Assembly (NCBI RefSeq): GCF_963677715.1
Contig: NZ_OY782495.1
Location: 2,780,001-2,844,000, forward strand
Source of the DNA: an uncultured Bacteroides sp.
Lineage (GTDB): Bacteria; Bacteroidota; Bacteroidia; Bacteroidales; Bacteroidaceae
Reading direction: 5' to 3'
DNA: 64,000 nt
The notes under the pieces were generated by a model that saw nothing but the letters and a program-made list of their open reading frames with translations, made no database searches and had not been told where the DNA came from. Numbering within the stretch: the first letter of the stretch is position 1; each line of letters opens with the position of its first letter. Below, piece after piece: positions 1-64,000 of the stretch. A program made the position numbers and the translations under genes.

Positions 1-1302
1 ATCTCCAAAGAAAAAGTTTTCGCCTATGAGGCTCAGGTAAAGGCTGCACAGGAAGCATTGGAGAAAGGTACCGGAAAAGGAAATGACTTTCTTGGTTGGG
101 TGCACTTGCCTTCTTCTATTACTACAGAACACCTGAAGGATATAAAGGCTACCGCGCAAATACTTAGAGAGAATTGCGACTTCGTTATTGTTGCAGGTAT
201 TGGTGGGAGTTACCTTGGGGCACGTGCCGTTATTGAGGCGTTGACTAATAGCTTTACCTGGTTGCAGGAAAAGAAAACGGCTCCGGTGATTATCTATGCA
301 GGGCATAACATTGGGGAAGATTATTTGCACGAGCTTACTCAGTTCCTTACGGATAAGAAGTTCGGACTTATTAATATATCTAAATCGGGCACAACGACAG
401 AAACAGCTCTTGCTTTTCGGTTATTGAAAAAACAATGTGAAGATCAACGTGGTAAAGAAATGGCCCGAAAGGTTATTGTTGCCATTACAGATGCTAAAAA
501 GGGTGCTGCCCGTATTACGGCAGACAAAGAGGGATATAAGTCGTTTATCATTCCTGATAATGTAGGCGGACGCTTCTCGGTACTTACTCCCGTAGGTTTG
601 TTGCCTATTGCCGTGGCCGGATTTGATATAGAGAAACTGGTTGCCGGTGCTTGCGATATGGAAAAAGCCTGTGGCCAGGATGTTCCTTTTGCCGAGAATC
701 CTGCGGCTATTTATGCGGCTACACGCAACGAACTCTACAAGAGTGGTAAGAAAATAGAAATTCTCGTAAACTTTAATCCGAAACTTCACTATGTTGGCGA
801 ATGGTGGAAACAACTCTACGGAGAATCGGAGGGAAAAGAGAACAAAGGAATATTCCCTGCTGCCGTCGATTTCTCTACCGATCTTCATTCTATGGGACAA
901 TGGATTCAGGAAGGCGAGCGCACTATTTATGAAACAGTGATTTCTGTTGAAAAGCCGAACCACAAAATGCTTGTCCCTTCGGATGAGGCCAATCTTGATG
1001 GACTGAACTTCCTTGCCGGTAAGCGGGTGGATGAGGTTAATAAGATGGCAGAACTGGGTACTCAGTTGGCTCATGTAGACGGAGGCGTTCCTAATATTCG
1101 TATTGTGCTGCCGGAATTGAATGAATACGGCATCGGTCAGCTGCTTTATTTCTTTGAGATAGCTTGTGGCATCAGCGGATACATTTTAGGAGTGAATCCA
1201 TTCAATCAGCCGGGTGTGGAAGCGTATAAGAAAAACATGTTTGCTTTGTTAAACAAACCGGGTTACGAAGCAGAATCAAAAGCTATTCAGGCAAAGCTTT
1301 AA
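1..1302 (+). CDS. pgi: glucose-6-phosphate isomerase (5' end outside window)
   Basis: Interconverts glucose 6-phosphate and fructose 6-phosphate in the cytosol (glycolysis and gluconeogenesis). The reading frame is open from base 1, and the residues before the first in-window start-like codon ([13 protein letters not shown]) continue the family sequence, so the gene starts upstream of the window. 433 residues are visible. Seen: the sugar-phosphate-binding segment [11 protein letters not shown], the SIS-type phosphate loop [12 protein letters not shown], the loop [13 protein letters not shown] and the C-terminal [14 protein letters not shown] carrying the conserved lysine. Length and motifs fit the bacterial (about 445 aa) PGI subfamily. 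A strong hairpin terminator follows 36 bases after the stop. Confidence 0.97.
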
Positions 1303-1338
1303 TGACTAAGGCCGGATAAAAAGCCTTTAAAAAAGATA

Positions 1339-1397
1339 AGTTCCCTTGTTAGGGCAATCATTGCGAAAAGATGTTGCCGAGCAAGGGAACTTTTTTT
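1339..1397 (+). terminator. rho-independent terminator of pgi
   Basis: The arms AGTTCCCTTG (1339-1348) and CAAGGGAACT (1382-1391) are exact reverse complements and are followed by a run of T to 1397. It lies just after the pgi stop. Confidence 0.85.
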
Positions 1398-1438
1398 CTG
1401 TTTCTACCCTTCTGTTATTTCGTTTGCTTAGTTATTTG

Positions 1439-1446
1439 TACCTTTG
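1439..1446 (+). promoter_or_regulatory. Bacteroides-type -7 element for the HAD gene
   Basis: TACCTTTG matches the Bacteroides -7 consensus TAnnTTTG, 24 bases before the ATG at 1470. No convincing -33 TTTG is present at the expected distance. Confidence 0.55.
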
Positions 1447-1469
1447 TGGCTTAATAAAGGTAATTAGTT

Positions 1470-2222
1470 ATGTTTCAAGAAGCGATTAAACACTATCTTA
1501 CTGCGCATCATTATGATTCTATTGACTTAAAGTCTGTTCTGTTTGATATGGATGGGGTACTTTTCAACTCTATGCCTTATCATGCCGATGCCTGGTACAA
1601 AGTGATGGCAGCCCGCGGATTAAATCTGAGTAGGGAAGAAGCTTATATGCACGAAGGACGCACCGGTTCGGGAACAATTAATATTGTTTGCCAGCGCCAG
1701 TGGAAGCGCCACGCAACCCCCGAAGAAATAGAAGAAATATACAGTGAAAAAACGGTTGAATTCAATAAAAACCCTCCGGCCGAACGCATGCCCGGGGCAT
1801 GGGAGGTTCTTAAAAAAGTAAAAGAGGCTCAGTTGATTCCGACTGTGGTAACCGGATCGGGACAGGGGTCATTGCTAAACAAACTCGAACAAAACTTTCC
1901 CGGAATGTTTCGCCCCGAACTTATGGTTACGGCTTTCGATGTAAAATATGGCAAGCCTAATCCCGAACCCTATCTCATGGCATTGGAAAAAGGAGGTTTA
2001 AAGCCTAACGAAGCTATCGTGATAGAGAATGCTCCGCTTGGAGTGGCTGCCGGTGTGGGTGCCGGTATCTTCACCATTGCCGTAAACACAGGGCCACTTG
2101 CTCCTGAGGTTTTACTTGGCGAAGGAGCCGATATACTTTTCCCTTCTATGCTAAGTCTTTGCGAGGCATGGGAAGAGCTAGTCGGAACTCTTCATTCTTT
2201 CTCTTCCCGGAAAGCAGACTAG
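1470..2222 (+). CDS. HAD-superfamily phosphatase, beta-phosphoglucomutase-like
   Basis: A cytosolic HAD hydrolase that probably acts on a small phosphorylated sugar or similar metabolite; the substrate cannot be read from the sequence. Motif I is FDMDGVLFNSMPYHADAW (nucleophile Asp near residue 27), followed by an alpha-helical cap (about 40-110). Motif II is VVTGSG, the motif III lysine is in KYGKPNPEPYLMALEKG, and motif IV is VIENAPLGVAAGVGAG with an acidic residue. This is the subfamily-I (PGM/phosphatase) pattern. 250 aa is usual, with an N-terminal extension of about 20 residues before motif I. It is monocistronic, with its own -7 element and a weak terminator. PgmB-type mutase activity is possible but the neighbours do not support it. 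Confidence 0.85.
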   Translation: MFQEAIKHYLTAHHYDSIDLKSVLFDMDGVLFNSMPYHADAWYKVMAARGLNLSREEAYMHEGRTGSGTINIVCQRQWKRHATPEEIEEIYSEKTVEFNKNPPAERMPGAWEVLKKVKEAQLIPTVVTGSGQGSLLNKLEQNFPGMFRPELMVTAFDVKYGKPNPEPYLMALEKGGLKPNEAIVIENAPLGVAAGVGAGIFTIAVNTGPLAPEVLLGEGADILFPSMLSLCEAWEELVGTLHSFSSRKAD

Positions 2223-2321
2223 TTTCTACGTTGATAATAGTAAACAAAAAGTGACAGTTGAGCTTCCTCTTGTCAAGAGACGGTTTATGAATTATTAACG
2301 AAGTTAACATCTTCGGAAAAT

Positions 2322-2364
2322 AAAAAGGAGTTTGCCGACTAATAACAGGAGAAAAACTCTTTTT
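2322..2364 (+). terminator. probable weak terminator of the HAD gene
   Basis: AAAAAGGAGTTT (2322-2333) can pair with AAACTCTTTTT (2354-2364) with one bulge, ending in T residues. The stem is AT-rich, so this is a modest call. Confidence 0.4.
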
Positions 2365-2428
2365 CAATAGGAGTTATTTCGATAACAAGTAAGCATATGG
2401 GTAATAACAAGCCTTGTTGTTGTGAATA

Positions 2429-2538
2429 TACAACCGTGTAATTGGTCGAATTGAACCGTCATATCAGTAAAATGCAACCGTCACTTGGAAGAAATGCAAC
2501 CGTCATTTGAATCGAAAGACGGTTGGTACATAAAAAAA
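2429..2538. repeat. five-unit array with exact 22-bp period
   Basis: Units start at 2429, 2451, 2473, 2495 and 2517, exactly 22 bp apart. The first four carry AACCGT at the same offset (TACAACCGTGT, TTGAACCGTCA, TGCAACCGTCA, TGCAACCGTCA). The fifth carries the inverted core (GACGGTT at 2518-2524). The second half of each unit is not conserved apart from an A-rich end. A perfect palindromic terminator follows directly. The even two-turn spacing suggests protein sites on one face of the helix; no binding protein can be named. Confidence 0.75.
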
Positions 2539-2564
2539 GGGAGAAGTTGCAACTTCTCCCTTTT
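2532..2564. terminator. perfect 22-bp palindrome, bidirectional terminator-like
   Basis: GGGAGAAGTTG (2539-2549) and CAACTTCTCCC (2550-2560) form a perfect palindrome. It has a run of A on the left and TTTT on the right, so it would work as a hairpin terminator in both directions. No recognised gene lies between it and the 22-bp array. Confidence 0.6.
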
Positions 2565-2682
2565 ACTGTAGTTTAATCTGAATATACTTTATGATTACGT
2601 TTACAAATATACAACATTACACAGACAAAGTCAAGCGTTTGAGCAAAAAATATCGCTCTATCATTCAATGCCTCCTAACAAA

Positions 2683-2718
2683 AGAAGGCAATTACCGCAA
2701 ATGAGGTAACTGCCTTCT
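2683..2718 (-). terminator. terminator of tRNA-Arg
   Basis: AGAAGGCAATTACC (2683-2696) and GGTAACTGCCTTCT (2705-2718) pair over 14 positions with one mismatch. Read on the minus strand, T-rich sequence follows. It lies just past the 3' end of the tRNA. Confidence 0.7.
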
Positions 2719-2737
2719 ATATAACAAGTAAAAAGTG

Positions 2738-2810
2738 TGACCTGGGTGGGATTCAAACCCACGACCTTCAGAACCGGAATCTGACGCTCTATTCACTAAG
2801 CTACCAAGCC
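2738..2810 (-). tRNA. tRNA-Arg (anticodon CCG)
   Basis: Read on the minus strand this is a complete 73-nt cloverleaf. Acceptor arms GGCTTGG and CCAGGTC pair with two G-U pairs. The D stem is GCTT/GAGC. Anticodon stem TCAGA/TCTGA encloses loop TTCCGGT, giving anticodon CCG. The T arm is GTGGG-TTTGAAT-CCCAC and the discriminator is A. CCA is not encoded. It decodes the arginine codon CGG. Confidence 0.93.
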
Positions 2811-2987
2811 GAAATGCGAGGCAAAAGTAGGGAAAAACTATGCGTTATCCTAATGATTCGAACTTTTTTGTGGGTCATAGTTTCTCTATCAGTTATCATA
2901 AAATGTTATTTTGGTACATAGATGGCTTATAATAAATCAAATAGCTTTATTTTAATGCCGTTCGCAAACAAGTATAAATATTATTTT

Positions 2988-2995
2988 TATCTTTG
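2988..2995 (+). promoter_or_regulatory. -7 element for asnA
   Basis: TATCTTTG matches TAnnTTTG 23 bases before the ATG at 3019. It overlaps the GTG at 2995, which argues against that codon as the start. Confidence 0.6.
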
Positions 2996-3018
2996 TGATA
3001 ACAACTAATAATATACTT

Positions 3019-4056
3019 ATGAGTTATCTAATTAAACCTCAGAATTACACACCCTTGCTCGACTTGAAGCAAACCGAACTTGGTATTAAACAAATAAAAG
3101 AATTCTTTCAGATGAACTTGTCATCTGAATTGCGGTTGAGACGTGTAACCGCTCCGCTTTTTGTGCTGAAAGGCACGGGCATCAATGATGATTTGAACGG
3201 CGTGGAGCGTCCGGTTTCTTTTCCCATTAAAGACCTTGGCGAATCTCAGGCCGAAGTCGTGCATTCGCTGGCTAAATGGAAAAGAGTGACGTTGGCCGAT
3301 TATCACATCGAGCCGGGTTATGGTATCTACACCGACATGAACGCCATCCGCCCCGATGAGGAGTTAGGCAATCTCCATTCTCTGTATGTCGACCAATGGG
3401 ACTGGGAAAGAGTGATTACCCGTGCCGACCGGAATGTTGATTTCCTGAAAGAAATAGTCGGGCGCATTTATGCCGCAATGATTCGTACGGAGTACATGGT
3501 TTACGAAATGTATCCGCAGATAAAACCTTGCCTGCCGCAAAAAATACATTTCATTCATTCCGAAGAGTTGAAGCAATTGTATCCGGACATGGAGCCGAAG
3601 GAGAGGGAAAATAGAGTAACAAAGGAATATGGTGCCGTATTTATTATCGGCATAGGCGGCAAGTTGAGCGACGGTAAGAAGCACGACGGGCGCGCACCCG
3701 ATTATGATGATTATAGCACCGTGGGGCCAACCGGATTTCCGGGACTAAACGGTGACATCTTATTGTGGGACGAAGTGTTGCAGCGTGCCATTGAACTCTC
3801 GTCCATGGGTATACGTGTCGACAAAGAGGCTTTGCAAAGACAGTTGAAAGAAGAAGGAGAAGAAAAAAGATTAGCCTTGTATTTTCATAAACGATTGATG
3901 AACGATACACTTCCTTTATCTATCGGCGGAGGAATCGGGCAATCGCGCCTCTGCATGTACTACTTGCGCAAAGCACATATCGGAGAAATACAGGCCAGTA
4001 TTTGGCCCGAAGAAATGAGAAAAGAATGCGAAAGGCTTCAGATGCCATTGATTTAA
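3019..4056 (+). CDS. asnA: aspartate-ammonia ligase (asparagine synthetase A)
   Basis: Makes asparagine from aspartate, ammonia and ATP, releasing AMP and PPi; an aaRS-like fold related to class II AspRS/AsnRS. Start chosen at the ATG opening MSYLIKPQNYTP, giving 345 aa against 330 in E. coli; the upstream in-frame GTG at 2995 lies inside the promoter. Typical segments: KQTELGIKQIKEFF at the N-terminus, RVTAPLFVLKGTGINDDLNG, the central QWDWE stretch, and the C-terminal class II-like motif LPLSIGGGIGQSRLCMYYLRK with the ATP-binding arginine. ung follows 15 bases later and is probably cotranscribed. Confidence 0.96.
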   Translation: MSYLIKPQNYTPLLDLKQTELGIKQIKEFFQMNLSSELRLRRVTAPLFVLKGTGINDDLNGVERPVSFPIKDLGESQAEVVHSLAKWKRVTLADYHIEPGYGIYTDMNAIRPDEELGNLHSLYVDQWDWERVITRADRNVDFLKEIVGRIYAAMIRTEYMVYEMYPQIKPCLPQKIHFIHSEELKQLYPDMEPKERENRVTKEYGAVFIIGIGGKLSDGKKHDGRAPDYDDYSTVGPTGFPGLNGDILLWDEVLQRAIELSSMGIRVDKEALQRQLKEEGEEKRLALYFHKRLMNDTLPLSIGGGIGQSRLCMYYLRKAHIGEIQASIWPEEMRKECERLQMPLI

Positions 4057-4071
4057 AATGATCCGTAAGAA

Positions 4072-4734
4072 ATGAATGTTCAGATAGAAGAAAGCTGGAA
4101 GAAACGCTTATTGCCCGAATTTGAGAAAGACTATTTCCGCGACCTTACGGATTTTGTGAAAAGTGAATACATACAGTACGCTGTATATCCTCCGGGCAAA
4201 CTCATATTCAATGCTTTTAACTTATGTCCTTTCGATAAAGTAAAAGTGGTTATCATTGGTCAGGATCCCTATCATGGGCCCGGTCAGGCTCATGGTTTGT
4301 GCTTTTCGGTAAATGATGGCGTGCCTTTTCCTCCGTCGCTTGTTAATATCTTTAAAGAGATAAAAAGCGATATTGGCACAGAGGCACCGGGGTCGGGCAG
4401 TTTAGCCCGCTGGGCGGAACAGGGCATCTTACTTTTAAATGCCACGCTTACAGTACGTGCCCGTCAGGCGGGTTCGCATCAAAATAAAGGGTGGGAGACT
4501 TTCACCGACGCCGCAATAAGAGTCTTGGGCGAGGAACGGGAACATCTGGTGTTTATTCTTTGGGGTGCGTATGCGCAGAAAAAGGGAGCTTTTATTGATC
4601 GCAATAAGCACCTTGTGCTAACTTCGGCTCATCCTTCTCCATTCTCAGCCTATAACGGTTTCTTTGGGAATAAGCATTTTAGTAAGACGAATGAGTATCT
4701 GAAAGCTCATGAAGAGACTGAAATTGTATGGTAA
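4072..4734 (+). CDS. ung: uracil-DNA glycosylase, family 1
   Basis: Removes uracil from DNA at the start of base-excision repair. The water-activating motif GQDPYHGPGQAHGLCFSV (catalytic Asp near residue 65) and the DNA-intercalation motif HPSPFSAYNGFFG near the C-terminus are both intact. So is the uracil-recognition stretch around LLNATLTVR. Length of 220 aa matches the family. It is 15 bases downstream of asnA on the same strand, and a strong shared terminator lies between it and the convergent lptD. Confidence 0.97.
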   Translation: MNVQIEESWKKRLLPEFEKDYFRDLTDFVKSEYIQYAVYPPGKLIFNAFNLCPFDKVKVVIIGQDPYHGPGQAHGLCFSVNDGVPFPPSLVNIFKEIKSDIGTEAPGSGSLARWAEQGILLLNATLTVRARQAGSHQNKGWETFTDAAIRVLGEEREHLVFILWGAYAQKKGAFIDRNKHLVLTSAHPSPFSAYNGFFGNKHFSKTNEYLKAHEETEIVW

Positions 4735-4770
4735 GGCAGACAGACCACGACGACACTCCTTCTTAATATA

Positions 4771-4807
4771 AAAGAGTCCCGATACAAGAACTGTGTCGGG
4801 ACTCTTT
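4771..4807. terminator. bidirectional terminator between ung and lptD
   Basis: AAAGAGTCCCGA pairs with TCGGGACTCTTT around a short loop. The arms end in A on one side and T on the other, so it can stop both convergent genes. Confidence 0.85.
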
Positions 4808-4818
4808 GTTTCTTGTCC

Positions 4819-7542
4819 TTAATACCACTGAATGTTACTTTGCGTTTGGCTACGCTGTTCCCACTTTAAATCCTGCAAAATGCTGGCATTGGCGCGGATG
4901 GTAAAGTTGTAGTACCTATATGTTCCTATCGGAGAAACACTGGCCGACATGTTCCAGCAATGTAAATCCCTTGAGATAGTAAAGGAAGTCTGAGTTATTT
5001 TATGATATTCAAAGTCATACCCTGAGTTAAAGCTCATGCTCCAACGATTCGATATTTTTATATTGCCCGATGCGTTTAGCGTTTGTGTATATGTATACGG
5101 ATAGCGCATCGATTTTTCATTAATAGGCTTTGACGTATCTTCGCGTATATTGAAAGAGTAGTTTACGTTGAATGACCAGGGCATCGAAAACATCTGATAT
5201 CCGTCGGCATCCACTTTTGTCTTTTCTACTTTCTTTTCAGTACTGTTTCCTCCTCCTTCTGTGTCGGTTTCCGAGTTTGGTTTTTCTCCATCTTTCTTCT
5301 CTTTATTCTTCTCGTCTGCTTTTTCATCTTTAGGGCCAAACCATTTTTTCCAGGTATCATTATTGAAACTATAGTTAAAGGAAGAGCCCCATCCCTGAAA
5401 ACGTCCGAAACGTCCGTAAGACCATTCCGTCCGGTCACCCACTATTACATTCCCCTTCTTATCAAACTGATAGGCATAGGTAGCAAAAGAAGAATTGAGA
5501 TTAAAGGTGTAGCTCTTGGATAGTTTCAAACGCAGACGCATCGATAAATCGCTCCATGGTCTAGTTGCCGCAGCCGTATTGTAAGAGATGCTGGCTCCCA
5601 ATTCATCAATCAGGCTAACTTTGCGGATGGAATCATTGCTGGCCTTATACTTCATTTCAAGATTATTGGAAACATCGAAACTAACGACTCCTTGTTTACC
5701 TTGTCCGGGCACACCAAAGGGTTGTCCCGCATAAGGCGAATAAGTTACCGTGTCCAGTTGATTCTCCGAATTGAGGTGGGTATATGATTTGTAATAGCCA
5801 TACTTAGACGATCCGAAGTCGGGCGCAGCACTGATGCTAATTTGAGGAGTAATGACGTGGCGTATCTGTATCTCTTTGCTTTTGGCAAATAGTGGTTTAT
5901 ACATACCATAAAGTTTGGTGCTTATTCCGATGCTGGCATTATAATTATATACCCGATGAAAGCCATAAATAGTATCTGTAGCCACTTCTCTGTTGGCTTC
6001 TTCGTCCCAACCCCGCATTACTTTTCGGGTATACCACCTTTCGGTGTAATTAAATGTAGGCGTAACATTCAGGTACTTAAAGAGCGAAAAAGTAGCACTG
6101 ATCGGAATATTGTGATTCATTCCATTTGTCCAATCCTTGACAAGATTCGACTTAAACAGCATATTGTCTTTTGTGTTAATGCTATTCGTCAAACGTCCGG
6201 TGTAGCTAAGTGATATCTTTTCATACCAACGCTCATCGCCCACTGCCTTTTTACGTTTAAACGGATATATGCGACTTAGCGAAATATTGAGATCGGGTAG
6301 GGTTATTGCAACCGAAGAATCGCGTAATGTTTGAGCAATGTTGAAAGTACTCGATATCGTCAGGCCCTTGTCGGGAAAGCTACGCGAATAACTGACACTG
6401 GACGTTTTGGTGCCCTGAGTTAGTAACTGCGAGTTATACAAGTTATTTATATTTGTTCGTTCGTAACTACTGGTTGCAAAATTGACGCTGGCCGAGAAAG
6501 TGCTGTTAGGACTTGCTTTCGCATCCTGCCTGTGAGACCACACTACCTTGAAATCTTTAGCGACCAGGTAATCGGGCATGCCTTTATCTCCCGTTTTCGT
6601 TACCTGATAGTTGGCTTGCAACGAGCCGGAATATTTATATCGTTTGTTGTAATTAGTCTCAACACCCAGTGCCCATGAACCTTTCGTATATACATCACCC
6701 AGCACTTTTAAATCCATATTATCATTGAGGGCAAAATAGTAACCACCGCCTGTTAAACCGAATCCCCGGTTCGAATCATCCATATAGGTAGGCATAATAA
6801 ACCCTGAAGAATAGCTGCTGGAGAAAGGGAAAAAGAAAAAAGGTACCCAAATAGGCAAAGGCACATCTTCTACCACTAAATAAGCCGGTCCGGTAACTAC
6901 ATTCTTTTTGGGACGCACCTTGGCGCGGCTCAGCTGAAGGTAAAAGTGGGGATGATCGTGATGATCGCAAGTCGTGTATCGTCCGTTAATCATAAAAAGC
7001 TCGTCGTCGGCCCCTTTTTTTGCATTGTTTCCGGTTACGTATCCTTCGCCTTGCTGGCTGACAATATTACTGATCAGACCTCTTTTACTCTTAAAGTTAT
7101 AGCGGATCGTTTTTGTTTCATAGGGCGTTTCACCGTCTTTAAACACAGGAGTGCCTTGCATTACTCCTAATGAGTCGGCCACACCGCGGGCATAAACCGT
7201 ACTGCTATCCATATTCATTGAAATAATCTGAGCGCCCAACTCTATTTTCTCATAATTAACTTTGCCTTGTCCGTAAAGATGAGCATACCCGCCTTGGGTA
7301 AAAACAATAGAATCATTTGCCTCATATACTACAGGAGCATCAAGGGGTTGTTTTTTTTTGACTGATTGAAGATTGGTTTGAGAGTTATTATTTACAGAAT
7401 CTCTCTTTATGGTATCACCAATGAGCGCATTACCCGGAATGGCGTTTTGTCTTCTGTGCTGAGATACAACCTCTTCGGGAAGTGTCAACAAAACAAACAG
7501 TAGTATGAATGATATAATTGTATTTGCTTTCAATGGCGCCAT
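4819..7542 (-). CDS. lptD: LPS-assembly outer-membrane protein LptD (OstA-like)
   Basis: The outer-membrane beta-barrel that, with LptE, inserts lipopolysaccharide into the outer leaflet. Start taken at the ATG at 7542; the preceding TTG codon is less likely. An N-terminal signal or hydrophobic segment lies at about residues 9-27 (IISFILLFVLLTLP). The periplasmic OstA/LptA-like jellyroll follows at about 75-210 (VYEANDSIVFTQGGYAHLYGQG, then the DDELFMINGRYTTCDHHDHPHFYL region) with the junction VPLPIWVPFFFFP. The rest is a long series of amphipathic strands. About residues 740-790 hold a low-complexity acidic/Lys stretch (KADEKNKEKKDGEKPN...) that I take to be a surface or periplasmic loop. 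907 aa is the size seen in Bacteroidetes. Its own -7 element is at 7569-7576. Confidence 0.88.
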   Translation of the reverse strand: MAPLKANTIISFILLFVLLTLPEEVVSQHRRQNAIPGNALIGDTIKRDSVNNNSQTNLQSVKKKQPLDAPVVYEANDSIVFTQGGYAHLYGQGKVNYEKIELGAQIISMNMDSSTVYARGVADSLGVMQGTPVFKDGETPYETKTIRYNFKSKRGLISNIVSQQGEGYVTGNNAKKGADDELFMINGRYTTCDHHDHPHFYLQLSRAKVRPKKNVVTGPAYLVVEDVPLPIWVPFFFFPFSSSYSSGFIMPTYMDDSNRGFGLTGGGYYFALNDNMDLKVLGDVYTKGSWALGVETNYNKRYKYSGSLQANYQVTKTGDKGMPDYLVAKDFKVVWSHRQDAKASPNSTFSASVNFATSSYERTNINNLYNSQLLTQGTKTSSVSYSRSFPDKGLTISSTFNIAQTLRDSSVAITLPDLNISLSRIYPFKRKKAVGDERWYEKISLSYTGRLTNSINTKDNMLFKSNLVKDWTNGMNHNIPISATFSLFKYLNVTPTFNYTERWYTRKVMRGWDEEANREVATDTIYGFHRVYNYNASIGISTKLYGMYKPLFAKSKEIQIRHVITPQISISAAPDFGSSKYGYYKSYTHLNSENQLDTVTYSPYAGQPFGVPGQGKQGVVSFDVSNNLEMKYKASNDSIRKVSLIDELGASISYNTAAATRPWSDLSMRLRLKLSKSYTFNLNSSFATYAYQFDKKGNVIVGDRTEWSYGRFGRFQGWGSSFNYSFNNDTWKKWFGPKDEKADEKNKEKKDGEKPNSETDTEGGGNSTEKKVEKTKVDADGYQMFSMPWSFNVNYSFNIREDTSKPINEKSMRYPYTYTQTLNASGNIKISNRWSMSFNSGYDFEYHKITQTSFTISRDLHCWNMSASVSPIGTYRYYNFTIRANASILQDLKWEQRSQTQSNIQWY

Positions 7543-7568
7543 CAACTAATAGTTTACGCTTAAAGTGG

Positions 7569-7576
7569 CAAAAGTA
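7569..7576 (-). promoter_or_regulatory. -7 element for lptD
   Basis: On the minus strand the sequence reads TACTTTTG (TAnnTTTG), 26 bases before the lptD ATG. Confidence 0.55.
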
Positions 7577-7631
7577 CGCATTCTGCATCAATAAAGAGTG
7601 TCATTACCCTTTTTTAATTATTTTTTAGTTG

Positions 7632-8168
7632 TTACAAAAACAATTCACACCAATGGTCAAAACGGACCACTCCCTCTTCTCCGTGCTTTAATATACTCTT
7701 ACGTGCCCCTTCTACACTCTTTTCTTTATCTAGATGACTTTTAGAAAAGAATTTGTCGGAAAAACAAATAACCTGCTCTTCCATGCTTTGCGGAATCATA
7801 CTGCGATGAGGTACAGGGAGATTATGTCCTATTATATCGTTCAAAGATAGGCCGGCTCCGGTATGGCGTTCGCACACAAGTGCATGTCGGGGCATACCGG
7901 CCTCGCGTACTAAATCGGCTCCTAGAAAACCGTGGCAGATGTACGGGTATGTACCATGGCAACAGATTCCGGGAGCATCCGTAAGAAAGATGCCGATGTC
8001 GTGAAGCATGGAAGCTTCTGCCAGAAATACCTTATCGAGGTTCAGTTCCGGATGGCGGCAGGCTATGGACAAAGCTTTACGGCTAACGGAGCGGCTGTGT
8101 GCAAGTAATATGTTCCTGAGCTCATCAGAGTAGGGGTAATATTTATAGATCAATTCGATAATGCGCAT
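7632..8168 (-). CDS. HD-domain phosphohydrolase
   Basis: A small metal-dependent HD-superfamily phosphohydrolase; the substrate is unknown. Visible ligands are His24 (LLAHSRSVSRKAL), the HD pair at 56-57 (EASMLHDIGIF), further histidines around 71-102 (CCHGTYPYICHGF, CERHTGAG) and Asp138 (CFSDKF). This is the usual H...HD...D layout for a bimetal site. 178 aa means little beyond the HD domain. It lies upstream of lptD on the same strand, 89 bases away, but lptD has its own -7 box. It diverges from mscS. Family members act on nucleotides or are stand-alone domains of unknown role, so no pathway is assigned. Confidence 0.75.
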   Translation of the reverse strand: MRIIELIYKYYPYSDELRNILLAHSRSVSRKALSIACRHPELNLDKVFLAEASMLHDIGIFLTDAPGICCHGTYPYICHGFLGADLVREAGMPRHALVCERHTGAGLSLNDIIGHNLPVPHRSMIPQSMEEQVICFSDKFFSKSHLDKEKSVEGARKSILKHGEEGVVRFDHWCELFL

Positions 8169-8197
8169 TTATTTATTTTTTTATTGTTCTCTCTTTA

Positions 8198-8227
8198 TTG
8201 CAATATTCCCGGAATTGAATATTTTTG
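8198..8227 (+). promoter_or_regulatory. -33/-7 promoter of mscS
   Basis: TTG at 8198-8200 is followed after 19 bases by TATTTTTG (8220-8227). This is a good match to TTTG-N19-TAnnTTTG, about 30 bases before the ATG at 8259. Confidence 0.6.
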
Positions 8228-8258
8228 TGCAATATTACTAAAAATAAGAATCAATCAG

Positions 8259-9131
8259 ATGAACATACAAGAGTTTTTAAACCTGACTGTCTTTGGCGTT
8301 TCAATTAAAGGGCCCATAGAGTTTCTTTTCAAAGTACTGATTATATATGTGATAACACAAAGTGCCGTATCTTTGGTGAGGTTTTTGTTTCGCCGTTCGC
8401 ACAATAAGAATGGGAATGCTTTTTTAGAGAAAACGACAGCTAGTTTTCTGCAGCGAATCAGTGTCTATTCCATTTATATCATAGGGGGAGCTATTTTCTT
8501 ATCCCTGATTCCGGGTATGGAGAAAGTAGGCAATTCGATACTTGCCGGTGCCGGTATTATGGCTATGGCGGTGGGCTTTGCTTCGCAAGAAGCTCTTTCT
8601 AATTTTATAAGTGGATTGTTTATTGTCTTTAGTAAGCCGTTCCGAATTGGAGATGTAATAAAGCTGGATGATATCGTAACAGGGACTGTATCCGAAATAA
8701 CGTTGAGGCATACCATCATCCGAAGTCTTGAAAACAGATTGATTATTATTCCCAACAGCAAAATAAATTCGAGTACGATCATTAACTCAACATTGAGTCA
8801 ACAAGATATCTGTAGTTTCATCGAGGTAGGTGTATCGTATGATACAGACCTGGATAAGGCCATTTCGTTGATGCGTGAAGAAGTAATGCAACATCCTTTG
8901 TTGATTGACCATCGAACTGCCGAAGATAAAGACAATAATGTGCCACAAGTCATGGTACGCGTTATTAGCTTGGGCGATTCTTCTATTACATTGAGAGCAT
9001 GGGCTTGGGCCGATAGTTCTAAAGATGCCTTTTCTATGAAATGTGATCTGCTAAAATCTATAAAAGAGCGTTACGATAAAGAAGGCATAGAGATTCCTTA
9101 TCCATATAGCAATGTTATAATCAGAAAATAG
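8259..9131 (+). CDS. mscS: small-conductance mechanosensitive channel, MscS family
   Basis: An inner-membrane channel that opens under membrane tension to release solutes during hypo-osmotic shock. Start set at the ATG opening MNIQEFLNLTVFG (290 aa, close to 286 in E. coli), because an upstream in-frame start would lie before the promoter. Membrane spans: about 22-44 (FLFKVLIIYVITQSAVSLV), 70-90 (SVYSIYIIGGAIFLSLIP) and the Gly/Ala-rich pore helix TM3 at about 98-128 (ILAGAGIMAMAVGFASQEALSNFISGLF). The beta-domain signature FRIGDVIKLDDIVTGTVSEI and an alpha/beta vestibule follow. Monocistronic. Confidence 0.93.
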   Translation: MNIQEFLNLTVFGVSIKGPIEFLFKVLIIYVITQSAVSLVRFLFRRSHNKNGNAFLEKTTASFLQRISVYSIYIIGGAIFLSLIPGMEKVGNSILAGAGIMAMAVGFASQEALSNFISGLFIVFSKPFRIGDVIKLDDIVTGTVSEITLRHTIIRSLENRLIIIPNSKINSSTIINSTLSQQDICSFIEVGVSYDTDLDKAISLMREEVMQHPLLIDHRTAEDKDNNVPQVMVRVISLGDSSITLRAWAWADSSKDAFSMKCDLLKSIKERYDKEGIEIPYPYSNVIIRK

Positions 9132-9177
9132 AAAGCAAAGAATTCGTTGTCCGGCCGGTCGGTTAGGACATGCCTTT

Positions 9178-10890
9178 CTATTTCTTTGCAAATCGATAAA
9201 GATAGATTATATCTCCTATATCGCATCCCTTATTTGCCGTATGCAGTATTTCTTTAAATGAATATTCTTTCTCATATTTAGTGAGAAACGTTTCGGAATC
9301 TCTTTTGCCTACCAGCAGGCATCCTTCTTGTGGCATATCTTTTTCAAATAAGCGTACGCGGTCACTGAGATAGAAATCTACGGTGTAAAAGCGTAAAAAG
9401 CGATCGTTTATATAAGAGTAGATAGGGGCTTGGGGTTCTATTATCGCTAATTCTTTGGCCAAGGGTTTATCCGATTTTACATTTAGCACAGTTGGTTGGT
9501 AAAAGCCGTCTAAGGAAACATTTATGGCCAGAATTATTGCGCATATTGCGTAAATGAACTTTTTAGAGTAATCTTTCTTCCTGTTAAGGCCAATGAACCA
9601 TAAAACGGGTATTAGCGGGAGAATGATAAATAAAAGATTAACTACACTTAGCGGTGTGTTTTCTAAAGCCTGCACATAAAGTAAGTTTTCGGCAGCATGT
9701 TTGCCCGTAAACCACTGGCTGGAGACTAGTCCGCTTGCAACAAAAATGAACGTAAGGATTAAGAGTACCGATAAAACAGAGAAGAAATAGCCGAATGCAG
9801 TCAAAGACTTCGACTTTTTCTGAGCCAAGAACTGTATATACTCAGCCATAAACCAAGCGATAAAAGGATATATAGGCAATAGATAAACGCTTCTCTTGCT
9901 TTCTGGGATACAATAGAAGACGAAAATTACCACGATGGCTAAAAGTGTAAATAAACGCAGGTTATCCATTGCGATAACTGACTTTTTAAGCTTGTTCCAC
10001 CATTCCTTCATATTGCCGTTTAGTTTCTTAAATCGATAGCTAAAGAGCGAGAAGAGCAATAATAATGTCCACGGCACCAAGCCTGCAATGACAGTTACCA
10101 CATTATATATTGCAGGGTTCTTATGAGATTCATAAGACATGGTACCCATAAAACGGCCAAAATTTTCCTCCATTACCAGAGAGATAAACTCATGTCCTCC
10201 CCTTTGCCATGCAAAGTAATACCAGATGGCAGGAAGTATTAAGGAAGTAATGCCTATTAAAGATAGAGAGAGCAGTGCTTTTGAGAATTTCACTCCCCGG
10301 AGCAAGAGATATACTCCCGTAACGAGGCAGGGCAGGAGTATACCTACCGGCCCTTTGGTCAAAACGCCTAGTCCCATAAAAACGACACTTAGATAAGGAA
10401 ATCCTTTTCGGCCCCTCTCTGTCCATTTATATAGTTGCAGCAAAGCCAATACGATAAAGACTGTAAGCACCATATCTACGCGACAGTTTAGTCCGGCGCG
10501 ATGCACTTCAAAAGCCGTGAGCGTAAGCAGACCTGCTATGAGTGCTGTTGAAGTATCTTTGCGCTTGGCGAAAAACAAAAAGCAACCCATAACCATGGCA
10601 ATTAGTCCCAGGGCCGAAGGCAGGCGGGAAGCATATTCCGTAACATGGCCTTGACACAAAGAGGCGACAGCTATACACCAATGAAAGAAAGGAGGTTTAT
10701 AAGCAATATCTCCTCCATTATTTGTCGGTAATATCCAATCTCCGTTTTTAATCATAGAAACAGCTACTATTGCTTCGCGTGGTTCTCCTTTTGTATGAAA
10801 GTCATTTAAACCTAAAAAAGGTAAAATGGTTAACGAGCTGATCACTAAAAGGATCATAAAAGCCTGTTTATTCGGGGATGATAGCTGCAT
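9178..10890 (-). CDS. ArnT/GT39-like membrane glycosyltransferase
   Basis: A polytopic inner-membrane GT-C glycosyltransferase that would use a polyprenyl-phosphate sugar donor at the periplasmic face. 570 aa with about 11-13 hydrophobic spans and a short C-terminal periplasmic part. The first loop holds the family-typical acidic motif (LNDFHTKGEPREAIVAVSM) followed by AYKPPFFHWC, as in ArnT and PMT proteins. The stretch RVDMVLTVFIVLALL and the middle VLTKGPVGILLP also fit. ArnT itself moves 4-amino-4-deoxyarabinose to lipid A, but there are no arn genes in this window, so donor and acceptor (lipid A, protein or glycan) are open. It is alone on its strand with its own -7 element. Confidence 0.82.
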   Translation of the reverse strand: MQLSSPNKQAFMILLVISSLTILPFLGLNDFHTKGEPREAIVAVSMIKNGDWILPTNNGGDIAYKPPFFHWCIAVASLCQGHVTEYASRLPSALGLIAMVMGCFLFFAKRKDTSTALIAGLLTLTAFEVHRAGLNCRVDMVLTVFIVLALLQLYKWTERGRKGFPYLSVVFMGLGVLTKGPVGILLPCLVTGVYLLLRGVKFSKALLSLSLIGITSLILPAIWYYFAWQRGGHEFISLVMEENFGRFMGTMSYESHKNPAIYNVVTVIAGLVPWTLLLLFSLFSYRFKKLNGNMKEWWNKLKKSVIAMDNLRLFTLLAIVVIFVFYCIPESKRSVYLLPIYPFIAWFMAEYIQFLAQKKSKSLTAFGYFFSVLSVLLILTFIFVASGLVSSQWFTGKHAAENLLYVQALENTPLSVVNLLFIILPLIPVLWFIGLNRKKDYSKKFIYAICAIILAINVSLDGFYQPTVLNVKSDKPLAKELAIIEPQAPIYSYINDRFLRFYTVDFYLSDRVRLFEKDMPQEGCLLVGKRDSETFLTKYEKEYSFKEILHTANKGCDIGDIIYLYRFAKK

Positions 10891-10936
10891 ACTTAATGGT
10901 GCTATTTGTTGTTTGAATTGAAAGCTATATTATCGT

Positions 10937-10944
10937 CAAATATA
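10937..10944 (-). promoter_or_regulatory. -7 element for the GT39-like gene
   Basis: The minus strand reads TATATTTG, 46 bases upstream of the ATG. Confidence 0.5.
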
Positions 10945-11047
10945 GGGCATTATTTTGAGATAATTAATATCGCCTAAAGTAAAGTTCTGTTTTGCTGCCT
11001 TTTGCTGTTACAGAGTGAAGTCCATTGGTTAAATATCGGGCTTAAAC

Positions 11048-11086
11048 AAAAAAAAGAATGCAGCAAATATTTCATTGCTGCATTCT
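11048..11086 (-). terminator. terminator of slyD
   Basis: A perfect 12-bp stem, AGAATGCAGCAA (11055-11066) with TTGCTGCATTCT (11075-11086), is followed on the minus strand by a run of eight T. Confidence 0.88.
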
Positions 11087-11116
11087 TCTAATCATATATT
11101 AAGGTAAGCTTCTTCT

Positions 11117-11740
11117 TTAGTGGTTATGTCCGCCGCAACCGCAGTCGCCGCCGCATGCACAGGCTTCGCCTTCTTCTTTTTCTTCGCTGCAATTGCATCC
11201 GCCATCACCGCAACTTCCGCCACAGCCGCATCCGCCTTCTTCTTCGCCGCTCATCATGTTAACCATTCCTTCTATTTCAGCATTGGTTGCCGCTCTGTTT
11301 TCAATTACCTCACCGATAAAAGTCAGGTCTGCTCCGGCCAAAGGATGATTCATATCCATCACTACCGTTTCAGCTTTTACCTCTACCACGGTTCCGTTCA
11401 GGCGATGGCCTTCAGAGTCCATTAAAGGAACTACACTTCCGTCATAAATTCTTTCAGTATCGAATTTTCCGTCTATTTCAAAGATTTGTCTCGGCAAATC
11501 GAGTACGTGCTCTTCGTCATATTCTCCATAAGCATCTGCTAAAGGAATGGTGAATTCGAATTTATCTCCTATGTTGAGGTCTTTGACCTGGCTTTCGAAA
11601 GTTTCCAATGTAGTTCCCAATCCTGTAATAAACTGGAACGGGCGTTCGATTGTGGCTTTTTCTACCAAATCTTTTTCTCCATCTTCTGTAGTATACAGCT
11701 CATATGCTACAGTGATATACTTGTTTCCTGCTGTTTCCAT
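11117..11740 (-). CDS. slyD: FKBP-type peptidyl-prolyl isomerase, SlyD-like, with Cys/His-rich tail
   Basis: A cytosolic prolyl isomerase and chaperone. The FKBP core is split by the insert-in-flap chaperone domain (about residues 75-130), and the conserved MDMNHPLAGADLTF segment sits at about 133-146. The last ~40 residues are a low-complexity metal-binding tail with nine cysteines and two histidines in GCGCGG/CNC/CACGG patterns, ending GGHNH. In E. coli SlyD a similar tail binds Ni2+ and feeds NiFe hydrogenase maturation; here it is more Cys-rich. 207 aa compares with 196 in E. coli. Monocistronic, with a -7 element and a strong terminator. Confidence 0.92.
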   Translation of the reverse strand: METAGNKYITVAYELYTTEDGEKDLVEKATIERPFQFITGLGTTLETFESQVKDLNIGDKFEFTIPLADAYGEYDEEHVLDLPRQIFEIDGKFDTERIYDGSVVPLMDSEGHRLNGTVVEVKAETVVMDMNHPLAGADLTFIGEVIENRAATNAEIEGMVNMMSGEEEGGCGCGGSCGDGGCNCSEEKEEGEACACGGDCGCGGHNH

Positions 11741-11784
11741 TTCTTTTTTTGTATGTAGTTAATAATACCCGGTTATGCGGGGTG

Positions 11785-11792
11785 CAAAGATA
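11785..11792 (-). promoter_or_regulatory. -7 element for slyD
   Basis: The minus strand reads TATCTTTG, 44 bases before the slyD ATG. Confidence 0.55.
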
Positions 11793-11985
11793 TAAATAAT
11801 TTAGTTCCTTCCCTGAATATAATAGTTTAAATTTCAGATAATTAAGTACTTTATTCGTTCCGTTTATTGGTGATTCGATGAATAACCTGATGGTTTCTAA
11901 TGAAACTATTATGTGATAGACTAGGATTATATAGCCTTGTTTTCTTACGATTATTTATTAAAGAACGTTTTTTTTCTTCGATTTG

Positions 11986-12016
11986 TTTGGAGATAATGAA
12001 AAAGCCGCTAACTTTG
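11986..12016 (+). promoter_or_regulatory. promoter of the ilv operon
   Basis: TTTG (11986-11989), 19 bases, then TAACTTTG (12009-12016). This is an exact fit to the Bacteroides consensus TTTG-N19-TAnnTTTG. Transcription should begin at about 12022-12025, roughly 24 bases before the leader-peptide ATG. The preceding 11793-11985 stretch shows no gene or other signal I can support. Confidence 0.8.
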
Positions 12017-12046
12017 CAGCACGATTTAGAAAAATAATGTTGGATT

Positions 12047-12121
12047 ATGTATAGAAATACATCTATAAACCTGTCTCTGCTGCATATTATTAGCGTCGTG
12101 GTGGTCCCATTGGGAGCATGA
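12047..12121 (+). CDS. ilv operon leader peptide (24 aa, branched-chain-rich)
   Basis: A short reading frame, ATG to TGA, starting about 24 bases after the predicted transcription start. Its second half reads LSLLHIISVVVVPLGA: Leu, Leu-Leu, Ile-Ile and four consecutive Val codons, the three end products of the operon behind it. This parallels the E. coli ilvGMEDA leader, which has runs of Val/Ile followed by Pro and Gly-Ala. The stop codon TGA (12119-12121) is the first three bases of a segment that can pair with the 5' arm of the terminator at 12166. The peptide itself is not expected to have a function; its translation speed is the sensor. It is too short for usual gene calling. Confidence 0.85.
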   Translation: MYRNTSINLSLLHIISVVVVPLGA

Positions 12122-12176
12122 GAAGGGTTTGTGTATGTATATTCGTACAATAAAATATTAATTGGAGCCTTTCTCA
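12119..12176 (+). promoter_or_regulatory. predicted antiterminator of the ilv leader
   Basis: TGAGAAGGGTTT (12119-12130) can pair with GAGCCTTTCTCA (12165-12176) at all 12 positions, three of them G-U. The second segment is also the 5' arm of the terminator, so the two structures are mutually exclusive. A ribosome stalled at Leu/Ile/Val codons (12071-12112) leaves 12119-12130 free and the antiterminator forms. A ribosome that reaches the stop codon covers it and the terminator forms. The pairing is read from the sequence; the mechanism is inferred. Confidence 0.75.
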
Positions 12177-12197
12177 CTGTGTGAGAGAGGCTTTTTA
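12166..12197 (+). terminator. ilv attenuator (rho-independent terminator)
   Basis: AGCCTTTCTCAC (12166-12177), loop TGT, then GTGAGAGAGGCT (12181-12192), a 12-bp stem with one G-U, followed by TTTTTAATT. It lies 25 bases before the ilvD ATG, between promoter and first gene, where it can only serve to regulate read-through. Confidence 0.88.
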
Positions 12198-12221
12198 ATT
12201 ATAAAATAAAGGAATAAAAAA

Positions 12222-14024
12222 ATGAAAAAACAATTACGCAGTTCGTTTAGTACACAAGGTCGCCGCATGGCGGGTGCCCGGGCATTATGGGCCGCCAATG
12301 GTATGACGAAGGAACAATTGGGAAAGCCGATTATCGCTATAGTGAATTCATTTACACAATTTGTACCGGGGCATGTCCATCTGCACGATATAGGGCAGCA
12401 AGTGAAAGCCGAAATTGAGAAGCTGGGTTGCTTTGCTGCTGAATTTAATACGATTGCCATTGATGACGGCATTGCCATGGGGCATGACGGTATGCTCTAT
12501 TCTCTACCATCTCGCGATATCATTGCCGATAGTGTGGAGTATATGGTAAATGCCCATAAGGCAGATGCGATGGTTTGCATTAGTAATTGTGATAAGATTA
12601 CTCCGGGAATGTTGATGGCTGCCATGAGGCTGAATATCCCCACGGTATTTGTTTCCGGCGGGCCAATGGAGGCAGGAGAGCTTGACGGGCAACATCTTGA
12701 TTTGATTGACGCTATGATTAAGTCGGCCGACGACAATATAAGCGATGGAGAGGTGGCCAGGATTGAACAAAATGCTTGTCCAACGTGTGGCTGTTGCTCG
12801 GGTATGTTTACTGCCAACTCGATGAACTGCCTGAACGAGGCGATTGGTCTGGCACTTCCGGGCAATGGAACCATTGTGGCTACACATGCCAACAGAACCC
12901 AACTGTTTAAAGACGCTGCAAAGCTGATTGTGGAGAATACATTTAAATATTATGATAAAGGCGATGAAACGGTATTACCCCGAAACATTGCTACCCGTGC
13001 CTCTTTCTTAAATGCAATGACACTGGATATTGCTATGGGAGGATCAACAAATACGGTACTTCATCTGCTGGCAATAGCTTATGAAGGTGAAGTTGATTTT
13101 ACGATGGATGATATTGATATGCTTTCACGTAAAAGTCCTTGTTTGTGCAAAGTTGCGCCGAATACTCAGAAGTATCACATCCAGGATGTTAACCGTGCCG
13201 GAGGTATTATGGCTATTATGGGCGAACTGGCAAAAGGTGGATTCATTGAAACGAACGTATGTCGTATAGATGGCATGACGCTGGCGGAAGCAATAGATAA
13301 GTATTGCATCACCAGTCCGAATGTATCCGAAGAGGCGATAAAGAAATATAAGAGTGCGGCGGCAGGTCGGTTTAATTTGGTGCTGGGCTCTCAGGATGTT
13401 TATTATAAAGAACTGGATACTGACAGAGCTACAGGTTGCATTCGCGATGTGGAGCACGCTTATTCTAAAGATGGCGGACTGGCAGTGCTGAAGGGGAACA
13501 TAGCTCAGGATGGTTGTGTGGTGAAAACAGCAGGTGTAGACGAAAGCATCTGGCGGTTTACCGGGCCGGCGAAAGTCTTCGATTCGCAAGATGCGGCTTG
13601 TGAGGGTATCTTGGGTGGAAAGGTCGTCAGTGGCGATGTGGTGGTTATCACCCACGAAGGGCCTAAAGGAGGGCCGGGTATGCAAGAGATGCTTTATCCT
13701 ACCTCTTATATTAAATCTCGCCATTTAGGCAAAGAATGTGCGCTGATTACTGATGGCCGTTTTAGTGGCGGCACCTCGGGCTTAAGCATAGGTCATGTTT
13801 CTCCTGAGGCAGCAGCCGGAGGAAATATTGGCAAGATTCAAAGCGGAGATATTATAGAAATCAATATACCGGAGAGAAGTATCAATGTGAAACTGACGGA
13901 TGAAGAACTGGCTGCACGCCCGATGACACCCGTTACCCGTGAACGAAATGTGCCGAAGAGCCTGAAAGCTTATGCCAGTATGGTTAGTTCGGCAGATAAA
14001 GGAGCGGTTCGCTTGATTGATTAA
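12222..14024 (+). CDS. ilvD: dihydroxy-acid dehydratase
   Basis: Dehydrates 2,3-dihydroxy-isovalerate and -methylvalerate to the 2-keto acids, the last common step to valine and isoleucine. A cytosolic Fe-S enzyme. Cluster cysteines are seen in [12 protein letters not shown] (about residue 122) and [18 protein letters not shown] (about 190-207). The C-terminal [21 protein letters not shown] motif is intact. 600 aa, usual length. First structural gene after the attenuator; ilvB follows after 33 bases. Confidence 0.98.
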
Positions 14025-14057
14025 ACATAGTATGAACAAAAGAAATAGATAAGACAA

Positions 14058-15752
14058 ATGGAAAAACAACTCATAACCGGGTCGGAAGCATTAATTCGCT
14101 CGTTGATTCATGAAGGCGTAAAGACTGTTTTTGGCTATCCTGGTGGGGCCATTATGCCGGTTTACGATTGTCTGTATGACTATAAAGAAAAGATAAATCA
14201 TATCCTTGTTCGTCACGAACAAGGTGCTACGCATGCAGCACAAGGATATGCCCGAGTGTCTGGTGAAGTCGGCGTTTGCCTCGTTACAAGCGGGCCGGGA
14301 GCCACAAATGCGGTTACCGGAATAGGCGACGCCATACTCGATAGTACACCGATGGTTGTTATAGCCGGTCAGGTTGGAGCAGCTTTACTGGGTACTGATG
14401 CTTTTCAGGAAATTGATATCGTTAGTATTACTCAACCAATAACGAAGTGGAGTTACCAGATACGTCGCGCCGAAGATATTTCCTGGGCTGTAGCCCGCGC
14501 TTTTTATATTGCGCGTAGTGGAAGACCTGGACCCGTCGTACTCGATTTTGCTAAAAATGCACAGTTTGATAAGATAGAATATAAACCTTGTCAATTGGAT
14601 TATATCCGCAGTTATGTTCCGGCTCCTGAGGTGGATCTGGATGCTGTTGCACAAGCTGCCGAGCTGATTAACTCAGCAAAAAAACCGCTGGCTCTTATCG
14701 GTCAGGGAGTAGAGCTGGGCGGTGCTCAGTCCGAACTTATCGATTTTCTGGAAAAGGCTGATATACCGGGCGGATGTACTTTACTGGGTCTCTCGGCATT
14801 ACCTTCAGGGCATCCCCTCAACAAAGGAATGCTAGGTATGCACGGTAATCTGGCTCCCAATATAAAGACCAATGATTGCGATGTGCTTATCGCTATTGGC
14901 ATGCGTTTTGATGACCGTGTAACGGGCAATCTTAAAACGTATGCCAAACAGGCTAAAATCATTCATTTTGATATTGACCCGGCGGAAATTGATAAGAATG
15001 TAAAGACCGATGTCGCTGTGTTGGGCGATTGTAAAGAGACCCTCGCAGCAGTGACGGAACTTTTAAAGAAGAATTCACACAGGGAATGGAGAGATAGCTT
15101 TAAAGAGTTTGAAGACAAGGAATATGATCAGGTTATAGAAAAAGAACTTAATCCTCTGGAAGGGCCCATTACTATGGGTGAAGTGGTCAATGACGTGTCT
15201 GAAGCTACTAAACACGAAGCTGTTCTTGTTACCGATGTGGGGCAGAACCAGATGGTGGCAGCCCGCTATTTCCGTTTTACTAAAAAGAGAAGCATGGTAA
15301 CTTCGGGCGGATTAGGTACTATGGGATTTGGTTTGCCTGCGGCCATCGGAGCTGCTTTCGGGGCACCGGATAGAACCATTTGCTTATTCTGCGGAGATGG
15401 TGGCTTACAGATGACCATTCAGGAATTCGGTACCATAATGGAGACAGGGATAGATGTGAAGATCATTCTGTTGAATAATGATTTTCTGGGCATGGTACGC
15501 CAGTGGCAGGAACTTTTCTTTGAGGAGAGATATTCTAACACCCCGATGATGAATCCTGACTTTATTAAAATAGCATCCGCTTACGGCATTAAAGGGCGCA
15601 AGGTATCACAACGTTCCGAATTGTCGGGCGCCATTGAAGAGATGTTGGCTACTTCAGGCTCATTTCTTTTGGAAGTCGCTGTGAGAAAAGATGGCATGGT
15701 TTATCCCATGACTCCTGCAGGAGGTACAGTAACGAACATGATATTAGGTTGA
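14058..15752 (+). CDS. ilvB: acetolactate synthase, large (catalytic) subunit
   Basis: A ThDP-dependent enzyme that condenses pyruvate with pyruvate or 2-ketobutyrate, the committed step to branched-chain amino acids. The N-terminal Pyr domain has FGYPGGAIMPVYD and the catalytic Glu in RHEQGATHAAQGYA (near residue 52). The central domain is FAD-binding-like. The C-terminal PP domain has the ThDP/Mg motif GDGGLQMTIQEF...LLNNDFLGMV (about 446-480). 564 aa matches the family. It sits between ilvD and the regulatory subunit, 13 bases before the latter. Confidence 0.97.
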   Translation: MEKQLITGSEALIRSLIHEGVKTVFGYPGGAIMPVYDCLYDYKEKINHILVRHEQGATHAAQGYARVSGEVGVCLVTSGPGATNAVTGIGDAILDSTPMVVIAGQVGAALLGTDAFQEIDIVSITQPITKWSYQIRRAEDISWAVARAFYIARSGRPGPVVLDFAKNAQFDKIEYKPCQLDYIRSYVPAPEVDLDAVAQAAELINSAKKPLALIGQGVELGGAQSELIDFLEKADIPGGCTLLGLSALPSGHPLNKGMLGMHGNLAPNIKTNDCDVLIAIGMRFDDRVTGNLKTYAKQAKIIHFDIDPAEIDKNVKTDVAVLGDCKETLAAVTELLKKNSHREWRDSFKEFEDKEYDQVIEKELNPLEGPITMGEVVNDVSEATKHEAVLVTDVGQNQMVAARYFRFTKKRSMVTSGGLGTMGFGLPAAIGAAFGAPDRTICLFCGDGGLQMTIQEFGTIMETGIDVKIILLNNDFLGMVRQWQELFFEERYSNTPMMNPDFIKIASAYGIKGRKVSQRSELSGAIEEMLATSGSFLLEVAVRKDGMVYPMTPAGGTVTNMILG

Positions 15753-15765
15753 TAAAAGAATAATT

Positions 15766-16323
15766 ATGGATACACTATATACGCTTAACGTTTATTCGGA
15801 AAACCTGGCCGGTATTCTGAATCAAATCACAACTATATTTACACGCAGACAGTTGAATATAGAGAGCTTGAATGTTTCGGCTTCTTCTATCAAAGGCATT
15901 CACAAATATACCATTACGCTATGTACCGATGAGGATACAATACAGAAAGTGACGAAGCAAATTGAAAAACGTGTCGATGTGGTACAGGCTCATTACTTTA
16001 CCGATGACGAAATCTTTTATAGAGAAATAGCACTTTATAAGGTTCCTACGGAAGAATTGCTGGCCAGTAACCAAATAGAATATATTGTGAGTCGACACAA
16101 TGCGCGCATAATCGAGGTCAACTCCACATATTTGGTGGTTCAGAAATCGGGAACTACGGAGGAAACGCAGTCTCTTTATGATGAATTGATAAAGATCGGT
16201 ATTTTGCAGTTCGTCCGCTCGGGGCGCATTGCCATTACTAAAAGTTGCGTGGAGAAATTGAGTGAATATCTTGCAGAAAGGGAAGAAAAACATATTCGAT
16301 GCAAAAAGAACTGTGAAGAATGA
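15766..16323 (+). CDS. ilvN: acetolactate synthase, small (regulatory) subunit
   Basis: The regulatory partner of the large subunit, normally responsible for valine feedback inhibition. The N-terminal ACT domain (about residues 3-75) begins YTLNVYSENLAGILNQITTIFTRR and contains NIESLNVSAS. The C-terminal domain follows to residue 185 (family 160-190). The last codons overlap the next gene in an ATGA arrangement (16320-16323), indicating translational coupling with the thioesterase. The symbol ilvH is equally used for this family. Confidence 0.95.
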   Translation: MDTLYTLNVYSENLAGILNQITTIFTRRQLNIESLNVSASSIKGIHKYTITLCTDEDTIQKVTKQIEKRVDVVQAHYFTDDEIFYREIALYKVPTEELLASNQIEYIVSRHNARIIEVNSTYLVVQKSGTTEETQSLYDELIKIGILQFVRSGRIAITKSCVEKLSEYLAEREEKHIRCKKNCEE

Positions 16324-17066
16324 GTGGTGAAACTAGTAAAATAGGCACCTATTCTTTCATCGCGGAGCCTTTTCATGTCGACTTTAACGGTAGATTAACG
16401 ATGGGTGTACTGGGTAATCATTTACTTAACTGTGCCGGCTTTCATTCTACCGATCGTGGCTTTGGCATTGCCTCTCTGAATGAAGATAACTATACATGGG
16501 TGCTGTCTCGTTTGGCTATTGAGTTAGACGAGATGCCTTATCAGTATGAGGAATTTAAAGTTCAGACTTGGGTGGAAAATGTATATCGCCTCTTCACCGA
16601 TCGTAACTTTGCCATTATTAATAAAGAGGGCAAGAAGATAGGTTACGCCCGTTCTGTTTGGGCAATGATAAACCTTACTACCCGCAAACCGGCCGACTTG
16701 TTGGCTTTGCATGGAGGTAGTATCGTTGATTATGTTTGCCGGGAACCTTGTCCGATAGAAAAACCTTCGCGCATCAGGGTAGAGGCACAAGAGGTTGCTT
16801 CGACTGTAACGGCCCGGTACAGTGATATAGATATCAACGGGCATGTTAACAGTATCCGATACATAGAGCACATCCTCGATTTGTTTCCGCTTGAACTGTA
16901 TAAGAGCAAGCGTATTCACCGTTTCGAGATGGCTTATGTGGCCGAAAGTTATTATGGCGACGAACTGTCGTTTGTTAAACAAGAGATGGGTGAAGATGAA
17001 TATCATTTGGAAGTAAAGAAAAACAAAGATGAGATTGTCTGCCGTTCGAAGGTCGTGTTTAAGTAA
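16320..17066 (+). CDS. acyl-ACP thioesterase (FatA/FatB-like, double hotdog)
   Basis: Hydrolyses acyl-ACP to free fatty acid. 248 aa forming two hotdog domains. The first starts IGTYSFIAEPFHVDFNGRLTMGVLGNHLLNCAGFH. The second (from about 160) holds the catalytic segment DINGHVNSIRYIEHILD, matching the N-x-H-V-N pattern of plant-type acyl-ACP thioesterases. It overlaps ilvN by 4 bases and precedes ilvC by 93, so it is inside the ilv operon. Branched-chain keto acids are precursors of the iso/anteiso fatty acids that dominate Bacteroides membranes, which may explain the linkage (inference). Chain-length specificity cannot be read. Confidence 0.9.
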   Translation: MSGETSKIGTYSFIAEPFHVDFNGRLTMGVLGNHLLNCAGFHSTDRGFGIASLNEDNYTWVLSRLAIELDEMPYQYEEFKVQTWVENVYRLFTDRNFAIINKEGKKIGYARSVWAMINLTTRKPADLLALHGGSIVDYVCREPCPIEKPSRIRVEAQEVASTVTARYSDIDINGHVNSIRYIEHILDLFPLELYKSKRIHRFEMAYVAESYYGDELSFVKQEMGEDEYHLEVKKNKDEIVCRSKVVFK

Positions 17067-17159
17067 TAAATAGAAAAATAGATTGAAATTATAAACCTGC
17101 TCCCTATTGCCGCTCTCTTACGAAACGGTGCATGGGAAGCGTAAAAATTAGAATTAAAA

Positions 17160-18206
17160 ATGGCACAAATGAATTTTGGTGGAGTTACTGAGAATGTGGT
17201 AACCCGCGAAGAGTTTCCGTTGGAAAAAGCGCGTGAGGTTTTGAAAGATGAAGTGATAGCCGTTCTTGGTTACGGTGTGCAAGGCCCGGGCCAGTCGCTT
17301 AACTTACGCGACAACGGATTTAATGTGATTGTGGGACAGCGCAAAGGAGGAAAAACCTGGGAAAAAGCCGTTGCAGATGGTTGGGTACCCGGTGAGACTC
17401 TTTTTGATATTGACGAAGCTTGCCAACGTGGAACCATCATTCAATACCTGCTTTCGGATGCTGCCCAGATTGAAGTATGGCCTACGGTAAAGAAAAACCT
17501 GACTGCCGGAAAAGCACTTTATTTTTCTCATGGTTTTGGCATCACTTATAAAGAACGTACAGGCATTGTTCCTCCCGCCGATGTAGATGTTATCCTGATT
17601 GCTCCTAAAGGTTCGGGTACTTCTCTTCGCACCATGTTCCTCGAAGGTCGCGGTTTGAATTCTTCTTATGCTATCTTTCAGGATGCTACCGGTAATGCTT
17701 TTGACCGTGTTATCGCATTGGGTATCGGTGTAGGTTCGGGTTACTTGTTCGAAACAACTTTCAAACGTGAAGTTTATTCGGATCTTACAGGAGAACGCGG
17801 TACATTGATGGGTGCTATTCAGGGATTGCTGCTTGCTCAATACGAAACATTGCGCGAAAACGGACACACTCCTTCTGAAGCATTCAACGAAACAGTTGAG
17901 GAATTGACTCAATCATTGATGCCTCTTTTTGCCAAGAACGGTATGGACTGGATGTATGCAAACTGTTCAACTACAGCTCAGCGTGGCGCTCTTGATTGGA
18001 TGGGGCCGTTTCATGATGCAGCAAAACCTGTATTTGAGAAACTGTACCATGAAGTAAAAATAGGTAACGAAGCACAACGTTCCATTGACTCTAATTCCCA
18101 ACCGGATTATCGTGTTAAATTGGATGAAGAACTTCGCCAACTTCGTGAAAGCGAAATGTGGAGGGCAGGTGCTGTTGTCCGTAAACTTCGCCCTGAAAAC
18201 AACTAA
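17160..18206 (+). CDS. ilvC: ketol-acid reductoisomerase
   Basis: Isomerises and reduces 2-acetolactate or 2-aceto-2-hydroxybutyrate to the dihydroxy acids, between IlvBN and IlvD. The Rossmann motif is in VLGYGVQGPGQSLNLRDNGFNVIVGQRKGGKTW (about 34-66); R and K residues after the second strand suggest NADPH preference. The C-terminal knotted helical domain has EVYSDLTGERGTLMGAIQGLL and NETVEELTQSLMPL with acidic Mg ligands. 348 aa is the Bacteroidetes length, slightly longer than the 330-aa class I. It ends the operon, with a terminator 30 bases later. Confidence 0.97.
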   Translation: MAQMNFGGVTENVVTREEFPLEKAREVLKDEVIAVLGYGVQGPGQSLNLRDNGFNVIVGQRKGGKTWEKAVADGWVPGETLFDIDEACQRGTIIQYLLSDAAQIEVWPTVKKNLTAGKALYFSHGFGITYKERTGIVPPADVDVILIAPKGSGTSLRTMFLEGRGLNSSYAIFQDATGNAFDRVIALGIGVGSGYLFETTFKREVYSDLTGERGTLMGAIQGLLLAQYETLRENGHTPSEAFNETVEELTQSLMPLFAKNGMDWMYANCSTTAQRGALDWMGPFHDAAKPVFEKLYHEVKIGNEAQRSIDSNSQPDYRVKLDEELRQLRESEMWRAGAVVRKLRPENN

Positions 18207-18235
18207 CCGGTTGTTTTTCTTCTAAATAAAATAAT

Positions 18236-18277
18236 AAAGGGTGCGCTATTAGTATTATAGTGCACCCTTTATGTTGT
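18236..18277 (+). terminator. terminator of the ilv operon
   Basis: AAAGGGTGCGCTAT pairs with ATAGTGCACCCTTT (one G-U) around a short loop. T-rich sequence follows. Confidence 0.78.
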
Positions 18278-18313
18278 TTTCAACTCTCTCTCCTGCTGAA
18301 AAAATGTTTTTTC

Positions 18314-18419
18314 ATCTTCCATCTTCCACCTTTGTACCCGAAAAGCTTTGCTGTAGGCTCTCTTAGCAGGTGGAAGATAAGAAATCATCTTCCACCATTA
18401 TCTTCCATCTTCCACCTTT
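18314..18419. repeat. cluster of direct and inverted ATCTTCCACC repeats
   Basis: The 20-mer ATCTTCCATCTTCCACCTTT occurs twice (18314-18333 and 18400-18419), exactly 86 bp apart. A third core ATCTTCCACC is at 18387-18396. Its inverted copy GGTGGAAGAT (18369-18378) could form alternative hairpins with any of the three. No gene is visible here. Confidence 0.75.
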
Positions 18420-18434
18420 TATTTTTGTGAAGTT

Positions 18435-18530
18435 TTACGTCTTAGCGGGGGTATGCTTGGCTGCCGGTTTGCCTGCAATGCGCTTAGCAACTTCTTTCGC
18501 TGGTAAAAGTAAGGGCGTTTTATGTGTAAA
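18435..18530 (-). pseudogene. possible 3' remnant of an Ala/Lys-tailed protein
   Basis: On the minus strand an open frame without a start codon reads LLLPAKEVAKRIAGKPAAKHTP to a stop. The Lys/Ala/Pro pattern resembles the basic tails of histone-like proteins. It is about 30 codons, with a stop upstream in frame. This may be chance; I list it because the composition is unlike surrounding non-coding DNA. Confidence 0.2.
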
Positions 18531-18575
18531 TTAATCCTTTTTGTCGGTTCATGCTCCTCATTTTACAGATGTATG

Positions 18576-18638
18576 CCCATAAGCCCACAGATGCGGGCTC
18601 ATGGGTTTTGAAATGGGGGCTCATGGGCCCGCATCTGT
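18576..18638. repeat. nested direct/inverted repeat, GGGCTCATGGG and ACAGATGCGGGC
   Basis: ACAGATGCGGGC (18587-18598) and GCCCGCATCTGT (18627-18638) are exact reverse complements. GGGCTCATGGG occurs directly twice (18595-18605 and 18617-18627). CCCATAAGCCC (18576-18586) is its near-perfect inverse. Several mutually exclusive hairpins are possible. The rest of the gap from 18278 to 18734 shows no gene. Confidence 0.75.
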
Positions 18639-18734
18639 AGGATTGGGTGGTGAACCTTGCTCATTGCCTTAGTGCAGGCCTTGTGTGTAGATAAAGATGG
18701 GGTGAAATGAAGAACCGCCCGCTATAGTCTTTGA

Positions 18735-20642
18735 CTATGAAACGTTTGAGCTTTCTTTTTGAATATACTCGAGCAGCTTTTTATAAAACGTATGTGTGGA
18801 TAATGTAGAAGCATCGCCTAAAATAACAAGTTTCATGCGGGCACGGGTGATGGCTACATTCATTCGCCGCAAGTCGCTCAGAAAGCCGATCTGTTTTTCA
18901 TTGTTGGCACGCACGAGGCTAATGAAAATAACGTCCCGCTCCTGTCCTTGAAAACCGTCGACCGTGTGCACGGTTATCTGACTACGAAAAGGACGAAAGA
19001 AATTGCTGCGTTTTACTTCGTTGCGCAGGTATTGCACCTGCGCTTTGTAGGGAGAAATGAGCCCGAAGTCGATTCGTTCATTCGTTACACGTTCTTCTCC
19101 TATTTTTTTGATGTATTCCTCTAGCTTTGAGATCAACAGATCGGCTTCGGATTTGTTGATCCGGCCAAAGCTTTCGCCTACAAACTCTTCGTGAAACTCG
19201 TAAGCGGAGGTATCTATCCACACCAATGGGGTATCAAAATCGAGTATGCTGCGGTTGTGCACTTCGGGGGCGGCTTGTATCTCTCCGTTGTAAAACCATT
19301 CGGAAGGGAAATGCATGATGGCTTCGTGCATGCGATATTGTATTTTCAGTAAAGACACGGCGGTGGGTTTGGATACGGCTATCTTTTCCATTAAGGTGTT
19401 ATCCAAACCTCCTCTGGCAGCTTCGATGCATTTAATGGTGGGCGGCAGTTGGCAATGGTCGCCCGCCAGCACAACACGGTCTGCTTTGCGAATGGCTATC
19501 CAGCAGGCGGCTTCGAGTGCTTGTGCGGCTTCGTCTATAAATAGCGTAGAGAAATGCCGGTCGGCAAGTACTCTATGGTTGGAACTGACTAAGGTAGAGG
19601 CAATGACACGTGCTTGCGAAAACACATCTTCGTTGATGAGTATTTCTATTTCAGTGGCACGTTCCTTTAGTCGGTTAATACGGTTACGGATGCTTTCCCT
19701 GTCGGCCTGACCTCCTTTGCGGAGATGGCTGTTCATCTCACGGACTGATTTGCGGATGCTCCAAAGTTCTGTGTAAGCCGGATGGTTTTCGAAACGGCGC
19801 TCGTAGGTAAACGATAACATTTTGTCGTCTACCCGCGTGGGGTTACCAATGCGCAGCACCGGTACCCCTCTGTCTACCAGCTTCTCCGATATCCAGTCTA
19901 CGGCAGTGTTGCTCTGGGCGCAGACCAATACCTGATTCTCGCGGTGCAGGGTTTCATAGATGGCTTCGACCAGCGTCGTTGTTTTACCCGTTCCCGGCGG
20001 GCCGTGAACAATGGCTACATCTTTAGTCTTCAGCACTTTGTTTACGGCTTCTTCTTGCGTTGCGTTCAGCCACGGTAAACGAACCGGAAATAGTTCTCGC
20101 TCACGGGGCGGGAGAGTGCCGAGTAATGTTTCACGCAGCTCGGCCAGCCGATTATTTTTAGCCCGCAGTACATCGGCAAGTGCCTCGAACATGGTGCGAT
20201 AGCTGGTTTCATCGAAGTATAACTGTACTCCCAAACGATGGGCTCCCTGTATGTCCGCCTGAGCCGAAACATTAGGCAAAATAATGGCCATTCTCTCTTC
20301 ATCGGCATAGCTCACTTGAGCGGTGAAGTTGAAATAGTGTAAATGGTCGGCGGCGTCTTGCGTAAAGAAACAAACCGGCCGGCCGAATTCAAAGGAATGC
20401 TCAATGTCTTTATCTTCTTTTCGTTCTATTTCGATAATCAGTTGGTTGAGCGAATTATAAAAACTTCGCCCGGTAGATACCGGATACCAACATTGCCCGC
20501 GTTTAATTTTTCTACCGATGCCCATCATTTGGGTCTGGTTACGAAATTCCTCTTTTTCGTACTCATACTCCATACGCAAAAGGAGCTGCTGTTGTTGTAG
20601 GCCGGAGATGGAAGGGAGGATATCTTTGTTGTTCTTATTCAC
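18735..20642 (-). CDS. superfamily 1 DNA/RNA helicase (Upf1/IGHMBP2-like, AAA_11/AAA_12)
   Basis: An ATP-dependent nucleic-acid helicase of the Upf1/Dna2-like SF1B group. It has an N-terminal beta-rich domain (about 1-195), then Walker A VHGPPGTGKTTTLVEAI (about 212-228). An insertion of helices (about 280-345) includes RKSVREMNSHLRKGGQ. Motif II is FIDEAAQALEA, motif III AGDHCQLPPT, motif IV IQYRMHEAIM, motif V TVDGFQGQERDVIFISLVRAN, and motif VI MNVAITRARMKLVILGD. 635 aa. The start is GTG at 20642, preceded directly by an in-frame TAA; the next ATG is 23 codons inside. The -7 element at 20667-20674 supports the GTG. Bacterial role unknown. Confidence 0.9.
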   Translation of the reverse strand: MNKNNKDILPSISGLQQQQLLLRMEYEYEKEEFRNQTQMMGIGRKIKRGQCWYPVSTGRSFYNSLNQLIIEIERKEDKDIEHSFEFGRPVCFFTQDAADHLHYFNFTAQVSYADEERMAIILPNVSAQADIQGAHRLGVQLYFDETSYRTMFEALADVLRAKNNRLAELRETLLGTLPPRERELFPVRLPWLNATQEEAVNKVLKTKDVAIVHGPPGTGKTTTLVEAIYETLHRENQVLVCAQSNTAVDWISEKLVDRGVPVLRIGNPTRVDDKMLSFTYERRFENHPAYTELWSIRKSVREMNSHLRKGGQADRESIRNRINRLKERATEIEILINEDVFSQARVIASTLVSSNHRVLADRHFSTLFIDEAAQALEAACWIAIRKADRVVLAGDHCQLPPTIKCIEAARGGLDNTLMEKIAVSKPTAVSLLKIQYRMHEAIMHFPSEWFYNGEIQAAPEVHNRSILDFDTPLVWIDTSAYEFHEEFVGESFGRINKSEADLLISKLEEYIKKIGEERVTNERIDFGLISPYKAQVQYLRNEVKRSNFFRPFRSQITVHTVDGFQGQERDVIFISLVRANNEKQIGFLSDLRRMNVAITRARMKLVILGDASTLSTHTFYKKLLEYIQKESSNVS

Positions 20643-20666
20643 TTATGCTATATACGGATTAGATTG

Positions 20667-20674
20667 CAAAGTTA
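20667..20674 (-). promoter_or_regulatory. -7 element for the helicase gene
   Basis: The minus strand reads TAACTTTG, about 25 bases before the GTG start. Confidence 0.55.
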
Positions 20675-20796
20675 CATATTTATTCAACGAACAGATAGAA
20701 AAACAGCCTGATTTGTTAAACATTACTGGTTTTTTACTCGTTATTATGTAGATTTATAAACTTTGCAGTAATTTTATCAATAAAAACATAAGAATA

Positions 20797-23037
20797 ATGG
20801 TGTACGATGAGGAAATGTTAGAGAGCTTTTATGCTTCTTATTCTGAGAAAATAGAACGAGTTAAAAAAGAACTGCATCGTCCGTTGACTCTTGCCGAAAA
20901 GATTTTATATGTTCATCTTTATGATAAGACAGTGAAAGCTTATCAGCGAGGAGAAGATTATGTGGATTTTCGTCCCGACCGCGTAGCGATGCAAGACGCT
21001 ACGGCGCAAATGGCCTTGTTGCAATTTATGAATGCAGGCAAAGAGACGGTGGCTGTTCCTTCTACGGTTCATTGCGACCACCTTATTCAGGCATACAAAG
21101 GAGCTCAAGAGGATATCGCTATAGCAACGACAACGAATCGGGAAGTCTATGATTTCTTGCGCGATGTCTCTTCAAGGTACGGCATTGGTTTCTGGAAACC
21201 CGGAGCGGGCATCATTCATCAGGTAGTGCTCGAGAATTATGCCTTTCCGGGAGGGATGATGGTAGGAACGGATTCTCACACTCCGAATGCGGGTGGTTTA
21301 GGCATGATTGCCATAGGAGTGGGCGGAGCCGACGCAGTAGATGTGATGACAGGTATGGAGTGGGAGTTGAAAATGCCTAAACTAATAGGTGTGAAACTAA
21401 CCGGAACGCTTAACGGTTGGGCTTCGTCTAAAGATGTGATATTAAAACTGGCCGGTATCCTTACCGTAAAGGGTGGAACGAATGCCATTATTGAGTATTT
21501 CGGTCCGGGTGCGGCTTCGCTTTCGGCTACGGGCAAAGCTACGATATGCAATATGGGTGCCGAAGTAGGTGCCACTACCTCTCTGTTTCCTTATGATGAG
21601 CGTATGGCTGTTTATTTGCGGGCCACCGGCCGGAAGATGATAGCCGGGATGGCCGATAAAATAGCCGCCGATCTTTGTGCGGATGCAGAAGTGATTGCGA
21701 ATCCGGATGCGTTTTATGACCGTGTCATTGAAATTGATTTATCTACCCTTGAACCCTATATTAATGGTCCGTTTACGCCCGATGCGGCTACTCCGATCTC
21801 TGAATTTGCTGCGAAGGTGAAAGCAAATGGTTATCCGCATAAGATGGAAGTGGGGTTAATCGGGTCTTGTACCAACTCTTCTTATCAGGACATCAGCAGG
21901 GCGGCTTCGATAGCTCGTCAGGCTGTGGGGCAGCACTTAAAAGTGGCATCTCCGCTTATCGTAAACCCGGGTTCGGAACAGATACGCGCTACAGCCGAGC
22001 GTGACGGCATGATGGATACCTTTAAGCAGGTAGGCGCCGTTATAATGGCTAATGCGTGCGGACCGTGCATCGGGCAGTGGAAGCGACATACGGACGATCC
22101 GATGCGCAAAAATTCTATTGTTACTTCTTTTAATCGGAACTTTGCCAAGCGAGCCGACGGAAACCCGAATACGTATGCTTTTGTTGCTTCGCCGGAGTTG
22201 ACCATGGCATTGACTATTGCCGGAGATCTCTGTTTCAATCCGTTGAAAGATTCATTATTGAATGAACGGGGTGAACACGTGAAACTGGCAGAGCCGCAAG
22301 GAGATGAACTGCCTGATGAGGGATTTGCTTCCGGCAGCAGTGGCTATCTGGCTCCTTCCGGAGGAAAAGGGGCTGTGTCTGTTAGTCCTGAATCTCAGCG
22401 TTTACAATTGCTCACGCCTTTTGCCGCCTGGGATGGGATGGATTTGCTTAAGATGCCGCTTCTGATCAAGGCTCAGGGCAAGTGTACTACCGACCATATT
22501 TCAATGGCGGGCCCCTGGCTTCGTTTCCGCGGGCATTTAGAGAATATTTCCGATAATATGCTGATGGGAGCGGTCAATGCTTTCAACGGTGAGACCAACA
22601 AGGTATGGAATCGGTTGACGGATACGTATGAAACGGTGTCGGGCACTGCCAAACAATATAAAGCCGGAGGAATATCGTCTATTGTTGTTGCGGAAGAGAA
22701 TTATGGTGAAGGTTCCAGCAGGGAGCATGCCGCTATGGAGCCCCGGTTTCTGGATGTGAAGGTTGTTTTGGCAAAGAGTTTTGCCCGCATTCATGAAACA
22801 AATTTGAAGAAACAAGGTATGTTGGCGCTGACGTTTATTGATAAGAATGATTACGACTGCATACAGGAGCGGGATTTTATCTCTGTCATCGGGTTAAAGG
22901 AATTTGCTCCGGAGAAAAATCTTCAGGTTATAGTGAATCATCAGGATGGTAGTCAGCATTGTTTTGATGTGCAACATACCTATAACGAGCAGCAGATAGC
23001 TTGGTTTAAGGCCGGTTCTGCACTAAATACAAAATAA
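20797..23037 (+). CDS. acnA: aconitate hydratase (mitochondrial-type)
   Basis: Isomerises citrate to isocitrate; a [4Fe-4S] enzyme of the oxidative TCA half. Cluster cysteines are in [11 protein letters not shown] (about residue 355) and [14 protein letters not shown] (about 418-421). Substrate-binding stretches [26 protein letters not shown] and, in the swivelling C-terminal domain, [14 protein letters not shown] are intact. 746 aa fits the mitochondrial/fungal-like aconitases found in Bacteroidetes rather than the ~890-aa E. coli AcnA; the symbol is loosely applied. It leads the operon acn-icd-gltA, 4 bases before icd. Confidence 0.96.
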
Positions 23038-23041
23038 AGAT

Positions 23042-24235
23042 ATGAGTAAGATAGTGAAACATAAGAATGGCGGATTAGTGGTGCCTGAAAATCCTACCGT
23101 TCCTTTTATTACAGGTGATGGTGTGGGTGAGGAAATAACGCCTGCCATGCAAATGATAGTCGATGCGGCCGTGCACAAAGCATACGGAGGCAAACGCAAA
23201 ATAGACTGGGTGGAAGTTTTAGCCGGCGAAAAGGCATTTAAAGCTACCGGTTCATGGCTTCCCGATGAAACGATGCTGGCTTTTGAAGAATATTTAGTTG
23301 GCATTAAAGGGCCGTTAACTACTCCCGTAGGTGGAGGTATTCGTTCGCTGAATGTCACCTTGCGGCAAACATTAGATTTGTATGTTTGCCTGCGGCCTGT
23401 GCGTTGGTTTCGTGGTGTAGTGTCTCCGGTGAAAGAGCCGGAGAGAGTAAATATGTTTATTTTTCGTGAAAACACTGAAGATATCTATGCCGGCATCGAA
23501 TGGGAAGCCGGTACGCCGGAGGCGGAGAAATTCTACCGCTTTTTGCATGATGAAATGGGAGTCTCTAAGGTGCGATTCCCCGAAACGTCCTCTTTTGGGG
23601 TAAAGCCTGTTTCCCGCGAGGGAACGGAGCGATTGGTTCGTGCGGCTTGCCGGTATGCCATAGAGCATGAGTTGCCTTCGGTTACTTTGGTGCACAAAGG
23701 GAACATCATGAAGTTTACGGAAGGTGGCTTTAAGAAGTGGGGATACGAATTAGCCGAACGCGAATTCGGCGAATACATAAGTAGTGGAAAGTTGGTTATA
23801 AAAGATTGTATAGCCGATGCTTTTTTGCAAAACACGCTGCTTATTCCCGAAGAATATTCCGTGATTGCTACATTGAATCTGAATGGAGATTATATCTCCG
23901 ACCAGCTGGCTGCTATGGTGGGAGGTATTGGTATAGCCCCCGGCGCAAATATTAACTATGATTCGGGACACGCTATTTTTGAAGCTACCCATGGCACAGC
24001 ACCCAATATAGCCGGCAAAGATGTCGTTAATCCTTGTTCCCTGTTGCTATCGGCTGTGATGATGCTTGAATATTTTGGTTGGCAGGAACCCGCTGATCTT
24101 ATTGTTGAGGCGTTGGAGGAGAGTTTTGCCGATGGGCGGGCAACAAACGATTTAGCTCGGTTTATTCCGGGAGGAAAGGTTTTATCGACCACTGCTTTTT
24201 CTAAAGAAATAACTGAAAAAATGAATAACCATTAA
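23042..24235 (+). CDS. icd: isocitrate dehydrogenase (NADP-type)
   Basis: Oxidatively decarboxylates isocitrate to 2-oxoglutarate. The substrate loop [22 protein letters not shown] (phosphorylatable-serine position and arginines) and [16 protein letters not shown] are typical, as are the metal-binding aspartates around DCIADAFLQ and [11 protein letters not shown]. The cofactor loop [16 protein letters not shown] points to NADP. 397 aa. It sits between aconitase and citrate synthase; its stop codon is immediately followed by the first possible start of gltA. Confidence 0.96.
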
Positions 24236-24247
24236 ATGAATAATCAT

Positions 24248-25591
24248 ATGAAAAAGGAGTATATTATATACAAACTTTCGGAGGACATGAAAGATGCCAC
24301 CAGAATAGATAATGAATTATTTACGAAGTACGATGTGAAGCGTGGCTTGCGTAACGAAGATGGCACAGGGGTGCTTGTAGGGCTAACCAAGGTTGGCAAT
24401 GTCGTTGGATACGAACGAATTCCCGGAGGGGGATTACAACCGATTCCCGGAAAGTTGTTTTATCGGGGGTTTGATGTTGAAGATATCGTACATAGCGTTG
24501 TAAAAGAAAAACGTTTTGGCTTTGAAGAAGTGGCTTACTTACTTTTATCGGGCAATCTTCCCGATAAAGAGGAATTGTCTTCTTTCTTAGAATTGATAAA
24601 CGATAATATGCCTTTGGAGCAAAAGACTAAAATGAATATTCTCGAATTGGAAGGTTCGAATATCATGAACATACTGGCTCGTAGTGTACTCGAAATGTAT
24701 ACTTTTGATTCTAATCCGGATGATACCTCCCGCGATAATCTTATGCGTCAGAGTATAGACTTGATTTCTAAGTTTCCTACCATCATTGCTTATGCCTATA
24801 ATATGTTGAGGCATGCTACTTTTGGACGGTCATTGCACATTCGTCATCCTCAGGAAAAGCTCTCGATAGCGGAGAATTTCCTTTATATGCTAAAGAAGGA
24901 TTATACCCCGTTAGACGCTCGGACACTCGATCTTTTGCTTATACTTCAGGCTGATCATGGTGGTGGTAACAACTCTACGTTTACCGTTCGCGTTACCTCA
25001 TCTACCGGCACGGATACTTATTCTTCTATTGCTGCCGGCATCGGTTCATTAAAAGGTCCGCTTCATGGCGGCGCAAATATTCAGGTGGCTGATATGTTCC
25101 ATCATTTGGAAGAAAATATTCATGATTGGACAAACGTAGACGAAATAGATACTTATTTTGTTCGAATGTTGAATAAAGAAGTTTATAATAAAACAGGGCT
25201 GATTTATGGCATTGGTCATGCAGTGTATACCATCTCCGATCCGCGCGCTATTTTATTGAAAGACTTGGCTCGTGATCTGGCCAAGGAAAAGGGTAAAGTA
25301 CGTGAATTTACGTTTTTGGAATTGTTGGAAGAACGTGCCATTACTACCTTTGCCAAGATAAAGGGTAATGGGAAAACCGTTTCGAGTAATGTCGACTTCT
25401 ATTCCGGATTTGTGTATGAGATGATAGGATTACCTCAGGAAATATATACTCCGCTTTTTGCCATGGCACGTATCGTGGGCTGGTGTGCGCACCGCAATGA
25501 AGAATTGAACTTTGAAGGAAAACGAATTATTCGTCCGGCTTATAAAAATGTGCTGGATGTAGCCGAATATACTCCTCTAAAGAAACGATAA
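24248..25591 (+). CDS. gltA: citrate synthase
   Basis: Condenses oxaloacetate and acetyl-CoA to citrate. Two in-frame ATGs exist, at 24236 (touching the icd stop) and 24248; I prefer 24248 (MKKEYIIYKLSE), which gives 447 aa. Catalytic segments are seen: the His/Gly region GPLHGGANIQVADM and IYGIGHAVYTISDPRA with the second histidine, plus the Asp-containing VDFYSGFVYEMIGLP. With acn and icd it makes 2-oxoglutarate for glutamate synthesis; Bacteroides usually runs the rest of the cycle reductively to succinate. A strong bidirectional terminator follows. Confidence 0.95.
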   Translation: MKKEYIIYKLSEDMKDATRIDNELFTKYDVKRGLRNEDGTGVLVGLTKVGNVVGYERIPGGGLQPIPGKLFYRGFDVEDIVHSVVKEKRFGFEEVAYLLLSGNLPDKEELSSFLELINDNMPLEQKTKMNILELEGSNIMNILARSVLEMYTFDSNPDDTSRDNLMRQSIDLISKFPTIIAYAYNMLRHATFGRSLHIRHPQEKLSIAENFLYMLKKDYTPLDARTLDLLLILQADHGGGNNSTFTVRVTSSTGTDTYSSIAAGIGSLKGPLHGGANIQVADMFHHLEENIHDWTNVDEIDTYFVRMLNKEVYNKTGLIYGIGHAVYTISDPRAILLKDLARDLAKEKGKVREFTFLELLEERAITTFAKIKGNGKTVSSNVDFYSGFVYEMIGLPQEIYTPLFAMARIVGWCAHRNEELNFEGKRIIRPAYKNVLDVAEYTPLKKR

Positions 25592-25630
25592 GAAAGTAAC
25601 GGGATTTATAAGAAATTATAGATAACTAAT

Positions 25631-25672
25631 AGAAAAAGGTGAAACTAGATTCAACTAGTTTCACCTTTTTCT
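25631..25672. terminator. bidirectional terminator between gltA and pfkA
   Basis: AGAAAAAGGTGAAACTAG (25631-25648) pairs perfectly with CTAGTTTCACCTTTTTCT (25655-25672). It is A-rich on the left and T-rich on the right, serving the two convergent genes. Confidence 0.9.
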
Positions 25673-25705
25673 ATTGTTATACTGTTAGTCTGACAATAGG
25701 TATTA

Positions 25706-26686
25706 TCAGATAGATAATTCCCTTAATACATTAACTAATTCTTTCTTAATAGGTTTGTCATTCTTTATGGCCTTGGTGAACGGTACATATACTATTTCAT
25801 CATTTTCAATGCCAATCATTACGTTGCGTTGATCTTCCATAATGGCATCAATGGCGGCTGCTCCAAGTCTGCTCGCCAAGATGCGATCATGAGCTGTTGG
25901 GCTTCCTCCACGTTGCAAATGTCCAAGTATCGTTACTCGAACATCATATCCGGGATATTCATTCTTTACGCGTTCGGCATAATGCATGGCACCTCCCGTC
26001 AGTTCGCTTTCAGCGACTATAACAATGCTACTGTTTTTAGATTTACGGAATCCACTTTTGATGAACTCTTCCAATTGGTCTACTTCGGTACTGAACTCAG
26101 GTATAATTGCTGCTTCTGCACCTGAAGCAATTGCTCCGTTTAGTGCCAAAAAACCGGCATCTCTTCCCATTACCTCTACAAAGAAAAGACGTTCATGTGA
26201 TGTTGCTGTATCGCGTATTTTATCTACTGCTTCCAAAATAGTGTTTAAAGCAGTATCGTATCCTATCGTTGTGTCTGTTCCGTAAAGATCGTTATCTATT
26301 GTTCCAGGCAAACCAATACAGGGCACATTAAATTCCTGAGCAAAGATGCGCGCACCTGTCAGTGAACCATCTCCTCCAATTATGACCAGTGCGTCTATGT
26401 TTTCTCTTTGCATGGTTTCATAAGCTGTCTGTCGCCCCTCGGGAGTGGTGAACTCTTTACAGCGGGCAGTCTTTAAAATAGTGCCGCCTAGTTGTATAAT
26501 GTTACTTACATTCTGACTTTTGAATTCGGCGATTTCACCCGTGATAAGACCTCTATACCCCCTATAAATTCCTTTTACTTGCAATCCATTGTATATTGCG
26601 GCGCGTGTTACTGCGCGAATTGCCGCGTTCATACCTGGAGCATCCCCTCCAGAAGTTAAAATACCAATACACTTAACAGTTCCCAT
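25706..26686 (-). CDS. pfkA: ATP-dependent 6-phosphofructokinase
   Basis: Phosphorylates fructose 6-phosphate in glycolysis. Start set at the ATG opening [20 protein letters not shown] (326 aa). The longer frame would begin upstream of the -7 box at 26714-26721. Motifs: [14 protein letters not shown] (ATP), GGDGSLTGA, whose Gly in place of Asp indicates ATP rather than PPi as donor, the catalytic [12 protein letters not shown], and the substrate loop [12 protein letters not shown]. Length fits the bacterial allosteric tetramer (320 aa). Downstream of ispH on the same strand but separately promoted. Confidence 0.95.
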
Positions 26687-26713
26687 AACAACCTTTTTTA
26701 ATATTTTTCGATG

Positions 26714-26721
26714 CAAAGATA
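26714..26721 (-). promoter_or_regulatory. -7 element for pfkA
   Basis: The minus strand reads TATCTTTG, 27 bases before the chosen ATG. It supports the shorter start. Confidence 0.6.
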
Positions 26722-26784
26722 GCAAAAAGCTGGCCTCATTGTTTTTCTTTTGTCTCAAAGTAAGGTGTATTCTAATAAATAAGG

Positions 26785-27678
26785 TTAATTTTCTATTTCC
26801 TTAATCTTTGATTTTATATAGAGACTGATTTCTTCCATTTGCCATTTAGGAGTGGAGGTTGCACCACAAATGCCTATGGATTTTGCACTCTTGAAGAGTG
26901 ATACATCGATTCCTTCGGTGCTTTCTATGAGATAAGCGTTTGGATTTATTTTTTTGCATTCATTAAACAAAACTTTTCCATTGGAACTTTTCTTTCCGCT
27001 AACAAAAAATATTAAGTCATGAGAAGCCGCAAAATTACGGATGTTGGGCATCCTGTTTGCTACTTGGCGGCAAATCGTATCGTAATATTCAAAAGTCGCT
27101 TCGGGAGAAATATGATCTTTAATGTATTCTACTATTTTTTTAAATTCGTCGAGCGACTTGGTGGTTTGCGAGTATAGCCGGATGCTTTTACTGAAATCTA
27201 ATTTCTCGGCTTCTTCAAAATGCTCTATGACAATAGCTTCGCCTGAGGTTTGACCAACAAGACCTAATACTTCTGCATGTCCGTTTTTGCCGTAAATAAC
27301 AATTTGCTTTTCTTCGGTTTCTTCTTCAGCATTGTTTTCTTGTGTGTGTTCTTGTTTTATTCGTTTCTGCAAACGCAACACAACAGGACAAGTCGCATCG
27401 ATAAGTTCTATATTGTTTTTGCGTGCAATTTCATAGGTTTCCGGTGGTTCTCCGTGGGCACGCAATAGAACTTTTACATCATGAAGCTTCTTGAAATCTT
27501 CATGGTCAATGGCAATAAGGCCTTTAGTTTCTAAACGTTCGACCTCTCGTCCATTATGAACAATATCTCCGAGGCAATAAAGCGTTTTCCCGTTAGAGAG
27601 TTCTTCTTCAGTCTTTTTTATGGCATTTACAACTCCAAAGCAGAAGCCGGAGCCTTCGTCTATTTCTACTTTTATCAT
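26785..27678 (-). CDS. ispH: 4-hydroxy-3-methylbut-2-enyl diphosphate reductase
   Basis: The last step of the MEP isoprenoid pathway, producing IPP and DMAPP with a [4Fe-4S] cluster. The three cluster cysteines are at 13 (GFCFGVV), 97 (DATCPVV) and 203 ([10 protein letters not shown]). The histidines at 41 (HNGREV), 75 (RAHGEPP) and 134 (GHAEVLG) are also present. An acidic, low-complexity insert (about 109-124, EQENN/EEETEE-like) sits between the Cys97 helix and QIVIYG. 297 aa. It follows cmk by 28 bases on the same strand; dxr of the same pathway is at the far end of the window. Confidence 0.96.
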
Positions 27679-27706
27679 ATTTTTGTTTTTTAGGATTGCA
27701 CGGTGT

Positions 27707-28396
27707 CTATAACCCTGCGATTTTGTTAAATTGCTTCAGAAGCCATGCTCTCTGCTCGTCGATAGTCATGTTGCTATTATCGAGAAGAATAGCATCTTTC
27801 GCTTTGCGTAAAGGACTTACTTTACGATTTTGGTCCATAAAGTCTCTCTCTTTTACATTTTTAAGAATTTCTTCAAAGCTGGCTTCCTGCCCTTTAGCTT
27901 TAAGTTCGTCATATCTTCGTTGTGCACGAATCTCAGGAGAAGCAGTAACAAAGATTTTTAATTCTGCGTTAGGGAAAACGGTTGTTCCGATATCGCGCCC
28001 GTCCATAACGATTCCTTTGGCATTTCCCATTGCTTGTTGCTGCTTTACCATTGTTTTTCGTACAAATTCCAATGCACTAATAGGGCTTACTTTAGAAGAA
28101 ACAGCCATTGAACGAATTTTGTTTTCTACGTTTATATTATTTAAGTACGTGTCAGGATGTTTGGTTTCTTGGTTAATGCGGAAGGAAATGTCAATGTCAT
28201 CGAGGCGACGTTTAAGCTCTGATTCATTTATTTCTTCGTTATTGAAAATACCATTTTCGATGCTATATAATGTCACGGCGCGATACATTGCACCGCTATC
28301 TATATATATGTAGCCTATTTCTTTAGCTAAATCTTTAGCCATTGTACTTTTGCCGCAAGAAGAATATCCATCTATTGCTATTGTTATCTTTTTCAT
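27707..28396 (-). CDS. cmk: cytidylate kinase
   Basis: Phosphorylates CMP and dCMP to the diphosphates with ATP. The P-loop is [19 protein letters not shown], followed by the CMP-binding [15 protein letters not shown]. The core has [24 protein letters not shown], and the lid is around [13 protein letters not shown]. 229 aa is family length. It precedes ispH (28 bases) in an apparent two-gene operon, a pairing common in Bacteroidales. Upstream on its strand are two candidate -7 elements. Confidence 0.96.
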
Positions 28397-28475
28397 CTTT
28401 TATGTATTTAGTATTATAGTAATCTCCCGCTTTTAGGCACTTTTTTTTGCTCTGTTTGCTTTCATTAAACAGAAG

Positions 28476-28483
28476 CAAATATA
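28476..28483 (-). promoter_or_regulatory. -7 element for cmk-ispH
   Basis: The minus strand reads TATATTTG, 80 bases before the cmk ATG. A second TATATTTG is at 28525-28532. Confidence 0.45.
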
Positions 28484-28555
28484 TTAATGATATTCTTTTT
28501 GAATATTTTAGCTCATTTTTTCGCCAAATATACTGCATTTTAAAAATATCTGCGT

Positions 28556-28717
28556 TACATTTGCGGCATTATTGAAATAAGGATCTTTTGCTATTCAAAT
28601 TCTTACCATGAACGCATGCGCTTTGATGGCAGGTGTATGAAGGATTAAAAAAATAAAAATGAGTGGCGATTTATGCAAAAAACAGTAGGTGAATAAGTCC
28701 TTTATCTGAAAATGTAC
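28556..28717 (+). other. gap upstream of tonB: extra -7 element and tiny ORF
   Basis: TACATTTG (28556-28563) matches the -7 consensus on the plus strand. About 45 bases later a 10-codon frame reads MNACALMAGV (28608-28640). I see no terminator or known RNA. This may be an upstream promoter with a longer tonB leader, or chance. Confidence 0.25.
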
Positions 28718-28725
28718 TATATTTG
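28718..28725 (+). promoter_or_regulatory. -7 element for tonB
   Basis: TATATTTG lies 39 bases before the ATG at 28765. An upstream in-frame start at 28723 falls inside this element and is excluded. Confidence 0.6.
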
Positions 28726-28764
28726 CCCCAAAGAGGAAATACGTTAAACAATTATATTGTAATT

Positions 28765-29445
28765 ATGGAAATTAAAAAATCACCAAAAGCAGATCTGGAG
28801 AGTAAAAAATCGACCTGGTTGCTTATCGGTTACGTGGTGGTGTTGGTTTTCATGTTCGTTGCGTTCGAATGGACAAAGCGTGACATAAAGATTGATACTA
28901 GCAAGGCTCTTACCGATGTCGTTTTTGAAGAGGAAATTATTCCTATAACGGAACAAGAACAAAAGGTTGCTCCTCCTCCTGATGCTCCTGCTGTGGCCGA
29001 AGTTCTGAATATTGTTGATGACAAGGCTGATATTCAGGAAACAGCTGTTGCTTCAACTGAAGAAACGGGTGCTAAGGTTGAAGTTAAGTACGTACCTATG
29101 GCAGTGAAAGAAGAAGAACCTGAAGAGCAGACTATCTTCCAAGTTGTAGAAGTAATGCCCGAATTTCCTGGTGGACAAGCTGCTTTGATGCAATTTCTTG
29201 CGAAAAACATCAAATATCCAACTATTGCTCAGGAAAATGGTACTCAAGGCCGTGTTATTGTACAGTTTGTGGTAAACAGAGACGGTTCTGTTGTTGATCC
29301 TGTAGTTGTTCGTAGTGTTGATCCTTATTTGGACAAGGAAGCTCTTCGTGTTATTGGGACCATGCCTAAATGGAAGCCTGGACAACAGAGAGGCAAGGCA
29401 GTACGTGTGAAATATACGGTGCCTGTGATGTTTAGATTACAATAA
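28765..29445 (+). CDS. tonB: TonB-family energy-transducing protein
   Basis: Couples the inner-membrane proton motive force to outer-membrane TonB-dependent (SusC-type) transporters. Start at the ATG of MEIKKSPKADLESKKS, 226 aa. One N-terminal span, about residues 17-35 (WLLIGYVVVLVFMFVAFEW), is followed by an acidic/Pro-containing periplasmic linker (VAPPPDAPAVAEV). The C-terminal TonB domain is at about 135-226 (EFPGGQAALMQFLAKNIKYP, GRVIVQFVVNRDGSV, the final YTVPVMFRLQ). Bacteroides carry several TonB paralogues. An ExbB/ExbD operon lies 3 kb downstream. It ends with a strong terminator, so it is a single gene. Confidence 0.93.
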   Translation: MEIKKSPKADLESKKSTWLLIGYVVVLVFMFVAFEWTKRDIKIDTSKALTDVVFEEEIIPITEQEQKVAPPPDAPAVAEVLNIVDDKADIQETAVASTEETGAKVEVKYVPMAVKEEEPEEQTIFQVVEVMPEFPGGQAALMQFLAKNIKYPTIAQENGTQGRVIVQFVVNRDGSVVDPVVVRSVDPYLDKEALRVIGTMPKWKPGQQRGKAVRVKYTVPVMFRLQ

Positions 29446-29461
29446 TCTCATATTAGCTTAT

Positions 29462-29494
29462 AAAAAGAGGCTGCTCTATAAGCAGCCTCTTTTT
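29462..29494 (+). terminator. terminator of tonB
   Basis: A perfect 14-bp stem, AAAAAGAGGCTGCT and AGCAGCCTCTTTTT, around loop CTATA, ending in T residues. Confidence 0.9.
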
Positions 29495-29522
29495 ATAAAT
29501 ACCGATTTATAATTTTTTTCTA

Positions 29523-30497
29523 ATGTTCGCAGCTTCTGAATTACTTGATATTGTAAATACCCATCTGTCTAAAATGGACTTTGATCGATCTCCTCGTGGA
29601 TTGTATGAGCCTATAAAATATGTATTGTCTATAGGAGGGAAGCGTATCCGGCCGGTTCTTATGATGATGGCATATAATTTGTATAAAAATAATATTTCGG
29701 AGATACTTTCATGTGCAGCTGGAATTGAGATGTATCATAATTACACACTTTTGCACGATGATTTGATGGATAAGGCGGACACGCGAAGAGGGAAAAAAAC
29801 TGTTCATAAGATTTGGAATGACAATGTGGCAATATTATCGGGTGATGCGATGTTGCTACTTGCATATCGACATATATCTGATTGCCCTTCTGAAAAACAG
29901 AAAGAAATTCTGGATTTATTTGGCTTTACAGCATTAGAAATATGCGAAGGTCAGCAATTGGATATGGAATTTGAACTGCGCGACGATGTTTCGGAAGTAG
30001 AATATCTGGAAATGATTCGGTTGAAAACGGCCGTATTGCTTGCTGCAAGTTTAAAGATAGGTGCTCTTTTGGGTGGAGCATCTGAAAAAGATGCAGATCT
30101 GCTATATGATGTAGGAATGAATCTTGGAGTGGCTTTTCAGTTAAAAGATGATCTTCTGGATATATATGGTAATCCTGTTATTTTCGGAAAAAAAATCGGG
30201 GGTGATATATTGTGTAATAAGAAGACTTATATTTTAATAAAGGCGCTGAAATTGGCTAATGCGAATCAGTCTTTTGAATTAATGGAGTGGATAAATGCTG
30301 TTTCTTATGATCCGGAAGAAAAAATTGCCAATATGACTAGGATCTATACAGAATTAGGCTTGAAAACGATTTGTGAGAGAAAGATGGAAATATATTATCA
30401 ACAGGCTTCGGATAGTTTAGCCCGTGTGCAGGTTGCGGAGGACTCTAAAAAAATGTTGATGGCGATGATTGACAATTTGATGTTTCGAGAAATGTAA
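29523..30497 (+). CDS. trans-polyprenyl diphosphate synthase (geranylgeranyl/octaprenyl type)
   Basis: Elongates allylic diphosphates with IPP to supply quinone side chains or other prenyl lipids. The first Asp-rich motif is HDDLMDKADTRRGKKTVHKIW (about 79-99) and the second is QLKDDLLDIYG (about 209-219), both DDxxD. The N-terminal GGKRIRPVLMMMAY is the usual IPP-binding part. 324 aa. Chain length cannot be read with confidence; residues before the first motif are bulky (MYHNYTLL). The product may feed MenA in this window (inference). An unknown gene follows 25 bases later. Confidence 0.93.
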   Translation: MFAASELLDIVNTHLSKMDFDRSPRGLYEPIKYVLSIGGKRIRPVLMMMAYNLYKNNISEILSCAAGIEMYHNYTLLHDDLMDKADTRRGKKTVHKIWNDNVAILSGDAMLLLAYRHISDCPSEKQKEILDLFGFTALEICEGQQLDMEFELRDDVSEVEYLEMIRLKTAVLLAASLKIGALLGGASEKDADLLYDVGMNLGVAFQLKDDLLDIYGNPVIFGKKIGGDILCNKKTYILIKALKLANANQSFELMEWINAVSYDPEEKIANMTRIYTELGLKTICERKMEIYYQQASDSLARVQVAEDSKKMLMAMIDNLMFREM

Positions 30498-30522
30498 AAA
30501 CGGTTTTAATGATTTTCGAATA

Positions 30523-31230
30523 ATGCCTTATAGAAGATTGCCGAATACTGATCAAGCAAGAATTCGAGCGCTTAAGTTAGCGGTTGATAAGGGTAATATG
30601 TATAATGTTTCTGAATTGGCTATTTCTCTGAAAACACTGACTGAAGCTCGCAATTTCCTATTGAAATTTGAAGGGGCACAAGCGTATTATAAAAATTGTT
30701 ATGAAAATCAGGCTAAAGGGGGGCGCAAACATTCCGCTAATGTAAAAGCAGCTCGTCTATATATATCTCATTTTATTCAAGTATTAAATTTATCAGTGCT
30801 CCGCTCAGAGATAAAACCTGTACATAAAACGTTGTACGGACTTCCTGTTAATACATTTAATGTTCCGGATTTGACTAGTGAAACCTCTGTAATTGAATGG
30901 GGAAGGAAGATCATTGAGGGGGAAATGCAACGAATCTCTCAAGGTGGCATCCCTATATATAATCCGACTATTGCAAAAGTTAAAGTACACTATGATATTT
31001 TTTCAGAAGGATATGATAACCAAAGGAGTTTGCAGGCTCTGACTTGCCGTAGTTTGGAGGAATTGGCCTTTATTAGGCCTAAAGCGGATGACATTATCCT
31101 TGATATATGGAATCAGGTGGAAAAAACATTTGAGAATACAACTCCCAACGAAAGACGTTTGGATAAATGCCGTGAATATGGTGTGGTTTATTATTATCGG
31201 GCTAAAGAGAGCCGGTTAGAAGAGGGATAA
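30523..31230 (+). CDS. conserved hypothetical protein, unrecognised
   Basis: I do not recognise a family function. 235 aa, soluble, with no signal or membrane span, Arg/Lys-rich and mostly helical by eye. It opens MPYRRLPNTDQARIRALKLAV and contains a basic stretch KGGRKHSANVKAARLYISHFIQVLN. The C-terminal part, YNPTIAKVKVHYDIFSEGYDNQ and beyond, looks like beta strands, perhaps a receptor- or domain-like fold. Intact frame, codon use like its neighbours. It lies between the prenyl synthase (25 bases) and tatD (one base), so it is almost certainly cotranscribed and translationally coupled with tatD. The basic N-terminal half would suit nucleic-acid binding, but this is a guess. Confidence 0.75.
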   Translation: MPYRRLPNTDQARIRALKLAVDKGNMYNVSELAISLKTLTEARNFLLKFEGAQAYYKNCYENQAKGGRKHSANVKAARLYISHFIQVLNLSVLRSEIKPVHKTLYGLPVNTFNVPDLTSETSVIEWGRKIIEGEMQRISQGGIPIYNPTIAKVKVHYDIFSEGYDNQRSLQALTCRSLEELAFIRPKADDIILDIWNQVEKTFENTTPNERRLDKCREYGVVYYYRAKESRLEEG

Positions 31231-31231
31231 A

Positions 31232-32011
31232 GTGAGAATTATAGATTCACATTCGCATTTATTTTTGGAAGAATTCTCATGCGATTTGGAGCAAGTGATT
31301 GAAAGGGCGCGATCTGCGGGTATTTCTCATATATTCATGCCTAATATCGATAGTACGACGATTGACGATATGCTTGCTGTTTGTTCTAGATATAAAGGGT
31401 ATTGTTTTCCGATGATCGGTTTGCATCCCACTAGCGTTAATGATTCTTACGGGGAGGAAATTTCAATTGTGATTGAAAAACTGAAATCGGCTAATGATTT
31501 TGTGGCTATTGGTGAAGTCGGAATGGATTTGTATTGGGATAAAACATATTTAAATCAGCAGTTAGCTGTTTTTGAAAGGCAGGTTCAATTGGCTATAGAT
31601 TATCAGTTACCAATAATTATTCATTGTCGGGAAGCTTTTGATTATATATATAAGGTGTTGTTGAAGTATAAGGAACATCCTCTTAGTGGCATCTTTCATA
31701 GTTTTTCCGGGACGCCTGAAGAAGTTGATAAAGTAATGGCTTTTAAACATTTTATGTTTGGCATTAATGGTACTATTACTTTTAAAAAATCGACTTTTCC
31801 CGAGACACTCAGGCATATTCCTTTAGAGCGCATTGTGCTGGAGACGGATTCGCCTTATTTGGCGCCAGTTCCTAATCGTGGAAAAAGAAATGAAAGTGCT
31901 TTTTTAAGAGCAACCTTAGTTAAGGTAGCCGATATTTATCAGCTATCACCCGAAGAGGTTGCTTATCAAACATCACAGAATTCTTTAAAAGTGTTTGGAA
32001 TGCTCAAATAA
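31232..32011 (+). CDS. tatD: TatD-family metal-dependent hydrolase/DNase
   Basis: A TIM-barrel metallohydrolase; TatD proteins have 3'-5' exonuclease activity and a suggested DNA-repair role. Metal-binding motifs are seen: DSHSHLF (His7, His9), the bridging Glu in VAIGEVGMDLYW, IIHCREAFDYI, GIFHSFSG and ETDSPYLAPVPNRGK. 259 aa, usual length. The start is GTG, one base after the previous stop (TAAaGTG), the only start that gives the canonical N-terminus. Confidence 0.94.
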   Translation: MRIIDSHSHLFLEEFSCDLEQVIERARSAGISHIFMPNIDSTTIDDMLAVCSRYKGYCFPMIGLHPTSVNDSYGEEISIVIEKLKSANDFVAIGEVGMDLYWDKTYLNQQLAVFERQVQLAIDYQLPIIIHCREAFDYIYKVLLKYKEHPLSGIFHSFSGTPEEVDKVMAFKHFMFGINGTITFKKSTFPETLRHIPLERIVLETDSPYLAPVPNRGKRNESAFLRATLVKVADIYQLSPEEVAYQTSQNSLKVFGMLK

Positions 32012-32098
32012 TCTGGTGTAGATTTTAAAGTTTATTAATTTTGGGACTTTATTAGATATAAAAAAAATAATAATGCTACAGAAAAAGAAAAAAAAGGA

Positions 32099-32106
32099 TA
32101 CATTTG
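32099..32106 (+). promoter_or_regulatory. -7 element upstream of tRNA-Ser
   Basis: TACATTTG lies about 60 bases before the tRNA. Another match, TAATTTTG, is at 32036-32043. Confidence 0.45.
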
Positions 32107-32167
32107 TAGCTGAAATAGCCAGCGACTGTCTTTTGAGGAGTATCCTCTATTTTTAATTAAGTCAGAA

Positions 32168-32255
32168 GGAGAGGTGCTCGAGTGGTTGAAGAGGCACGCC
32201 TGGAAAGCGTGTATACGCCAAAAGTGTATCGCGGGTTCGAATCCCGCTCTCTCCG
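32168..32255 (+). tRNA. tRNA-Ser (anticodon GGA)
   Basis: An 88-nt class II tRNA. Acceptor GGAGAGG pairs with TCTCTCC (one G-U). The anticodon loop CTGGAAA gives GGA, reading UCC and UCU. The long variable arm typical of serine tRNAs spans about 32212-32229, and the T arm is GCGGG-TTCGAAT-CCCGC. Discriminator G; CCA is not encoded. Confidence 0.95.
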
Positions 32256-32333
32256 CAAATTATGAGATATAGAGAATGAATGTAATAAATAAATAATTTA
32301 ATTAATTAATTAATCTTAAAAATTAGACACACA

Positions 32334-33155
32334 ATGAAAAAGTTATTTGCAATTGTTGCTGTGATGGGAGTCTTAACTTTTGGCTCAACTCAACTTGCTC
32401 AGGCTCAAGAAGATGCTCCTGCGGCGGAACAAACTGAACAAGCTAAGCCTGCTGCTGATCAGCCGGCTGCTGCCCAAAAAGCTTCTGCTACAACTGCTGA
32501 TGGTGTAGAGCAAGGCGGCATTCACAAAGAAATTAAAGTTAAGTTTATTGAAGGTACGGCATCTTTCATGAGTTTAGTTGCTATTGCTTTAGTTATTGGT
32601 TTGGCTTTCTGTATTGAAAGAATAATCTATCTTAGTCTAGCTGAAGTTAATTCTAAAAAACTGATTGCTGCTGTTGAAGCTGCTTTGGAAAAAGGAGATG
32701 TTGAGGCTGCTAAGGATGTTTGTCGTAATACTAGAGGTCCTATTGCATCAATTTTCTATCAGGGATTGATGAGAGTTGATCAGGGCATTGATGTTGTAGA
32801 AAAATCGGTTGTTTCTTATGGTGGTGTTCAGGCGGGTTATTTGGAGAAAGGATGCTCATGGATAACTTTATTTATTGCTATGGCTCCTTCATTAGGATTC
32901 TTGGGAACTGTTATTGGTATGGTTCAGGCATTCGATAAAATCCAACAAGTAGGTGATATCTCTCCAACGGTTGTTGCCGGTGGTATGAAAGTGGCCTTGA
33001 TCACTACTATTTTTGGACTTATCGTAGCATTGATTCTTCAGATTTTCTATAATTATGTTTTGTCTAAAATTGAAGCTATTACAAGCGATATGGAAGATTC
33101 TTCGATTACTTTGCTTGATTTAGTAATCAAATATAATTTGAAATATAAAAAATAA
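32334..33155 (+). CDS. exbB: ExbB/TolQ/MotA-family proton channel protein
   Basis: The inner-membrane proton channel subunit that, with ExbD, energises TonB-type or Tol-type machinery. 273 aa. Unlike E. coli ExbB, it starts with a cleavable-looking signal (MKKLFAIVAVMGVLTFGSTQLAQAQ) and an Ala/Gln/Pro-rich stretch to about residue 60. Spans follow at about 78-98 (SLVAIALVIGLAFCIERIIYL), 180-200 (ITLFIAMAPSLGFLGTVIGMVQAF) and 222-245 (VALITTIFGLIVALILQIFYN). The conserved LGFLGTVIGM and TTIFGL motifs are intact. It heads the operon with a small membrane protein and two ExbD proteins. Confidence 0.92.
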   Translation: MKKLFAIVAVMGVLTFGSTQLAQAQEDAPAAEQTEQAKPAADQPAAAQKASATTADGVEQGGIHKEIKVKFIEGTASFMSLVAIALVIGLAFCIERIIYLSLAEVNSKKLIAAVEAALEKGDVEAAKDVCRNTRGPIASIFYQGLMRVDQGIDVVEKSVVSYGGVQAGYLEKGCSWITLFIAMAPSLGFLGTVIGMVQAFDKIQQVGDISPTVVAGGMKVALITTIFGLIVALILQIFYNYVLSKIEAITSDMEDSSITLLDLVIKYNLKYKK

Positions 33156-33161
33156 TAAGAG

Positions 33162-33632
33162 ATGAGTAAGTTAACATATAAAGTGTCTTATTATGCACTG
33201 TATGCAATGTTTGCTGTCACTGTCGTTGTGTTAGGATTCTTTTACTTTGGAGGTGAAGATCCTAATCCGATGGTTCCTGATATGTCGCAACCAATATATA
33301 CAGATGCATTACTGTACCTTAATTATGCTTTGTTTGGCTTAGCTATAGCGGTTACACTTATTGCTTTTATCTTTCATTTTGGTACTGCCTTGAAAGATAA
33401 TCCCGTTAGTGCTTTGAAGTCATTCATTGGAGTTATTATATTGGCTGCAGTCTTGGTTGTTGCATGGTCAATGGGTAGTGGTGAAAAACTTTTGATGCCT
33501 GGGTATGACGGAACAGATAATGTTGATTTCTGGCTAAAGATAACGGATATGTTTCTTTATACTATTTATTTCTTACTGGTTGTAACAGTAGTTGCTATCA
33601 TAGGAAGTAGCATTAAGAAGAGATTATCTTAA
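33162..33632 (+). CDS. small four-span membrane protein of the exb operon
   Basis: I know of no assigned function. 156 aa with four predicted membrane spans: about 10-29 (YALYAMFAVTVVVLGFFYFG), 50-71 (LNYALFGLAIAVTLIAFIFHFG), 83-101 (FIGVIILAAVLVVAWSMGS) and 124-148 (MFLYTIYFLLVVTVVAIIGSSI). Loops are short. It lies 6 bases after exbB and 30 before exbD, so it is tightly embedded in the energising operon. An accessory subunit of the ExbB/ExbD complex is the natural guess (inference from position only). Confidence 0.75.
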   Translation: MSKLTYKVSYYALYAMFAVTVVVLGFFYFGGEDPNPMVPDMSQPIYTDALLYLNYALFGLAIAVTLIAFIFHFGTALKDNPVSALKSFIGVIILAAVLVVAWSMGSGEKLLMPGYDGTDNVDFWLKITDMFLYTIYFLLVVTVVAIIGSSIKKRLS

Positions 33633-33662
33633 ATTGAGAACTTTCAATCTAATAAAGTAATT

Positions 33663-34256
33663 ATGGCAAACGGAAGAAAAAAAGTTCCTGATATAAATTC
33701 GAGTTCAACGGCAGATATCGCTTTCTTATTGCTTATATTCTTTTTGATTACGACGTCTATGGATACTGATCGTGGTTTGGCAAGACGTTTGCCACCACCT
33801 CCAGATAAAGATCAGAAACAGGATGATGTAATCGTTAAGCAACGTAATGTGCTTGTTGTTTATTTAAATTTCCAAGATCAGTTGATGTGCGGAAAGGACT
33901 ATATTAACATTAAGCAATTAAGACAAAAAGCAAAGGATTTTATTTCTAATCCTTATAATGATGAAACATTACCCGAAAAGCATGCGAAGGATGTTCCGTT
34001 TTTTGGAAATGTGATGGTTACGGAAAAGCATGTTATTTCTTTGCAGAATGACCGTAATTCCACGTATCAGGCTTATATTAATGTTCAGAATGAGCTTGTT
34101 GCTGCTTATAATGAATTGAGAGATGAATTAGCTCAGGAAAAATGGCATAAGAATTACGCAAGTCTTGATGTTGATCAACAGAAAGCTATTCGTGATATTT
34201 ATCCACAGAGAATATCTGAGGCAGAACCTAAAAACTATGGAGGAGGAAAGAAGTAA
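33663..34256 (+). CDS. exbD: ExbD/TolR-family protein, long form
   Basis: A partner of ExbB: one N-terminal span with a proton-carrying Asp and a periplasmic domain. PDINSSSTADIAFLLLIFFLITTSMDTDRG holds the conserved Asp in the span (about residue 18). 197 aa is longer than the usual ~140. The extra length lies in the periplasmic part (about 95-170, including the basic stretch around LPEKHAKDVPFFGN and a helical QNDRNSTYQAYINVQNEL). The stop overlaps the next gene start (TAATG), giving coupled translation with the second ExbD. Confidence 0.92.
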   Translation: MANGRKKVPDINSSSTADIAFLLLIFFLITTSMDTDRGLARRLPPPPDKDQKQDDVIVKQRNVLVVYLNFQDQLMCGKDYINIKQLRQKAKDFISNPYNDETLPEKHAKDVPFFGNVMVTEKHVISLQNDRNSTYQAYINVQNELVAAYNELRDELAQEKWHKNYASLDVDQQKAIRDIYPQRISEAEPKNYGGGKK

Positions 34257-34720
34257 TGGGAAAATTTAATAAAACAGGTAAGCGAGAAATGCCTGCATTG
34301 AATACTTCTTCTCTGCCAGACTTAATTTTTACTTTGTTGTTCTTCTTTATGATTGTAACAACAATGAGAGAAGTCACACTAAAGGTTGAGTTTAAGGTTC
34401 CGACAGGTACTGAACTAGAAAAGCTGGAAAAGAAATCATTGGTTACGTTTATTTATGTAGGTAAGCCAACGGCTGAATTTCGTCAGAAGTTGGGTTCTGA
34501 GAGTCGTATCCAGTTAAATGATAGTTATGCTGAGGTAGCTCAGATTCAGGATTATATCATTCAGGAAAGATCAAGTATGAAAGAAGATGAACAGCCTTTT
34601 ATGACTGTATCTTTAAAAATTGATCAAGATACTAAAATGGGTATTGTTACTGATATCAAACAGGCTCTTCGTCAAGCTTATGCATTGAAAATTAATTATT
34701 CTGCGCAACTGCGAAAATAA
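34256..34720 (+). CDS. exbD: ExbD/TolR-family protein, short form
   Basis: The second ExbD of the operon, 154 aa. The span is LPDLIFTLLFFFMIVTTMREV with the membrane Asp in SSLPDLIF. The periplasmic domain ends with the ExbD-typical MGIVTDIKQALRQAYALKINYSAQ. The N-terminus KTGKREMPALNTSSLPD parallels the first copy, so this is a tandem duplicate that has diverged. Two ExbDs with one ExbB is common in Bacteroidetes. A terminator follows 23 bases later. Confidence 0.93.
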   Translation: MGKFNKTGKREMPALNTSSLPDLIFTLLFFFMIVTTMREVTLKVEFKVPTGTELEKLEKKSLVTFIYVGKPTAEFRQKLGSESRIQLNDSYAEVAQIQDYIIQERSSMKEDEQPFMTVSLKIDQDTKMGIVTDIKQALRQAYALKINYSAQLRK

Positions 34721-34743
34721 ATTAATTTATATAGATAAAAGAG

Positions 34744-34787
34744 TGAGGCTACTTTTCCGCAAGGGGAAATTGGCCTCATTTTTTTTA
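34744..34787 (+). terminator. terminator of the exb operon
   Basis: TGAGGC and GCCTCA enclose a second stem, TTTCC/GGAAA, followed by a run of eight or more T. Confidence 0.85.
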
Positions 34788-35224
34788 TCTCGTTTTTTTT
34801 AGATATTTTCCTCCTATTTATGCAGCGTTTCAGCTATTATTGAGAGAGCTGAAATTTGATTCTTTCACTTGATTATAACGCTTGGACAGACAGACTTTTA
34901 TTTGGCTTCCAGAAATGACTACAATGGATTTCGCCTCTTTCATGGAAAGAATCTTATATAGTTGCCATTGGATATAGCTATTTCGTCAACTCATTCGCGA
35001 ACTTATGCTTTTCGAAAAAGAGGCCGATTTACCGCAAAATCTTTCTGATGTCAGTCTGTAAACCTACTCAAATGTTCTTTCATTAACGTTCCAATTAAAA
35101 TTATCCAGATGAAAGGATATTCCAAGATTGCGACTTACTATTTGCCTGATAAAGACTTGGCGGATTTTAAGTTGTTTTCCGAGCCGTATTCTTGCTATTT
35201 TCATATTCAAATTCTTCACTCATA
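34788..35224 (+). other. gene-free gap with possible decayed coding sequence
   Basis: No intact gene. A plus-strand frame starting near 34917 reads codon-like sequence interrupted by stops (FASFMERILYSCHW, stop, LFRQLIRELMLFEKEADLPQ). A separate short frame near 35109 reads MKGYSKIATYYLPDKDLADF and ends at a stop about 39 codons on. The composition looks like old coding sequence, possibly a lost transposase or other mobile gene. I cannot name a family. Confidence 0.25.
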
Positions 35225-35281
35225 AAATCAGCTGTGCCATCTAAAAATTAATTATTAATTTTTAGATGGCACAGCTGATTT
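35225..35281. repeat. perfect 57-bp palindrome (28-bp arms, 1-base centre)
   Basis: The left arm 35225-35252 and right arm 35254-35281 are exact reverse complements; each contains CAGCTGTGCCATCTAAAAA or its inverse. As DNA it could extrude a cruciform and as RNA a 28-bp hairpin. It lies downstream of both flanking genes (exb operon and the M64 gene), but much longer than a normal terminator. Confidence 0.85.
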
Positions 35282-35353
35282 ACAGTCTCTTGTTCTTTCA
35301 ATGTTAAAACCTTGAACGAATACACTACATTTTATATTTTCGAGTAGAATTGG

Positions 35354-36631
35354 TTATTCAGTGTAGAACTTAATAATTCTTGTTATCGCACGTTGACAAA
35401 CAGGGCAGAAATTCGGGTATTCATTGGTACGCATACGGCAGTTGTATGCCGGGCGGTAAATGCCTTTGGCTGAATAGCCTCCTCCTTCATAGACACCAAT
35501 AGCATATTTGTCTTTTGCTGAGGGAGGAGTTGGTCTTGGAGTCTTTTCGTCTAGCATATCCTGCCATTTAGATGCAAAGTTTGCTAAGGTACTGATATTG
35601 GGTTCCCAAGGTTCTACATTTAAAGGATAAGTGTCGTTCATTACATCTTCGTCATAGAAATATTCATCAGCCAGACCGGCAAAACTATGCCCGAATTCGT
35701 GTACTACCACAGGTCTAAACATTTTATGATGAGCCGCAGTTAAAGTGAATGCATTATAGATGCCTCCTCCGCCATACTGTTCTGTATTTGCTAATATGAT
35801 TATGTATTCGTATGGAATTCCAGCTAAAGCATCATTTATTGCTTTTACATGGTTTGTTGTTAGATATCTATCAGAGTAGAATGTATCAAAATGAGATCCG
35901 AAAGCTGTGTCTTTCCATTGTTTTAATTTGGGTGCACTTATTCCACTATCAGCCGACGGGCTTGCTACGGCAACGACATTAAACTTGTCTTTCATTGATT
36001 TGAATGGCTCATGTGCAAAGAGACTCTCACATGCTGTAGCGGCATCTTCGTAGAAAATTCCCATTTCTGAAATTGTATATCCTTCAGCTAATATTGCTAC
36101 ATCAATACATTTCTGTTCGCTGCCATTTTTTACAATATATTTGTATGGAAGTATGTGGGATAGTCCTTTGGCCTTAATTAAAATGTCATTGGGATCTACA
36201 ATATGTTTCATCGAAGCGCTAATATTATGGCGAGCATCAAATAGTGAAACTTCAATTTCTACACTGTGTAATGGGAAAGGTAGTATAAATGTGTTTTCGA
36301 ATCCTTTTGACGTTGTTTTAGCCTCATCAGTGGATATCCATTCCTGGAATAAAGAAGAAAAGGATGTTTCATAGATGCTTTTCTTGCTGTTTAAATCTCT
36401 CATTATGATTTTCCCGTTCCCTTCCAATGGTAATTCTGATAAATGATGTCTTCTACCTGCCCAAGATGGTAGCTGTGATAATTCATCCAAAAAAATGTTT
36501 TGGGTAGTGGCGTTTCCGCTGAATATATAATCGATTCTTAGACTTTTATTAGTGAAGTAGTCGGTGAAATTTTGTGCATTTGTGTAAAGTGCTATAAATA
36601 GTGATGCAATAATTGTTGTTATTAGTCTCAT
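35354..36631 (-). CDS. secreted M64-family (IgA peptidase-like) metallopeptidase
   Basis: A secreted zinc metallopeptidase of MEROPS family M64, whose founder is the Clostridium ramosum IgA protease; the true substrate in Bacteroides is unknown. The signal peptide is MRLITTIIASLFIALYTNAQ (residues 1-20). An N-terminal beta-sandwich domain spans about 25-165. The catalytic domain begins near DVAILAEGYT, with zinc site VVVHEFGHSFAGLADEYFYD (HExxH plus the downstream acidic DEY) at about 305-325. The C-terminus has NCRMRTNEYPNFCPVCQRAI with paired cysteines. 425 aa. Single gene with -7 element TACCTTTG on its strand at 36655-36662. Confidence 0.9.
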   Translation of the reverse strand: MRLITTIIASLFIALYTNAQNFTDYFTNKSLRIDYIFSGNATTQNIFLDELSQLPSWAGRRHHLSELPLEGNGKIIMRDLNSKKSIYETSFSSLFQEWISTDEAKTTSKGFENTFILPFPLHSVEIEVSLFDARHNISASMKHIVDPNDILIKAKGLSHILPYKYIVKNGSEQKCIDVAILAEGYTISEMGIFYEDAATACESLFAHEPFKSMKDKFNVVAVASPSADSGISAPKLKQWKDTAFGSHFDTFYSDRYLTTNHVKAINDALAGIPYEYIIILANTEQYGGGGIYNAFTLTAAHHKMFRPVVVHEFGHSFAGLADEYFYDEDVMNDTYPLNVEPWEPNISTLANFASKWQDMLDEKTPRPTPPSAKDKYAIGVYEGGGYSAKGIYRPAYNCRMRTNEYPNFCPVCQRAITRIIKFYTE

Positions 36632-36654
36632 ATTGTTGGGAATTAATGTTGTTA

Positions 36655-36662
36655 CAAAGGTA
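36655..36662 (-). promoter_or_regulatory. -7 element for the M64 gene
   Basis: The minus strand reads TACCTTTG, 23 bases before the ATG. Confidence 0.55.
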
Positions 36663-36776
36663 TAATTATTATTGGTTTGATAAAAATAAGAGGATGAGAA
36701 TTCGTCTTTATATTAATTACTCTTGTTTTTGCAAATAATTGTAATAGATTGTTCTATTTATTATTGAAAAAATGAT

Positions 36777-36784
36777 TAACTTTG
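36777..36784 (+). promoter_or_regulatory. -7 element for the Lrp/AsnC gene
   Basis: TAACTTTG lies 60 bases before the ATG at 36845. Confidence 0.5.
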
Positions 36785-36844
36785 CATATTCATTGCGAAA
36801 AAATGCAATGCGTTTTTTATACTTACTTATATAATTGGATTTAA

Positions 36845-37321
36845 ATGGGACATCATCAATTAGATTCTCTGGATGAACAGATTTTAAAATTGATTGCAGG
36901 GAATGCTCGCATTCCTTTTTTAGAAGTGGCAAGAGCCTGCAATGTTTCTGGTGCTGCTATACATCAGCGTATACAAAAGCTGACTAATTTGGGTATACTG
37001 AAGGGGTCGGAATATGTTATTGATCCTGAGAAAATCGGATATGAAACATGTGCTTATATTGGTCTTTATCTAAAGGACCCTGAGTCTTTTGAATCTGTAG
37101 CCAAAGCACTTGAAAATATACCGGAAGTAGTTGAATGTCACTTTACTACAGGGCAATATGACATGTTTATTAAGATATATGCAAAGAACAACCATCATCT
37201 ATTGAGTATAATACATGATAAGCTGCAGCCTTTGGGTTTAGCGCGGACGGAAACGTTGATCTCTTTTCACGAGGCTATTAAAAGGCAAATGCCTATCATG
37301 GTAGAAGTGGAAGAAGATTAA
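36845..37321 (+). CDS. Lrp/AsnC-family transcriptional regulator
   Basis: A feast/famine regulator that binds DNA as an amino-acid-responsive oligomer. The N-terminal winged HTH (about residues 5-60) has LDSLDEQILKLIAGNARIPFLEVARACNVSGAAIHQRIQKL. The C-terminal RAM/ACT-like ligand domain runs from about 70 (YETCAYIGLYLKD) with the conserved VVECHFTTGQYDMFIKIYA. 158 aa is the normal length. It stands alone, convergent with folA and only 2 bases from the folA stop, so its target cannot be read from neighbours; other Lrp-type genes would be expected elsewhere. Confidence 0.94.
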   Translation: MGHHQLDSLDEQILKLIAGNARIPFLEVARACNVSGAAIHQRIQKLTNLGILKGSEYVIDPEKIGYETCAYIGLYLKDPESFESVAKALENIPEVVECHFTTGQYDMFIKIYAKNNHHLLSIIHDKLQPLGLARTETLISFHEAIKRQMPIMVEVEED

Positions 37322-37323
37322 CT

Positions 37324-37818
37324 TTATCTCCTAATATAATTAATAAAAGAATATGAGCAGAGATGTTTATCATCAGCAGGATGATCTTCTCTGCTTTTCT
37401 CGTACCATATATTAAAGTCTATGGCAGGAAAAAAGGCATCAGCTTTACCGGCCTCTGTGTTGACCTTTGTGAGGTGAAGTTCGTTAGCCATTGGTAATGC
37501 TTGCCGGTAGATACTTTCGCCTCCGATAATATATATATATTCTTCTTTACTGCAGCTTTCTAATGCCAGCTCAAAAGTTGGGAATATTTCTGTTTGGGGA
37601 TATTTAAACGTTGGATTAGAAGAAATAACTATGTTTCTTCGATTAGGAAGGGCCCCGTTAGGCAATGATTCAAACGTTTTTCGGCCCATGATAATTGCTT
37701 TTCCGGTAGTAAGTGTCTTAAAATGTTTTAAGTCATTAGGCAATCGGAAAAGTAGTTTATTCTGGTATCCGATAGCTAAATTGCTGTCGACTGCGGCTAT
37801 AATTATTATTTTGCTCAT
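37324..37818 (-). CDS. folA: dihydrofolate reductase
   Basis: Reduces dihydrofolate to tetrahydrofolate with NADPH, regenerating the folate oxidised by ThyA. 164 aa. Seen: AAVDSNLAIGYQNKLLFRLPNDLKHFK with the catalytic acid Asp29, GKAIIMGRKTFESLP (NADPH site), and YIIGGESIYRQALPMANELHLTKV. The usual Trp before the L-P-x-D motif (E. coli Trp22) is Phe24 here. Nine bases downstream of thyA, clearly one operon. The end abuts the convergent Lrp gene, with no room for a terminator hairpin. Confidence 0.96.
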   Translation of the reverse strand: MSKIIIIAAVDSNLAIGYQNKLLFRLPNDLKHFKTLTTGKAIIMGRKTFESLPNGALPNRRNIVISSNPTFKYPQTEIFPTFELALESCSKEEYIYIIGGESIYRQALPMANELHLTKVNTEAGKADAFFPAIDFNIWYEKSREDHPADDKHLCSYSFINYIRR

Positions 37819-37827
37819 AAGTTGAGT

Positions 37828-38622
37828 TTAAATAGATACTTTTCCGGCAATATGTGGATGCGGATTGTAATTCTCTAATTCAAAATCTTCGTAATTAAAA
37901 TCAAATATACTTTTTATCTCTGGATTAATTTTCATTTGCGGCAAGGGACGTGGTTCCCGGCTAAGCTGAAGTTTCACTTGCTCCAAATGGTTTATATATA
38001 TATGAGCGTCACCTAGGGTATGCACAAAGTCTCCAACTTCTAATCCTGTTACCTGAGCCATCATTTGTAACAATAAAGCATACGAAGCAATATTGAATGG
38101 TACACCCAGAAAAATATCTGCGCTACGTTGATAAAGCTGCATACTTAACCGCCCATTAGCGACATAAAACTGGAAAAGGATGTGGCATGGGGGAAGATTC
38201 ATGTTATTCAGGTCGGCCACATTCCATGCGCTTACAATGATTCGACGAGAATCGGGATTCTTTTTGATTGTATTTATGGCTTCTGTAATTTGGTCAATGC
38301 TGCCGCCTTTATAGTCCGGCCAAGATCTCCATTGATAACCATATATGTGTCCTAAATCTCCATCTTCATTTGCCCATTCATTCCAGATACGCACACCGTT
38401 TTCTTGCAAATATTTCGCATTAGTATCTCCTTTTAGAAACCACAGTAGTTCGTAGATAATTGATTTAAGATGGAGCTTCTTAGTAGTGAGGCATGGAAAG
38501 CCTTCGTTGAGATTGAAACGCATTTGATGTCCAAAAACACTAATTGTTCCGGTTCCGGTGCGATCTTCTTTTTGTACTCCTTCTTTCAGTACTCTGTCGA
38601 GCAGTTCTAAATATTGTTTCAT
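37828..38622 (-). CDS. thyA: thymidylate synthase
   Basis: Methylates dUMP to dTMP using methylene-tetrahydrofolate. 264 aa, the same length as E. coli ThyA. The catalytic cysteine is in [14 protein letters not shown]. Other conserved segments are [64 protein letters not shown] and [14 protein letters not shown]. It leads the thyA-folA pair. The -7 box TACATTTG is at 38645-38652. Confidence 0.97.
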
Positions 38623-38644
38623 TGCATATTCTTAACGTTGGCCA

Positions 38645-38652
38645 CAAATGTA
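38645..38652 (-). promoter_or_regulatory. -7 element for thyA-folA
   Basis: The minus strand reads TACATTTG, 22 bases before the thyA ATG. Confidence 0.6.
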
Positions 38653-38719
38653 CATAAAAAGTTCAAAAGAGAAAGCATCTCATTCTGATTTGTAGTTAGC
38701 TTTTTTAGAAAAAAAACTT

Positions 38720-40021
38720 TTAGATAAAAGGTGTGAATATATTGGCGATCCAGCCCACAAGTCGTTTCCATTTTGAACGTTGTTTCCATCTTTGAGGAGT
38801 TAATAGGGTGCTGAAACTTTTGTCTGCTTCAAAAATATCGCTCAATTCTTTTGTGGTTTTTTTATCAAATATGAATGCATTTATTTCGTAGTCATATCGA
38901 AGGCTACGGCTGTTTAAATTTGCCGAACCAACGGTGCAGAATAGACTGTCAACCATCATTACTTTTGAATGATGAAATCCTCCGTTGAATAGATAAATGC
39001 TTGCACCTCTTTTCATTAGTTTATGAACTAAATAGAAAGAGGCTTCGGGTGTGAAGGGGATATCCGATTTAGATGAAATCATAATCTCTACCTTGATGCC
39101 ACGTTTGATAGCTGATTTTAATGCTTCTCTTATTGAATGTGTTGGCATGAAATAAGGATTTACTATCTGTATGGATTTTTGAGCCGATTCAATAGCTTTG
39201 GCGTATGTATGGCGAAGTTGCTTTGGTGTTTTATTTGGTGCTCTGTCTACAATTGCTATCTCCTCTTTGTTGGCTGTTGCAGTGTCTGTTTCCTCAGGAT
39301 AATAGATTTCTCCACGAATATTTTGTTTTGTAGTGCTATTCCATGTTAGTAGGAAAATGTTTTGTATATATTTTACGGCCCCCCCCTCAATGCGTATGTG
39401 CATATCTCTCCATTTTCCTATCTTAGGTAGACCTTTAATATAATAATCGGCAACATTCATTCCTCCGATGTAGGCTACTTTGCCATCGATTACCGCTATT
39501 TTTCGATGATCACGATGTAAAGCGTGATTAATATAAGGGAACCTAAAAGGATCGAATTTAACAATTTCTATACCTCTTTGACGGATTGAATCCAGACGTT
39601 TTTCTTTTAGAGGTTGGTCGTTCGACCAATTGCCAAATGCGTCAAAAAGTACGCGAATCTTAACTCCTTGCTTGGCTTTTGAGGCTAGTAGGTCAAAGAG
39701 TGCATTTGCGATAGAATCATTGCGGAAGTTAAAATATTCTAAGTGTATGTTATGTTTGGCCTTTCGAATTTCGGCGAAAAGATCTAAGAACTTCTCCGTT
39801 CCTGTTTTTAGAAGTTTTGTTTTATTGTTATAGGTAATAGGAATGTGTAACTCATTTAGGAATTCAACAAGAATAGAGTCACTTGTTATTTTTGGTGACT
39901 CTATTTCTTTTGTTATTGATAAGGTATCTCTTTCTTGCGCACGAGTACTTGCTGAAGCAATAACGAGCAAAAGTATGATTACGGATAGTCTTAATCTTGA
40001 AGGGGTGCCGATATTTATCAA
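38720..40021 (-). CDS. phospholipase D family protein, cardiolipin synthase-like, exported
   Basis: A PLD-superfamily enzyme, probably a cardiolipin synthase or related phosphatidyl transferase. Two HKD motifs: HRDHRKIAVIDGKVAYIGGMNVAD (about residues 168-191) and HHSKVMMVDSLFCTVGSANLNSRS (about 350-373). Unlike E. coli ClsA it lacks the two N-terminal membrane spans. Instead it has a signal-like segment (LRLSVIILLLVIASASTRAQ), so the enzyme is likely periplasmic. 433 aa. The only usable start is TTG at 40021, since no ATG lies between the upstream stop and the first HKD motif. It follows the small membrane gene by 33 bases and may share its operon. Confidence 0.88.
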   Translation of the reverse strand: MINIGTPSRLRLSVIILLLVIASASTRAQERDTLSITKEIESPKITSDSILVEFLNELHIPITYNNKTKLLKTGTEKFLDLFAEIRKAKHNIHLEYFNFRNDSIANALFDLLASKAKQGVKIRVLFDAFGNWSNDQPLKEKRLDSIRQRGIEIVKFDPFRFPYINHALHRDHRKIAVIDGKVAYIGGMNVADYYIKGLPKIGKWRDMHIRIEGGAVKYIQNIFLLTWNSTTKQNIRGEIYYPEETDTATANKEEIAIVDRAPNKTPKQLRHTYAKAIESAQKSIQIVNPYFMPTHSIREALKSAIKRGIKVEIMISSKSDIPFTPEASFYLVHKLMKRGASIYLFNGGFHHSKVMMVDSLFCTVGSANLNSRSLRYDYEINAFIFDKKTTKELSDIFEADKSFSTLLTPQRWKQRSKWKRLVGWIANIFTPFI

Positions 40022-40054
40022 ATCGTGTTGTCTTTTGAAGTTCTTATTTGTTTA

Positions 40055-40381
40055 TTAAGCCATTGTGCATACTTTGCGGACACCCAAAAACATGAGTACC
40101 GCTATTGCAATAAGCAATGATTTGGGGTCGATTTTTTCAATGCCATTTTGCACTAATGATATGAAAACATCTCTTAACACACCGATAATAGCTTGTAGTC
40201 CGTTAAGGGTTATAAATAAAATTAGTGTAATGGCAACACAGAACGATATCCATAGATTAGATAACCGTTTATTATGATTTGGCAGATTGTGTGTGATACG
40301 GTGGCTAAACCCGTTATCTTTTATTTCCTGCTTTCTTTCGTCGAAAAATTGTTTCAACAGTTTATCATTTGTATCCATCAT
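40055..40381 (-). CDS. small membrane protein paired with the sigma factor
   Basis: 108 aa. A charged N-terminal third (MMDTNDKLLKQFFDERKQEIKDNGFSHRI) and two membrane spans, about 44-68 (WISFCVAITLILFITLNGL) and 88-105 (LLIAIAVLMFLGVRKVCTM). It overlaps the sigma-factor gene by 17 bases, so its translation depends on it. The N-terminal pattern resembles a Bacteroidales family I remember as DUF5056, often next to ECF sigma genes; I cannot confirm the number. A cytoplasmic tail plus spans downstream of an ECF sigma suggests an anti-sigma or membrane-tether role (inference). No zinc-binding HxxxCxxC is present. Confidence 0.7.
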   Translation of the reverse strand: MMDTNDKLLKQFFDERKQEIKDNGFSHRITHNLPNHNKRLSNLWISFCVAITLILFITLNGLQAIIGVLRDVFISLVQNGIEKIDPKSLLIAIAVLMFLGVRKVCTMA

Positions 40382-40913
40382 AACCGTTTTGTTTTAAGTA
40401 TGTAGCTAATTTCTCTTTGCCTCTTGATAAGTGCGATTTTATAGTTCCTGCGGGGCAACCCATAATCTCTGTGATTTTTTCTATACTAACATCTTCCATA
40501 TAAAAAAGTGTAATGCAGGTTCGTTCTATATCTTTGAGCTTTTTGAGCGATTGGTAAATGTCTATTTTTTGCCCCACATTTTCCTGTTCAGTTTTGAAGG
40601 TGGAATCGACTTCCTTTGATTCCAGACCGATTGTATCCTTTCGACTGCGAATATAGTCATAAAAAACATTATATGCAATACGATACAGCCAAGTAGAGAA
40701 ACTTGAAAGGTTTTTAAAAGAAGCAATGCTGGTATAGGCTTTAATAAAAGTGTCTTGTGCCAGATCATCACTTAACTCGTTGTCGCCGCAAGTCAGATTG
40801 AGAAAGAAGCGCCTGATAGGCGATTGGTATTTCTTTACTAACTCGTCAAAGGCCCTGGTATTTTTGAATACCACGACCTGTGCCACCAACGATATGTCGT
40901 TAAGTTGGCTCAT
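40365..40913 (-). CDS. ECF-type RNA polymerase sigma factor
   Basis: A sigma-70 family group 4 factor. Region 2 (about residues 18-85) has FDELVKKYQSPIRRFFLNL, DELAQDTFIKAY-like sequence and FSTWLYRIAYNVFYDYIRSRK. Region 4 (about 120-175) has LKDIERTCITLFYMEDVSIEKITEIMGCPAGTIKSHLSRGKEKL, a standard HTH. 182 aa. Its ATG overlaps the stop of the upstream membrane protein gene (ATGA) and its end overlaps the downstream small membrane protein gene, so three genes are translationally coupled. No SusC/SusD genes are near, so it is not a typical polysaccharide-locus sigma. Confidence 0.93.
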   Translation of the reverse strand: MSQLNDISLVAQVVVFKNTRAFDELVKKYQSPIRRFFLNLTCGDNELSDDLAQDTFIKAYTSIASFKNLSSFSTWLYRIAYNVFYDYIRSRKDTIGLESKEVDSTFKTEQENVGQKIDIYQSLKKLKDIERTCITLFYMEDVSIEKITEIMGCPAGTIKSHLSRGKEKLATYLKQNGYDGYK

Positions 40914-41608
40914 TCTTCTATGGAAGACTTATTATCTTTTTCTTCATCATTGTTTTTATGATCCTGCTTCCGATTGTTGAATGAAGTCTCTTTTGAGTTT
41001 TTGGGAGCAGATGAATTTTGTGTGTAGTAGATAACAAGTTGTCCTAGTCCGGTAAACATTATTAGTAATCCGATGCATCCTAATCCGAAATTGTTAGTTA
41101 ATGCCCATAGGAAGATGAATAGTCCGATACCAATAAATGTGTTTTTTATACCTCTCGTTCGGATATCATTTTCTATGCGTTCATTGAATACACCTTCAGG
41201 AATGGGCTGCCCCGCCGCGAGAGCCTGCTCTACAAGTCTGTATTTAGCTTTCCTGTTTTTATATCGGAAAAAGAATAAAATAAAGATAATAAATATAGGG
41301 AATCCAAAAATCATGATTATTGCCACGATAGGAATCATCACGGAACTTCCAAAATCTGTGCTTCCAAAGTTAAACGGAAAATCGTTGTCGATGGACGCAG
41401 TTGAAGTTACACTTGTTGCGCTATCCGGAGTATCTTCCCAGCCTGCGACAAATGTGGAGTCTGAATCTTTATCGGTTTCTGCTGTTTCGGCTTTGGTCAC
41501 TGTGATTCTGACTTTTCCAATGCTGTCTTTTAAAATAGTCCTTTTCTGTGCTAGTATCAGCGTACAGAATGTGACAGCTAACGTTAAGGTTATAATTACT
41601 CGTTTCAT
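40910..41608 (-). CDS. signal-peptide-bearing membrane protein upstream of the sigma factor
   Basis: 232 aa. Signal peptide about 1-20 (MKRVIITLTLAVTFCTLILA). A Ser/Thr/Asp-rich extracytoplasmic part follows to about 88, then a long span (about 93-118, MIPIVAIIMIFGFPIFIIFILFFF), a basic cytoplasmic stretch (RYKNRKAKYRLVEQALAAGQPIPEGVF) and two more spans (about 155-195). A Lys/Asn-rich acidic tail ends the protein. The middle resembles a Bacteroidales domain I recall as DUF6249 (uncertain). It is the first gene of the coupled trio, overlapping the sigma gene by 4 bases; a sensor or regulator of the sigma is possible but not shown. Confidence 0.7.
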   Translation of the reverse strand: MKRVIITLTLAVTFCTLILAQKRTILKDSIGKVRITVTKAETAETDKDSDSTFVAGWEDTPDSATSVTSTASIDNDFPFNFGSTDFGSSVMIPIVAIIMIFGFPIFIIFILFFFRYKNRKAKYRLVEQALAAGQPIPEGVFNERIENDIRTRGIKNTFIGIGLFIFLWALTNNFGLGCIGLLIMFTGLGQLVIYYTQNSSAPKNSKETSFNNRKQDHKNNDEEKDNKSSIEE

Positions 41609-41721
41609 ATGCTTGTACCTTTATTATTATTATTTCTTTTGTGTGTTAGACGTAGTTCTCCATGTAGAAAGTTGCAAAGAGACAAATAATTTTTCATATT
41701 TGCACTTTTTAATAGAATAAA

Positions 41722-43146
41722 ATGAATTTACCAACTGATTTCGTTACTTATACACACGGCCTTTTTGGAGATGAAGAATATAATAAGTTGGCTGAAGCTT
41801 TGCAAGAAGATTCTCCCATAAGTATCCGTCTAAATGCCTCTAAGGGGGCGTTTCCTGTTTCTCTTACTGATTCGGTGTCAGTTCCTTGGTGTTCCGATGG
41901 ATATTATCTTCCTGAAAGGTTGACATTTACTTTTGATCCCTTATTTCATGCCGGATGTTATTATGTACAAGAAGCTTCTTCTATGTTCTTAGAGAGGGTA
42001 ATAAAACAGTATGTACAAACTTCGGTGGTGATGTTGGATTTATGCGCCGCACCTGGAGGTAAATCTACGCATGCAATCAGTTTGTTGCCGGCCGGTAGCT
42101 TGTTGGTAGCTAATGAAGTTATCCGTTCTCGTTCTTCTATATTAGGGGGGAACTTAACTAAATGGGGGAAGCCGAATGTGATTGTTACGAATAATGATCC
42201 GGCAGATTTCACTAAGGTAAATTCTTTTTTTGATGTTATACTTGCTGATGTTCCTTGCTCGGGAGAGGGAATGTTCCGCAAAGACGCCGGAGCTATTGCA
42301 GAATGGAATTTGAATAATGTAGAAATCTGCTGGCAGCGACAACGGCGTATTATTGCTGATGTTTGGCCCTGTCTTAAACCGGGAGGTATCTTCATTTATA
42401 GTACGTGCACTTATAATACAAAGGAAGATGAGGAAAATATAGCGTGGATGCAACACGAGTTTGAAGCCGAAGTTTTGAGTATTGATGTACCTGAGAGTTG
42501 GGGAATATGTGGAAATATGGCGGGTTATGATTTTCCTGTTTATAGGTTTTTACCACATAACGTGCGAGGTGAAGGCTTCTTTCTTACTGTGCTCAGGAAG
42601 TCCGCTTCAGAGGAGCTTGCTTCTCGATCAACGTTCCGATCTGTCTCACTAAACGCTGCTGATAAAAGGAATAAAGATTCAAGAAAAAAACTTCCGGATA
42701 AAGAAGTGACACATGCTGTCAAAGATTGGGTTATTGATTATGAAAGTTATCAGTTTACAGTGAATGGAACTTTGATATCAGCTTTCCCCAAAGCCTATTT
42801 TAATGAATTAAATAGTCTGCAACAGTTGCACATTGCTCAATCAGGTATTGCCATAGGAGAAGTGAAGGGAAAAGATATTATTCCCAACCATGCACTTGCT
42901 ATGAGCCAGATGCTAAACCCTGATGCTTTTCCTTCTATAGAACTTAGTTACGAGCAAGCTATTGCTTATTTGCGAAAGGAGGCCATTTCATTGGGCGAAA
43001 CAGCTCCTCGTGGCTATCTTTTGGTGACATATAACAATGTTTTTCTGGGGTTTGTAAAAAATATAGGCAACCGGGCTAATAATCTTTATCCTCAAGAGTG
43101 GCGAATTCGTAGTGGATATTTGCCCTTGGAAATTAAACTTTTATAA
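41722..43146 (+). CDS. rsmF: rRNA cytosine-C5 methyltransferase (RsmF/YebU-like)
   Basis: An SAM-dependent RNA m5C methyltransferase; E. coli RsmF acts on 16S rRNA C1407. The Rossmann core has the SAM motif LDLCAAPGGKSTHAISLLP (about 107-125) and both cysteines of the catalytic pair: DVPCSGEGMFRKDAGAI and YSTCTYNTKEDEENIAW. The C-terminal part (from about 295) is the RsmF-type PUA-like region, with LPLEIKLL at the end. 474 aa compares with 479 in E. coli. It is convergent with and directly abuts the ABC-F gene (stop 43146, stop 43147). The exact target nucleotide is inferred from the family. Confidence 0.92.
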   Translation: MNLPTDFVTYTHGLFGDEEYNKLAEALQEDSPISIRLNASKGAFPVSLTDSVSVPWCSDGYYLPERLTFTFDPLFHAGCYYVQEASSMFLERVIKQYVQTSVVMLDLCAAPGGKSTHAISLLPAGSLLVANEVIRSRSSILGGNLTKWGKPNVIVTNNDPADFTKVNSFFDVILADVPCSGEGMFRKDAGAIAEWNLNNVEICWQRQRRIIADVWPCLKPGGIFIYSTCTYNTKEDEENIAWMQHEFEAEVLSIDVPESWGICGNMAGYDFPVYRFLPHNVRGEGFFLTVLRKSASEELASRSTFRSVSLNAADKRNKDSRKKLPDKEVTHAVKDWVIDYESYQFTVNGTLISAFPKAYFNELNSLQQLHIAQSGIAIGEVKGKDIIPNHALAMSQMLNPDAFPSIELSYEQAIAYLRKEAISLGETAPRGYLLVTYNNVFLGFVKNIGNRANNLYPQEWRIRSGYLPLEIKLL

Positions 43147-44781
43147 TTATCTTTTTTCTAATTCGTTAAGTGATTCCATTTTCTTTTTTTCCAGGAATTC
43201 GTAGATGCCACATAGATGTTCGGTTACTCGTTTATTTCCAAACTCGTAGACTTTTGATACTAATCCGTCTAGAAAATCGCGATCGTGAGATACCACAATT
43301 AAAGTTCCATCAAAATCAATTAGCGCTTGCTTGAGTATGTCTTTTGTCTTCAGATCAAGATGATTTGTCGGCTCATCTAAAATCAAGAGGTTTATTGGTT
43401 CCAAAAGAAGCTTAATCATGGCTAGTCGTGTTCGTTCGCCGCCCGAAAGCACTTTCACTTTTTTTGTTGATTCATCTCCGCCAAACATAAAAGCACCCAG
43501 CAGATCGCGTATCTTGTTTCGTATATCTCCTTGGGCAATATCATCGATTGTTTGAAATACGGTTAGATTTTCATTCAGCAGCGACGCTTGGTTTTGCGCG
43601 AAGTAACCTATTTGAATATTGTGTCCCAATGTTAGCGTACCTTCGTGTTCTATTTCTTTCATGATACACTTCACCAGGGTCGATTTTCCTTCACCGTTTT
43701 TCCCTACGAAAGCTAGCTTGTCACCTCGTTCTACGGTGAGTGTTGTATCTTTAAAAACTGTATGGTCGCCGTAAGTTTTTCCTATGCGGTCCATTATTAT
43801 CGGATAACTACCCGAACGTGGAGATGGGGGGAATTTTAATCGTAAAGCAGAAGAGTCTTCTTCGTCAACTCCGAGTATTTCGAGCTTTTCAAGCATTTTT
43901 ACCCGGCTTTGTACTTGCGTTGTCTTAGAGTAAGTTCCTTTAAATCTATCTATAAACACGGTAGTGTCGGCTATGAATTTTTGTTGTTCTTCATAGGCCT
44001 TTTGTTGTTGTTCTCGTCTTTCCTTGCGTAGTTCCAGGTATTTCGAGTAGTTTACTTTATAATCGTATATACGACCCATGGTGATTTCAAGAGTTCGCGT
44101 GGTTATGTTATCTATAAATTTACGGTCGTGGCTGATAACTATAACAGCTTTAGCGTTATTGATAAGAAAATCTTCTAACCACTGTATAGACTCAATATCA
44201 AGATGATTTGTTGGCTCATCAAGTAATAACATATCTGGTTTTTGCAGTAACAGCTTGGCCAGTTCGATACGCATTCTCCATCCTCCACTGAAATTCTTTG
44301 TCGGTTGGTTAAACTCTTCACGCAAGAATCCAAGTCCGAATAATGCTTTTTCTACATCTTCTTCATAGTTCGTTGAGTCAATGGCATAAAACTTTTCACT
44401 AAGAGCGGATACCTCTTCTATCAGCTCCATATAGCTATCCGTTTCGTAATCTGTCCGGGTCTCGAGCTCTTTGTTCAGCCGTGCTATTTCTGTTTCCATC
44501 TTATGTTGGTGAGCAAAGGCTTGAGCTGCTTCTTCAAAAACAGTCCTTCCATTTTCCGTCATCAAGTGCTGCGGTAAGTATGCAATAACACATTCTTTTG
44601 GTGCTGATATATTTCCTCGTGAAGGTTGTCTCACGCCTGCCAAAATCTTTAGGAGAGTACTTTTACCTGCCCCGTTTTTCCCCATCAGAGCAATGCGGTC
44701 TTTTTCGTTAATTACAAAGGAAATATTGTTGAATAAGGTGGATCCACCGAACTCCACGGCTAATCCGTCTACTGAAATCAT
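43147..44781 (-). CDS. ABC-F family ATPase
   Basis: A soluble twin-ABC protein without membrane domains; ABC-F members bind the ribosome and resolve stalled or antibiotic-bound states. ABC1 has Walker A MGKNGAGKSTLLK, signature FSGGWRMRIELAKLL and Walker B MLLLDEPTNHLDIESIQWLEDFL. The linker (about 245-300) is a Lys/Arg/Gln-rich coiled coil (RKERREQQQKAYEEQQKFI). ABC2 has GKNGEGKSTLVK, LSGGERTRLAMIKLL and LLILDEPTNHLDLKTKDIL. 544 aa. The layout resembles YbiT/EttA-type housekeeping members more than the long Uup. -7 element at 44805-44812. A resistance role is not suggested by anything here. Confidence 0.93.
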   Translation of the reverse strand: MISVDGLAVEFGGSTLFNNISFVINEKDRIALMGKNGAGKSTLLKILAGVRQPSRGNISAPKECVIAYLPQHLMTENGRTVFEEAAQAFAHQHKMETEIARLNKELETRTDYETDSYMELIEEVSALSEKFYAIDSTNYEEDVEKALFGLGFLREEFNQPTKNFSGGWRMRIELAKLLLQKPDMLLLDEPTNHLDIESIQWLEDFLINNAKAVIVISHDRKFIDNITTRTLEITMGRIYDYKVNYSKYLELRKERREQQQKAYEEQQKFIADTTVFIDRFKGTYSKTTQVQSRVKMLEKLEILGVDEEDSSALRLKFPPSPRSGSYPIIMDRIGKTYGDHTVFKDTTLTVERGDKLAFVGKNGEGKSTLVKCIMKEIEHEGTLTLGHNIQIGYFAQNQASLLNENLTVFQTIDDIAQGDIRNKIRDLLGAFMFGGDESTKKVKVLSGGERTRLAMIKLLLEPINLLILDEPTNHLDLKTKDILKQALIDFDGTLIVVSHDRDFLDGLVSKVYEFGNKRVTEHLCGIYEFLEKKKMESLNELEKR

Positions 44782-44804
44782 GCTTAATAATTTAAAATGA
44801 GTCG

Positions 44805-44812
44805 CAAAGATA
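44805..44812 (-). promoter_or_regulatory. -7 element for the ABC-F gene
   Basis: The minus strand reads TATCTTTG, 23 bases before the ATG. Confidence 0.6.
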
Positions 44813-44887
44813 CATATAATAATTAGTTTTTGTATGCCTCTATAGTGAGTCAGGGTGTTATAAGAAAAAAACTATGTAATCATCGTT

Positions 44888-44934
44888 TAAAGAATTAGTG
44901 CCCGATTTATTATAAATCGGGCACTAATTCTTTA
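44888..44934 (-). terminator. perfect 47-bp palindromic terminator of the pit gene
   Basis: Arms of 23 bp (44888-44910 and 44912-44934) are exact reverse complements around a single T. The GC core is GTGCCCGAT/ATCGGGCAC. It lies 58 bases after the pit stop codon on that strand, and also upstream of the ABC-F promoter. Confidence 0.8.
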
Positions 44935-44991
44935 GATAATTGTCTTAAATGTAAGATGGCTTAGGGATAGACAATAAAAACACTGTTTCTT

Positions 44992-47241
44992 TTAAATTTC
45001 ATTATCCACCTGGAATTTACGGTTCACCTTCATCAAGTTAATGGTATAAGTAACCACATTCTGTGCTTCCTGAATCATTGTTAAGTATACCATACTTACT
45101 TTTATGCTACCTGTTTGGTTCTGAATACGTTTTAATTCTTCACGTTTCAGATGAGCCAATTGAGTATTCAGTGCGTTCGCTGTATTAATATTATCTTCAA
45201 AACCTTCATAATCATTTGTACTGAGTTTTTCTTCGCATAAGTGAATTAATTCGGCAATGTTTTTTGATGCTTCACTAAATTCTAATTTCTGAGCAGCATT
45301 TAACGGGTTGAAGTTATTGTCTATATGTTCCAGGCAAGGCTCGCATAAACGATTAATACTATATACCAATTCACTGGCAAAATCATTGCCTTGATAGTAA
45401 TAAAGCCCTTTTTCAAGTACTGTATTATTATCTAGTCGGCATATGGCAAGAGTGCCGCTACGTTTCATTTGTTTTAGCAGTTGTTTCTCGAATTTACTAG
45501 CCCCCATCGCTTTGCGAAGTCCTCTTAGATTTTCATTAAGAAAGGAAGTTATTGTACGATCAAAATTTTCTTCCGCATATTGAAGTACTTTGCTTAGTTC
45601 TTCCCGTGTAAGTATGCGCATAAGTCCCAATGCTTTCGTACTATCATTGGTATGCATTAATTCTTTGAATGTTTCGCTTTCTTCTTTTTTTTGTTTTTTC
45701 TTCTTGAATAAAAGATGGCTGCGAATAAGTAAAAATACTGCCAGTCCAACAAGTAGTATGATAGCGATTGCGCCGCCAAAATGAATAAATAGAGCTACGA
45801 AAAAACAAATCGTAAAAGCAGCACCTGCTGTAAGGAACCAGCCGCCAATAACAGAAAGCACGCCGGTAATACGAAATACGGCAGAATCTCGTCCCCAAGC
45901 CTTATCAGCAAGTGAGGTACCCATTGCTACCATGAAAGTAACGTAGGTTGTAGAGAGCGGAAGCTTTAAAGAAGTTCCTAATGCGACTAACAATCCCGCA
46001 AGCACTAAATTAACCGATGCACGGACAAGGTCAAAAGCAGCTCCATCAGCAATGATTGCTTCGTTCTTTCGAAAACGGGAGTCAATCCATCGTTTTGTGT
46101 TTTCCGGCATTGTTCTTGAAATGCCATTAGCCATACTTCTGCTAATGCGTACTAACGTGCGGGCGATAGGCGTGCTACCAAATGTTTCTTCTCCTTCGTC
46201 TTGCCGAGCCAGATCAACGGATGTTTTAATTACTGCATGTGCTTTTTTTGATGTCATCAAGGCAAATACCATTACAACACCTGCGGCAGTGAGAAAATAC
46301 CAAGGCGTCTGAGCCGGACCCGCAAGAGATGTCATTAAATAGCTATTAGGAGAAGCACCGGCTGCATTTGCTGCATAATCAATGAAAGATGAATAGCCGG
46401 CTAAGGGAACTCCGATGAAATTTACGAGGTCATTGCCTGCAAATGCGAGTGCCAGTGAAAAGGTACCAAGCAATACAATAATTTTGAATACGTTTATTTT
46501 CAGCCAATGAAGAATTTGCATTAATAAAGTAGAAAAGATAAAACACCCTATAACCAGCTGTGGAGTATTGATTCTTATCCATTCTAGATGCTCTTTGGTC
46601 ATAAACGTGCTACCTTTCAATCCATTGATGAGCATGAAATAGATAATAGCTGTGATGGCTACGCCACCGAATAGCCCAATACTGTATTTCATCTTATTCT
46701 TGTAATTGAAAGAAAAGATAATGCGAGCTATATATTGCACCAACATACCGAAGAAAAAAGCGATGGCGACTGAAACAAAGATAGCCATGATCACAGAAAG
46801 AGCTTTATCTGTGTTTATCAGATCCCCCAGCTGGAGTTCGCTGTTACCGTAAATTTTAATTAATGCCAAAGCAAACGTTCCTCCCAAGAGTTCAAAGACC
46901 ATGGATACAGTCGTTGAAGTAGGCATTCCCATAGAATTGAAAACGTCGAGTAGTACAACATCCGTGAGCATTACAGCTAGTAAGATGCACATTATCTCGG
47001 CAAAATAGAAATGTTCAGGTTGGTATATGCCGTGCCTGGCAATGTCCATCATCCCGTTTGATAAGGATGCACCAATGAATATTCCGATAGCTGAAATAAT
47101 CATAATTGTTTTGAAAGATGCCGCTTTCGCACCGATAGCTGAATTAAGAAAGTTTACTGCATCGTTACTGACGCCGACAATGAGATCGAACACAGCTAAG
47201 ACGAATAAGAAAATAATAAGACCGAGGTAAATAGTTTCCAT
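44992..47241 (-). CDS. pit: Pit-family inorganic phosphate transporter with C-terminal PhoU-like domain
   Basis: Proton- or cation-coupled phosphate transporter in the inner membrane. 749 aa. The two inverted Pit signatures are DLIVGVSNDAVNFLNSAIGAKA (residues about 18-39, with the following span) and SLKLPLSTTYVTFMVAMGTSLADKAWGRDSA (about 425-455). Between them are about ten membrane spans and a cytoplasmic linker (about 335-395). After a short basic segment (LFKKKKQKKEESETF, about 505-525), the last 220 residues are helical and cytosolic, resembling PhoU-type regulatory helices. Plain Pit proteins are about 400-500 aa, so this is a fused form. It lies next to polyphosphate kinase on the same strand (67 bases). 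Confidence 0.9.
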   Translation of the reverse strand: METIYLGLIIFLFVLAVFDLIVGVSNDAVNFLNSAIGAKAASFKTIMIISAIGIFIGASLSNGMMDIARHGIYQPEHFYFAEIMCILLAVMLTDVVLLDVFNSMGMPTSTTVSMVFELLGGTFALALIKIYGNSELQLGDLINTDKALSVIMAIFVSVAIAFFFGMLVQYIARIIFSFNYKNKMKYSIGLFGGVAITAIIYFMLINGLKGSTFMTKEHLEWIRINTPQLVIGCFIFSTLLMQILHWLKINVFKIIVLLGTFSLALAFAGNDLVNFIGVPLAGYSSFIDYAANAAGASPNSYLMTSLAGPAQTPWYFLTAAGVVMVFALMTSKKAHAVIKTSVDLARQDEGEETFGSTPIARTLVRISRSMANGISRTMPENTKRWIDSRFRKNEAIIADGAAFDLVRASVNLVLAGLLVALGTSLKLPLSTTYVTFMVAMGTSLADKAWGRDSAVFRITGVLSVIGGWFLTAGAAFTICFFVALFIHFGGAIAIILLVGLAVFLLIRSHLLFKKKKQKKEESETFKELMHTNDSTKALGLMRILTREELSKVLQYAEENFDRTITSFLNENLRGLRKAMGASKFEKQLLKQMKRSGTLAICRLDNNTVLEKGLYYYQGNDFASELVYSINRLCEPCLEHIDNNFNPLNAAQKLEFSEASKNIAELIHLCEEKLSTNDYEGFEDNINTANALNTQLAHLKREELKRIQNQTGSIKVSMVYLTMIQEAQNVVTYTINLMKVNRKFQVDNEI

Positions 47242-47307
47242 AAATGTGTATTCTGTTTCTGGTGTGCAAAGGAATGAATTTTGTGTTGCAAATAAATTTC
47301 ATGCATA

Positions 47308-49380
47308 TTACAGAAATGTTTCATTCTTTGTTTTTAGGTAATTATAGAAAGCATACTGTGCTCTAACAAGAGGCATGGAGGCATTTTGCTTAAACACATT
47401 GTGCAAGTGCTCATCAACAAAACAAGCCTTCTGGTTATCTTCTAACTGAATATGGAGCATATCAATCATCTCCGACCGAAGATCAGTATTGAGGATTGGT
47501 ACTACAGCTTCTATACGGCGATAGAGGTTACGTCTCATCCAGTCCGGTGAGCCTAGAAAAACTTTAGGGTCATTATTGTTTCCAAAATACCACACACGGG
47601 CATGTTCAAGAAAACTGTCTACAATGCGGGTGATGCGGATATTCTTGCTATAGGGTTGTCCGGGTATGAGGCAACAGATGCCACGAATAATAAGATCTAT
47701 CTGAACGCCATGTATGGAGGCTTCATAAAGTTGGTTAATCATGACCGGGTCTTGAAGCGCATTCATCTTTAGAATAATTCTTCCCTCTTTTCCGATGGAG
47801 GATAAATGTATTTCATGGTTAATAAGCTTATCTAGCTCAGGGACCAGATTAAATCGTGCAACGAGTAAGCGTTTGAATTCAGGACTTTGTTTACCTTCAA
47901 GAGTTAAGAAGAGGTTATTAAGATCATTTACAATAGCCTTATTGCAGGTAAATAATCCGCTATCGGCATAGATGTTTGCGGTTTTCTCATTAAAATTGCC
48001 GGTACTTATATAGGCATAGCTTCGGAGGAGGTGTCCTTCGTCGCTTCGTCGTAAAATAAGGGCTACTTTGGCATGCACTTTTAATCCGCGAATGCTATAA
48101 ATAATATTGATGCCTGCAGCTTTCATCATCTCGGCGGTAGCCAGATTATTCTCTTCATCAAAACGGGCTTTTAGCTCTACGAAAACAGTTACCTTTTTTC
48201 CGTTTTGCGCAGCGGATATAAGCGTGTTTATTACTGCTGAATTTTCGGCAACGCGATACTGAGTAACCATAATTTCTTTGGTTCGTTGGTCGTGCACCGC
48301 TTCGTAAAGAAAATGAATAAAGTGTCCAAAAGAATGGTAAGGATAGTGTATGAGCATATCTTTCTTAGCTACATATTTAAATATAGAGGCTTTGCTGTCA
48401 AGACAGGCAAGAGTCATGGGCTGTGGTTTACTGCTGCTTTCCGCTCCTTTGTCGGGGTTAGGCAGATGTTTTAAATCTTCCAGATTAAGATGCTTGTCAC
48501 CCGGAACCAACTCGTTTCTATTAATGTGGAATGCATTAATTAAAAAATCAAGGAAATCATCGGGCATCTGGCGATCATATACAAAACGACATACAGCTCC
48601 TATTTTACGCCTCTTTACTTTTTTCTTTACTTGTTCTACGATATCGGAGTCTGATGTATCGTCAATCAGGATATCTGCATCACGGGATATCTTAATGCAA
48701 TAGCTGCAATCTACTTCGTAACCGGGAAAAATGCTACTTATGTTTGCCTTAATGATGTCTTCAATAAACATTAGATAATAGTTCTCTCCGTGTTTGGGCA
48801 GTTCAATAAAACGGGGAACTTTACTATATGGCAGTTTTATCACAAAATATTGCACATGATTGGGATCATCTTTAGTGGTGTTGAGAAGAAACAGGCGTAC
48901 GGCTAAGTAGAGTCTGTTGTCGCGTAAAAAGGATATTATTTTATCCTTCCAAACGGGCACCGGTTGTAGATAAGGAAATATCTCTTCTTTAAAGAAACTA
49001 CGTATAAACTCTTTATGAAAAGGCTCTACGTCATGATTTTGATAGAATATAATATGATTTTCACGAAGAGCCGGGAGTATTTTATATTCGTAGATATGTA
49101 TACGTTCTTCCAATTGTCGGTTGACTTCAGTGCTTATTTCTTCTAAAAGCTCTATAGAGGATAAAACGGATTCTTCATCATTTCGGGCTCCGCCGGTGGC
49201 AATGGCTTTGTGATCGGCCACACGTATTTTATAAAACTCTTCAAGATTAGAGGAGTAGATGGCGATGAAACTAATGCGTTCGTATAGCGGCAGACTGTCA
49301 TCGTCCGCTTCTAAAAGCACTCTATAGTTGAATGAAAGCCAGCTTATATCGCGTTTGAAGTAATTATAGACGTTTTCCAT
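47308..49380 (-). CDS. ppk1: polyphosphate kinase 1
   Basis: Makes long-chain inorganic polyphosphate from ATP, reversibly. Start set at the ATG opening MENVYNYFKRDISWLSFNYRVL (690 aa), the canonical PPK1 N-terminus; the longer frame begins beyond a -7 element. Domains: the N-domain (about 5-105, with SSNLEEFYKIRVADHK), a head domain, and two PLD-like C-domains with the phosphorylated-histidine segment IRGLKVHAKVALILRRSD (about 425-440). YISTGNFNEKTANIYADSGLF and RRNLYRRIEAVVPI follow. E. coli PPK1 is 688 aa. Same strand as the Pit gene immediately downstream, a phosphate import and storage pair. Confidence 0.95.
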   Translation of the reverse strand: MENVYNYFKRDISWLSFNYRVLLEADDDSLPLYERISFIAIYSSNLEEFYKIRVADHKAIATGGARNDEESVLSSIELLEEISTEVNRQLEERIHIYEYKILPALRENHIIFYQNHDVEPFHKEFIRSFFKEEIFPYLQPVPVWKDKIISFLRDNRLYLAVRLFLLNTTKDDPNHVQYFVIKLPYSKVPRFIELPKHGENYYLMFIEDIIKANISSIFPGYEVDCSYCIKISRDADILIDDTSDSDIVEQVKKKVKRRKIGAVCRFVYDRQMPDDFLDFLINAFHINRNELVPGDKHLNLEDLKHLPNPDKGAESSSKPQPMTLACLDSKASIFKYVAKKDMLIHYPYHSFGHFIHFLYEAVHDQRTKEIMVTQYRVAENSAVINTLISAAQNGKKVTVFVELKARFDEENNLATAEMMKAAGINIIYSIRGLKVHAKVALILRRSDEGHLLRSYAYISTGNFNEKTANIYADSGLFTCNKAIVNDLNNLFLTLEGKQSPEFKRLLVARFNLVPELDKLINHEIHLSSIGKEGRIILKMNALQDPVMINQLYEASIHGVQIDLIIRGICCLIPGQPYSKNIRITRIVDSFLEHARVWYFGNNNDPKVFLGSPDWMRRNLYRRIEAVVPILNTDLRSEMIDMLHIQLEDNQKACFVDEHLHNVFKQNASMPLVRAQYAFYNYLKTKNETFL

Positions 49381-49395
49381 CGACTTAGTTTGTCT

Positions 49396-49403
49396 CAAAT
49401 ATA
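49396..49403 (-). promoter_or_regulatory. -7 element for ppk1
   Basis: The minus strand reads TATATTTG, 16 bases before the ppk1 ATG. A second TATATTTG on this strand is at 49413-49420. Confidence 0.5.
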
Positions 49404-49404
49404 C

Positions 49405-49412
49405 TACCTTTG
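49405..49412 (+). promoter_or_regulatory. -7 element for the YfcE-like gene
   Basis: TACCTTTG lies 21 bases before the ATG at 49433, interleaved with the divergent ppk1 elements. Confidence 0.55.
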
Positions 49413-49432
49413 CAAATATAAACAAAGGAATT

Positions 49433-49924
49433 ATGACAAGAATTGGTTTATTATCAGATACACATGCTTACTGGGATGATAAATATCTGAATTATTTTGA
49501 GACCTGTGATGAGATATGGCACGCCGGAGATATTGGCTCGTTGGAAGTTGCTCAGAAACTGGCTGATTTTCGCCCTCTTCGTGCTGTATACGGAAACATC
49601 GACGGTCAGGAGATACGACGAATTTACCCTCAGATAAATCGCTTTACGGTAGATGGCGCCGAAGTTCTGATAAAACATATCGGGGGCTATCCCGGTAATT
49701 ATGATTCTTCTATCCGCGGAAGCATTTTAGTTCATCCGCCAAAATTGTTTATCAGCGGGCACTCACATATATTAAAGGTAAAGTATGATAAGGCATTGGG
49801 AATGCTCCATATTAATCCCGGAGCTGCAGGGATTTCCGGATTTCATAAGGTGCGTACCATGATACGTTTTACTATCGATAACGGGGCATTTAAAGACTTG
49901 GAAGTGATCGAATTAGCCGGATAA
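49433..49924 (+). CDS. YfcE/MJ0936-type metallophosphoesterase
   Basis: A small calcineurin-like phosphodiesterase of the YfcE group, active on phosphodiester model substrates; natural substrate unknown. 163 aa holds the full set of metal motifs: LLSDTHAYW (D-x-H), IWHAGDIGS (GD), VYGNIDGQ (GN), KHIGGYPG, ISGHSHILKV (GHSH) and HINPGAAG. It is divergent from ppk1 with overlapping promoter elements, so a phosphate-related role is conceivable but unproven. No terminator hairpin is seen before rfbA (87 bases later). Confidence 0.9.
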   Translation: MTRIGLLSDTHAYWDDKYLNYFETCDEIWHAGDIGSLEVAQKLADFRPLRAVYGNIDGQEIRRIYPQINRFTVDGAEVLIKHIGGYPGNYDSSIRGSILVHPPKLFISGHSHILKVKYDKALGMLHINPGAAGISGFHKVRTMIRFTIDNGAFKDLEVIELAG

Positions 49925-49974
49925 AAGTGTCACTGTTGTTTAATAATATGCTTTCTTTATTTTGTCACGTCAAA

Positions 49975-49982
49975 TATCTTTG
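49975..49982 (+). promoter_or_regulatory. -7 element for rfbA
   Basis: TATCTTTG lies 29 bases before the ATG at 50012. Confidence 0.6.
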
Positions 49983-50011
49983 CGTTCTTTGTAACAAAAT
50001 CGATTATACTT

Positions 50012-50878
50012 ATGAAGGGAATTATTTTGGCAGGAGGTAGCGCTACACGTCTTTATCCTCTATCAAAGGCTATTTCGAAGCAGATTATGCCGGTCTATGA
50101 CAAGCCGATGATTTATTATCCTCTTTCTACACTGATGCTTGCAGGTATTCGTGAAGTGTTGATAATCTCTACTCCACGAGACTTACCCGTATTTCGCGAA
50201 CAGCTTGGTTCCGGAGAAGCATTGGGCATGACTTTTTATTATAAACAGCAAGAACAACCTAATGGCTTGGCGCAGGCGTTTGTTTTAGGAGCGGAGTTCC
50301 TGGCCGGCGAATCCGGTTGTCTTATTTTGGGCGATAATATGTTCTATGGCCAAAGCTTCTCGGCTATGCTGCGCAGGGCAGCGGATATTGGCAAAGGAGC
50401 CTGTATATTTGGGTATTACGTGAAAGATCCCAGAGCTTACGGAGTCGTTGAGTTTGATGAAAGCGGTCGGGTGATTTCTTTAGAAGAAAAGCCGACTAAT
50501 CCTAAGAGTAACTACGCCATACCGGGGCTTTATTTTTATGATGCTACTGTTACGGAAAAAGCAGCATCACTAAAGCCTTCAGTTCGGGGGGAGTATGAGA
50601 TTACTGATCTGAACAGGCTTTATTTAGAGGAAGGCACCTTAAAAGTGGAACTTTTTGGCCGTGGATTTGCTTGGTTAGACACCGGAAATTGCGATAGCCT
50701 GCTCGAAGCATCTAACTTTGTAGCCACCATACAGAATCGTCAGGGTTTTTATGTAAGTTGTATTGAAGAAATAGCCTGGCGTAACGGGTGGATTTCTTCA
50801 GATCAATTGATGCTCTTGGGACGGGAACTGGAAAAGACTGAATATGGAAAGTATTTAATGGAATTAGTAACGAAATAG
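50012..50878 (+). CDS. rfbA: glucose-1-phosphate thymidylyltransferase
   Basis: Makes dTDP-glucose from dTTP and glucose 1-phosphate, the first step to dTDP-deoxysugars for surface polysaccharide. 288 aa. The nucleotide-binding N-terminus is GIILAGGSATRLYPLSKAISKQIMPVYDKPMIYYPL; also LGDNMFYGQSF (metal site), SLEEKPTNPKSNYAIPGLYFYD and FGRGFAWLDTGNCDSLLEAS. rfbB follows after 44 bases. The epimerase and reductase genes rfbC and rfbD, usually adjacent, are not in this window. Confidence 0.96.
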   Translation: MKGIILAGGSATRLYPLSKAISKQIMPVYDKPMIYYPLSTLMLAGIREVLIISTPRDLPVFREQLGSGEALGMTFYYKQQEQPNGLAQAFVLGAEFLAGESGCLILGDNMFYGQSFSAMLRRAADIGKGACIFGYYVKDPRAYGVVEFDESGRVISLEEKPTNPKSNYAIPGLYFYDATVTEKAASLKPSVRGEYEITDLNRLYLEEGTLKVELFGRGFAWLDTGNCDSLLEASNFVATIQNRQGFYVSCIEEIAWRNGWISSDQLMLLGRELEKTEYGKYLMELVTK

Positions 50879-50922
50879 CGCCTGATTAATTAGACTATAC
50901 TATAAACAATTTTACAAAATAT

Positions 50923-52065
50923 ATGAAAACTTATCTAGTGACCGGTGCTGCAGGATTTATTGGAGCTAACTATCTGAAGTATATTCTCGCTAAGCACAAT
51001 GACATAAGAGTTGTTGTGCTGGATGCTTTGACTTATGCCGGAAATTTAGGAACAATTGCTTCTGATATTGATAGTGAATGTTGCTTTTTTGTTAAAGGAG
51101 ATATCTGTGATCGTGCATTGGCCGATCGGCTTTTTGCAGAATATAAGTTCGATTATGTGGTGAACTTTGCCGCCGAAAGTCATGTAGATCGCAGCATCGA
51201 GAATCCCCAATTATTTCTGACTACTAATATATTAGGAACGCAAAACCTTTTAGATGCTGCCCGTCGTGCCTGGGTTACCGGGAAAGATGAATACGGCTAT
51301 CCTACCTGGCGCAAAGGGGTGCGCTATCATCAGGTATCTACCGATGAGGTATACGGATCTTTAGGGGCGCAGGGCTATTTCACAGAAGAGACCCCTCTTT
51401 GTCCGCATAGCCCGTACAGTGCTTCTAAGACAAGTGCCGATCTTGTGATAATGGCTTATCACGATACATACAAGATGCCTGTTTCTATTACCCGTTGCTC
51501 TAACAATTACGGGCCGTATCATTTCCCCGAAAAATTGATTCCGCTGATTATTAAGAATATTCTTGAAGGGAAAAAGCTTCCGGTATATGGAGACGGCAGT
51601 AATGTGCGCGATTGGCTTTATGTGGAGGATCATTGTAAAGCAATCGATTTGGTGGTGCGTCAGGGTCGGGAAGGGGAAGTGTATAACGTAGGCGGGCATA
51701 ATGAAAAGACGAATCTTGAAATTGTGAAACTTACGATTGCTACTGTCCGGCGGTTGATGACTGAGCATCCCGAATATCGCACGGTACTTAAAAAGAAGGA
51801 GAAAAATGCGGAGGGTGAATTGTCTGTCGATTGGATGAACGAAGAACTTATTCTATTTGTGAAAGACCGTCTTGGTCACGATCAACGTTATGCCATTGAT
51901 CCTTCTAAAATCACTAATGCATTGGGATGGTATCCCGAGACGACATTTGAGGTAGGAATTGTGAAAACCATTGAATGGTACCTTGCCAACCAGGTTTGGG
52001 TAGAAGAGGTGACGAGCGGAGATTATCAGAAGTACTACGAAAAAATGTACGGATCAGCAAGATAG
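50923..52065 (+). CDS. rfbB: dTDP-glucose 4,6-dehydratase
   Basis: Converts dTDP-glucose to dTDP-4-keto-6-deoxyglucose, an extended SDR enzyme. The NAD motif GAAGFIGANYLKYIL is at residues 8-22. Others are NFAAESHVDRSIENP, the STDEVYGSLG loop, and the catalytic YSASKTSADL (Tyr and Lys), with CSNNYGPYHFPEKLIPLII at about 190-208. 380 aa, slightly longer than the 355-360 typical of E. coli, with an extra stretch around 285-320 (KKKEKNAEGELSVDWMNEEL). Its last 12 bases overlap the convergent menA end. Confidence 0.95.
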   Translation: MKTYLVTGAAGFIGANYLKYILAKHNDIRVVVLDALTYAGNLGTIASDIDSECCFFVKGDICDRALADRLFAEYKFDYVVNFAAESHVDRSIENPQLFLTTNILGTQNLLDAARRAWVTGKDEYGYPTWRKGVRYHQVSTDEVYGSLGAQGYFTEETPLCPHSPYSASKTSADLVIMAYHDTYKMPVSITRCSNNYGPYHFPEKLIPLIIKNILEGKKLPVYGDGSNVRDWLYVEDHCKAIDLVVRQGREGEVYNVGGHNEKTNLEIVKLTIATVRRLMTEHPEYRTVLKKKEKNAEGELSVDWMNEELILFVKDRLGHDQRYAIDPSKITNALGWYPETTFEVGIVKTIEWYLANQVWVEEVTSGDYQKYYEKMYGSAR

Positions 52066-52953
52066 GAGCATTCCCAGCGATAATAATAATCCGAATAGCA
52101 GCATATTGCGAGAGGTTTCTCCCAGTATGCTGTTTAGTTTTCTGCCGGAATGTATCTTTACCATGTTTTGCCATGTTTTGAAATGTAATACAAGATATAG
52201 CTGAGGCAACATAGCTGCGTAAAAATGCCCGTCGACTAAGAACCATAAGCAACATCCTGAGGCAATCATGCCTAACCAAAGGTATAGATAGCGACCGAAC
52301 GGTTCGCCCAAACGCACGATGATAGTACGTTTTCCGCTTTCCCCATCCGCTTCCCGATCGCGATAGTTGTTTACTACCAGCAGAGTATCTACAATTAATC
52401 CGCACACAATCGAGGCTATTGCAGCATCGGTTGTCCACGTAAGTGACTGTACATAATAGGTACCCCCCACCGGTACAAAGCCAAAGAAAACAAGTACCAG
52501 TACATCTCCCCATCCATTGTAAGACAACGGATAAGGCCCTGTTGTGTAGAGAAAAGCAAATACAACGCAAAGTATCCCTATTCCTATTAATTTCAATCCT
52601 CCGAACAGGAGCAAGGTGCTTCCGATGAAGCAGGCTAAAAGAAGGATAATGATAATCCCCCCTTTCATGCTTCGGGGAGATATCCATCCTTGTGCACAGG
52701 CTCGTTCGGGGCCTAACCGATCCTCCCTGTCCGTACCTTTTAGAAAATCGAACAAGTCATTGATGAAGTTGGCGGCTATTTGCATCAAACAGGCAAATAG
52801 GGCGCAGATAAGTGCGGGTAACCAATGAAAGGTATGATCCATATAAGCCAGCGAGCTGCCTATCATCACCGGTATAACGGCGGCAGCCAATGTTTTTGGC
52901 CGTGCGGCAAGTATCCACGCTTTTAGCGAATTCCGTTTTATTATTTCGTTCAT
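52054..52953 (-). CDS. menA: 1,4-dihydroxy-2-naphthoate polyprenyltransferase
   Basis: A UbiA-family membrane enzyme that prenylates DHNA to demethylmenaquinone. 299 aa with about nine spans. The first Asp-rich motif is NFINDLFDFLKGTDREDRLGPERA (about 63-86). The second, VVNNYRDREADGESGKRTIIVRLG (about 181-204), is followed by the usual basic residues. The N-terminus KAWILAARPKTLAAAVIPVMIG is characteristic of MenA. The prenyl diphosphate could come from the synthase at 29.5 kb. Convergent with rfbB, with a 12-base overlap of coding ends, and divergent from the phosphoesterase gene. Confidence 0.95.
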   Translation of the reverse strand: MNEIIKRNSLKAWILAARPKTLAAAVIPVMIGSSLAYMDHTFHWLPALICALFACLMQIAANFINDLFDFLKGTDREDRLGPERACAQGWISPRSMKGGIIIILLLACFIGSTLLLFGGLKLIGIGILCVVFAFLYTTGPYPLSYNGWGDVLVLVFFGFVPVGGTYYVQSLTWTTDAAIASIVCGLIVDTLLVVNNYRDREADGESGKRTIIVRLGEPFGRYLYLWLGMIASGCCLWFLVDGHFYAAMLPQLYLVLHFKTWQNMVKIHSGRKLNSILGETSRNMLLFGLLLSLGMLLSC

Positions 52954-53006
52954 AAAAGGCTATCCTGTTTTCTTCCGGAGAAAGTGTTAAGCAAATTAAT
53001 GTAGTG

Positions 53007-53014
53007 CAAAGATA
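53007..53014 (-). promoter_or_regulatory. promoter -7 element for menA
   Basis: The minus strand reads TATCTTTG. TTTG on the same strand at 53033-53036 is 18 bases upstream, a plausible -33. Confidence 0.65.
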
Positions 53015-53020
53015 CAATGT

Positions 53021-53028
53021 TATCTTTG
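53021..53028 (+). promoter_or_regulatory. promoter -7 element for the phosphoesterase gene
   Basis: TATCTTTG lies 20 bases before the ATG at 53048. With the menA element it forms a symmetric pair separated by six bases. Confidence 0.6.
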
Positions 53029-53047
53029 CAAGCAAAGAGTAAATCTT

Positions 53048-53869
53048 ATGAAAAGAATAATTTGGGTCTATATAAGCTTTTTCTGGCTTTTTACTTCGTG
53101 TGCTACTATTAACTTAACTCATCCGGGAATAGGGAGAGTGAAAAAATATGAGTTTGCACACAAAGATGTTCCGGAAGCATTCAATGGTTTTAAAATTGTT
53201 TTCATTTCCGATTTGCATTATAAAAGCCGCTTTACACGGAAGCGTCTTACACAGCTAGTCCGGCTGATCAATAAACTCCATCCGGACGTGTTGTTAATGG
53301 GAGGAGATTATCAGGAGGGGTGTGATGTGGTGCCCGAATTGTGTGCTCGCCTGGCTGATATAAAAACATCTTATGGCATTTTCGGCGTAATGGGGAATAA
53401 CGATGACGAACGTTGCCACGATGAGATTATTCAGGAAATGAAAATTCGCGGCATAAAGATTCTGGAACATCAGTTAGATACCATACGAATTGATAATGAG
53501 CGGCTTATTCTGGCAGGAGTGCGTAATCCTTTCGACTTAAAGACCAATGGAATATCTCCCACATTATCTCTTTCTCCGAGTGATTTTGTGATACTTCTTA
53601 CCCATACCCCCGATTATGCCGAAGAGGTTCCTGTTACTAATACCGACCTTGTCCTGGCCGGACATACGCACGGAGGGCAGGTTACGCTTTTCGGACTGTA
53701 TGCGCCGATAATACCTTCTGCTTACGGGCAACGTTTTCGCACGGGATTAAAATATACTTCGGCGCACATACCTATGATAATAACGAATGGTATTGGCACG
53801 TCGCGCATTCCCATTCGTCTTTTTGCACCGAGCGAAGTGGTTGTCATAACACTTAGTAAGGCCTTATGA
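53048..53869 (+). CDS. calcineurin-like metallophosphoesterase, YkuE-like, exported or lipid-anchored
   Basis: A binuclear-metal phosphoesterase of the YkuE/LpxH-like group. 273 aa. The N-terminus is a signal segment ending in a possible lipobox (WLFTSC, Cys18), so it may be a periplasm- or membrane-anchored lipoprotein. Metal motifs: FISDLHYKSRF (D-x-H), LMGGDYQEG (GD), VMGNNDDER (GN-D), LLTHTPDYAEE and LAGHTHGGQVTLFG (GHTH). It ends TSRIPIRLFAPSEVVVITL, the pattern of YkuE relatives. YkuE-type enzymes are membrane-associated and some cleave UDP-diacylglucosamine-like substrates, but the substrate here is unknown. Confidence 0.88.
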   Translation: MKRIIWVYISFFWLFTSCATINLTHPGIGRVKKYEFAHKDVPEAFNGFKIVFISDLHYKSRFTRKRLTQLVRLINKLHPDVLLMGGDYQEGCDVVPELCARLADIKTSYGIFGVMGNNDDERCHDEIIQEMKIRGIKILEHQLDTIRIDNERLILAGVRNPFDLKTNGISPTLSLSPSDFVILLTHTPDYAEEVPVTNTDLVLAGHTHGGQVTLFGLYAPIIPSAYGQRFRTGLKYTSAHIPMIITNGIGTSRIPIRLFAPSEVVVITLSKAL

Positions 53870-53939
53870 GGTAAAGGTTGGCTTCATTCTCTACGGAACA
53901 ACTGTTTTGTCTCTTTTCTTAATAGCTTTTTATGCGCAG

Positions 53940-53999
53940 AACATCCCCATGTTGTTGCATAGAACATCCGGATGTTTTGTGCAACAACATGGGGATGTT
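53940..53999. repeat. 60-bp nested palindrome
   Basis: Outer arms of 20 bp (53940-53959 and 53980-53999) are exact reverse complements (AACATCCCCATGTTGTTGCA and its inverse). The inner palindrome AACATCCGGATGTT (53963-53976) has exactly the same centre. As RNA all 30 positions of each half could pair, two by G-U. T residues follow, so it may terminate the phosphoesterase gene 70 bases upstream. The rest of the 53870-54218 gap shows no gene. Confidence 0.8.
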
Positions 54000-54218
54000 T
54001 TAGGATGGTAAATTAGGAGAAAAGAGAGTGAATAGTATATAATAAGGGCAAAGAACGTACTGTTTCGGTTGCTATTCAATAGATGTCGACCAGGCATTGT
54101 CCTCTTTATAGAGGTTATAAATCAGGTCTTTTACTTTTTTTATGTATATGTTGTTGCATTGGTTACAATTGATTGCTTTAAAAATGCCGATGTTTGTAGT
54201 CTAAAAGAAATAATAAGC

Positions 54219-54959
54219 ATGAAACGAACAATTATTAAGATTGATGAAAAACTTTGCAATGGGTGCGGGCTTTGCGTAAAGGGCTGCCATGAAGGGGCTT
54301 TGCAAGTGATTAACGGTAAAGCAACCATGGTTAGCGAACTTTATTGCGACGGGTTAGGTGCCTGCATTGGCGATTGCCCCGAAGGAGCTATTACCCTGGA
54401 GGAGAGGGAAGCGGAGGCGTATGATGAGACGGCGGTGACGGAAAGACTTATGCCTACTTATGCTGATCAGACGAAAATCGTTTCTCAAGCATCGGTTTCG
54501 CATCACGGGTGTCCGGGTAGCCGTGAAATGACGTATACTTTGCCTGTCGATGAACATAAGTCGGATGCATCTCAACGTGGTGAGTTGCAGCAATGGCCTG
54601 TACAGCTGCATCTGGTTTCGCCTGTAGCCGCTTTTTTGAAAGGGGCGGATTTACTTGTAGCAGCTGACTGTTGTGCCTTTACCGTAGGCGATTTTCATCA
54701 AACTTATTTAAAAGGGAAACGCTTAGTCATAGCATGTCCGAAACTGGATCAGGGGAAGGATGTTTATATCCGCAAACTTAGTGAGATGATAGATCATGGT
54801 GGCGTTAATACACTTACAGTGATGATTATGGAGGTGCCTTGTTGTGGCGGTTTGCTTTATCTGTGCGAAGAAGCGCGAAAGGCGGCTTCGCGCAATGTGC
54901 CGCTCAAGCTGATTCGCATTAGTCTAAAAGGGGAACAGTTGGAAGAAAAGTGGATGTAA
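54219..54959 (+). CDS. ferredoxin-like protein with two [4Fe-4S] sites and a Cys-containing C-terminal domain
   Basis: An electron-transfer or redox protein. Start set at the ATG of MKRTIIKIDEKLCNGC (246 aa); the longer frame adds a hydrophobic segment before any likely start. CNGCGLCVKGCHEGAL (about 13-28) and CDGLGACIGDCPEGAI (about 43-58) are two 4Fe-4S motifs. The second lacks the standard second Cys position (CxGLGACxxxCP), a form common in this family. After a linker containing HHGCPGSREM, the C-terminal domain (about 135-246) has LLVAADCCAFTVGDFH, VIACPKLDQG and EVPCCGGLLYLCEEA, so further metal or disulfide chemistry is likely. Such proteins occur in many anaerobes; partner unknown. 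Single gene. Confidence 0.85.
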   Translation: MKRTIIKIDEKLCNGCGLCVKGCHEGALQVINGKATMVSELYCDGLGACIGDCPEGAITLEEREAEAYDETAVTERLMPTYADQTKIVSQASVSHHGCPGSREMTYTLPVDEHKSDASQRGELQQWPVQLHLVSPVAAFLKGADLLVAADCCAFTVGDFHQTYLKGKRLVIACPKLDQGKDVYIRKLSEMIDHGGVNTLTVMIMEVPCCGGLLYLCEEARKAASRNVPLKLIRISLKGEQLEEKWM

Positions 54960-55014
54960 TTTGTTCTTGTGCTACCGGGCAGTGGTGGCACTCTTTGACC
55001 TTCTTTTTGCGACT

Positions 55015-55599
55015 TTATAAGATGGAATAAAAGTTTTCTTGTTTTATTTTCTTATAAACTGCCGGATGCAGGAAATATCTGATGTCTTTCCCCATCGCAA
55101 TGGCTTGTCGGATAAAAGTAGAGCTTACATCAAGCAACGGTGCCTGAACTACGCGAACGGTTTTCGGCAATTGCTTTTCATCAATCGGAAATCCGGGACG
55201 GGGATAAATAAGGATGGGTGTAGTGGCTATAATCTGTTCGGAATTCTTCCAGAAAGGGAATAAATTCCAATTGTCCGAACCGATAATTAAATAAAATTCT
55301 TGTTCGGGGAAGCTTTCTCTCAATTTGTTGAGAGTATGCGCGGTGTAACTTGGTCGCGGCAGGCGGAACTCAAAGTCGGAAGCTAAGAATTTTGGATAAT
55401 GGGCTATAGCCAGTTCTACCAGTTCCAGGCGTTTGCGGTCCTCCAGTAAATCCGCTTCATCTTTTAGCGGGTTTTGCGGACTCACCATGAACCACAACTC
55501 ATCCAGTCCGGCAAACTCGCAAAGGTAGTTAGCCAAAGCAAGATGCCCGATATGAATGGGGTCGAATGATCCGCTGAAGATACCTGTTCTTTGATTCAT
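55015..55599 (-). CDS. nadD: nicotinate-mononucleotide adenylyltransferase
   Basis: Adenylates NaMN to deamido-NAD in NAD synthesis. The nucleotidylyltransferase signature is [17 protein letters not shown] (residues 9-25, with the G-x-F-x-P-x-H-x-G-H core). The C-terminal motif is [28 protein letters not shown]. 194 aa, usual length. It overlaps the gmk gene by 4 bases and is downstream of it. Confidence 0.95.
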
Positions 55600-56162
55600 T
55601 TCTCTATGAATGCTTTGATTATTTGCAAGGCTTCATGCTCGGCTGTTTCCAGATTATCGTTTATAATGATACGGTCGAACTTGTTTGCGTAAGTGAGTTC
55701 GAATTCTGCTTTGGCAATGCGACTCTCTATAATTTCGGCAGAATCAGTGGCACGGCTTATCAATCTATGCTTTAACTCTTCTATGGAAGGTGGTTGGACA
55801 AAGATCGACAAGGCGCGTTCTCCATAAAATCTTTTGATATTACTTCCTCCAACCACATCTACATCGAAAATCACATTTTGTCCCGCTTCAAGTTGTTTCT
55901 CGACCTGTGCTTTTAATGTTCCGTAATAACGGTCTTTATATACCTCTTCGTATTCCAGAAACTCGTGATTGTTTATGCGACGACGAAATTCTTCGGGCGA
56001 AAGGAAGAAATACTCCACTCCGTTCTGTTCCGCACCGCGCGGAGGCCTGCTGGTTGCTGAAATAGAAAAAGCCAAATTCAAGTTCTGTGCTAGCAGATAG
56101 TTGATTATAGTAGACTTTCCCGATCCCGAAGGTGCCGAAAAAATAATTAATTTCCCGTTCAT
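55596..56162 (-). CDS. gmk: guanylate kinase
   Basis: Phosphorylates GMP to GDP. The P-loop is [16 protein letters not shown] (about 9-24). The GMP-binding segments are [23 protein letters not shown] and [21 protein letters not shown]. The lid and C-terminus carry [25 protein letters not shown]. 188 aa, close to the E. coli enzyme. It lies between yicC (14 bases upstream) and nadD (4-base overlap), so the trio yicC-gmk-nadD is one operon, as in other Bacteroidales. Confidence 0.96.
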
Positions 56163-56176
56163 GCTTGTTAGGGCCT

Positions 56177-57055
56177 TTACATAACGTTGAGAACTTGTTC
56201 TTTTATCTGCTCCAATTCGTCTTTCATCTGCACCACAATCTTTTGCATCTCAGCGTGGTTAGACTTGCTGCCAAGCGTGTTAATCTCGCGTCCCATTTCC
56301 TGAGTGATGAAACCGAGCTTTTTACCTTGCCCGTTTCCGCTTTCGAGTGTGCTGATGAAATACTTTAGGTGATTGCCCAAACGTTGCTTCTCTTCGTTGA
56401 TATCCAGCTTTTCTATGTAGTAGATAAGCTCTTGCTCCAGGCGATTTTTATCGTAATCTACGCTGATGGTTTTTTCCAAGGCATCGGTGATGCGTTCCTT
56501 TATCTTATCAATACGTTCTTTTTCAAAAGGCGTAACAGATTCGAGTAAGAGCTGGATGTTGCTTATTTTCTCACGGAATTTGTTTTCGAGAGCTGCTCCT
56601 TCCTGCTTCCTGAAATCTACCAGATGTCCGATGGCTTCTTCTACCGCCTTATGTGCCATGCTCCATTCCTCATCACTGAGCTCTTGTGTTTCTGATTTAG
56701 TCATTACATCCGGTAGCCTTAAGAGAGTTTGAAACCAGTCAGTTGGCAAGGTTATCCCTAAGTTGTTTGATATTTCAGTAATTTGTTTGTAGTAACTTTC
56801 TACCAATGACTGATTAATGGGAGTCGCTGCATCCGAACTTTCTTTTTTCTCTACCCAAAGGCTGAAATCTACTTTCCCGCGTTCTAACGTTTTTGTTACC
56901 TCGTTACGGATTTCCATTTCTTTCTCTCGATATGCCGGTGCGATGCGTGCCGACAAATCCATCGCCTTGCTATTGAGCGATTTAATCTCTACATTTATTT
57001 TCTTATCGAGAAGTTCGGCTGTAGCTTTTCCGTATCCCGTCATGGATTGTATCAT
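56177..57055 (-). CDS. yicC: YicC-family protein (probable RNA endonuclease)
   Basis: 292 aa, the standard length. It opens MIQSMTGYGKATAELLDKKINVEIKSLNSKAMDLSARI, the family signature, and ends with the conserved ISTLESGNGQGKKLGFITQEMGREINTLGSKSNHAEMQKIVVQMKDELEQIKEQVLNV, including the acidic/His residues. E. coli YicC has been described as an endoribonuclease involved in sRNA decay. The linkage to gmk is widespread in bacteria. The first gene of yicC-gmk-nadD; it has its own -7 element, divergent from tsaB. Confidence 0.93.
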   Translation of the reverse strand: MIQSMTGYGKATAELLDKKINVEIKSLNSKAMDLSARIAPAYREKEMEIRNEVTKTLERGKVDFSLWVEKKESSDAATPINQSLVESYYKQITEISNNLGITLPTDWFQTLLRLPDVMTKSETQELSDEEWSMAHKAVEEAIGHLVDFRKQEGAALENKFREKISNIQLLLESVTPFEKERIDKIKERITDALEKTISVDYDKNRLEQELIYYIEKLDINEEKQRLGNHLKYFISTLESGNGQGKKLGFITQEMGREINTLGSKSNHAEMQKIVVQMKDELEQIKEQVLNVM

Positions 57056-57072
57056 ATCACATTAGTTTTCTG

Positions 57073-57080
57073 CAAAAGTA
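57073..57080 (-). promoter_or_regulatory. -7 element for yicC-gmk-nadD
   Basis: The minus strand reads TACTTTTG, 17 bases before the yicC ATG. Confidence 0.55.
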
Positions 57081-57102
57081 GCTGTTTTTTCGTAATTATA
57101 CG

Positions 57103-57110
57103 TATCTTTG
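57103..57110 (+). promoter_or_regulatory. -7 element for tsaB
   Basis: TATCTTTG lies 21 bases before the ATG at 57132. Confidence 0.6.
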
Positions 57111-57131
57111 CAGCATTTATAAACTGAAATT

Positions 57132-57821
57132 ATGTCGTGTATCTTACATATAGAGACTTCTACAGCTGTTTGTTCGGTTGCAGTAAGTGAAGAAGGGCAA
57201 AGCATTTTTGTTAAAGAAGATTTTCAAGGCCCTTCTCATGCAGTGTCTTTGGGCGTTTTTGTAGATGAGGCTTTGTCGTTTGTTGACAATCATGCCATGC
57301 TTCTTGACGCAGTAGCCGTTAGCTGCGGTCCCGGTTCCTATACGGGTCTGCGCATTGGCGTATCTATGGCGAAGGGCGTTTGTTACGGGCGGAATATCCC
57401 TCTTATCGGTATTCCTACACTTGAGGTGTTAAGTGTTCCGGTGTTGCTTTATCAGGAGTTGCCTGATGATGCGTTACTTTGTCCCATGATTGATGCTCGT
57501 CGGATGGAGGTATATGCTGCTGTTTACGATCGTTCTCTCGTTGTTAAACGTAAAACTTTGGCCGACATTGTTGACGAGAACACTTACCTGGAATATCTGG
57601 ATAAGCATCCGGTCTACTTTTTTGGCAATGGTGCCACTAAATGCCGGGATAAGATTACGCATCCTAATGCTCATTTTATTGATAATATTTATCCGCTGGC
57701 CAAAATGATGTTTCCGCTTGCCGAAAAAGCGGTGGCCAATCGCGATTATAAAGATGTGGCTTACTTTGAGCCTTTTTACCTCAAAGAATTTGTAGCCACT
57801 CAACCTAAAAAACTTTTGTAA
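57132..57821 (+). CDS. tsaB: tRNA threonylcarbamoyladenosine biosynthesis protein TsaB
   Basis: A scaffold partner of TsaD in t6A modification of ANN-decoding tRNAs. 229 aa, like E. coli TsaB (231). The N-terminal ASKHA fold opens LHIETSTAVCSVAVSEEGQ, with the conserved CGPGSYTGLRIGVSMAKGVCYGRNIPLIGI (about 66-96) and CPMIDARRMEVYAAVYD. First gene of a plus-strand series; DUF4290 follows after 13 bases. Confidence 0.95.
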   Translation: MSCILHIETSTAVCSVAVSEEGQSIFVKEDFQGPSHAVSLGVFVDEALSFVDNHAMLLDAVAVSCGPGSYTGLRIGVSMAKGVCYGRNIPLIGIPTLEVLSVPVLLYQELPDDALLCPMIDARRMEVYAAVYDRSLVVKRKTLADIVDENTYLEYLDKHPVYFFGNGATKCRDKITHPNAHFIDNIYPLAKMMFPLAEKAVANRDYKDVAYFEPFYLKEFVATQPKKLL

Positions 57822-57834
57822 TTCATAATAATAT

Positions 57835-58434
57835 ATGCAATATAATACTCAACAAAAAAGAATGTTTTTACCAGAATACGGACGTAGTATTCAGAACATG
57901 GTAGACCATGCACTAACCTTAGAAGATAAGGCCGAACGTCAACGTTGTGCCAATACCATTATTAATATAATGGGAAGCATGTTTCCGCATTTAAGAGATG
58001 TGCCCGACTTTAAGCACAAATTATGGGACCATTTGGCCATTATGTCCGATTTTAAATTGGATATCGATTGTCCTTACGTAGTTATCCGCAAAGATAATTT
58101 GATTACCAAACCCGATTCGGTGCCTTATCCCAGTACAAAGATACGCTATCGTCATTATGGCCGTACGCTGGAGATACTGATAAAGAAAGCTTGTGACTTT
58201 CCTGAAGGTGATGAGAAGAAAAATCTTATTGCACTGATTGGCAACCATATGAAGAAAGATTATATGGCCTGGAATAAAGATACGGTAGACGACAGGAAGA
58301 TTTCTGATGATTTATCTGAATTCTCGGAAGGGAAACTTCAACTTACCGATGAAATACTTCGGTTGATGGAGACACGTTTGGTTGCTAACCGCCGTCCGCG
58401 ACAGAATAATAATCAGAGAAGAAACTATAAATAA
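57835..58434 (+). CDS. DUF4290 family protein, function unknown
   Basis: A Bacteroidetes-specific conserved protein. 199 aa, soluble, no signal. It opens MQYNTQQKRMFLPEYGRSIQNMVDHALTLEDKAERQRCANTI and has a central MFPHLRDVPDFKHKLWDHLAIMSDFKLDIDCPY. Both are strongly patterned stretches that I associate with DUF4290. Helical for the most part; the tail is basic and disordered (ANRRPRQNNNQRRNYK), as in RNA-associated proteins. It lies 13 bases after tsaB and 47 before murA, so it is likely cotranscribed with both. No function is known to me. Confidence 0.85.
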   Translation: MQYNTQQKRMFLPEYGRSIQNMVDHALTLEDKAERQRCANTIINIMGSMFPHLRDVPDFKHKLWDHLAIMSDFKLDIDCPYVVIRKDNLITKPDSVPYPSTKIRYRHYGRTLEILIKKACDFPEGDEKKNLIALIGNHMKKDYMAWNKDTVDDRKISDDLSEFSEGKLQLTDEILRLMETRLVANRRPRQNNNQRRNYK

Positions 58435-58481
58435 TTACGGATCGTCCAGATCTTCATTCGTTATTCTTAATTTCAACAACT

Positions 58482-59786
58482 ATGGCATCATTCGTAATAG
58501 AGGGAGGGCACAGACTTCACGGAGATATTTATCCGCAAGGTGCCAAAAACGAAGTGTTACAGATTATTTGCGCTACACTGCTTACTGCCGGAGAAGTGAC
58601 GGTAAGTAACATTCCCGATATTCTGGATGTGAATAACCTCATTCAGCTAATGCGCGATATGGGAGTTAAGATAGCGAAGAAAAGTGTCGATACGTATAGT
58701 TTTAAGGCCGAATCAGTAGACTTGGCTTATCTGGAAAGCGATGAATTTTTAAAGAAATGTTCCAGTCTGAGGGGCTCGGTTATGCTAATTGGTCCGATGA
58801 TAGCTCGTTTTGGCAAAGCTTTAATATCTAAACCGGGAGGAGATAAAATAGGACGTCGGCGATTGGATACTCATTTTATCGGCATACAAAGTCTGGGCGC
58901 CGAATTTTCTTATAATGATGAGCGGGGTCTTTATGAAATAACAGCAACGCAACTAAAAGGTACGGATATGCTGCTCGATGAAGCATCTGTAACCGGAACT
59001 GCCAATATTGTAATGGCGGCTGTTCTTGCCGAAGGTATTACTACCATTTATAATGCCGCTTGTGAACCTTATCTTCAGCAGCTTTGCAAAATGCTGAACA
59101 GGATGGGGGCCAAGATTAGCGGAATAGCTTCTAATCTGCTTACCATTGAGGGAGTAGAAAGTCTTCAGGGCACGGAACATACCGTATTGCCTGATATGAT
59201 TGAAGTCGGTAGCTTCATCGGCATGGCTGCCATGACCGGGAGTGAACTCTGCATTAAGAATGTATCTTATGAAAATTTAGGCATCATTCCTGAAAGCTTC
59301 CGCCGTTTAGGCATCAAGCTGGAGCAGCGGGGGGATGATATCTTTATTCCGTCGCAAGAGTCTTATCAGATTGAATCGTTTATTGACGGTTCTATTATGA
59401 CCATAGCCGATGCACCCTGGCCGGGGTTAACGCCCGACCTGCTTAGTGTGCTGTTGGTTATTGCTACACAAGCTAAGGGGAGTGTCTTGATTCATCAGAA
59501 AATGTTTGAAAGTCGCTTGTTCTTTGTGGATAAGCTTATTGATATGGGAGCCCAGATTATTCTTTGTGATCCGCATCGAGCCGTTGTTATAGGTCATAAT
59601 CATGAATTTAAGTTGCGTGGAGGTAATATGATTTCTCCTGATATTCGTGCCGGAATAGCTTTGCTTATTGCTGCCATGAGTGCCGAAGGAACCAGTCGCA
59701 TTCATAACATCGAACAGATAGATCGTGGTTATCAGAATATAGAAGGACGCTTAAATGCCATTGGTGCCAGAATTACCAGAATATAG
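58482..59786 (+). CDS. murA: UDP-N-acetylglucosamine 1-carboxyvinyltransferase
   Basis: The first committed step of peptidoglycan synthesis: transfers enolpyruvate from PEP to UDP-GlcNAc. 434 aa, two inside-out alpha/beta domains. Lys22 (GAKNEVL) and the Arg-rich active site are present. The catalytic loop reads [17 protein letters not shown]: the position of E. coli Cys115 (in PGGC) is Asp121, GAT at 58842-58844. Asp at this position keeps activity but prevents fosfomycin alkylation in other species. Further typical segments are [15 protein letters not shown] and the end of the second domain, [21 protein letters not shown]. rimM follows after 17 bases. Confidence 0.96.
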
Positions 59787-59803
59787 AGGATGAATTCTTA
59801 TTT

Positions 59804-60352
59804 ATGATAAAATCAGAAGAAGTATATAAAATAGGGCTATTCAATAAACCACACGGCATTCATGGCGAATTGTCGTTTACCTTTTCCGATGACGTATTTG
59901 ATCGTGTAGATTGTGATTATTTTATTTGTTTGCTAGACGGTATCTTTGTTCCGTTCTTCATTGAAGAATATCGTTTTCGTTCAGATTCTACTGCACTCGT
60001 TAAATTAGAAGGGATTGACTCCTCCGAACATGCCCGCATGTTCACTAATGTCGATGTGTATTTTCCAAAGAAATATGCCGAAAAATCGGAGACGGCAGGG
60101 CTCTCGTGGGAATACTTTGTCGGATTTTGCATGGAAGATATTCATTATGGAGTTCTGGGAGAGATTATTGAGGTAGATACTTCTACACTTAATACCTTGT
60201 TTGTTGTTCAGCCGGAAGAAGGAGAAGAACTTCTTATTCCTGCCTGCGAAGATTTTATTCGGGGCATCAATCAGGAACAGAGAATAATTACGGTCGATCT
60301 GCCCGAAGGATTAGTAGATCTTGATTTGGTTGAAGATGATGAGAATGCATGA
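59804..60352 (+). CDS. rimM: ribosome maturation factor RimM
   Basis: Assists 30S assembly, in the head region. N-terminal RimM barrel (about 5-90) opens [21 protein letters not shown]. The C-terminal PRC-barrel (about 100-175) has [23 protein letters not shown] and [36 protein letters not shown]. 182 aa matches E. coli. Normally next to rpsP/trmD; here it follows murA, a Bacteroidales arrangement. Confidence 0.94.
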
Positions 60353-60450
60353 AGAAGGTCTTAGATAAGCCTATGATAATAGTTGTACGGTAGATGAATT
60401 GTAAAAGTTAAATTGAATAAAGAAACAGGCGGCAAGTAAATCGAAATGCT

Positions 60451-60458
60451 TACATTTG
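60451..60458 (+). promoter_or_regulatory. -7 element for the M23-like gene
   Basis: TACATTTG lies 20 bases before the ATG at 60478, in the 125-base gap after rimM. Confidence 0.55.
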
Positions 60459-60477
60459 CCCGATATTACCTGATAAA

Positions 60478-61338
60478 ATGCCGAAAAAGAAACGTAGTAA
60501 AGCTTTCTGGAATAACATAAAGTTCAAATACAAGCTTACCATCATCAACGAAAATACGCTGGAAGAGGTGGTAGGACTTCGTGTATCTAAACTGAATGGA
60601 ATGTCGGTGCTTCTTACTTCTTTAGTGGTTGTTTTCGTTATTACTGCCACAATTATTACTTTTACGCCTTTGCGCAATTATTTGCCGGGTTATATGAATA
60701 GTGAGGTTCGTGCTCAGGTAGTGCAAAATGCTTTGCGTCTTGATTCACTTCAGCAGTTGGTGGACAGGCAGAATCTGTACATTCTGAACATTCAGGATAT
60801 CTTTAGCGGAAGAGTACGTGTTGATACGGTGCACTCTATGGATTCCCTTACTGCAATTCGGCAAGATTCTTTAATGGGGCGTACTAAGAGAGAAGAAGAC
60901 TTCCGCCGGCAATACGAAGAAACGGAGAAATATAATCTTACGACAATAACTCTTCATCCTGAAGCCAGAAGCCTTGTTTTTTCTCTGCCTATGCGTGGTC
61001 TTATCACTGACCACTTTGATGTAGTTAAGAAACATTTCGGTGTGGACATTGCGGCAAGCCCTGATGAAAGTGTGCTAGCAGTACTCGATGGGACGGTAAT
61101 AGTAAGTGATTATACTGCTGAAACAGGCTATTTAATAGAAATTCAGCATAGTCAGGATTTTATATCGATATATAAACAATGTGGTTCTCTATTGAAGAAA
61201 GAAGGCGATCGGGTGAAGGCAGGAGAACCAATTGCTTTGATGGGAAATGCCGGAACACCCGGAAGCGATTCGTTGCTGCGTTTTGAACTTTGGCAAAAAG
61301 GTCGTCCGGTAAATCCTGAAGCACACATTGTTTTTTAA
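60478..61338 (+). CDS. M23/LytM-domain protein with degenerate active site
   Basis: An envelope protein with an N-terminal span (about 43-62, SVLLTSLVVVFVITATIITF), a helical or coiled-coil stalk (about 75-150) and a C-terminal LytM/M23 fold (about 170-286). The first metal motif is intact: HFGVDIA (His186, Asp190). The other two are lost. The YxHL position reads YKQCG (232-236) and the HxH of GxHLHFEL reads SLLRFEL (265-271). So hydrolysis is unlikely, and the protein more resembles EnvC/NlpD-type activators of cell-wall amidases (inference). 286 aa; dxr follows after 18 bases. Confidence 0.85.
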   Translation: MPKKKRSKAFWNNIKFKYKLTIINENTLEEVVGLRVSKLNGMSVLLTSLVVVFVITATIITFTPLRNYLPGYMNSEVRAQVVQNALRLDSLQQLVDRQNLYILNIQDIFSGRVRVDTVHSMDSLTAIRQDSLMGRTKREEDFRRQYEETEKYNLTTITLHPEARSLVFSLPMRGLITDHFDVVKKHFGVDIAASPDESVLAVLDGTVIVSDYTAETGYLIEIQHSQDFISIYKQCGSLLKKEGDRVKAGEPIALMGNAGTPGSDSLLRFELWQKGRPVNPEAHIVF

Positions 61339-61356
61339 TGAATAACGAGAGAGGCG

Positions 61357-62526
61357 ATGATTGAAGAACAGAAGAAAAAGAAACAAATAGCTATATTAGG
61401 ATCTACAGGCTCTATCGGCTCACAAGCATTGGACGTTGTAGCCGAGCATCCGGAACTATATGAGATATATGCACTTACAGCTAATAACAGGGTGGAACAA
61501 CTCATTGCACAAGCACGGAAATTCTGTCCGGAAGCTGTGGTGATTGCTAACGAGAGTAAATATGCTGTTTTGAAAGAAGCACTTGCCGACCTACCAATTA
61601 AGATATATGCCGGTATTGAAGCTATCTGTCAGATCGTGGAATCGGGGCCTATAGATATTGTATTGAGTGCCATGGTGGGGTATGCGGGACTAAAGCCTAC
61701 AATTAGGGCTATTTGTGCCCGAAAAACCATCGCTTTGGCGAATAAAGAAACGCTTGTTGTGGCGGGAGAATTGATTAATGAACTGGCGCAACAATATCAT
61801 ACACCCATTCTTCCGGTAGACTCGGAGCATTCTGCTGTTTTCCAATGTCTGGTTGGCGAAGTGGGTAATCCTATAGAGAAGATTATCTTAACCGCATCGG
61901 GTGGTCCGTTTCGTACTTGTACGCTTGAACAGTTACGTACGGTTAAGAGGGAGCAAGCGTTGAAACATCCGAACTGGGAGATGGGCGCAAAGATTACGAT
62001 TGATTCTGCATCGATGATGAATAAAGGGTTTGAGGTGATTGAGGCCAAATGGTTATTTGGTGTTAAACCCGAACAGATAGAAGTGGTGGTACATCCTCAA
62101 TCGGTTATACACTCCATGGTTCAATTTGAAGATGGTGCGGTGAAGGCACAGCTTGGTATACCGGATATGCGTTTGCCTATTCAATATGCTTTTTCTTATC
62201 CGGATCGCGTGCATACTTCTTTTGAACGACTTGACTTCTCGAAATGTGCCGACCTTACCTTTGAACAACCTGATACGACTCGTTTTCGCAATCTGGCTTT
62301 GGCTTACGAAGCCATGAATAAAGGAGGAAACATGCCGTGTATAGTCAATGCAGCCAACGAAGTGGTAGTAGCTGCCTTTTTACGTGATGAAATCAGTTTT
62401 CTGGGTATGAGCGACGTTATTGAGAAAACAATGGAGTGCGTTTCTTTTATTAAAACGCCTGTGTATGATGATTACGTAGCCACTGATAGTGAAACGAGGC
62501 GTATAGCTCAAGAGATGATTAAATAG
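61357..62526 (+). CDS. dxr: 1-deoxy-D-xylulose 5-phosphate reductoisomerase
   Basis: The second step of the MEP isoprenoid pathway, NADPH-dependent. 389 aa. The NADPH motif is AILGSTGSIGSQALDVVAEHP (residues about 13-33). LANKETLVVAGELI, the metal/substrate site PVDSEHSAVFQCL, the flexible loop ASGGPFRT, KHPNWEMGAKITIDSASMMNKGFEVIEA and NAANEVVVAAFL follow. Start MIEEQKKKKQIAIL is the first ATG of the frame, 18 bases after the M23-like stop. With ispH at 27 kb the window holds both ends of the pathway. Confidence 0.97.
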   Translation: MIEEQKKKKQIAILGSTGSIGSQALDVVAEHPELYEIYALTANNRVEQLIAQARKFCPEAVVIANESKYAVLKEALADLPIKIYAGIEAICQIVESGPIDIVLSAMVGYAGLKPTIRAICARKTIALANKETLVVAGELINELAQQYHTPILPVDSEHSAVFQCLVGEVGNPIEKIILTASGGPFRTCTLEQLRTVKREQALKHPNWEMGAKITIDSASMMNKGFEVIEAKWLFGVKPEQIEVVVHPQSVIHSMVQFEDGAVKAQLGIPDMRLPIQYAFSYPDRVHTSFERLDFSKCADLTFEQPDTTRFRNLALAYEAMNKGGNMPCIVNAANEVVVAAFLRDEISFLGMSDVIEKTMECVSFIKTPVYDDYVATDSETRRIAQEMIK

Positions 62527-62621
62527 AAATAAAATAGTAGTATAAATATGCTTACCGACCGTATTCTTGTATAAATAATTTTGCGAGAAGGGAAGTGAGG
62601 TTCAAACAATAAATTTAGAAA

Positions 62622-63977
62622 ATGGAAACATTCTTTATTCGTGCCCTGCAACTAATTATGAGCTTAACCCTGCTCGTTGTTATTCATGAGGGCGGACACT
62701 TTCTTTTTGCCCGCCTTTTTAAAGTAAGGGTAGAGAAGTTTAGTTTATTTTTCGATCCATGGTTTGCTCTTTTTAAGTTCAAGCCTAAGAATAGTGATAC
62801 CGAATATAGTATTGGTTGGTTGCCATTGGGCGGTTATGTAAAAATATCAGGCATGATAGACGAGTCAATGGATACCGAACAGATGAAACAGCCGGAGCAA
62901 CCATGGGAATTTCGTTCCAAACCGGCTTATCAACGGCTGATGATTATGGTTGGTGGGGTTGTCTTTAACTTCCTTTTGGCCTTATTTATTTATTCCATGA
63001 TTCTTTTTGCTTGGGGAGATTCTTATATTCCTGTACAAAAAGTATCTCAGGGAATGCAATTTAATGAAACGGCAAAGGCTATAGGTTTCCGGGATGGTGA
63101 TATCCTTTTGTCGGCTGACGGTAAAGATTTTCTGCGGTATGATGGTGATATGCTTCGTCAAATAGCCGATGCCCGCGAGGTAACGGTGTTGCGTGGGAAC
63201 GAAAAAGTGGCGGTCTATATTCCTGAAGATATGATGCAAAGACTGATGGCCGATTCTGTTCGTTTCGCTTATTATCGTTTTCCGTTCGTAGTCGATTCAG
63301 TAAGAGCTAATTCTCCGGCTCAACTTGCCGGTATTCAACCGGGAGATAGTATTGTGGCATTGAATGGACGTTCCATTGCTTATTATGATTTTATGAACGA
63401 GATGGATTCACTGAAGAAGAATGCAACTTCTCTTCGTGCCGATAGCATTGATCCGCATCTTGTTACCATTGCTTATGTGCGCGCGGGAAAGGTTGATACG
63501 TTATCATTGGCCACTGACTCTTTATTTAAAATCGGAGTTATAGCTCAACGGGATTTTACTAAATTATTGCCTAACATTGAGGTTCGTTACACCTTATTTA
63601 GTTCTATACCGGCCGGTATTGGCTTGGGCGTGAAAACACTAAAAGGTTATGTAGGTGATATGAAATATTTGTTTTCAAAGGAAGGGGCCAAACAATTGGG
63701 CGGATTCGGAACAATAGGAAGTATATTCCCTGCCACATGGGACTGGCATCAATTTTGGTACATGACGGCATTTCTTTCTATTATCCTGGCGTTTATGAAC
63801 ATCCTGCCTATCCCGGCGTTGGATGGCGGGCACGTACTCTTTTTATTGTATGAGATTGTAACCCGACGCAAACCAAGCGATAAATTCATGGAATATGCTC
63901 AGATGGTGGGTATGTTTCTGCTCTTTGGTCTGCTCATTTGGGCGAATTTTAATGATATTCTCCGATTCTTTTTCTAA
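62622..63977 (+). CDS. rseP: RseP-like site-2 intramembrane protease
   Basis: An M50-family zinc protease in the inner membrane that cleaves membrane-tethered regulators and remnant signal peptides. 451 aa. The first span carries the HExxH zinc motif as VIHEGGHFLFARLF (His22, Glu23, His26), and the third zinc ligand is in IPALDGGHVLFLLYEI near residue 402. One clear PDZ domain lies at about 220-275 (ANSPAQLAGIQPGDSIVALNGRSI). The region before it (about 130-215, with ETAKAIGFRDGDILLSADGKDF) is a second, more divergent PDZ, as in E. coli. Two C-terminal spans. 95 bases after dxr, the usual Bacteroidetes order. Confidence 0.94.
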   Translation: METFFIRALQLIMSLTLLVVIHEGGHFLFARLFKVRVEKFSLFFDPWFALFKFKPKNSDTEYSIGWLPLGGYVKISGMIDESMDTEQMKQPEQPWEFRSKPAYQRLMIMVGGVVFNFLLALFIYSMILFAWGDSYIPVQKVSQGMQFNETAKAIGFRDGDILLSADGKDFLRYDGDMLRQIADAREVTVLRGNEKVAVYIPEDMMQRLMADSVRFAYYRFPFVVDSVRANSPAQLAGIQPGDSIVALNGRSIAYYDFMNEMDSLKKNATSLRADSIDPHLVTIAYVRAGKVDTLSLATDSLFKIGVIAQRDFTKLLPNIEVRYTLFSSIPAGIGLGVKTLKGYVGDMKYLFSKEGAKQLGGFGTIGSIFPATWDWHQFWYMTAFLSIILAFMNILPIPALDGGHVLFLLYEIVTRRKPSDKFMEYAQMVGMFLLFGLLIWANFNDILRFFF

Positions 63978-64000
63978 AGACTTTAGGTGCAAATATAGAA

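What the first reader, a model, noticed from the sequence alone, without database searches (positions are those of the whole stretch)
11986..12221. Complete ribosome-mediated attenuator in front of the ilv operon
The sequence shows a consensus Bacteroides promoter and a 24-codon leader peptide with Leu-Leu, Ile-Ile and four consecutive Val codons. Its TGA stop opens a 12-nt segment (12119-12130) able to pair with 12165-12176, and a terminator (12166-12197) shares the latter arm. These are all the parts of the E. coli ilvGMEDA/ilvBN mechanism. Amino-acid attenuation is best documented in Proteobacteria; here it appears in a phylum without Shine-Dalgarno-led initiation. The logic (stall at Val/Ile/Leu codons frees the antiterminator) fits the geometry.
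Basis: partly seen in the sequence, partly recalled or inferred. Interest (0 to 1): 0.85.

Follow-up and report, generated by a model that had tools for sequence, protein, structure and literature searches.

The report
Bacteroides ilv operon leader-peptide attenuator
In front of the genes that make valine, isoleucine and leucine, this Bacteroides-type bacterium carries a tiny decoy gene and a switchable RNA hairpin that most likely let a stalled ribosome turn the operon on when those amino acids run short; it is the textbook E. coli trick, here widely conserved in the Bacteroidales.

Summary
Window 11986-12221 has a Bacteroides promoter (TTTG-N19-TAACTTTG), a 24-codon leader ORF (12047-12121; MYRNTSINLSLLHIISVVVVPLGA), an antiterminator arm opened by the leader stop (12119-12130 with 12165-12176) and an intrinsic terminator (12164-12194), before ilvD-ilvB-ilvN-thioesterase-ilvC. 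Upstream of ilvD, an I/L/V-rich leader followed by a terminator occurs in 60 of 70 genus, 34 of 46 family and 56 of 67 order loci examined, against 5 of 1830 shuffles. Terminator and antiterminator both covary, also without any pairing filter (163 sequences). Control codons lie a median 14 nt before the antiterminator arm. Few leaders have a Shine-Dalgarno-like word (5-mer 3 of 67, 4-mer 6 of 67). The kind is known: a Flavobacterium transcriptome paper reports leader-peptide attenuation upstream of amino-acid operons. Rfam gave no match. The same genome has His- and Phe-rich leaders with terminators. No expression data were available; stalling and read-through are inferred.

The parts
11986..12016 (+). 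Promoter: TTTG (11986-11989), 19 nt, TAACTTTG (12009-12016), Bacteroides type (consensus recalled)
   Evidence: TTTG-N17-23-TANNTTTG lies within 120 nt before 63 of 67 genus leader frames and 148 of 184 attenuator loci, 4 of 1840 shuffles
12047..12121 (+). Leader ORF, 24 codons, MYRNTSINLSLLHIISVVVVPLGA, Val codons 12095-12106, stop TGA 12119-12121
   Evidence: Sequence; similar leaders in the genus
12048..12077 (+). Segment 1: leader-coding RNA that pairs with 12120-12149 (protector 1:2)
   Evidence: Fold of 12047-12160, -35.3 kcal/mol, z -4.1; across loci only weakly above control
12119..12130 (+). Segment 2: 5' arm of antiterminator, begins with the leader stop codon
12165..12176 (+). Segment 3: shared arm, 3' side of antiterminator and 5' side of terminator
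12164..12196 (+). Intrinsic terminator: 14-pair stem 12164-12194, T-run 12192-12196
   Evidence: covariation
12222..14024 (+). ilvD, dihydroxy-acid dehydratase, first gene of the operon
   Evidence: NCBIfam NF009103, TIGR00110
14058..15752 (+). ilvB, acetolactate synthase large subunit
   Evidence: TIGR00118
15766..16323 (+). ilvN, acetolactate synthase small subunit (ACT domain)
   Evidence: TIGR00119, Pfam
16320..17066 (+). Acyl-ACP thioesterase, between ilvN and ilvC on the same strand
   Evidence: PF01643, PF20791
17160..18206 (+). ilvC, ketol-acid reductoisomerase
   Evidence: TIGR00465, PF07991/PF01450

Best explanation
A ribosome-mediated transcription attenuator of the ilvGMEDA/ilvBN type. 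RNA polymerase starts near 12020 and transcribes the leader; a ribosome loads without a Shine-Dalgarno sequence and translates the 24-codon peptide. If charged Val-, Ile- or Leu-tRNA is short, the ribosome stalls on the Val run (A site 12095-12106). Its leading edge then ends about at 12119, segment 1 is disrupted, segment 2 (12119-12130) is free and pairs with segment 3 (12165-12176), the terminator cannot form and ilvD-ilvC is transcribed. If the amino acids are plentiful, the ribosome reaches the stop at 12119, covers segment 2, and the terminator 12164-12194 ends transcription. If the leader is not translated, 1:2 pairing would also leave 3:4 free to terminate. Shown here: the parts, their conservation, covariation and spacing. 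Inferred: start site, ribosome occupancy, co-transcription of the five genes, termination at about 12196, and amino-acid response.
For: Anatomy. Leader plus terminator upstream of ilvD in 60/70 genus, 34/46 family, 56/67 order loci versus 3/700, 2/460, 0/670 shuffles and 0/70, 0/46, 0/67 reverse complements. Of 80 named records 33 have it: 33 of 58 Bacteroidota and 0 of 22 from other phyla (titles, list). Covariation without any pairing filter, 163 distinct sequences: terminator 92.5% of cells paired (shuffled 85.4), 117 two-sided cells (29.7), 12 of 12 pairs; antiterminator 90.6% (85.9), 60 (13.5), 11 of 12; 0 of 500 shuffles as high in each. Same on a chosen set of 57. Swapping segment 2 between species lowers pairing: 0 of 5000 permutations as good, 144 arms. 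Codon specificity: in 72 distinct leaders, mostly from outside the family, I+L+V are 56.1% of residues, F+M+W+A+C+Y 8.1%. Last regulatory codon to segment 2: median 14 nt, 152 of 167 at least 10; stop placed so that a terminating ribosome should cover segment 2 in 156 of 167.
Against: No transcript, ribosome-profiling or starvation data. The 1:2 pairing is only weakly above control across loci (149 of 167 reach 60% paired, versus 629 of 835 with segment 2 shuffled in place). Segment 2:3 pairing is not among the best of 100 shuffles in 17 of 184 loci. In 11 of 167 loci segment 2 begins 21-22 nt before the stop, so a terminating ribosome would cover it only in part. Shuffle and permutation controls do not correct for shared ancestry. 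Ten of 70 genus loci fail the joint test; of six printed, L269, L273 and L292 still show leader and hairpin by eye, while L278, L281 and L284 lack them. Eleven of 67 order loci and 25 of 58 named Bacteroidota also lack the joint pattern.
Confidence: 0.92

Rival explanations
1. The leader is a functional hydrophobic micropeptide or part of a small RNA, and the terminator simply ends its own transcript; ilvD has another promoter.
For: The leader peptide is well conserved inside the genus, and a trans-acting leader peptide exists elsewhere (peTrpL, PMC7298713, seen only in search listings with the start of its abstract).
Against: Outside the genus I/L/V codons are kept, not other hydrophobic residues (56.1% vs 8.1%), while peptide sequences differ. 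Segment 2 covaries with segment 3, which a plain terminator does not need. Spacing follows ribosome size.
Confidence: 0.03
2. A protein or metabolite (riboswitch-like or T-box-like) controls the terminator, with the ORF incidental.
For: Five leader codons (ATT ATT CGC GTC GTG in the genus) are nearly invariant even at third positions (minor fraction 0.0-0.09 in 43 distinct genus tails), so some RNA-level constraint beyond coding exists.
Against: No Rfam family reaches its gathering score here except two tRNAs. I/L/V-rich frames are found where the nucleotide sequence is not conserved. Segment 2 position tracks the control codons.
Confidence: 0.03
3. Chance resemblance: an AT-rich region gives I/L/V-rich frames and an ordinary upstream terminator.
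For: I/L/V-rich ORFs alone are not rare in shuffles (47 of 350 at score 7 or more in the genus set).
Against: The joint pattern is in 0-0.43% of shuffles of the genus, family, order and named sets and in 84% of order loci; covariation.
Confidence: 0.005

Closest known systems
E. coli / Salmonella ilvGMEDA and ilvBN leader-peptide attenuators
   Same: Leader peptide rich in Val/Ile/Leu, 1:2, 2:3 and 3:4 pairings, upstream of ilv biosynthetic genes (E. coli features recalled, not fetched here)
   Different: Leader start without a Shine-Dalgarno word; Bacteroides-type promoter; operon starts with ilvD and holds an acyl-ACP thioesterase; sequence homology to the E. coli leaders was not tested
Leader-peptide attenuation reported in Flavobacterium psychrophilum (PMC9723704, passages read)
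   Same: Same phylum; authors state strong clues for leader-peptide attenuation upstream of amino-acid biosynthesis operons, from a transcriptome study
Attenuators predicted by comparative genomics in Bacteroidetes/Chlorobi (Vitreschak et al. 2004, recalled, not held)
   Same: By recall: leaders for branched-chain, histidine, threonine and phenylalanine operons found by sequence comparison
   Different: Could not be opened, so overlap with this ilvD leader is not checked
ilvB-II / ilvBNC uORF of Corynebacterium (PMC10272879, PMC11857589)
   Same: uORF-controlled ilv operon outside Proteobacteria
   Different: Actinobacteria; seen only in search listings with the start of the abstract

Membership tests
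Ribosome-mediated (leader-peptide) transcription attenuator | Short ORF with a run of codons for the amino acid made by the operon | tested here: met
   24 codons with LL, II and VVVV before ilvD; conserved in the order
Ribosome-mediated (leader-peptide) transcription attenuator | Intrinsic terminator between leader and first structural gene | tested here: met
   Sequence and fold only: 12164-12194 plus T-run, -20.4 kcal/mol; covaries
Ribosome-mediated (leader-peptide) transcription attenuator | Mutually exclusive antiterminator sharing the terminator's 5' arm | tested here: met
   12119-12130 with 12165-12176; covariation and swap test
Ribosome-mediated (leader-peptide) transcription attenuator | 1:2 protector hairpin in the leader-coding region | tested here: inconclusive
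   Strong in the window; across loci 149 of 167 versus control 629 of 835
Ribosome-mediated (leader-peptide) transcription attenuator | Spacing lets a ribosome at control codons free segment 2 and a ribosome at the stop cover it | tested here: met
   Median 14 nt, 152 of 167 at least 10; stop in masking range in 156 of 167; 11 exceptions at 21-22 nt
Ribosome-mediated (leader-peptide) transcription attenuator | Read-through rises when the cognate aminoacyl-tRNA is short | not testable with these tools
Homologous descent from the E. coli ilv attenuators | Detectable sequence homology of leader or RNA | not tested
   E. coli leaders were not fetched or aligned
Known Rfam family (riboswitch, T-box, amino-acid leaders) | Match at gathering score | tested here: not met
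   Only two tRNAs in the window

The most novel reading that the evidence does not exclude
Bacteroidota run a whole set of ribosome-sensing attenuators (ilv, his, phe, perhaps thr and leu) that work with leader ORFs initiated without Shine-Dalgarno pairing. That would mean ribosomes load fast and stay close behind RNA polymerase in this phylum, so transcription-translation coordination does not need SD-led initiation. The ilv element would be an old trait of the order, later lost in some lineages, Prevotella-like ones among them.
Probability: 0.6. Interest if true: 0.6.

Novelty: new member of a known kind. Interest (0 to 1): 0.45.

Why it matters
It gives a clear, testable regulatory RNA, without an Rfam match, for a central pathway in a lineage that is common in animal guts. 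It also offers a natural reporter for how closely the ribosome follows RNA polymerase in a phylum that starts translation mostly without Shine-Dalgarno sites. From recall, Bacillus subtilis is thought to run transcription and translation uncoupled and to use other controls for ilv, so conservation of this design in Bacteroidales bears on which bacteria are coupled.

Tried and rejected
Second small ORF: the leader stop overlaps an ATG/GTG/TTG in 64 of 67 genus loci (12118 in the window) and the overlapping frame looked V-rich. Its length runs from 5 to 32 codons in 58 cases and it has no stop before ilvD in 6, so I treat it as a by-product of the conserved TGAG at segment 2.

1:2 protector as a conserved element: tested over 167 loci, only modestly above a control with segment 2 shuffled; claimed for the window only.

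More distant lineages: 3 of 29 and 2 of 20 phylum-level loci pass the joint test (3 of 290 and 0 of 200 shuffles). L294 and L306 (same class, not same order) look genuine, with their own matching arms; the 3 of 29 are not claimed. Gene starts in L164-L192 are approximate.

leuA: only some relatives show a Leu-rich frame, and no leuA passed the cut-off in this genome. thrA: a Thr-rich frame, but the best hairpin found is only -2.7 kcal/mol.

Rows dropped. Loci are a part of what was found: 70 loci for 96 matching genus genomes, 46 loci against 179 matching family genomes, 67 against 83 matching order genomes, 49 against 147 matching phylum genomes; fetched by score, or by hand for 120 stretches. 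Named and unnamed sets overlap (for example L029 and L193), so they must not be added. Searches used only loci with a leader score of 7 or more and a terminator of -10 kcal/mol or better (186, of which 2 dropped for a gap under 10 nt); one search also left out L164-L192 and repeats of one arm. For A1, 133 non-redundant loci passed a pairing filter, 77 were listed and I aligned 57 of these, leaving out 20 by hand (mostly displaced stops or odd lengths) with no written rule; this selection favours, so I repeated the count with no filter on 163 sequences, with the same outcome. In one search my terminator register was off by one base and gave 49.6% paired, at shuffle level; one search is the corrected register.

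Full report
What is there. The window lies in a 3.9 Mb genome, G000, contig C3. Searches give, in order: a promoter TTTG (11986-11989), 19 nt, TAACTTTG (12009-12016); a 24-codon ORF from ATG 12047 to TGA 12119-12121 (MYRNTSINLSLLHIISVVVVPLGA); a terminator stem 12164-12194 with T-run 12192-12196; then ilvD 12222-14024, ilvB, ilvN, an acyl-ACP thioesterase and ilvC (to 18206).

Alternative structures. Folding gives -17.5 kcal/mol for 12119-12177 (antiterminator), -20.4 for 12161-12203 (terminator), and -35.3 for 12047-12160, in which leader-coding RNA 12048-12077 pairs with 12120-12149. The RNA 12020-12205 has z -6.2 with 0 of 200 shuffles as stable.

Sampling. Matching genomes were 96 of 99, 179 of 201, 83 of 198 and 147 of 198; I examined 70, 46, 67 and 49 loci. 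I scored up to 450 nt upstream of ilvD.

Conservation. In the genus most leaders read like MNLHTSINLAVLHIIRVVVVASRA. The joint pattern, an ORF with at least 7 I/L/V in 10 codons followed 10-80 nt after its stop by a terminator of -10 kcal/mol or better, is in 60 of 70 own+genus, 34 of 46 family and 56 of 67 order loci; dinucleotide shuffles give 3 of 700, 2 of 460 and 0 of 670, reverse complements 0 of 70, 0 of 46 and 0 of 67. Among the 80 named loci 33 have it (0 of 800 shuffles): 33 of 58 Bacteroidota and 0 of 22 from other phyla, counted by me from the titles and the list. Named carriers include Bacteroides graminisolvens (L002), B. propionicigenes (L040), Phocaeicola faecalis (L005), Heminiphilus faecis (L029), Odoribacter laneus (L069) and a Labilibaculum (L063). 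Of 10 records titled Prevotella or Prevotellaceae, 8 lack it and 2 (L010, L021) have it. At phylum level 3 of 29 and 2 of 20 pass (3 of 290 and 0 of 200 shuffles).

Results against. Ten genus loci fail the joint test. Of the six I printed, L269, L273 and L292 still show leader and hairpin by eye and failed on a weak T-run or frame choice, as did L132 in the family set; L278, L281 and L284 show no leader or hairpin. L274, L275 and L279 share L273's leader peptide. L282 was not printed.

Covariation. For 184 loci with leader and terminator I took the best pairing of the terminator's 5' arm with the region around the leader stop: 123 beat all 100 shuffles, 167 have at most 5 shuffles as good, 17 do not. 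The arms change together, for example segment 2/3 GTGAGGCACT/AGTGCCTCAC (L306), GACCCGGAAA/TTTCCGGGTC (L219) and GTAAGAATGGTT/GGCCATTCTTAC (L205). Swapping segment 2 between species lowers pairing: mean score 24.3 own, 20.5 swapped, 0 of 5000 permutations as good over 144 distinct arms; 28 of 32 arms without the common CCTTTC core pair better with their own partner. On A1, 57 loci chosen by hand from 77 listed of 133 that had passed a pairing filter, the terminator has 11 of 12 pairs with two-sided changes, 89.9% of cells paired and score 0.371 against 0.203 shuffled; the antiterminator 9 of 12, 86.0% and 0.265 against 0.144; slid registers fall to 41-62% and 43-55%. Because that set was selected, I repeated the count on all 163 distinct sequences with leader and terminator and no pairing filter: antiterminator 90.6% paired (shuffled 85.9) with 60 two-sided cells (13.5) in 11 of 12 pairs; terminator 92.5% (85.4) with 117 two-sided cells (29.7) in 12 of 12 pairs; 0 of 500 shuffles as high. 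One search's own terminator line used a register off by one and is superseded. None of these controls removes shared ancestry.

Why a ribosome. First, codon identity: in 72 distinct leaders, from the order set and chosen named loci, mostly outside the family, I, L and V make 56.1% of residues, while F, M, W, A, C and Y together make 8.1%, with longest I/L/V runs of 3 to 12. Second, spacing: from the last regulatory codon to segment 2 the median is 14 nt (10th-90th percentile 10-16), about one ribosome half-footprint (footprint recalled; PMC4833913 gives about 12 nt downstream of the translated codon, passages read), and in 156 of 167 loci the stop is placed where a terminating ribosome should cover segment 2. 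In the other 11, several of them Phocaeicola-type, the stop lies 21-22 nt after the start of segment 2, so that it would be covered only in part, while the control codons keep 8-15 nt. Third, start context: the 20 nt before genus leader starts are 54% A, and 6 of 67 hold a 4-base and 3 of 67 a 5-base SD-like word. The 1:2 pairing is less secure: 149 of 167 loci reach 60% paired, but so do 629 of 835 controls.

Known or new. Rfam gives only two tRNAs in the window. My searches of the paper library listed no paper that by its title, listing or the passages I read describes this Bacteroides ilv leader; supplements could not be read. Ryan et al. 2020 (PMC7366714, passages) note short ORFs in B. 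thetaiotaomicron 5' UTRs reminiscent of attenuation leaders. PMC9723704 (passages) reports strong clues for leader-peptide attenuation upstream of amino-acid operons in Flavobacterium psychrophilum. [quoted passage not shown] Vitreschak et al. 2004 is not held; I recall its abstract naming Bacteroidetes/Chlorobi. So this is a well-supported new member of a known kind, not a new kind.

A wider set. In the same genome hisG is preceded by MIYTTTHHHHSPDE and a hairpin with T-run (-16.5 kcal/mol), and the prephenate dehydratase gene by MKSLTYTFSFFYYFYFSQKVEREFVCN and a terminator of -19.3 kcal/mol whose 5' arm can, by eye, pair with GAGCGGGAATTT inside the leader. His-rich frames (3 or more His in 8 codons) precede hisG in 13 of 17 loci and Phe/Tyr-rich frames precede the prephenate dehydratase gene in 15 of 16. 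A Thr-rich frame precedes thrA, without a terminator of note (-2.7 kcal/mol).

Noticed in passing
genome G000, leuA and leuC searches: The window's genome (99.84% complete) has no leuA or leuC over the family cut-offs; its leuC match lies in the window's own aconitase gene. Five of 6 close relatives searched have leuC over the cut-off, the sixth only a fragment. It may be a leucine auxotroph that still carries Leu codons in its ilv leader.
   Followed up: partly
L319 (hisG), window genome C1:134574: His-rich leader MIYTTTHHHHSPDE and a terminator-like hairpin before hisG; frames with 3 or more His in 8 codons in 13 of 17 loci examined.
   Followed up: partly
L361 (prephenate dehydratase), window genome C3:1760264: Phe/Tyr-rich leader MKSLTYTFSFFYYFYFSQKVEREFVCN, similar in all 11 genus loci examined (L361-L371), with a terminator and a possible antiterminator arm inside the leader frame.
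   Followed up: partly
L335 (thrA), window genome C3:2711897: Thr-rich frame MVNFYLHITTTSMCTTTLRG upstream of thrA; best hairpin with T-run only -2.7 kcal/mol.
   Followed up: partly
12086-12100: The leader codons ATT ATT (A/C)GC GTC GTG are nearly invariant at third positions in 43 distinct genus leader tails (minor fraction 0.0-0.09), more than coding or the stems seem to explain; perhaps a pause signal.
   Followed up: no
12118-12153: The leader stop overlaps an ATG that opens an 11-codon frame MRRVCVCIFVQ; the overlap is kept in 64 of 67 genus loci but the frame length is not.
   Followed up: yes
16320-17066: An acyl-ACP thioesterase gene sits between ilvN and ilvC, so a fatty-acid gene may share branched-chain control.
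   Followed up: no
L017, L023, L031, L032, L033, L035, L037, L046: Eight of 10 records titled Prevotella or Prevotellaceae lack leader plus terminator before ilvD; perhaps a loss, not tested on a tree.
   Followed up: partly
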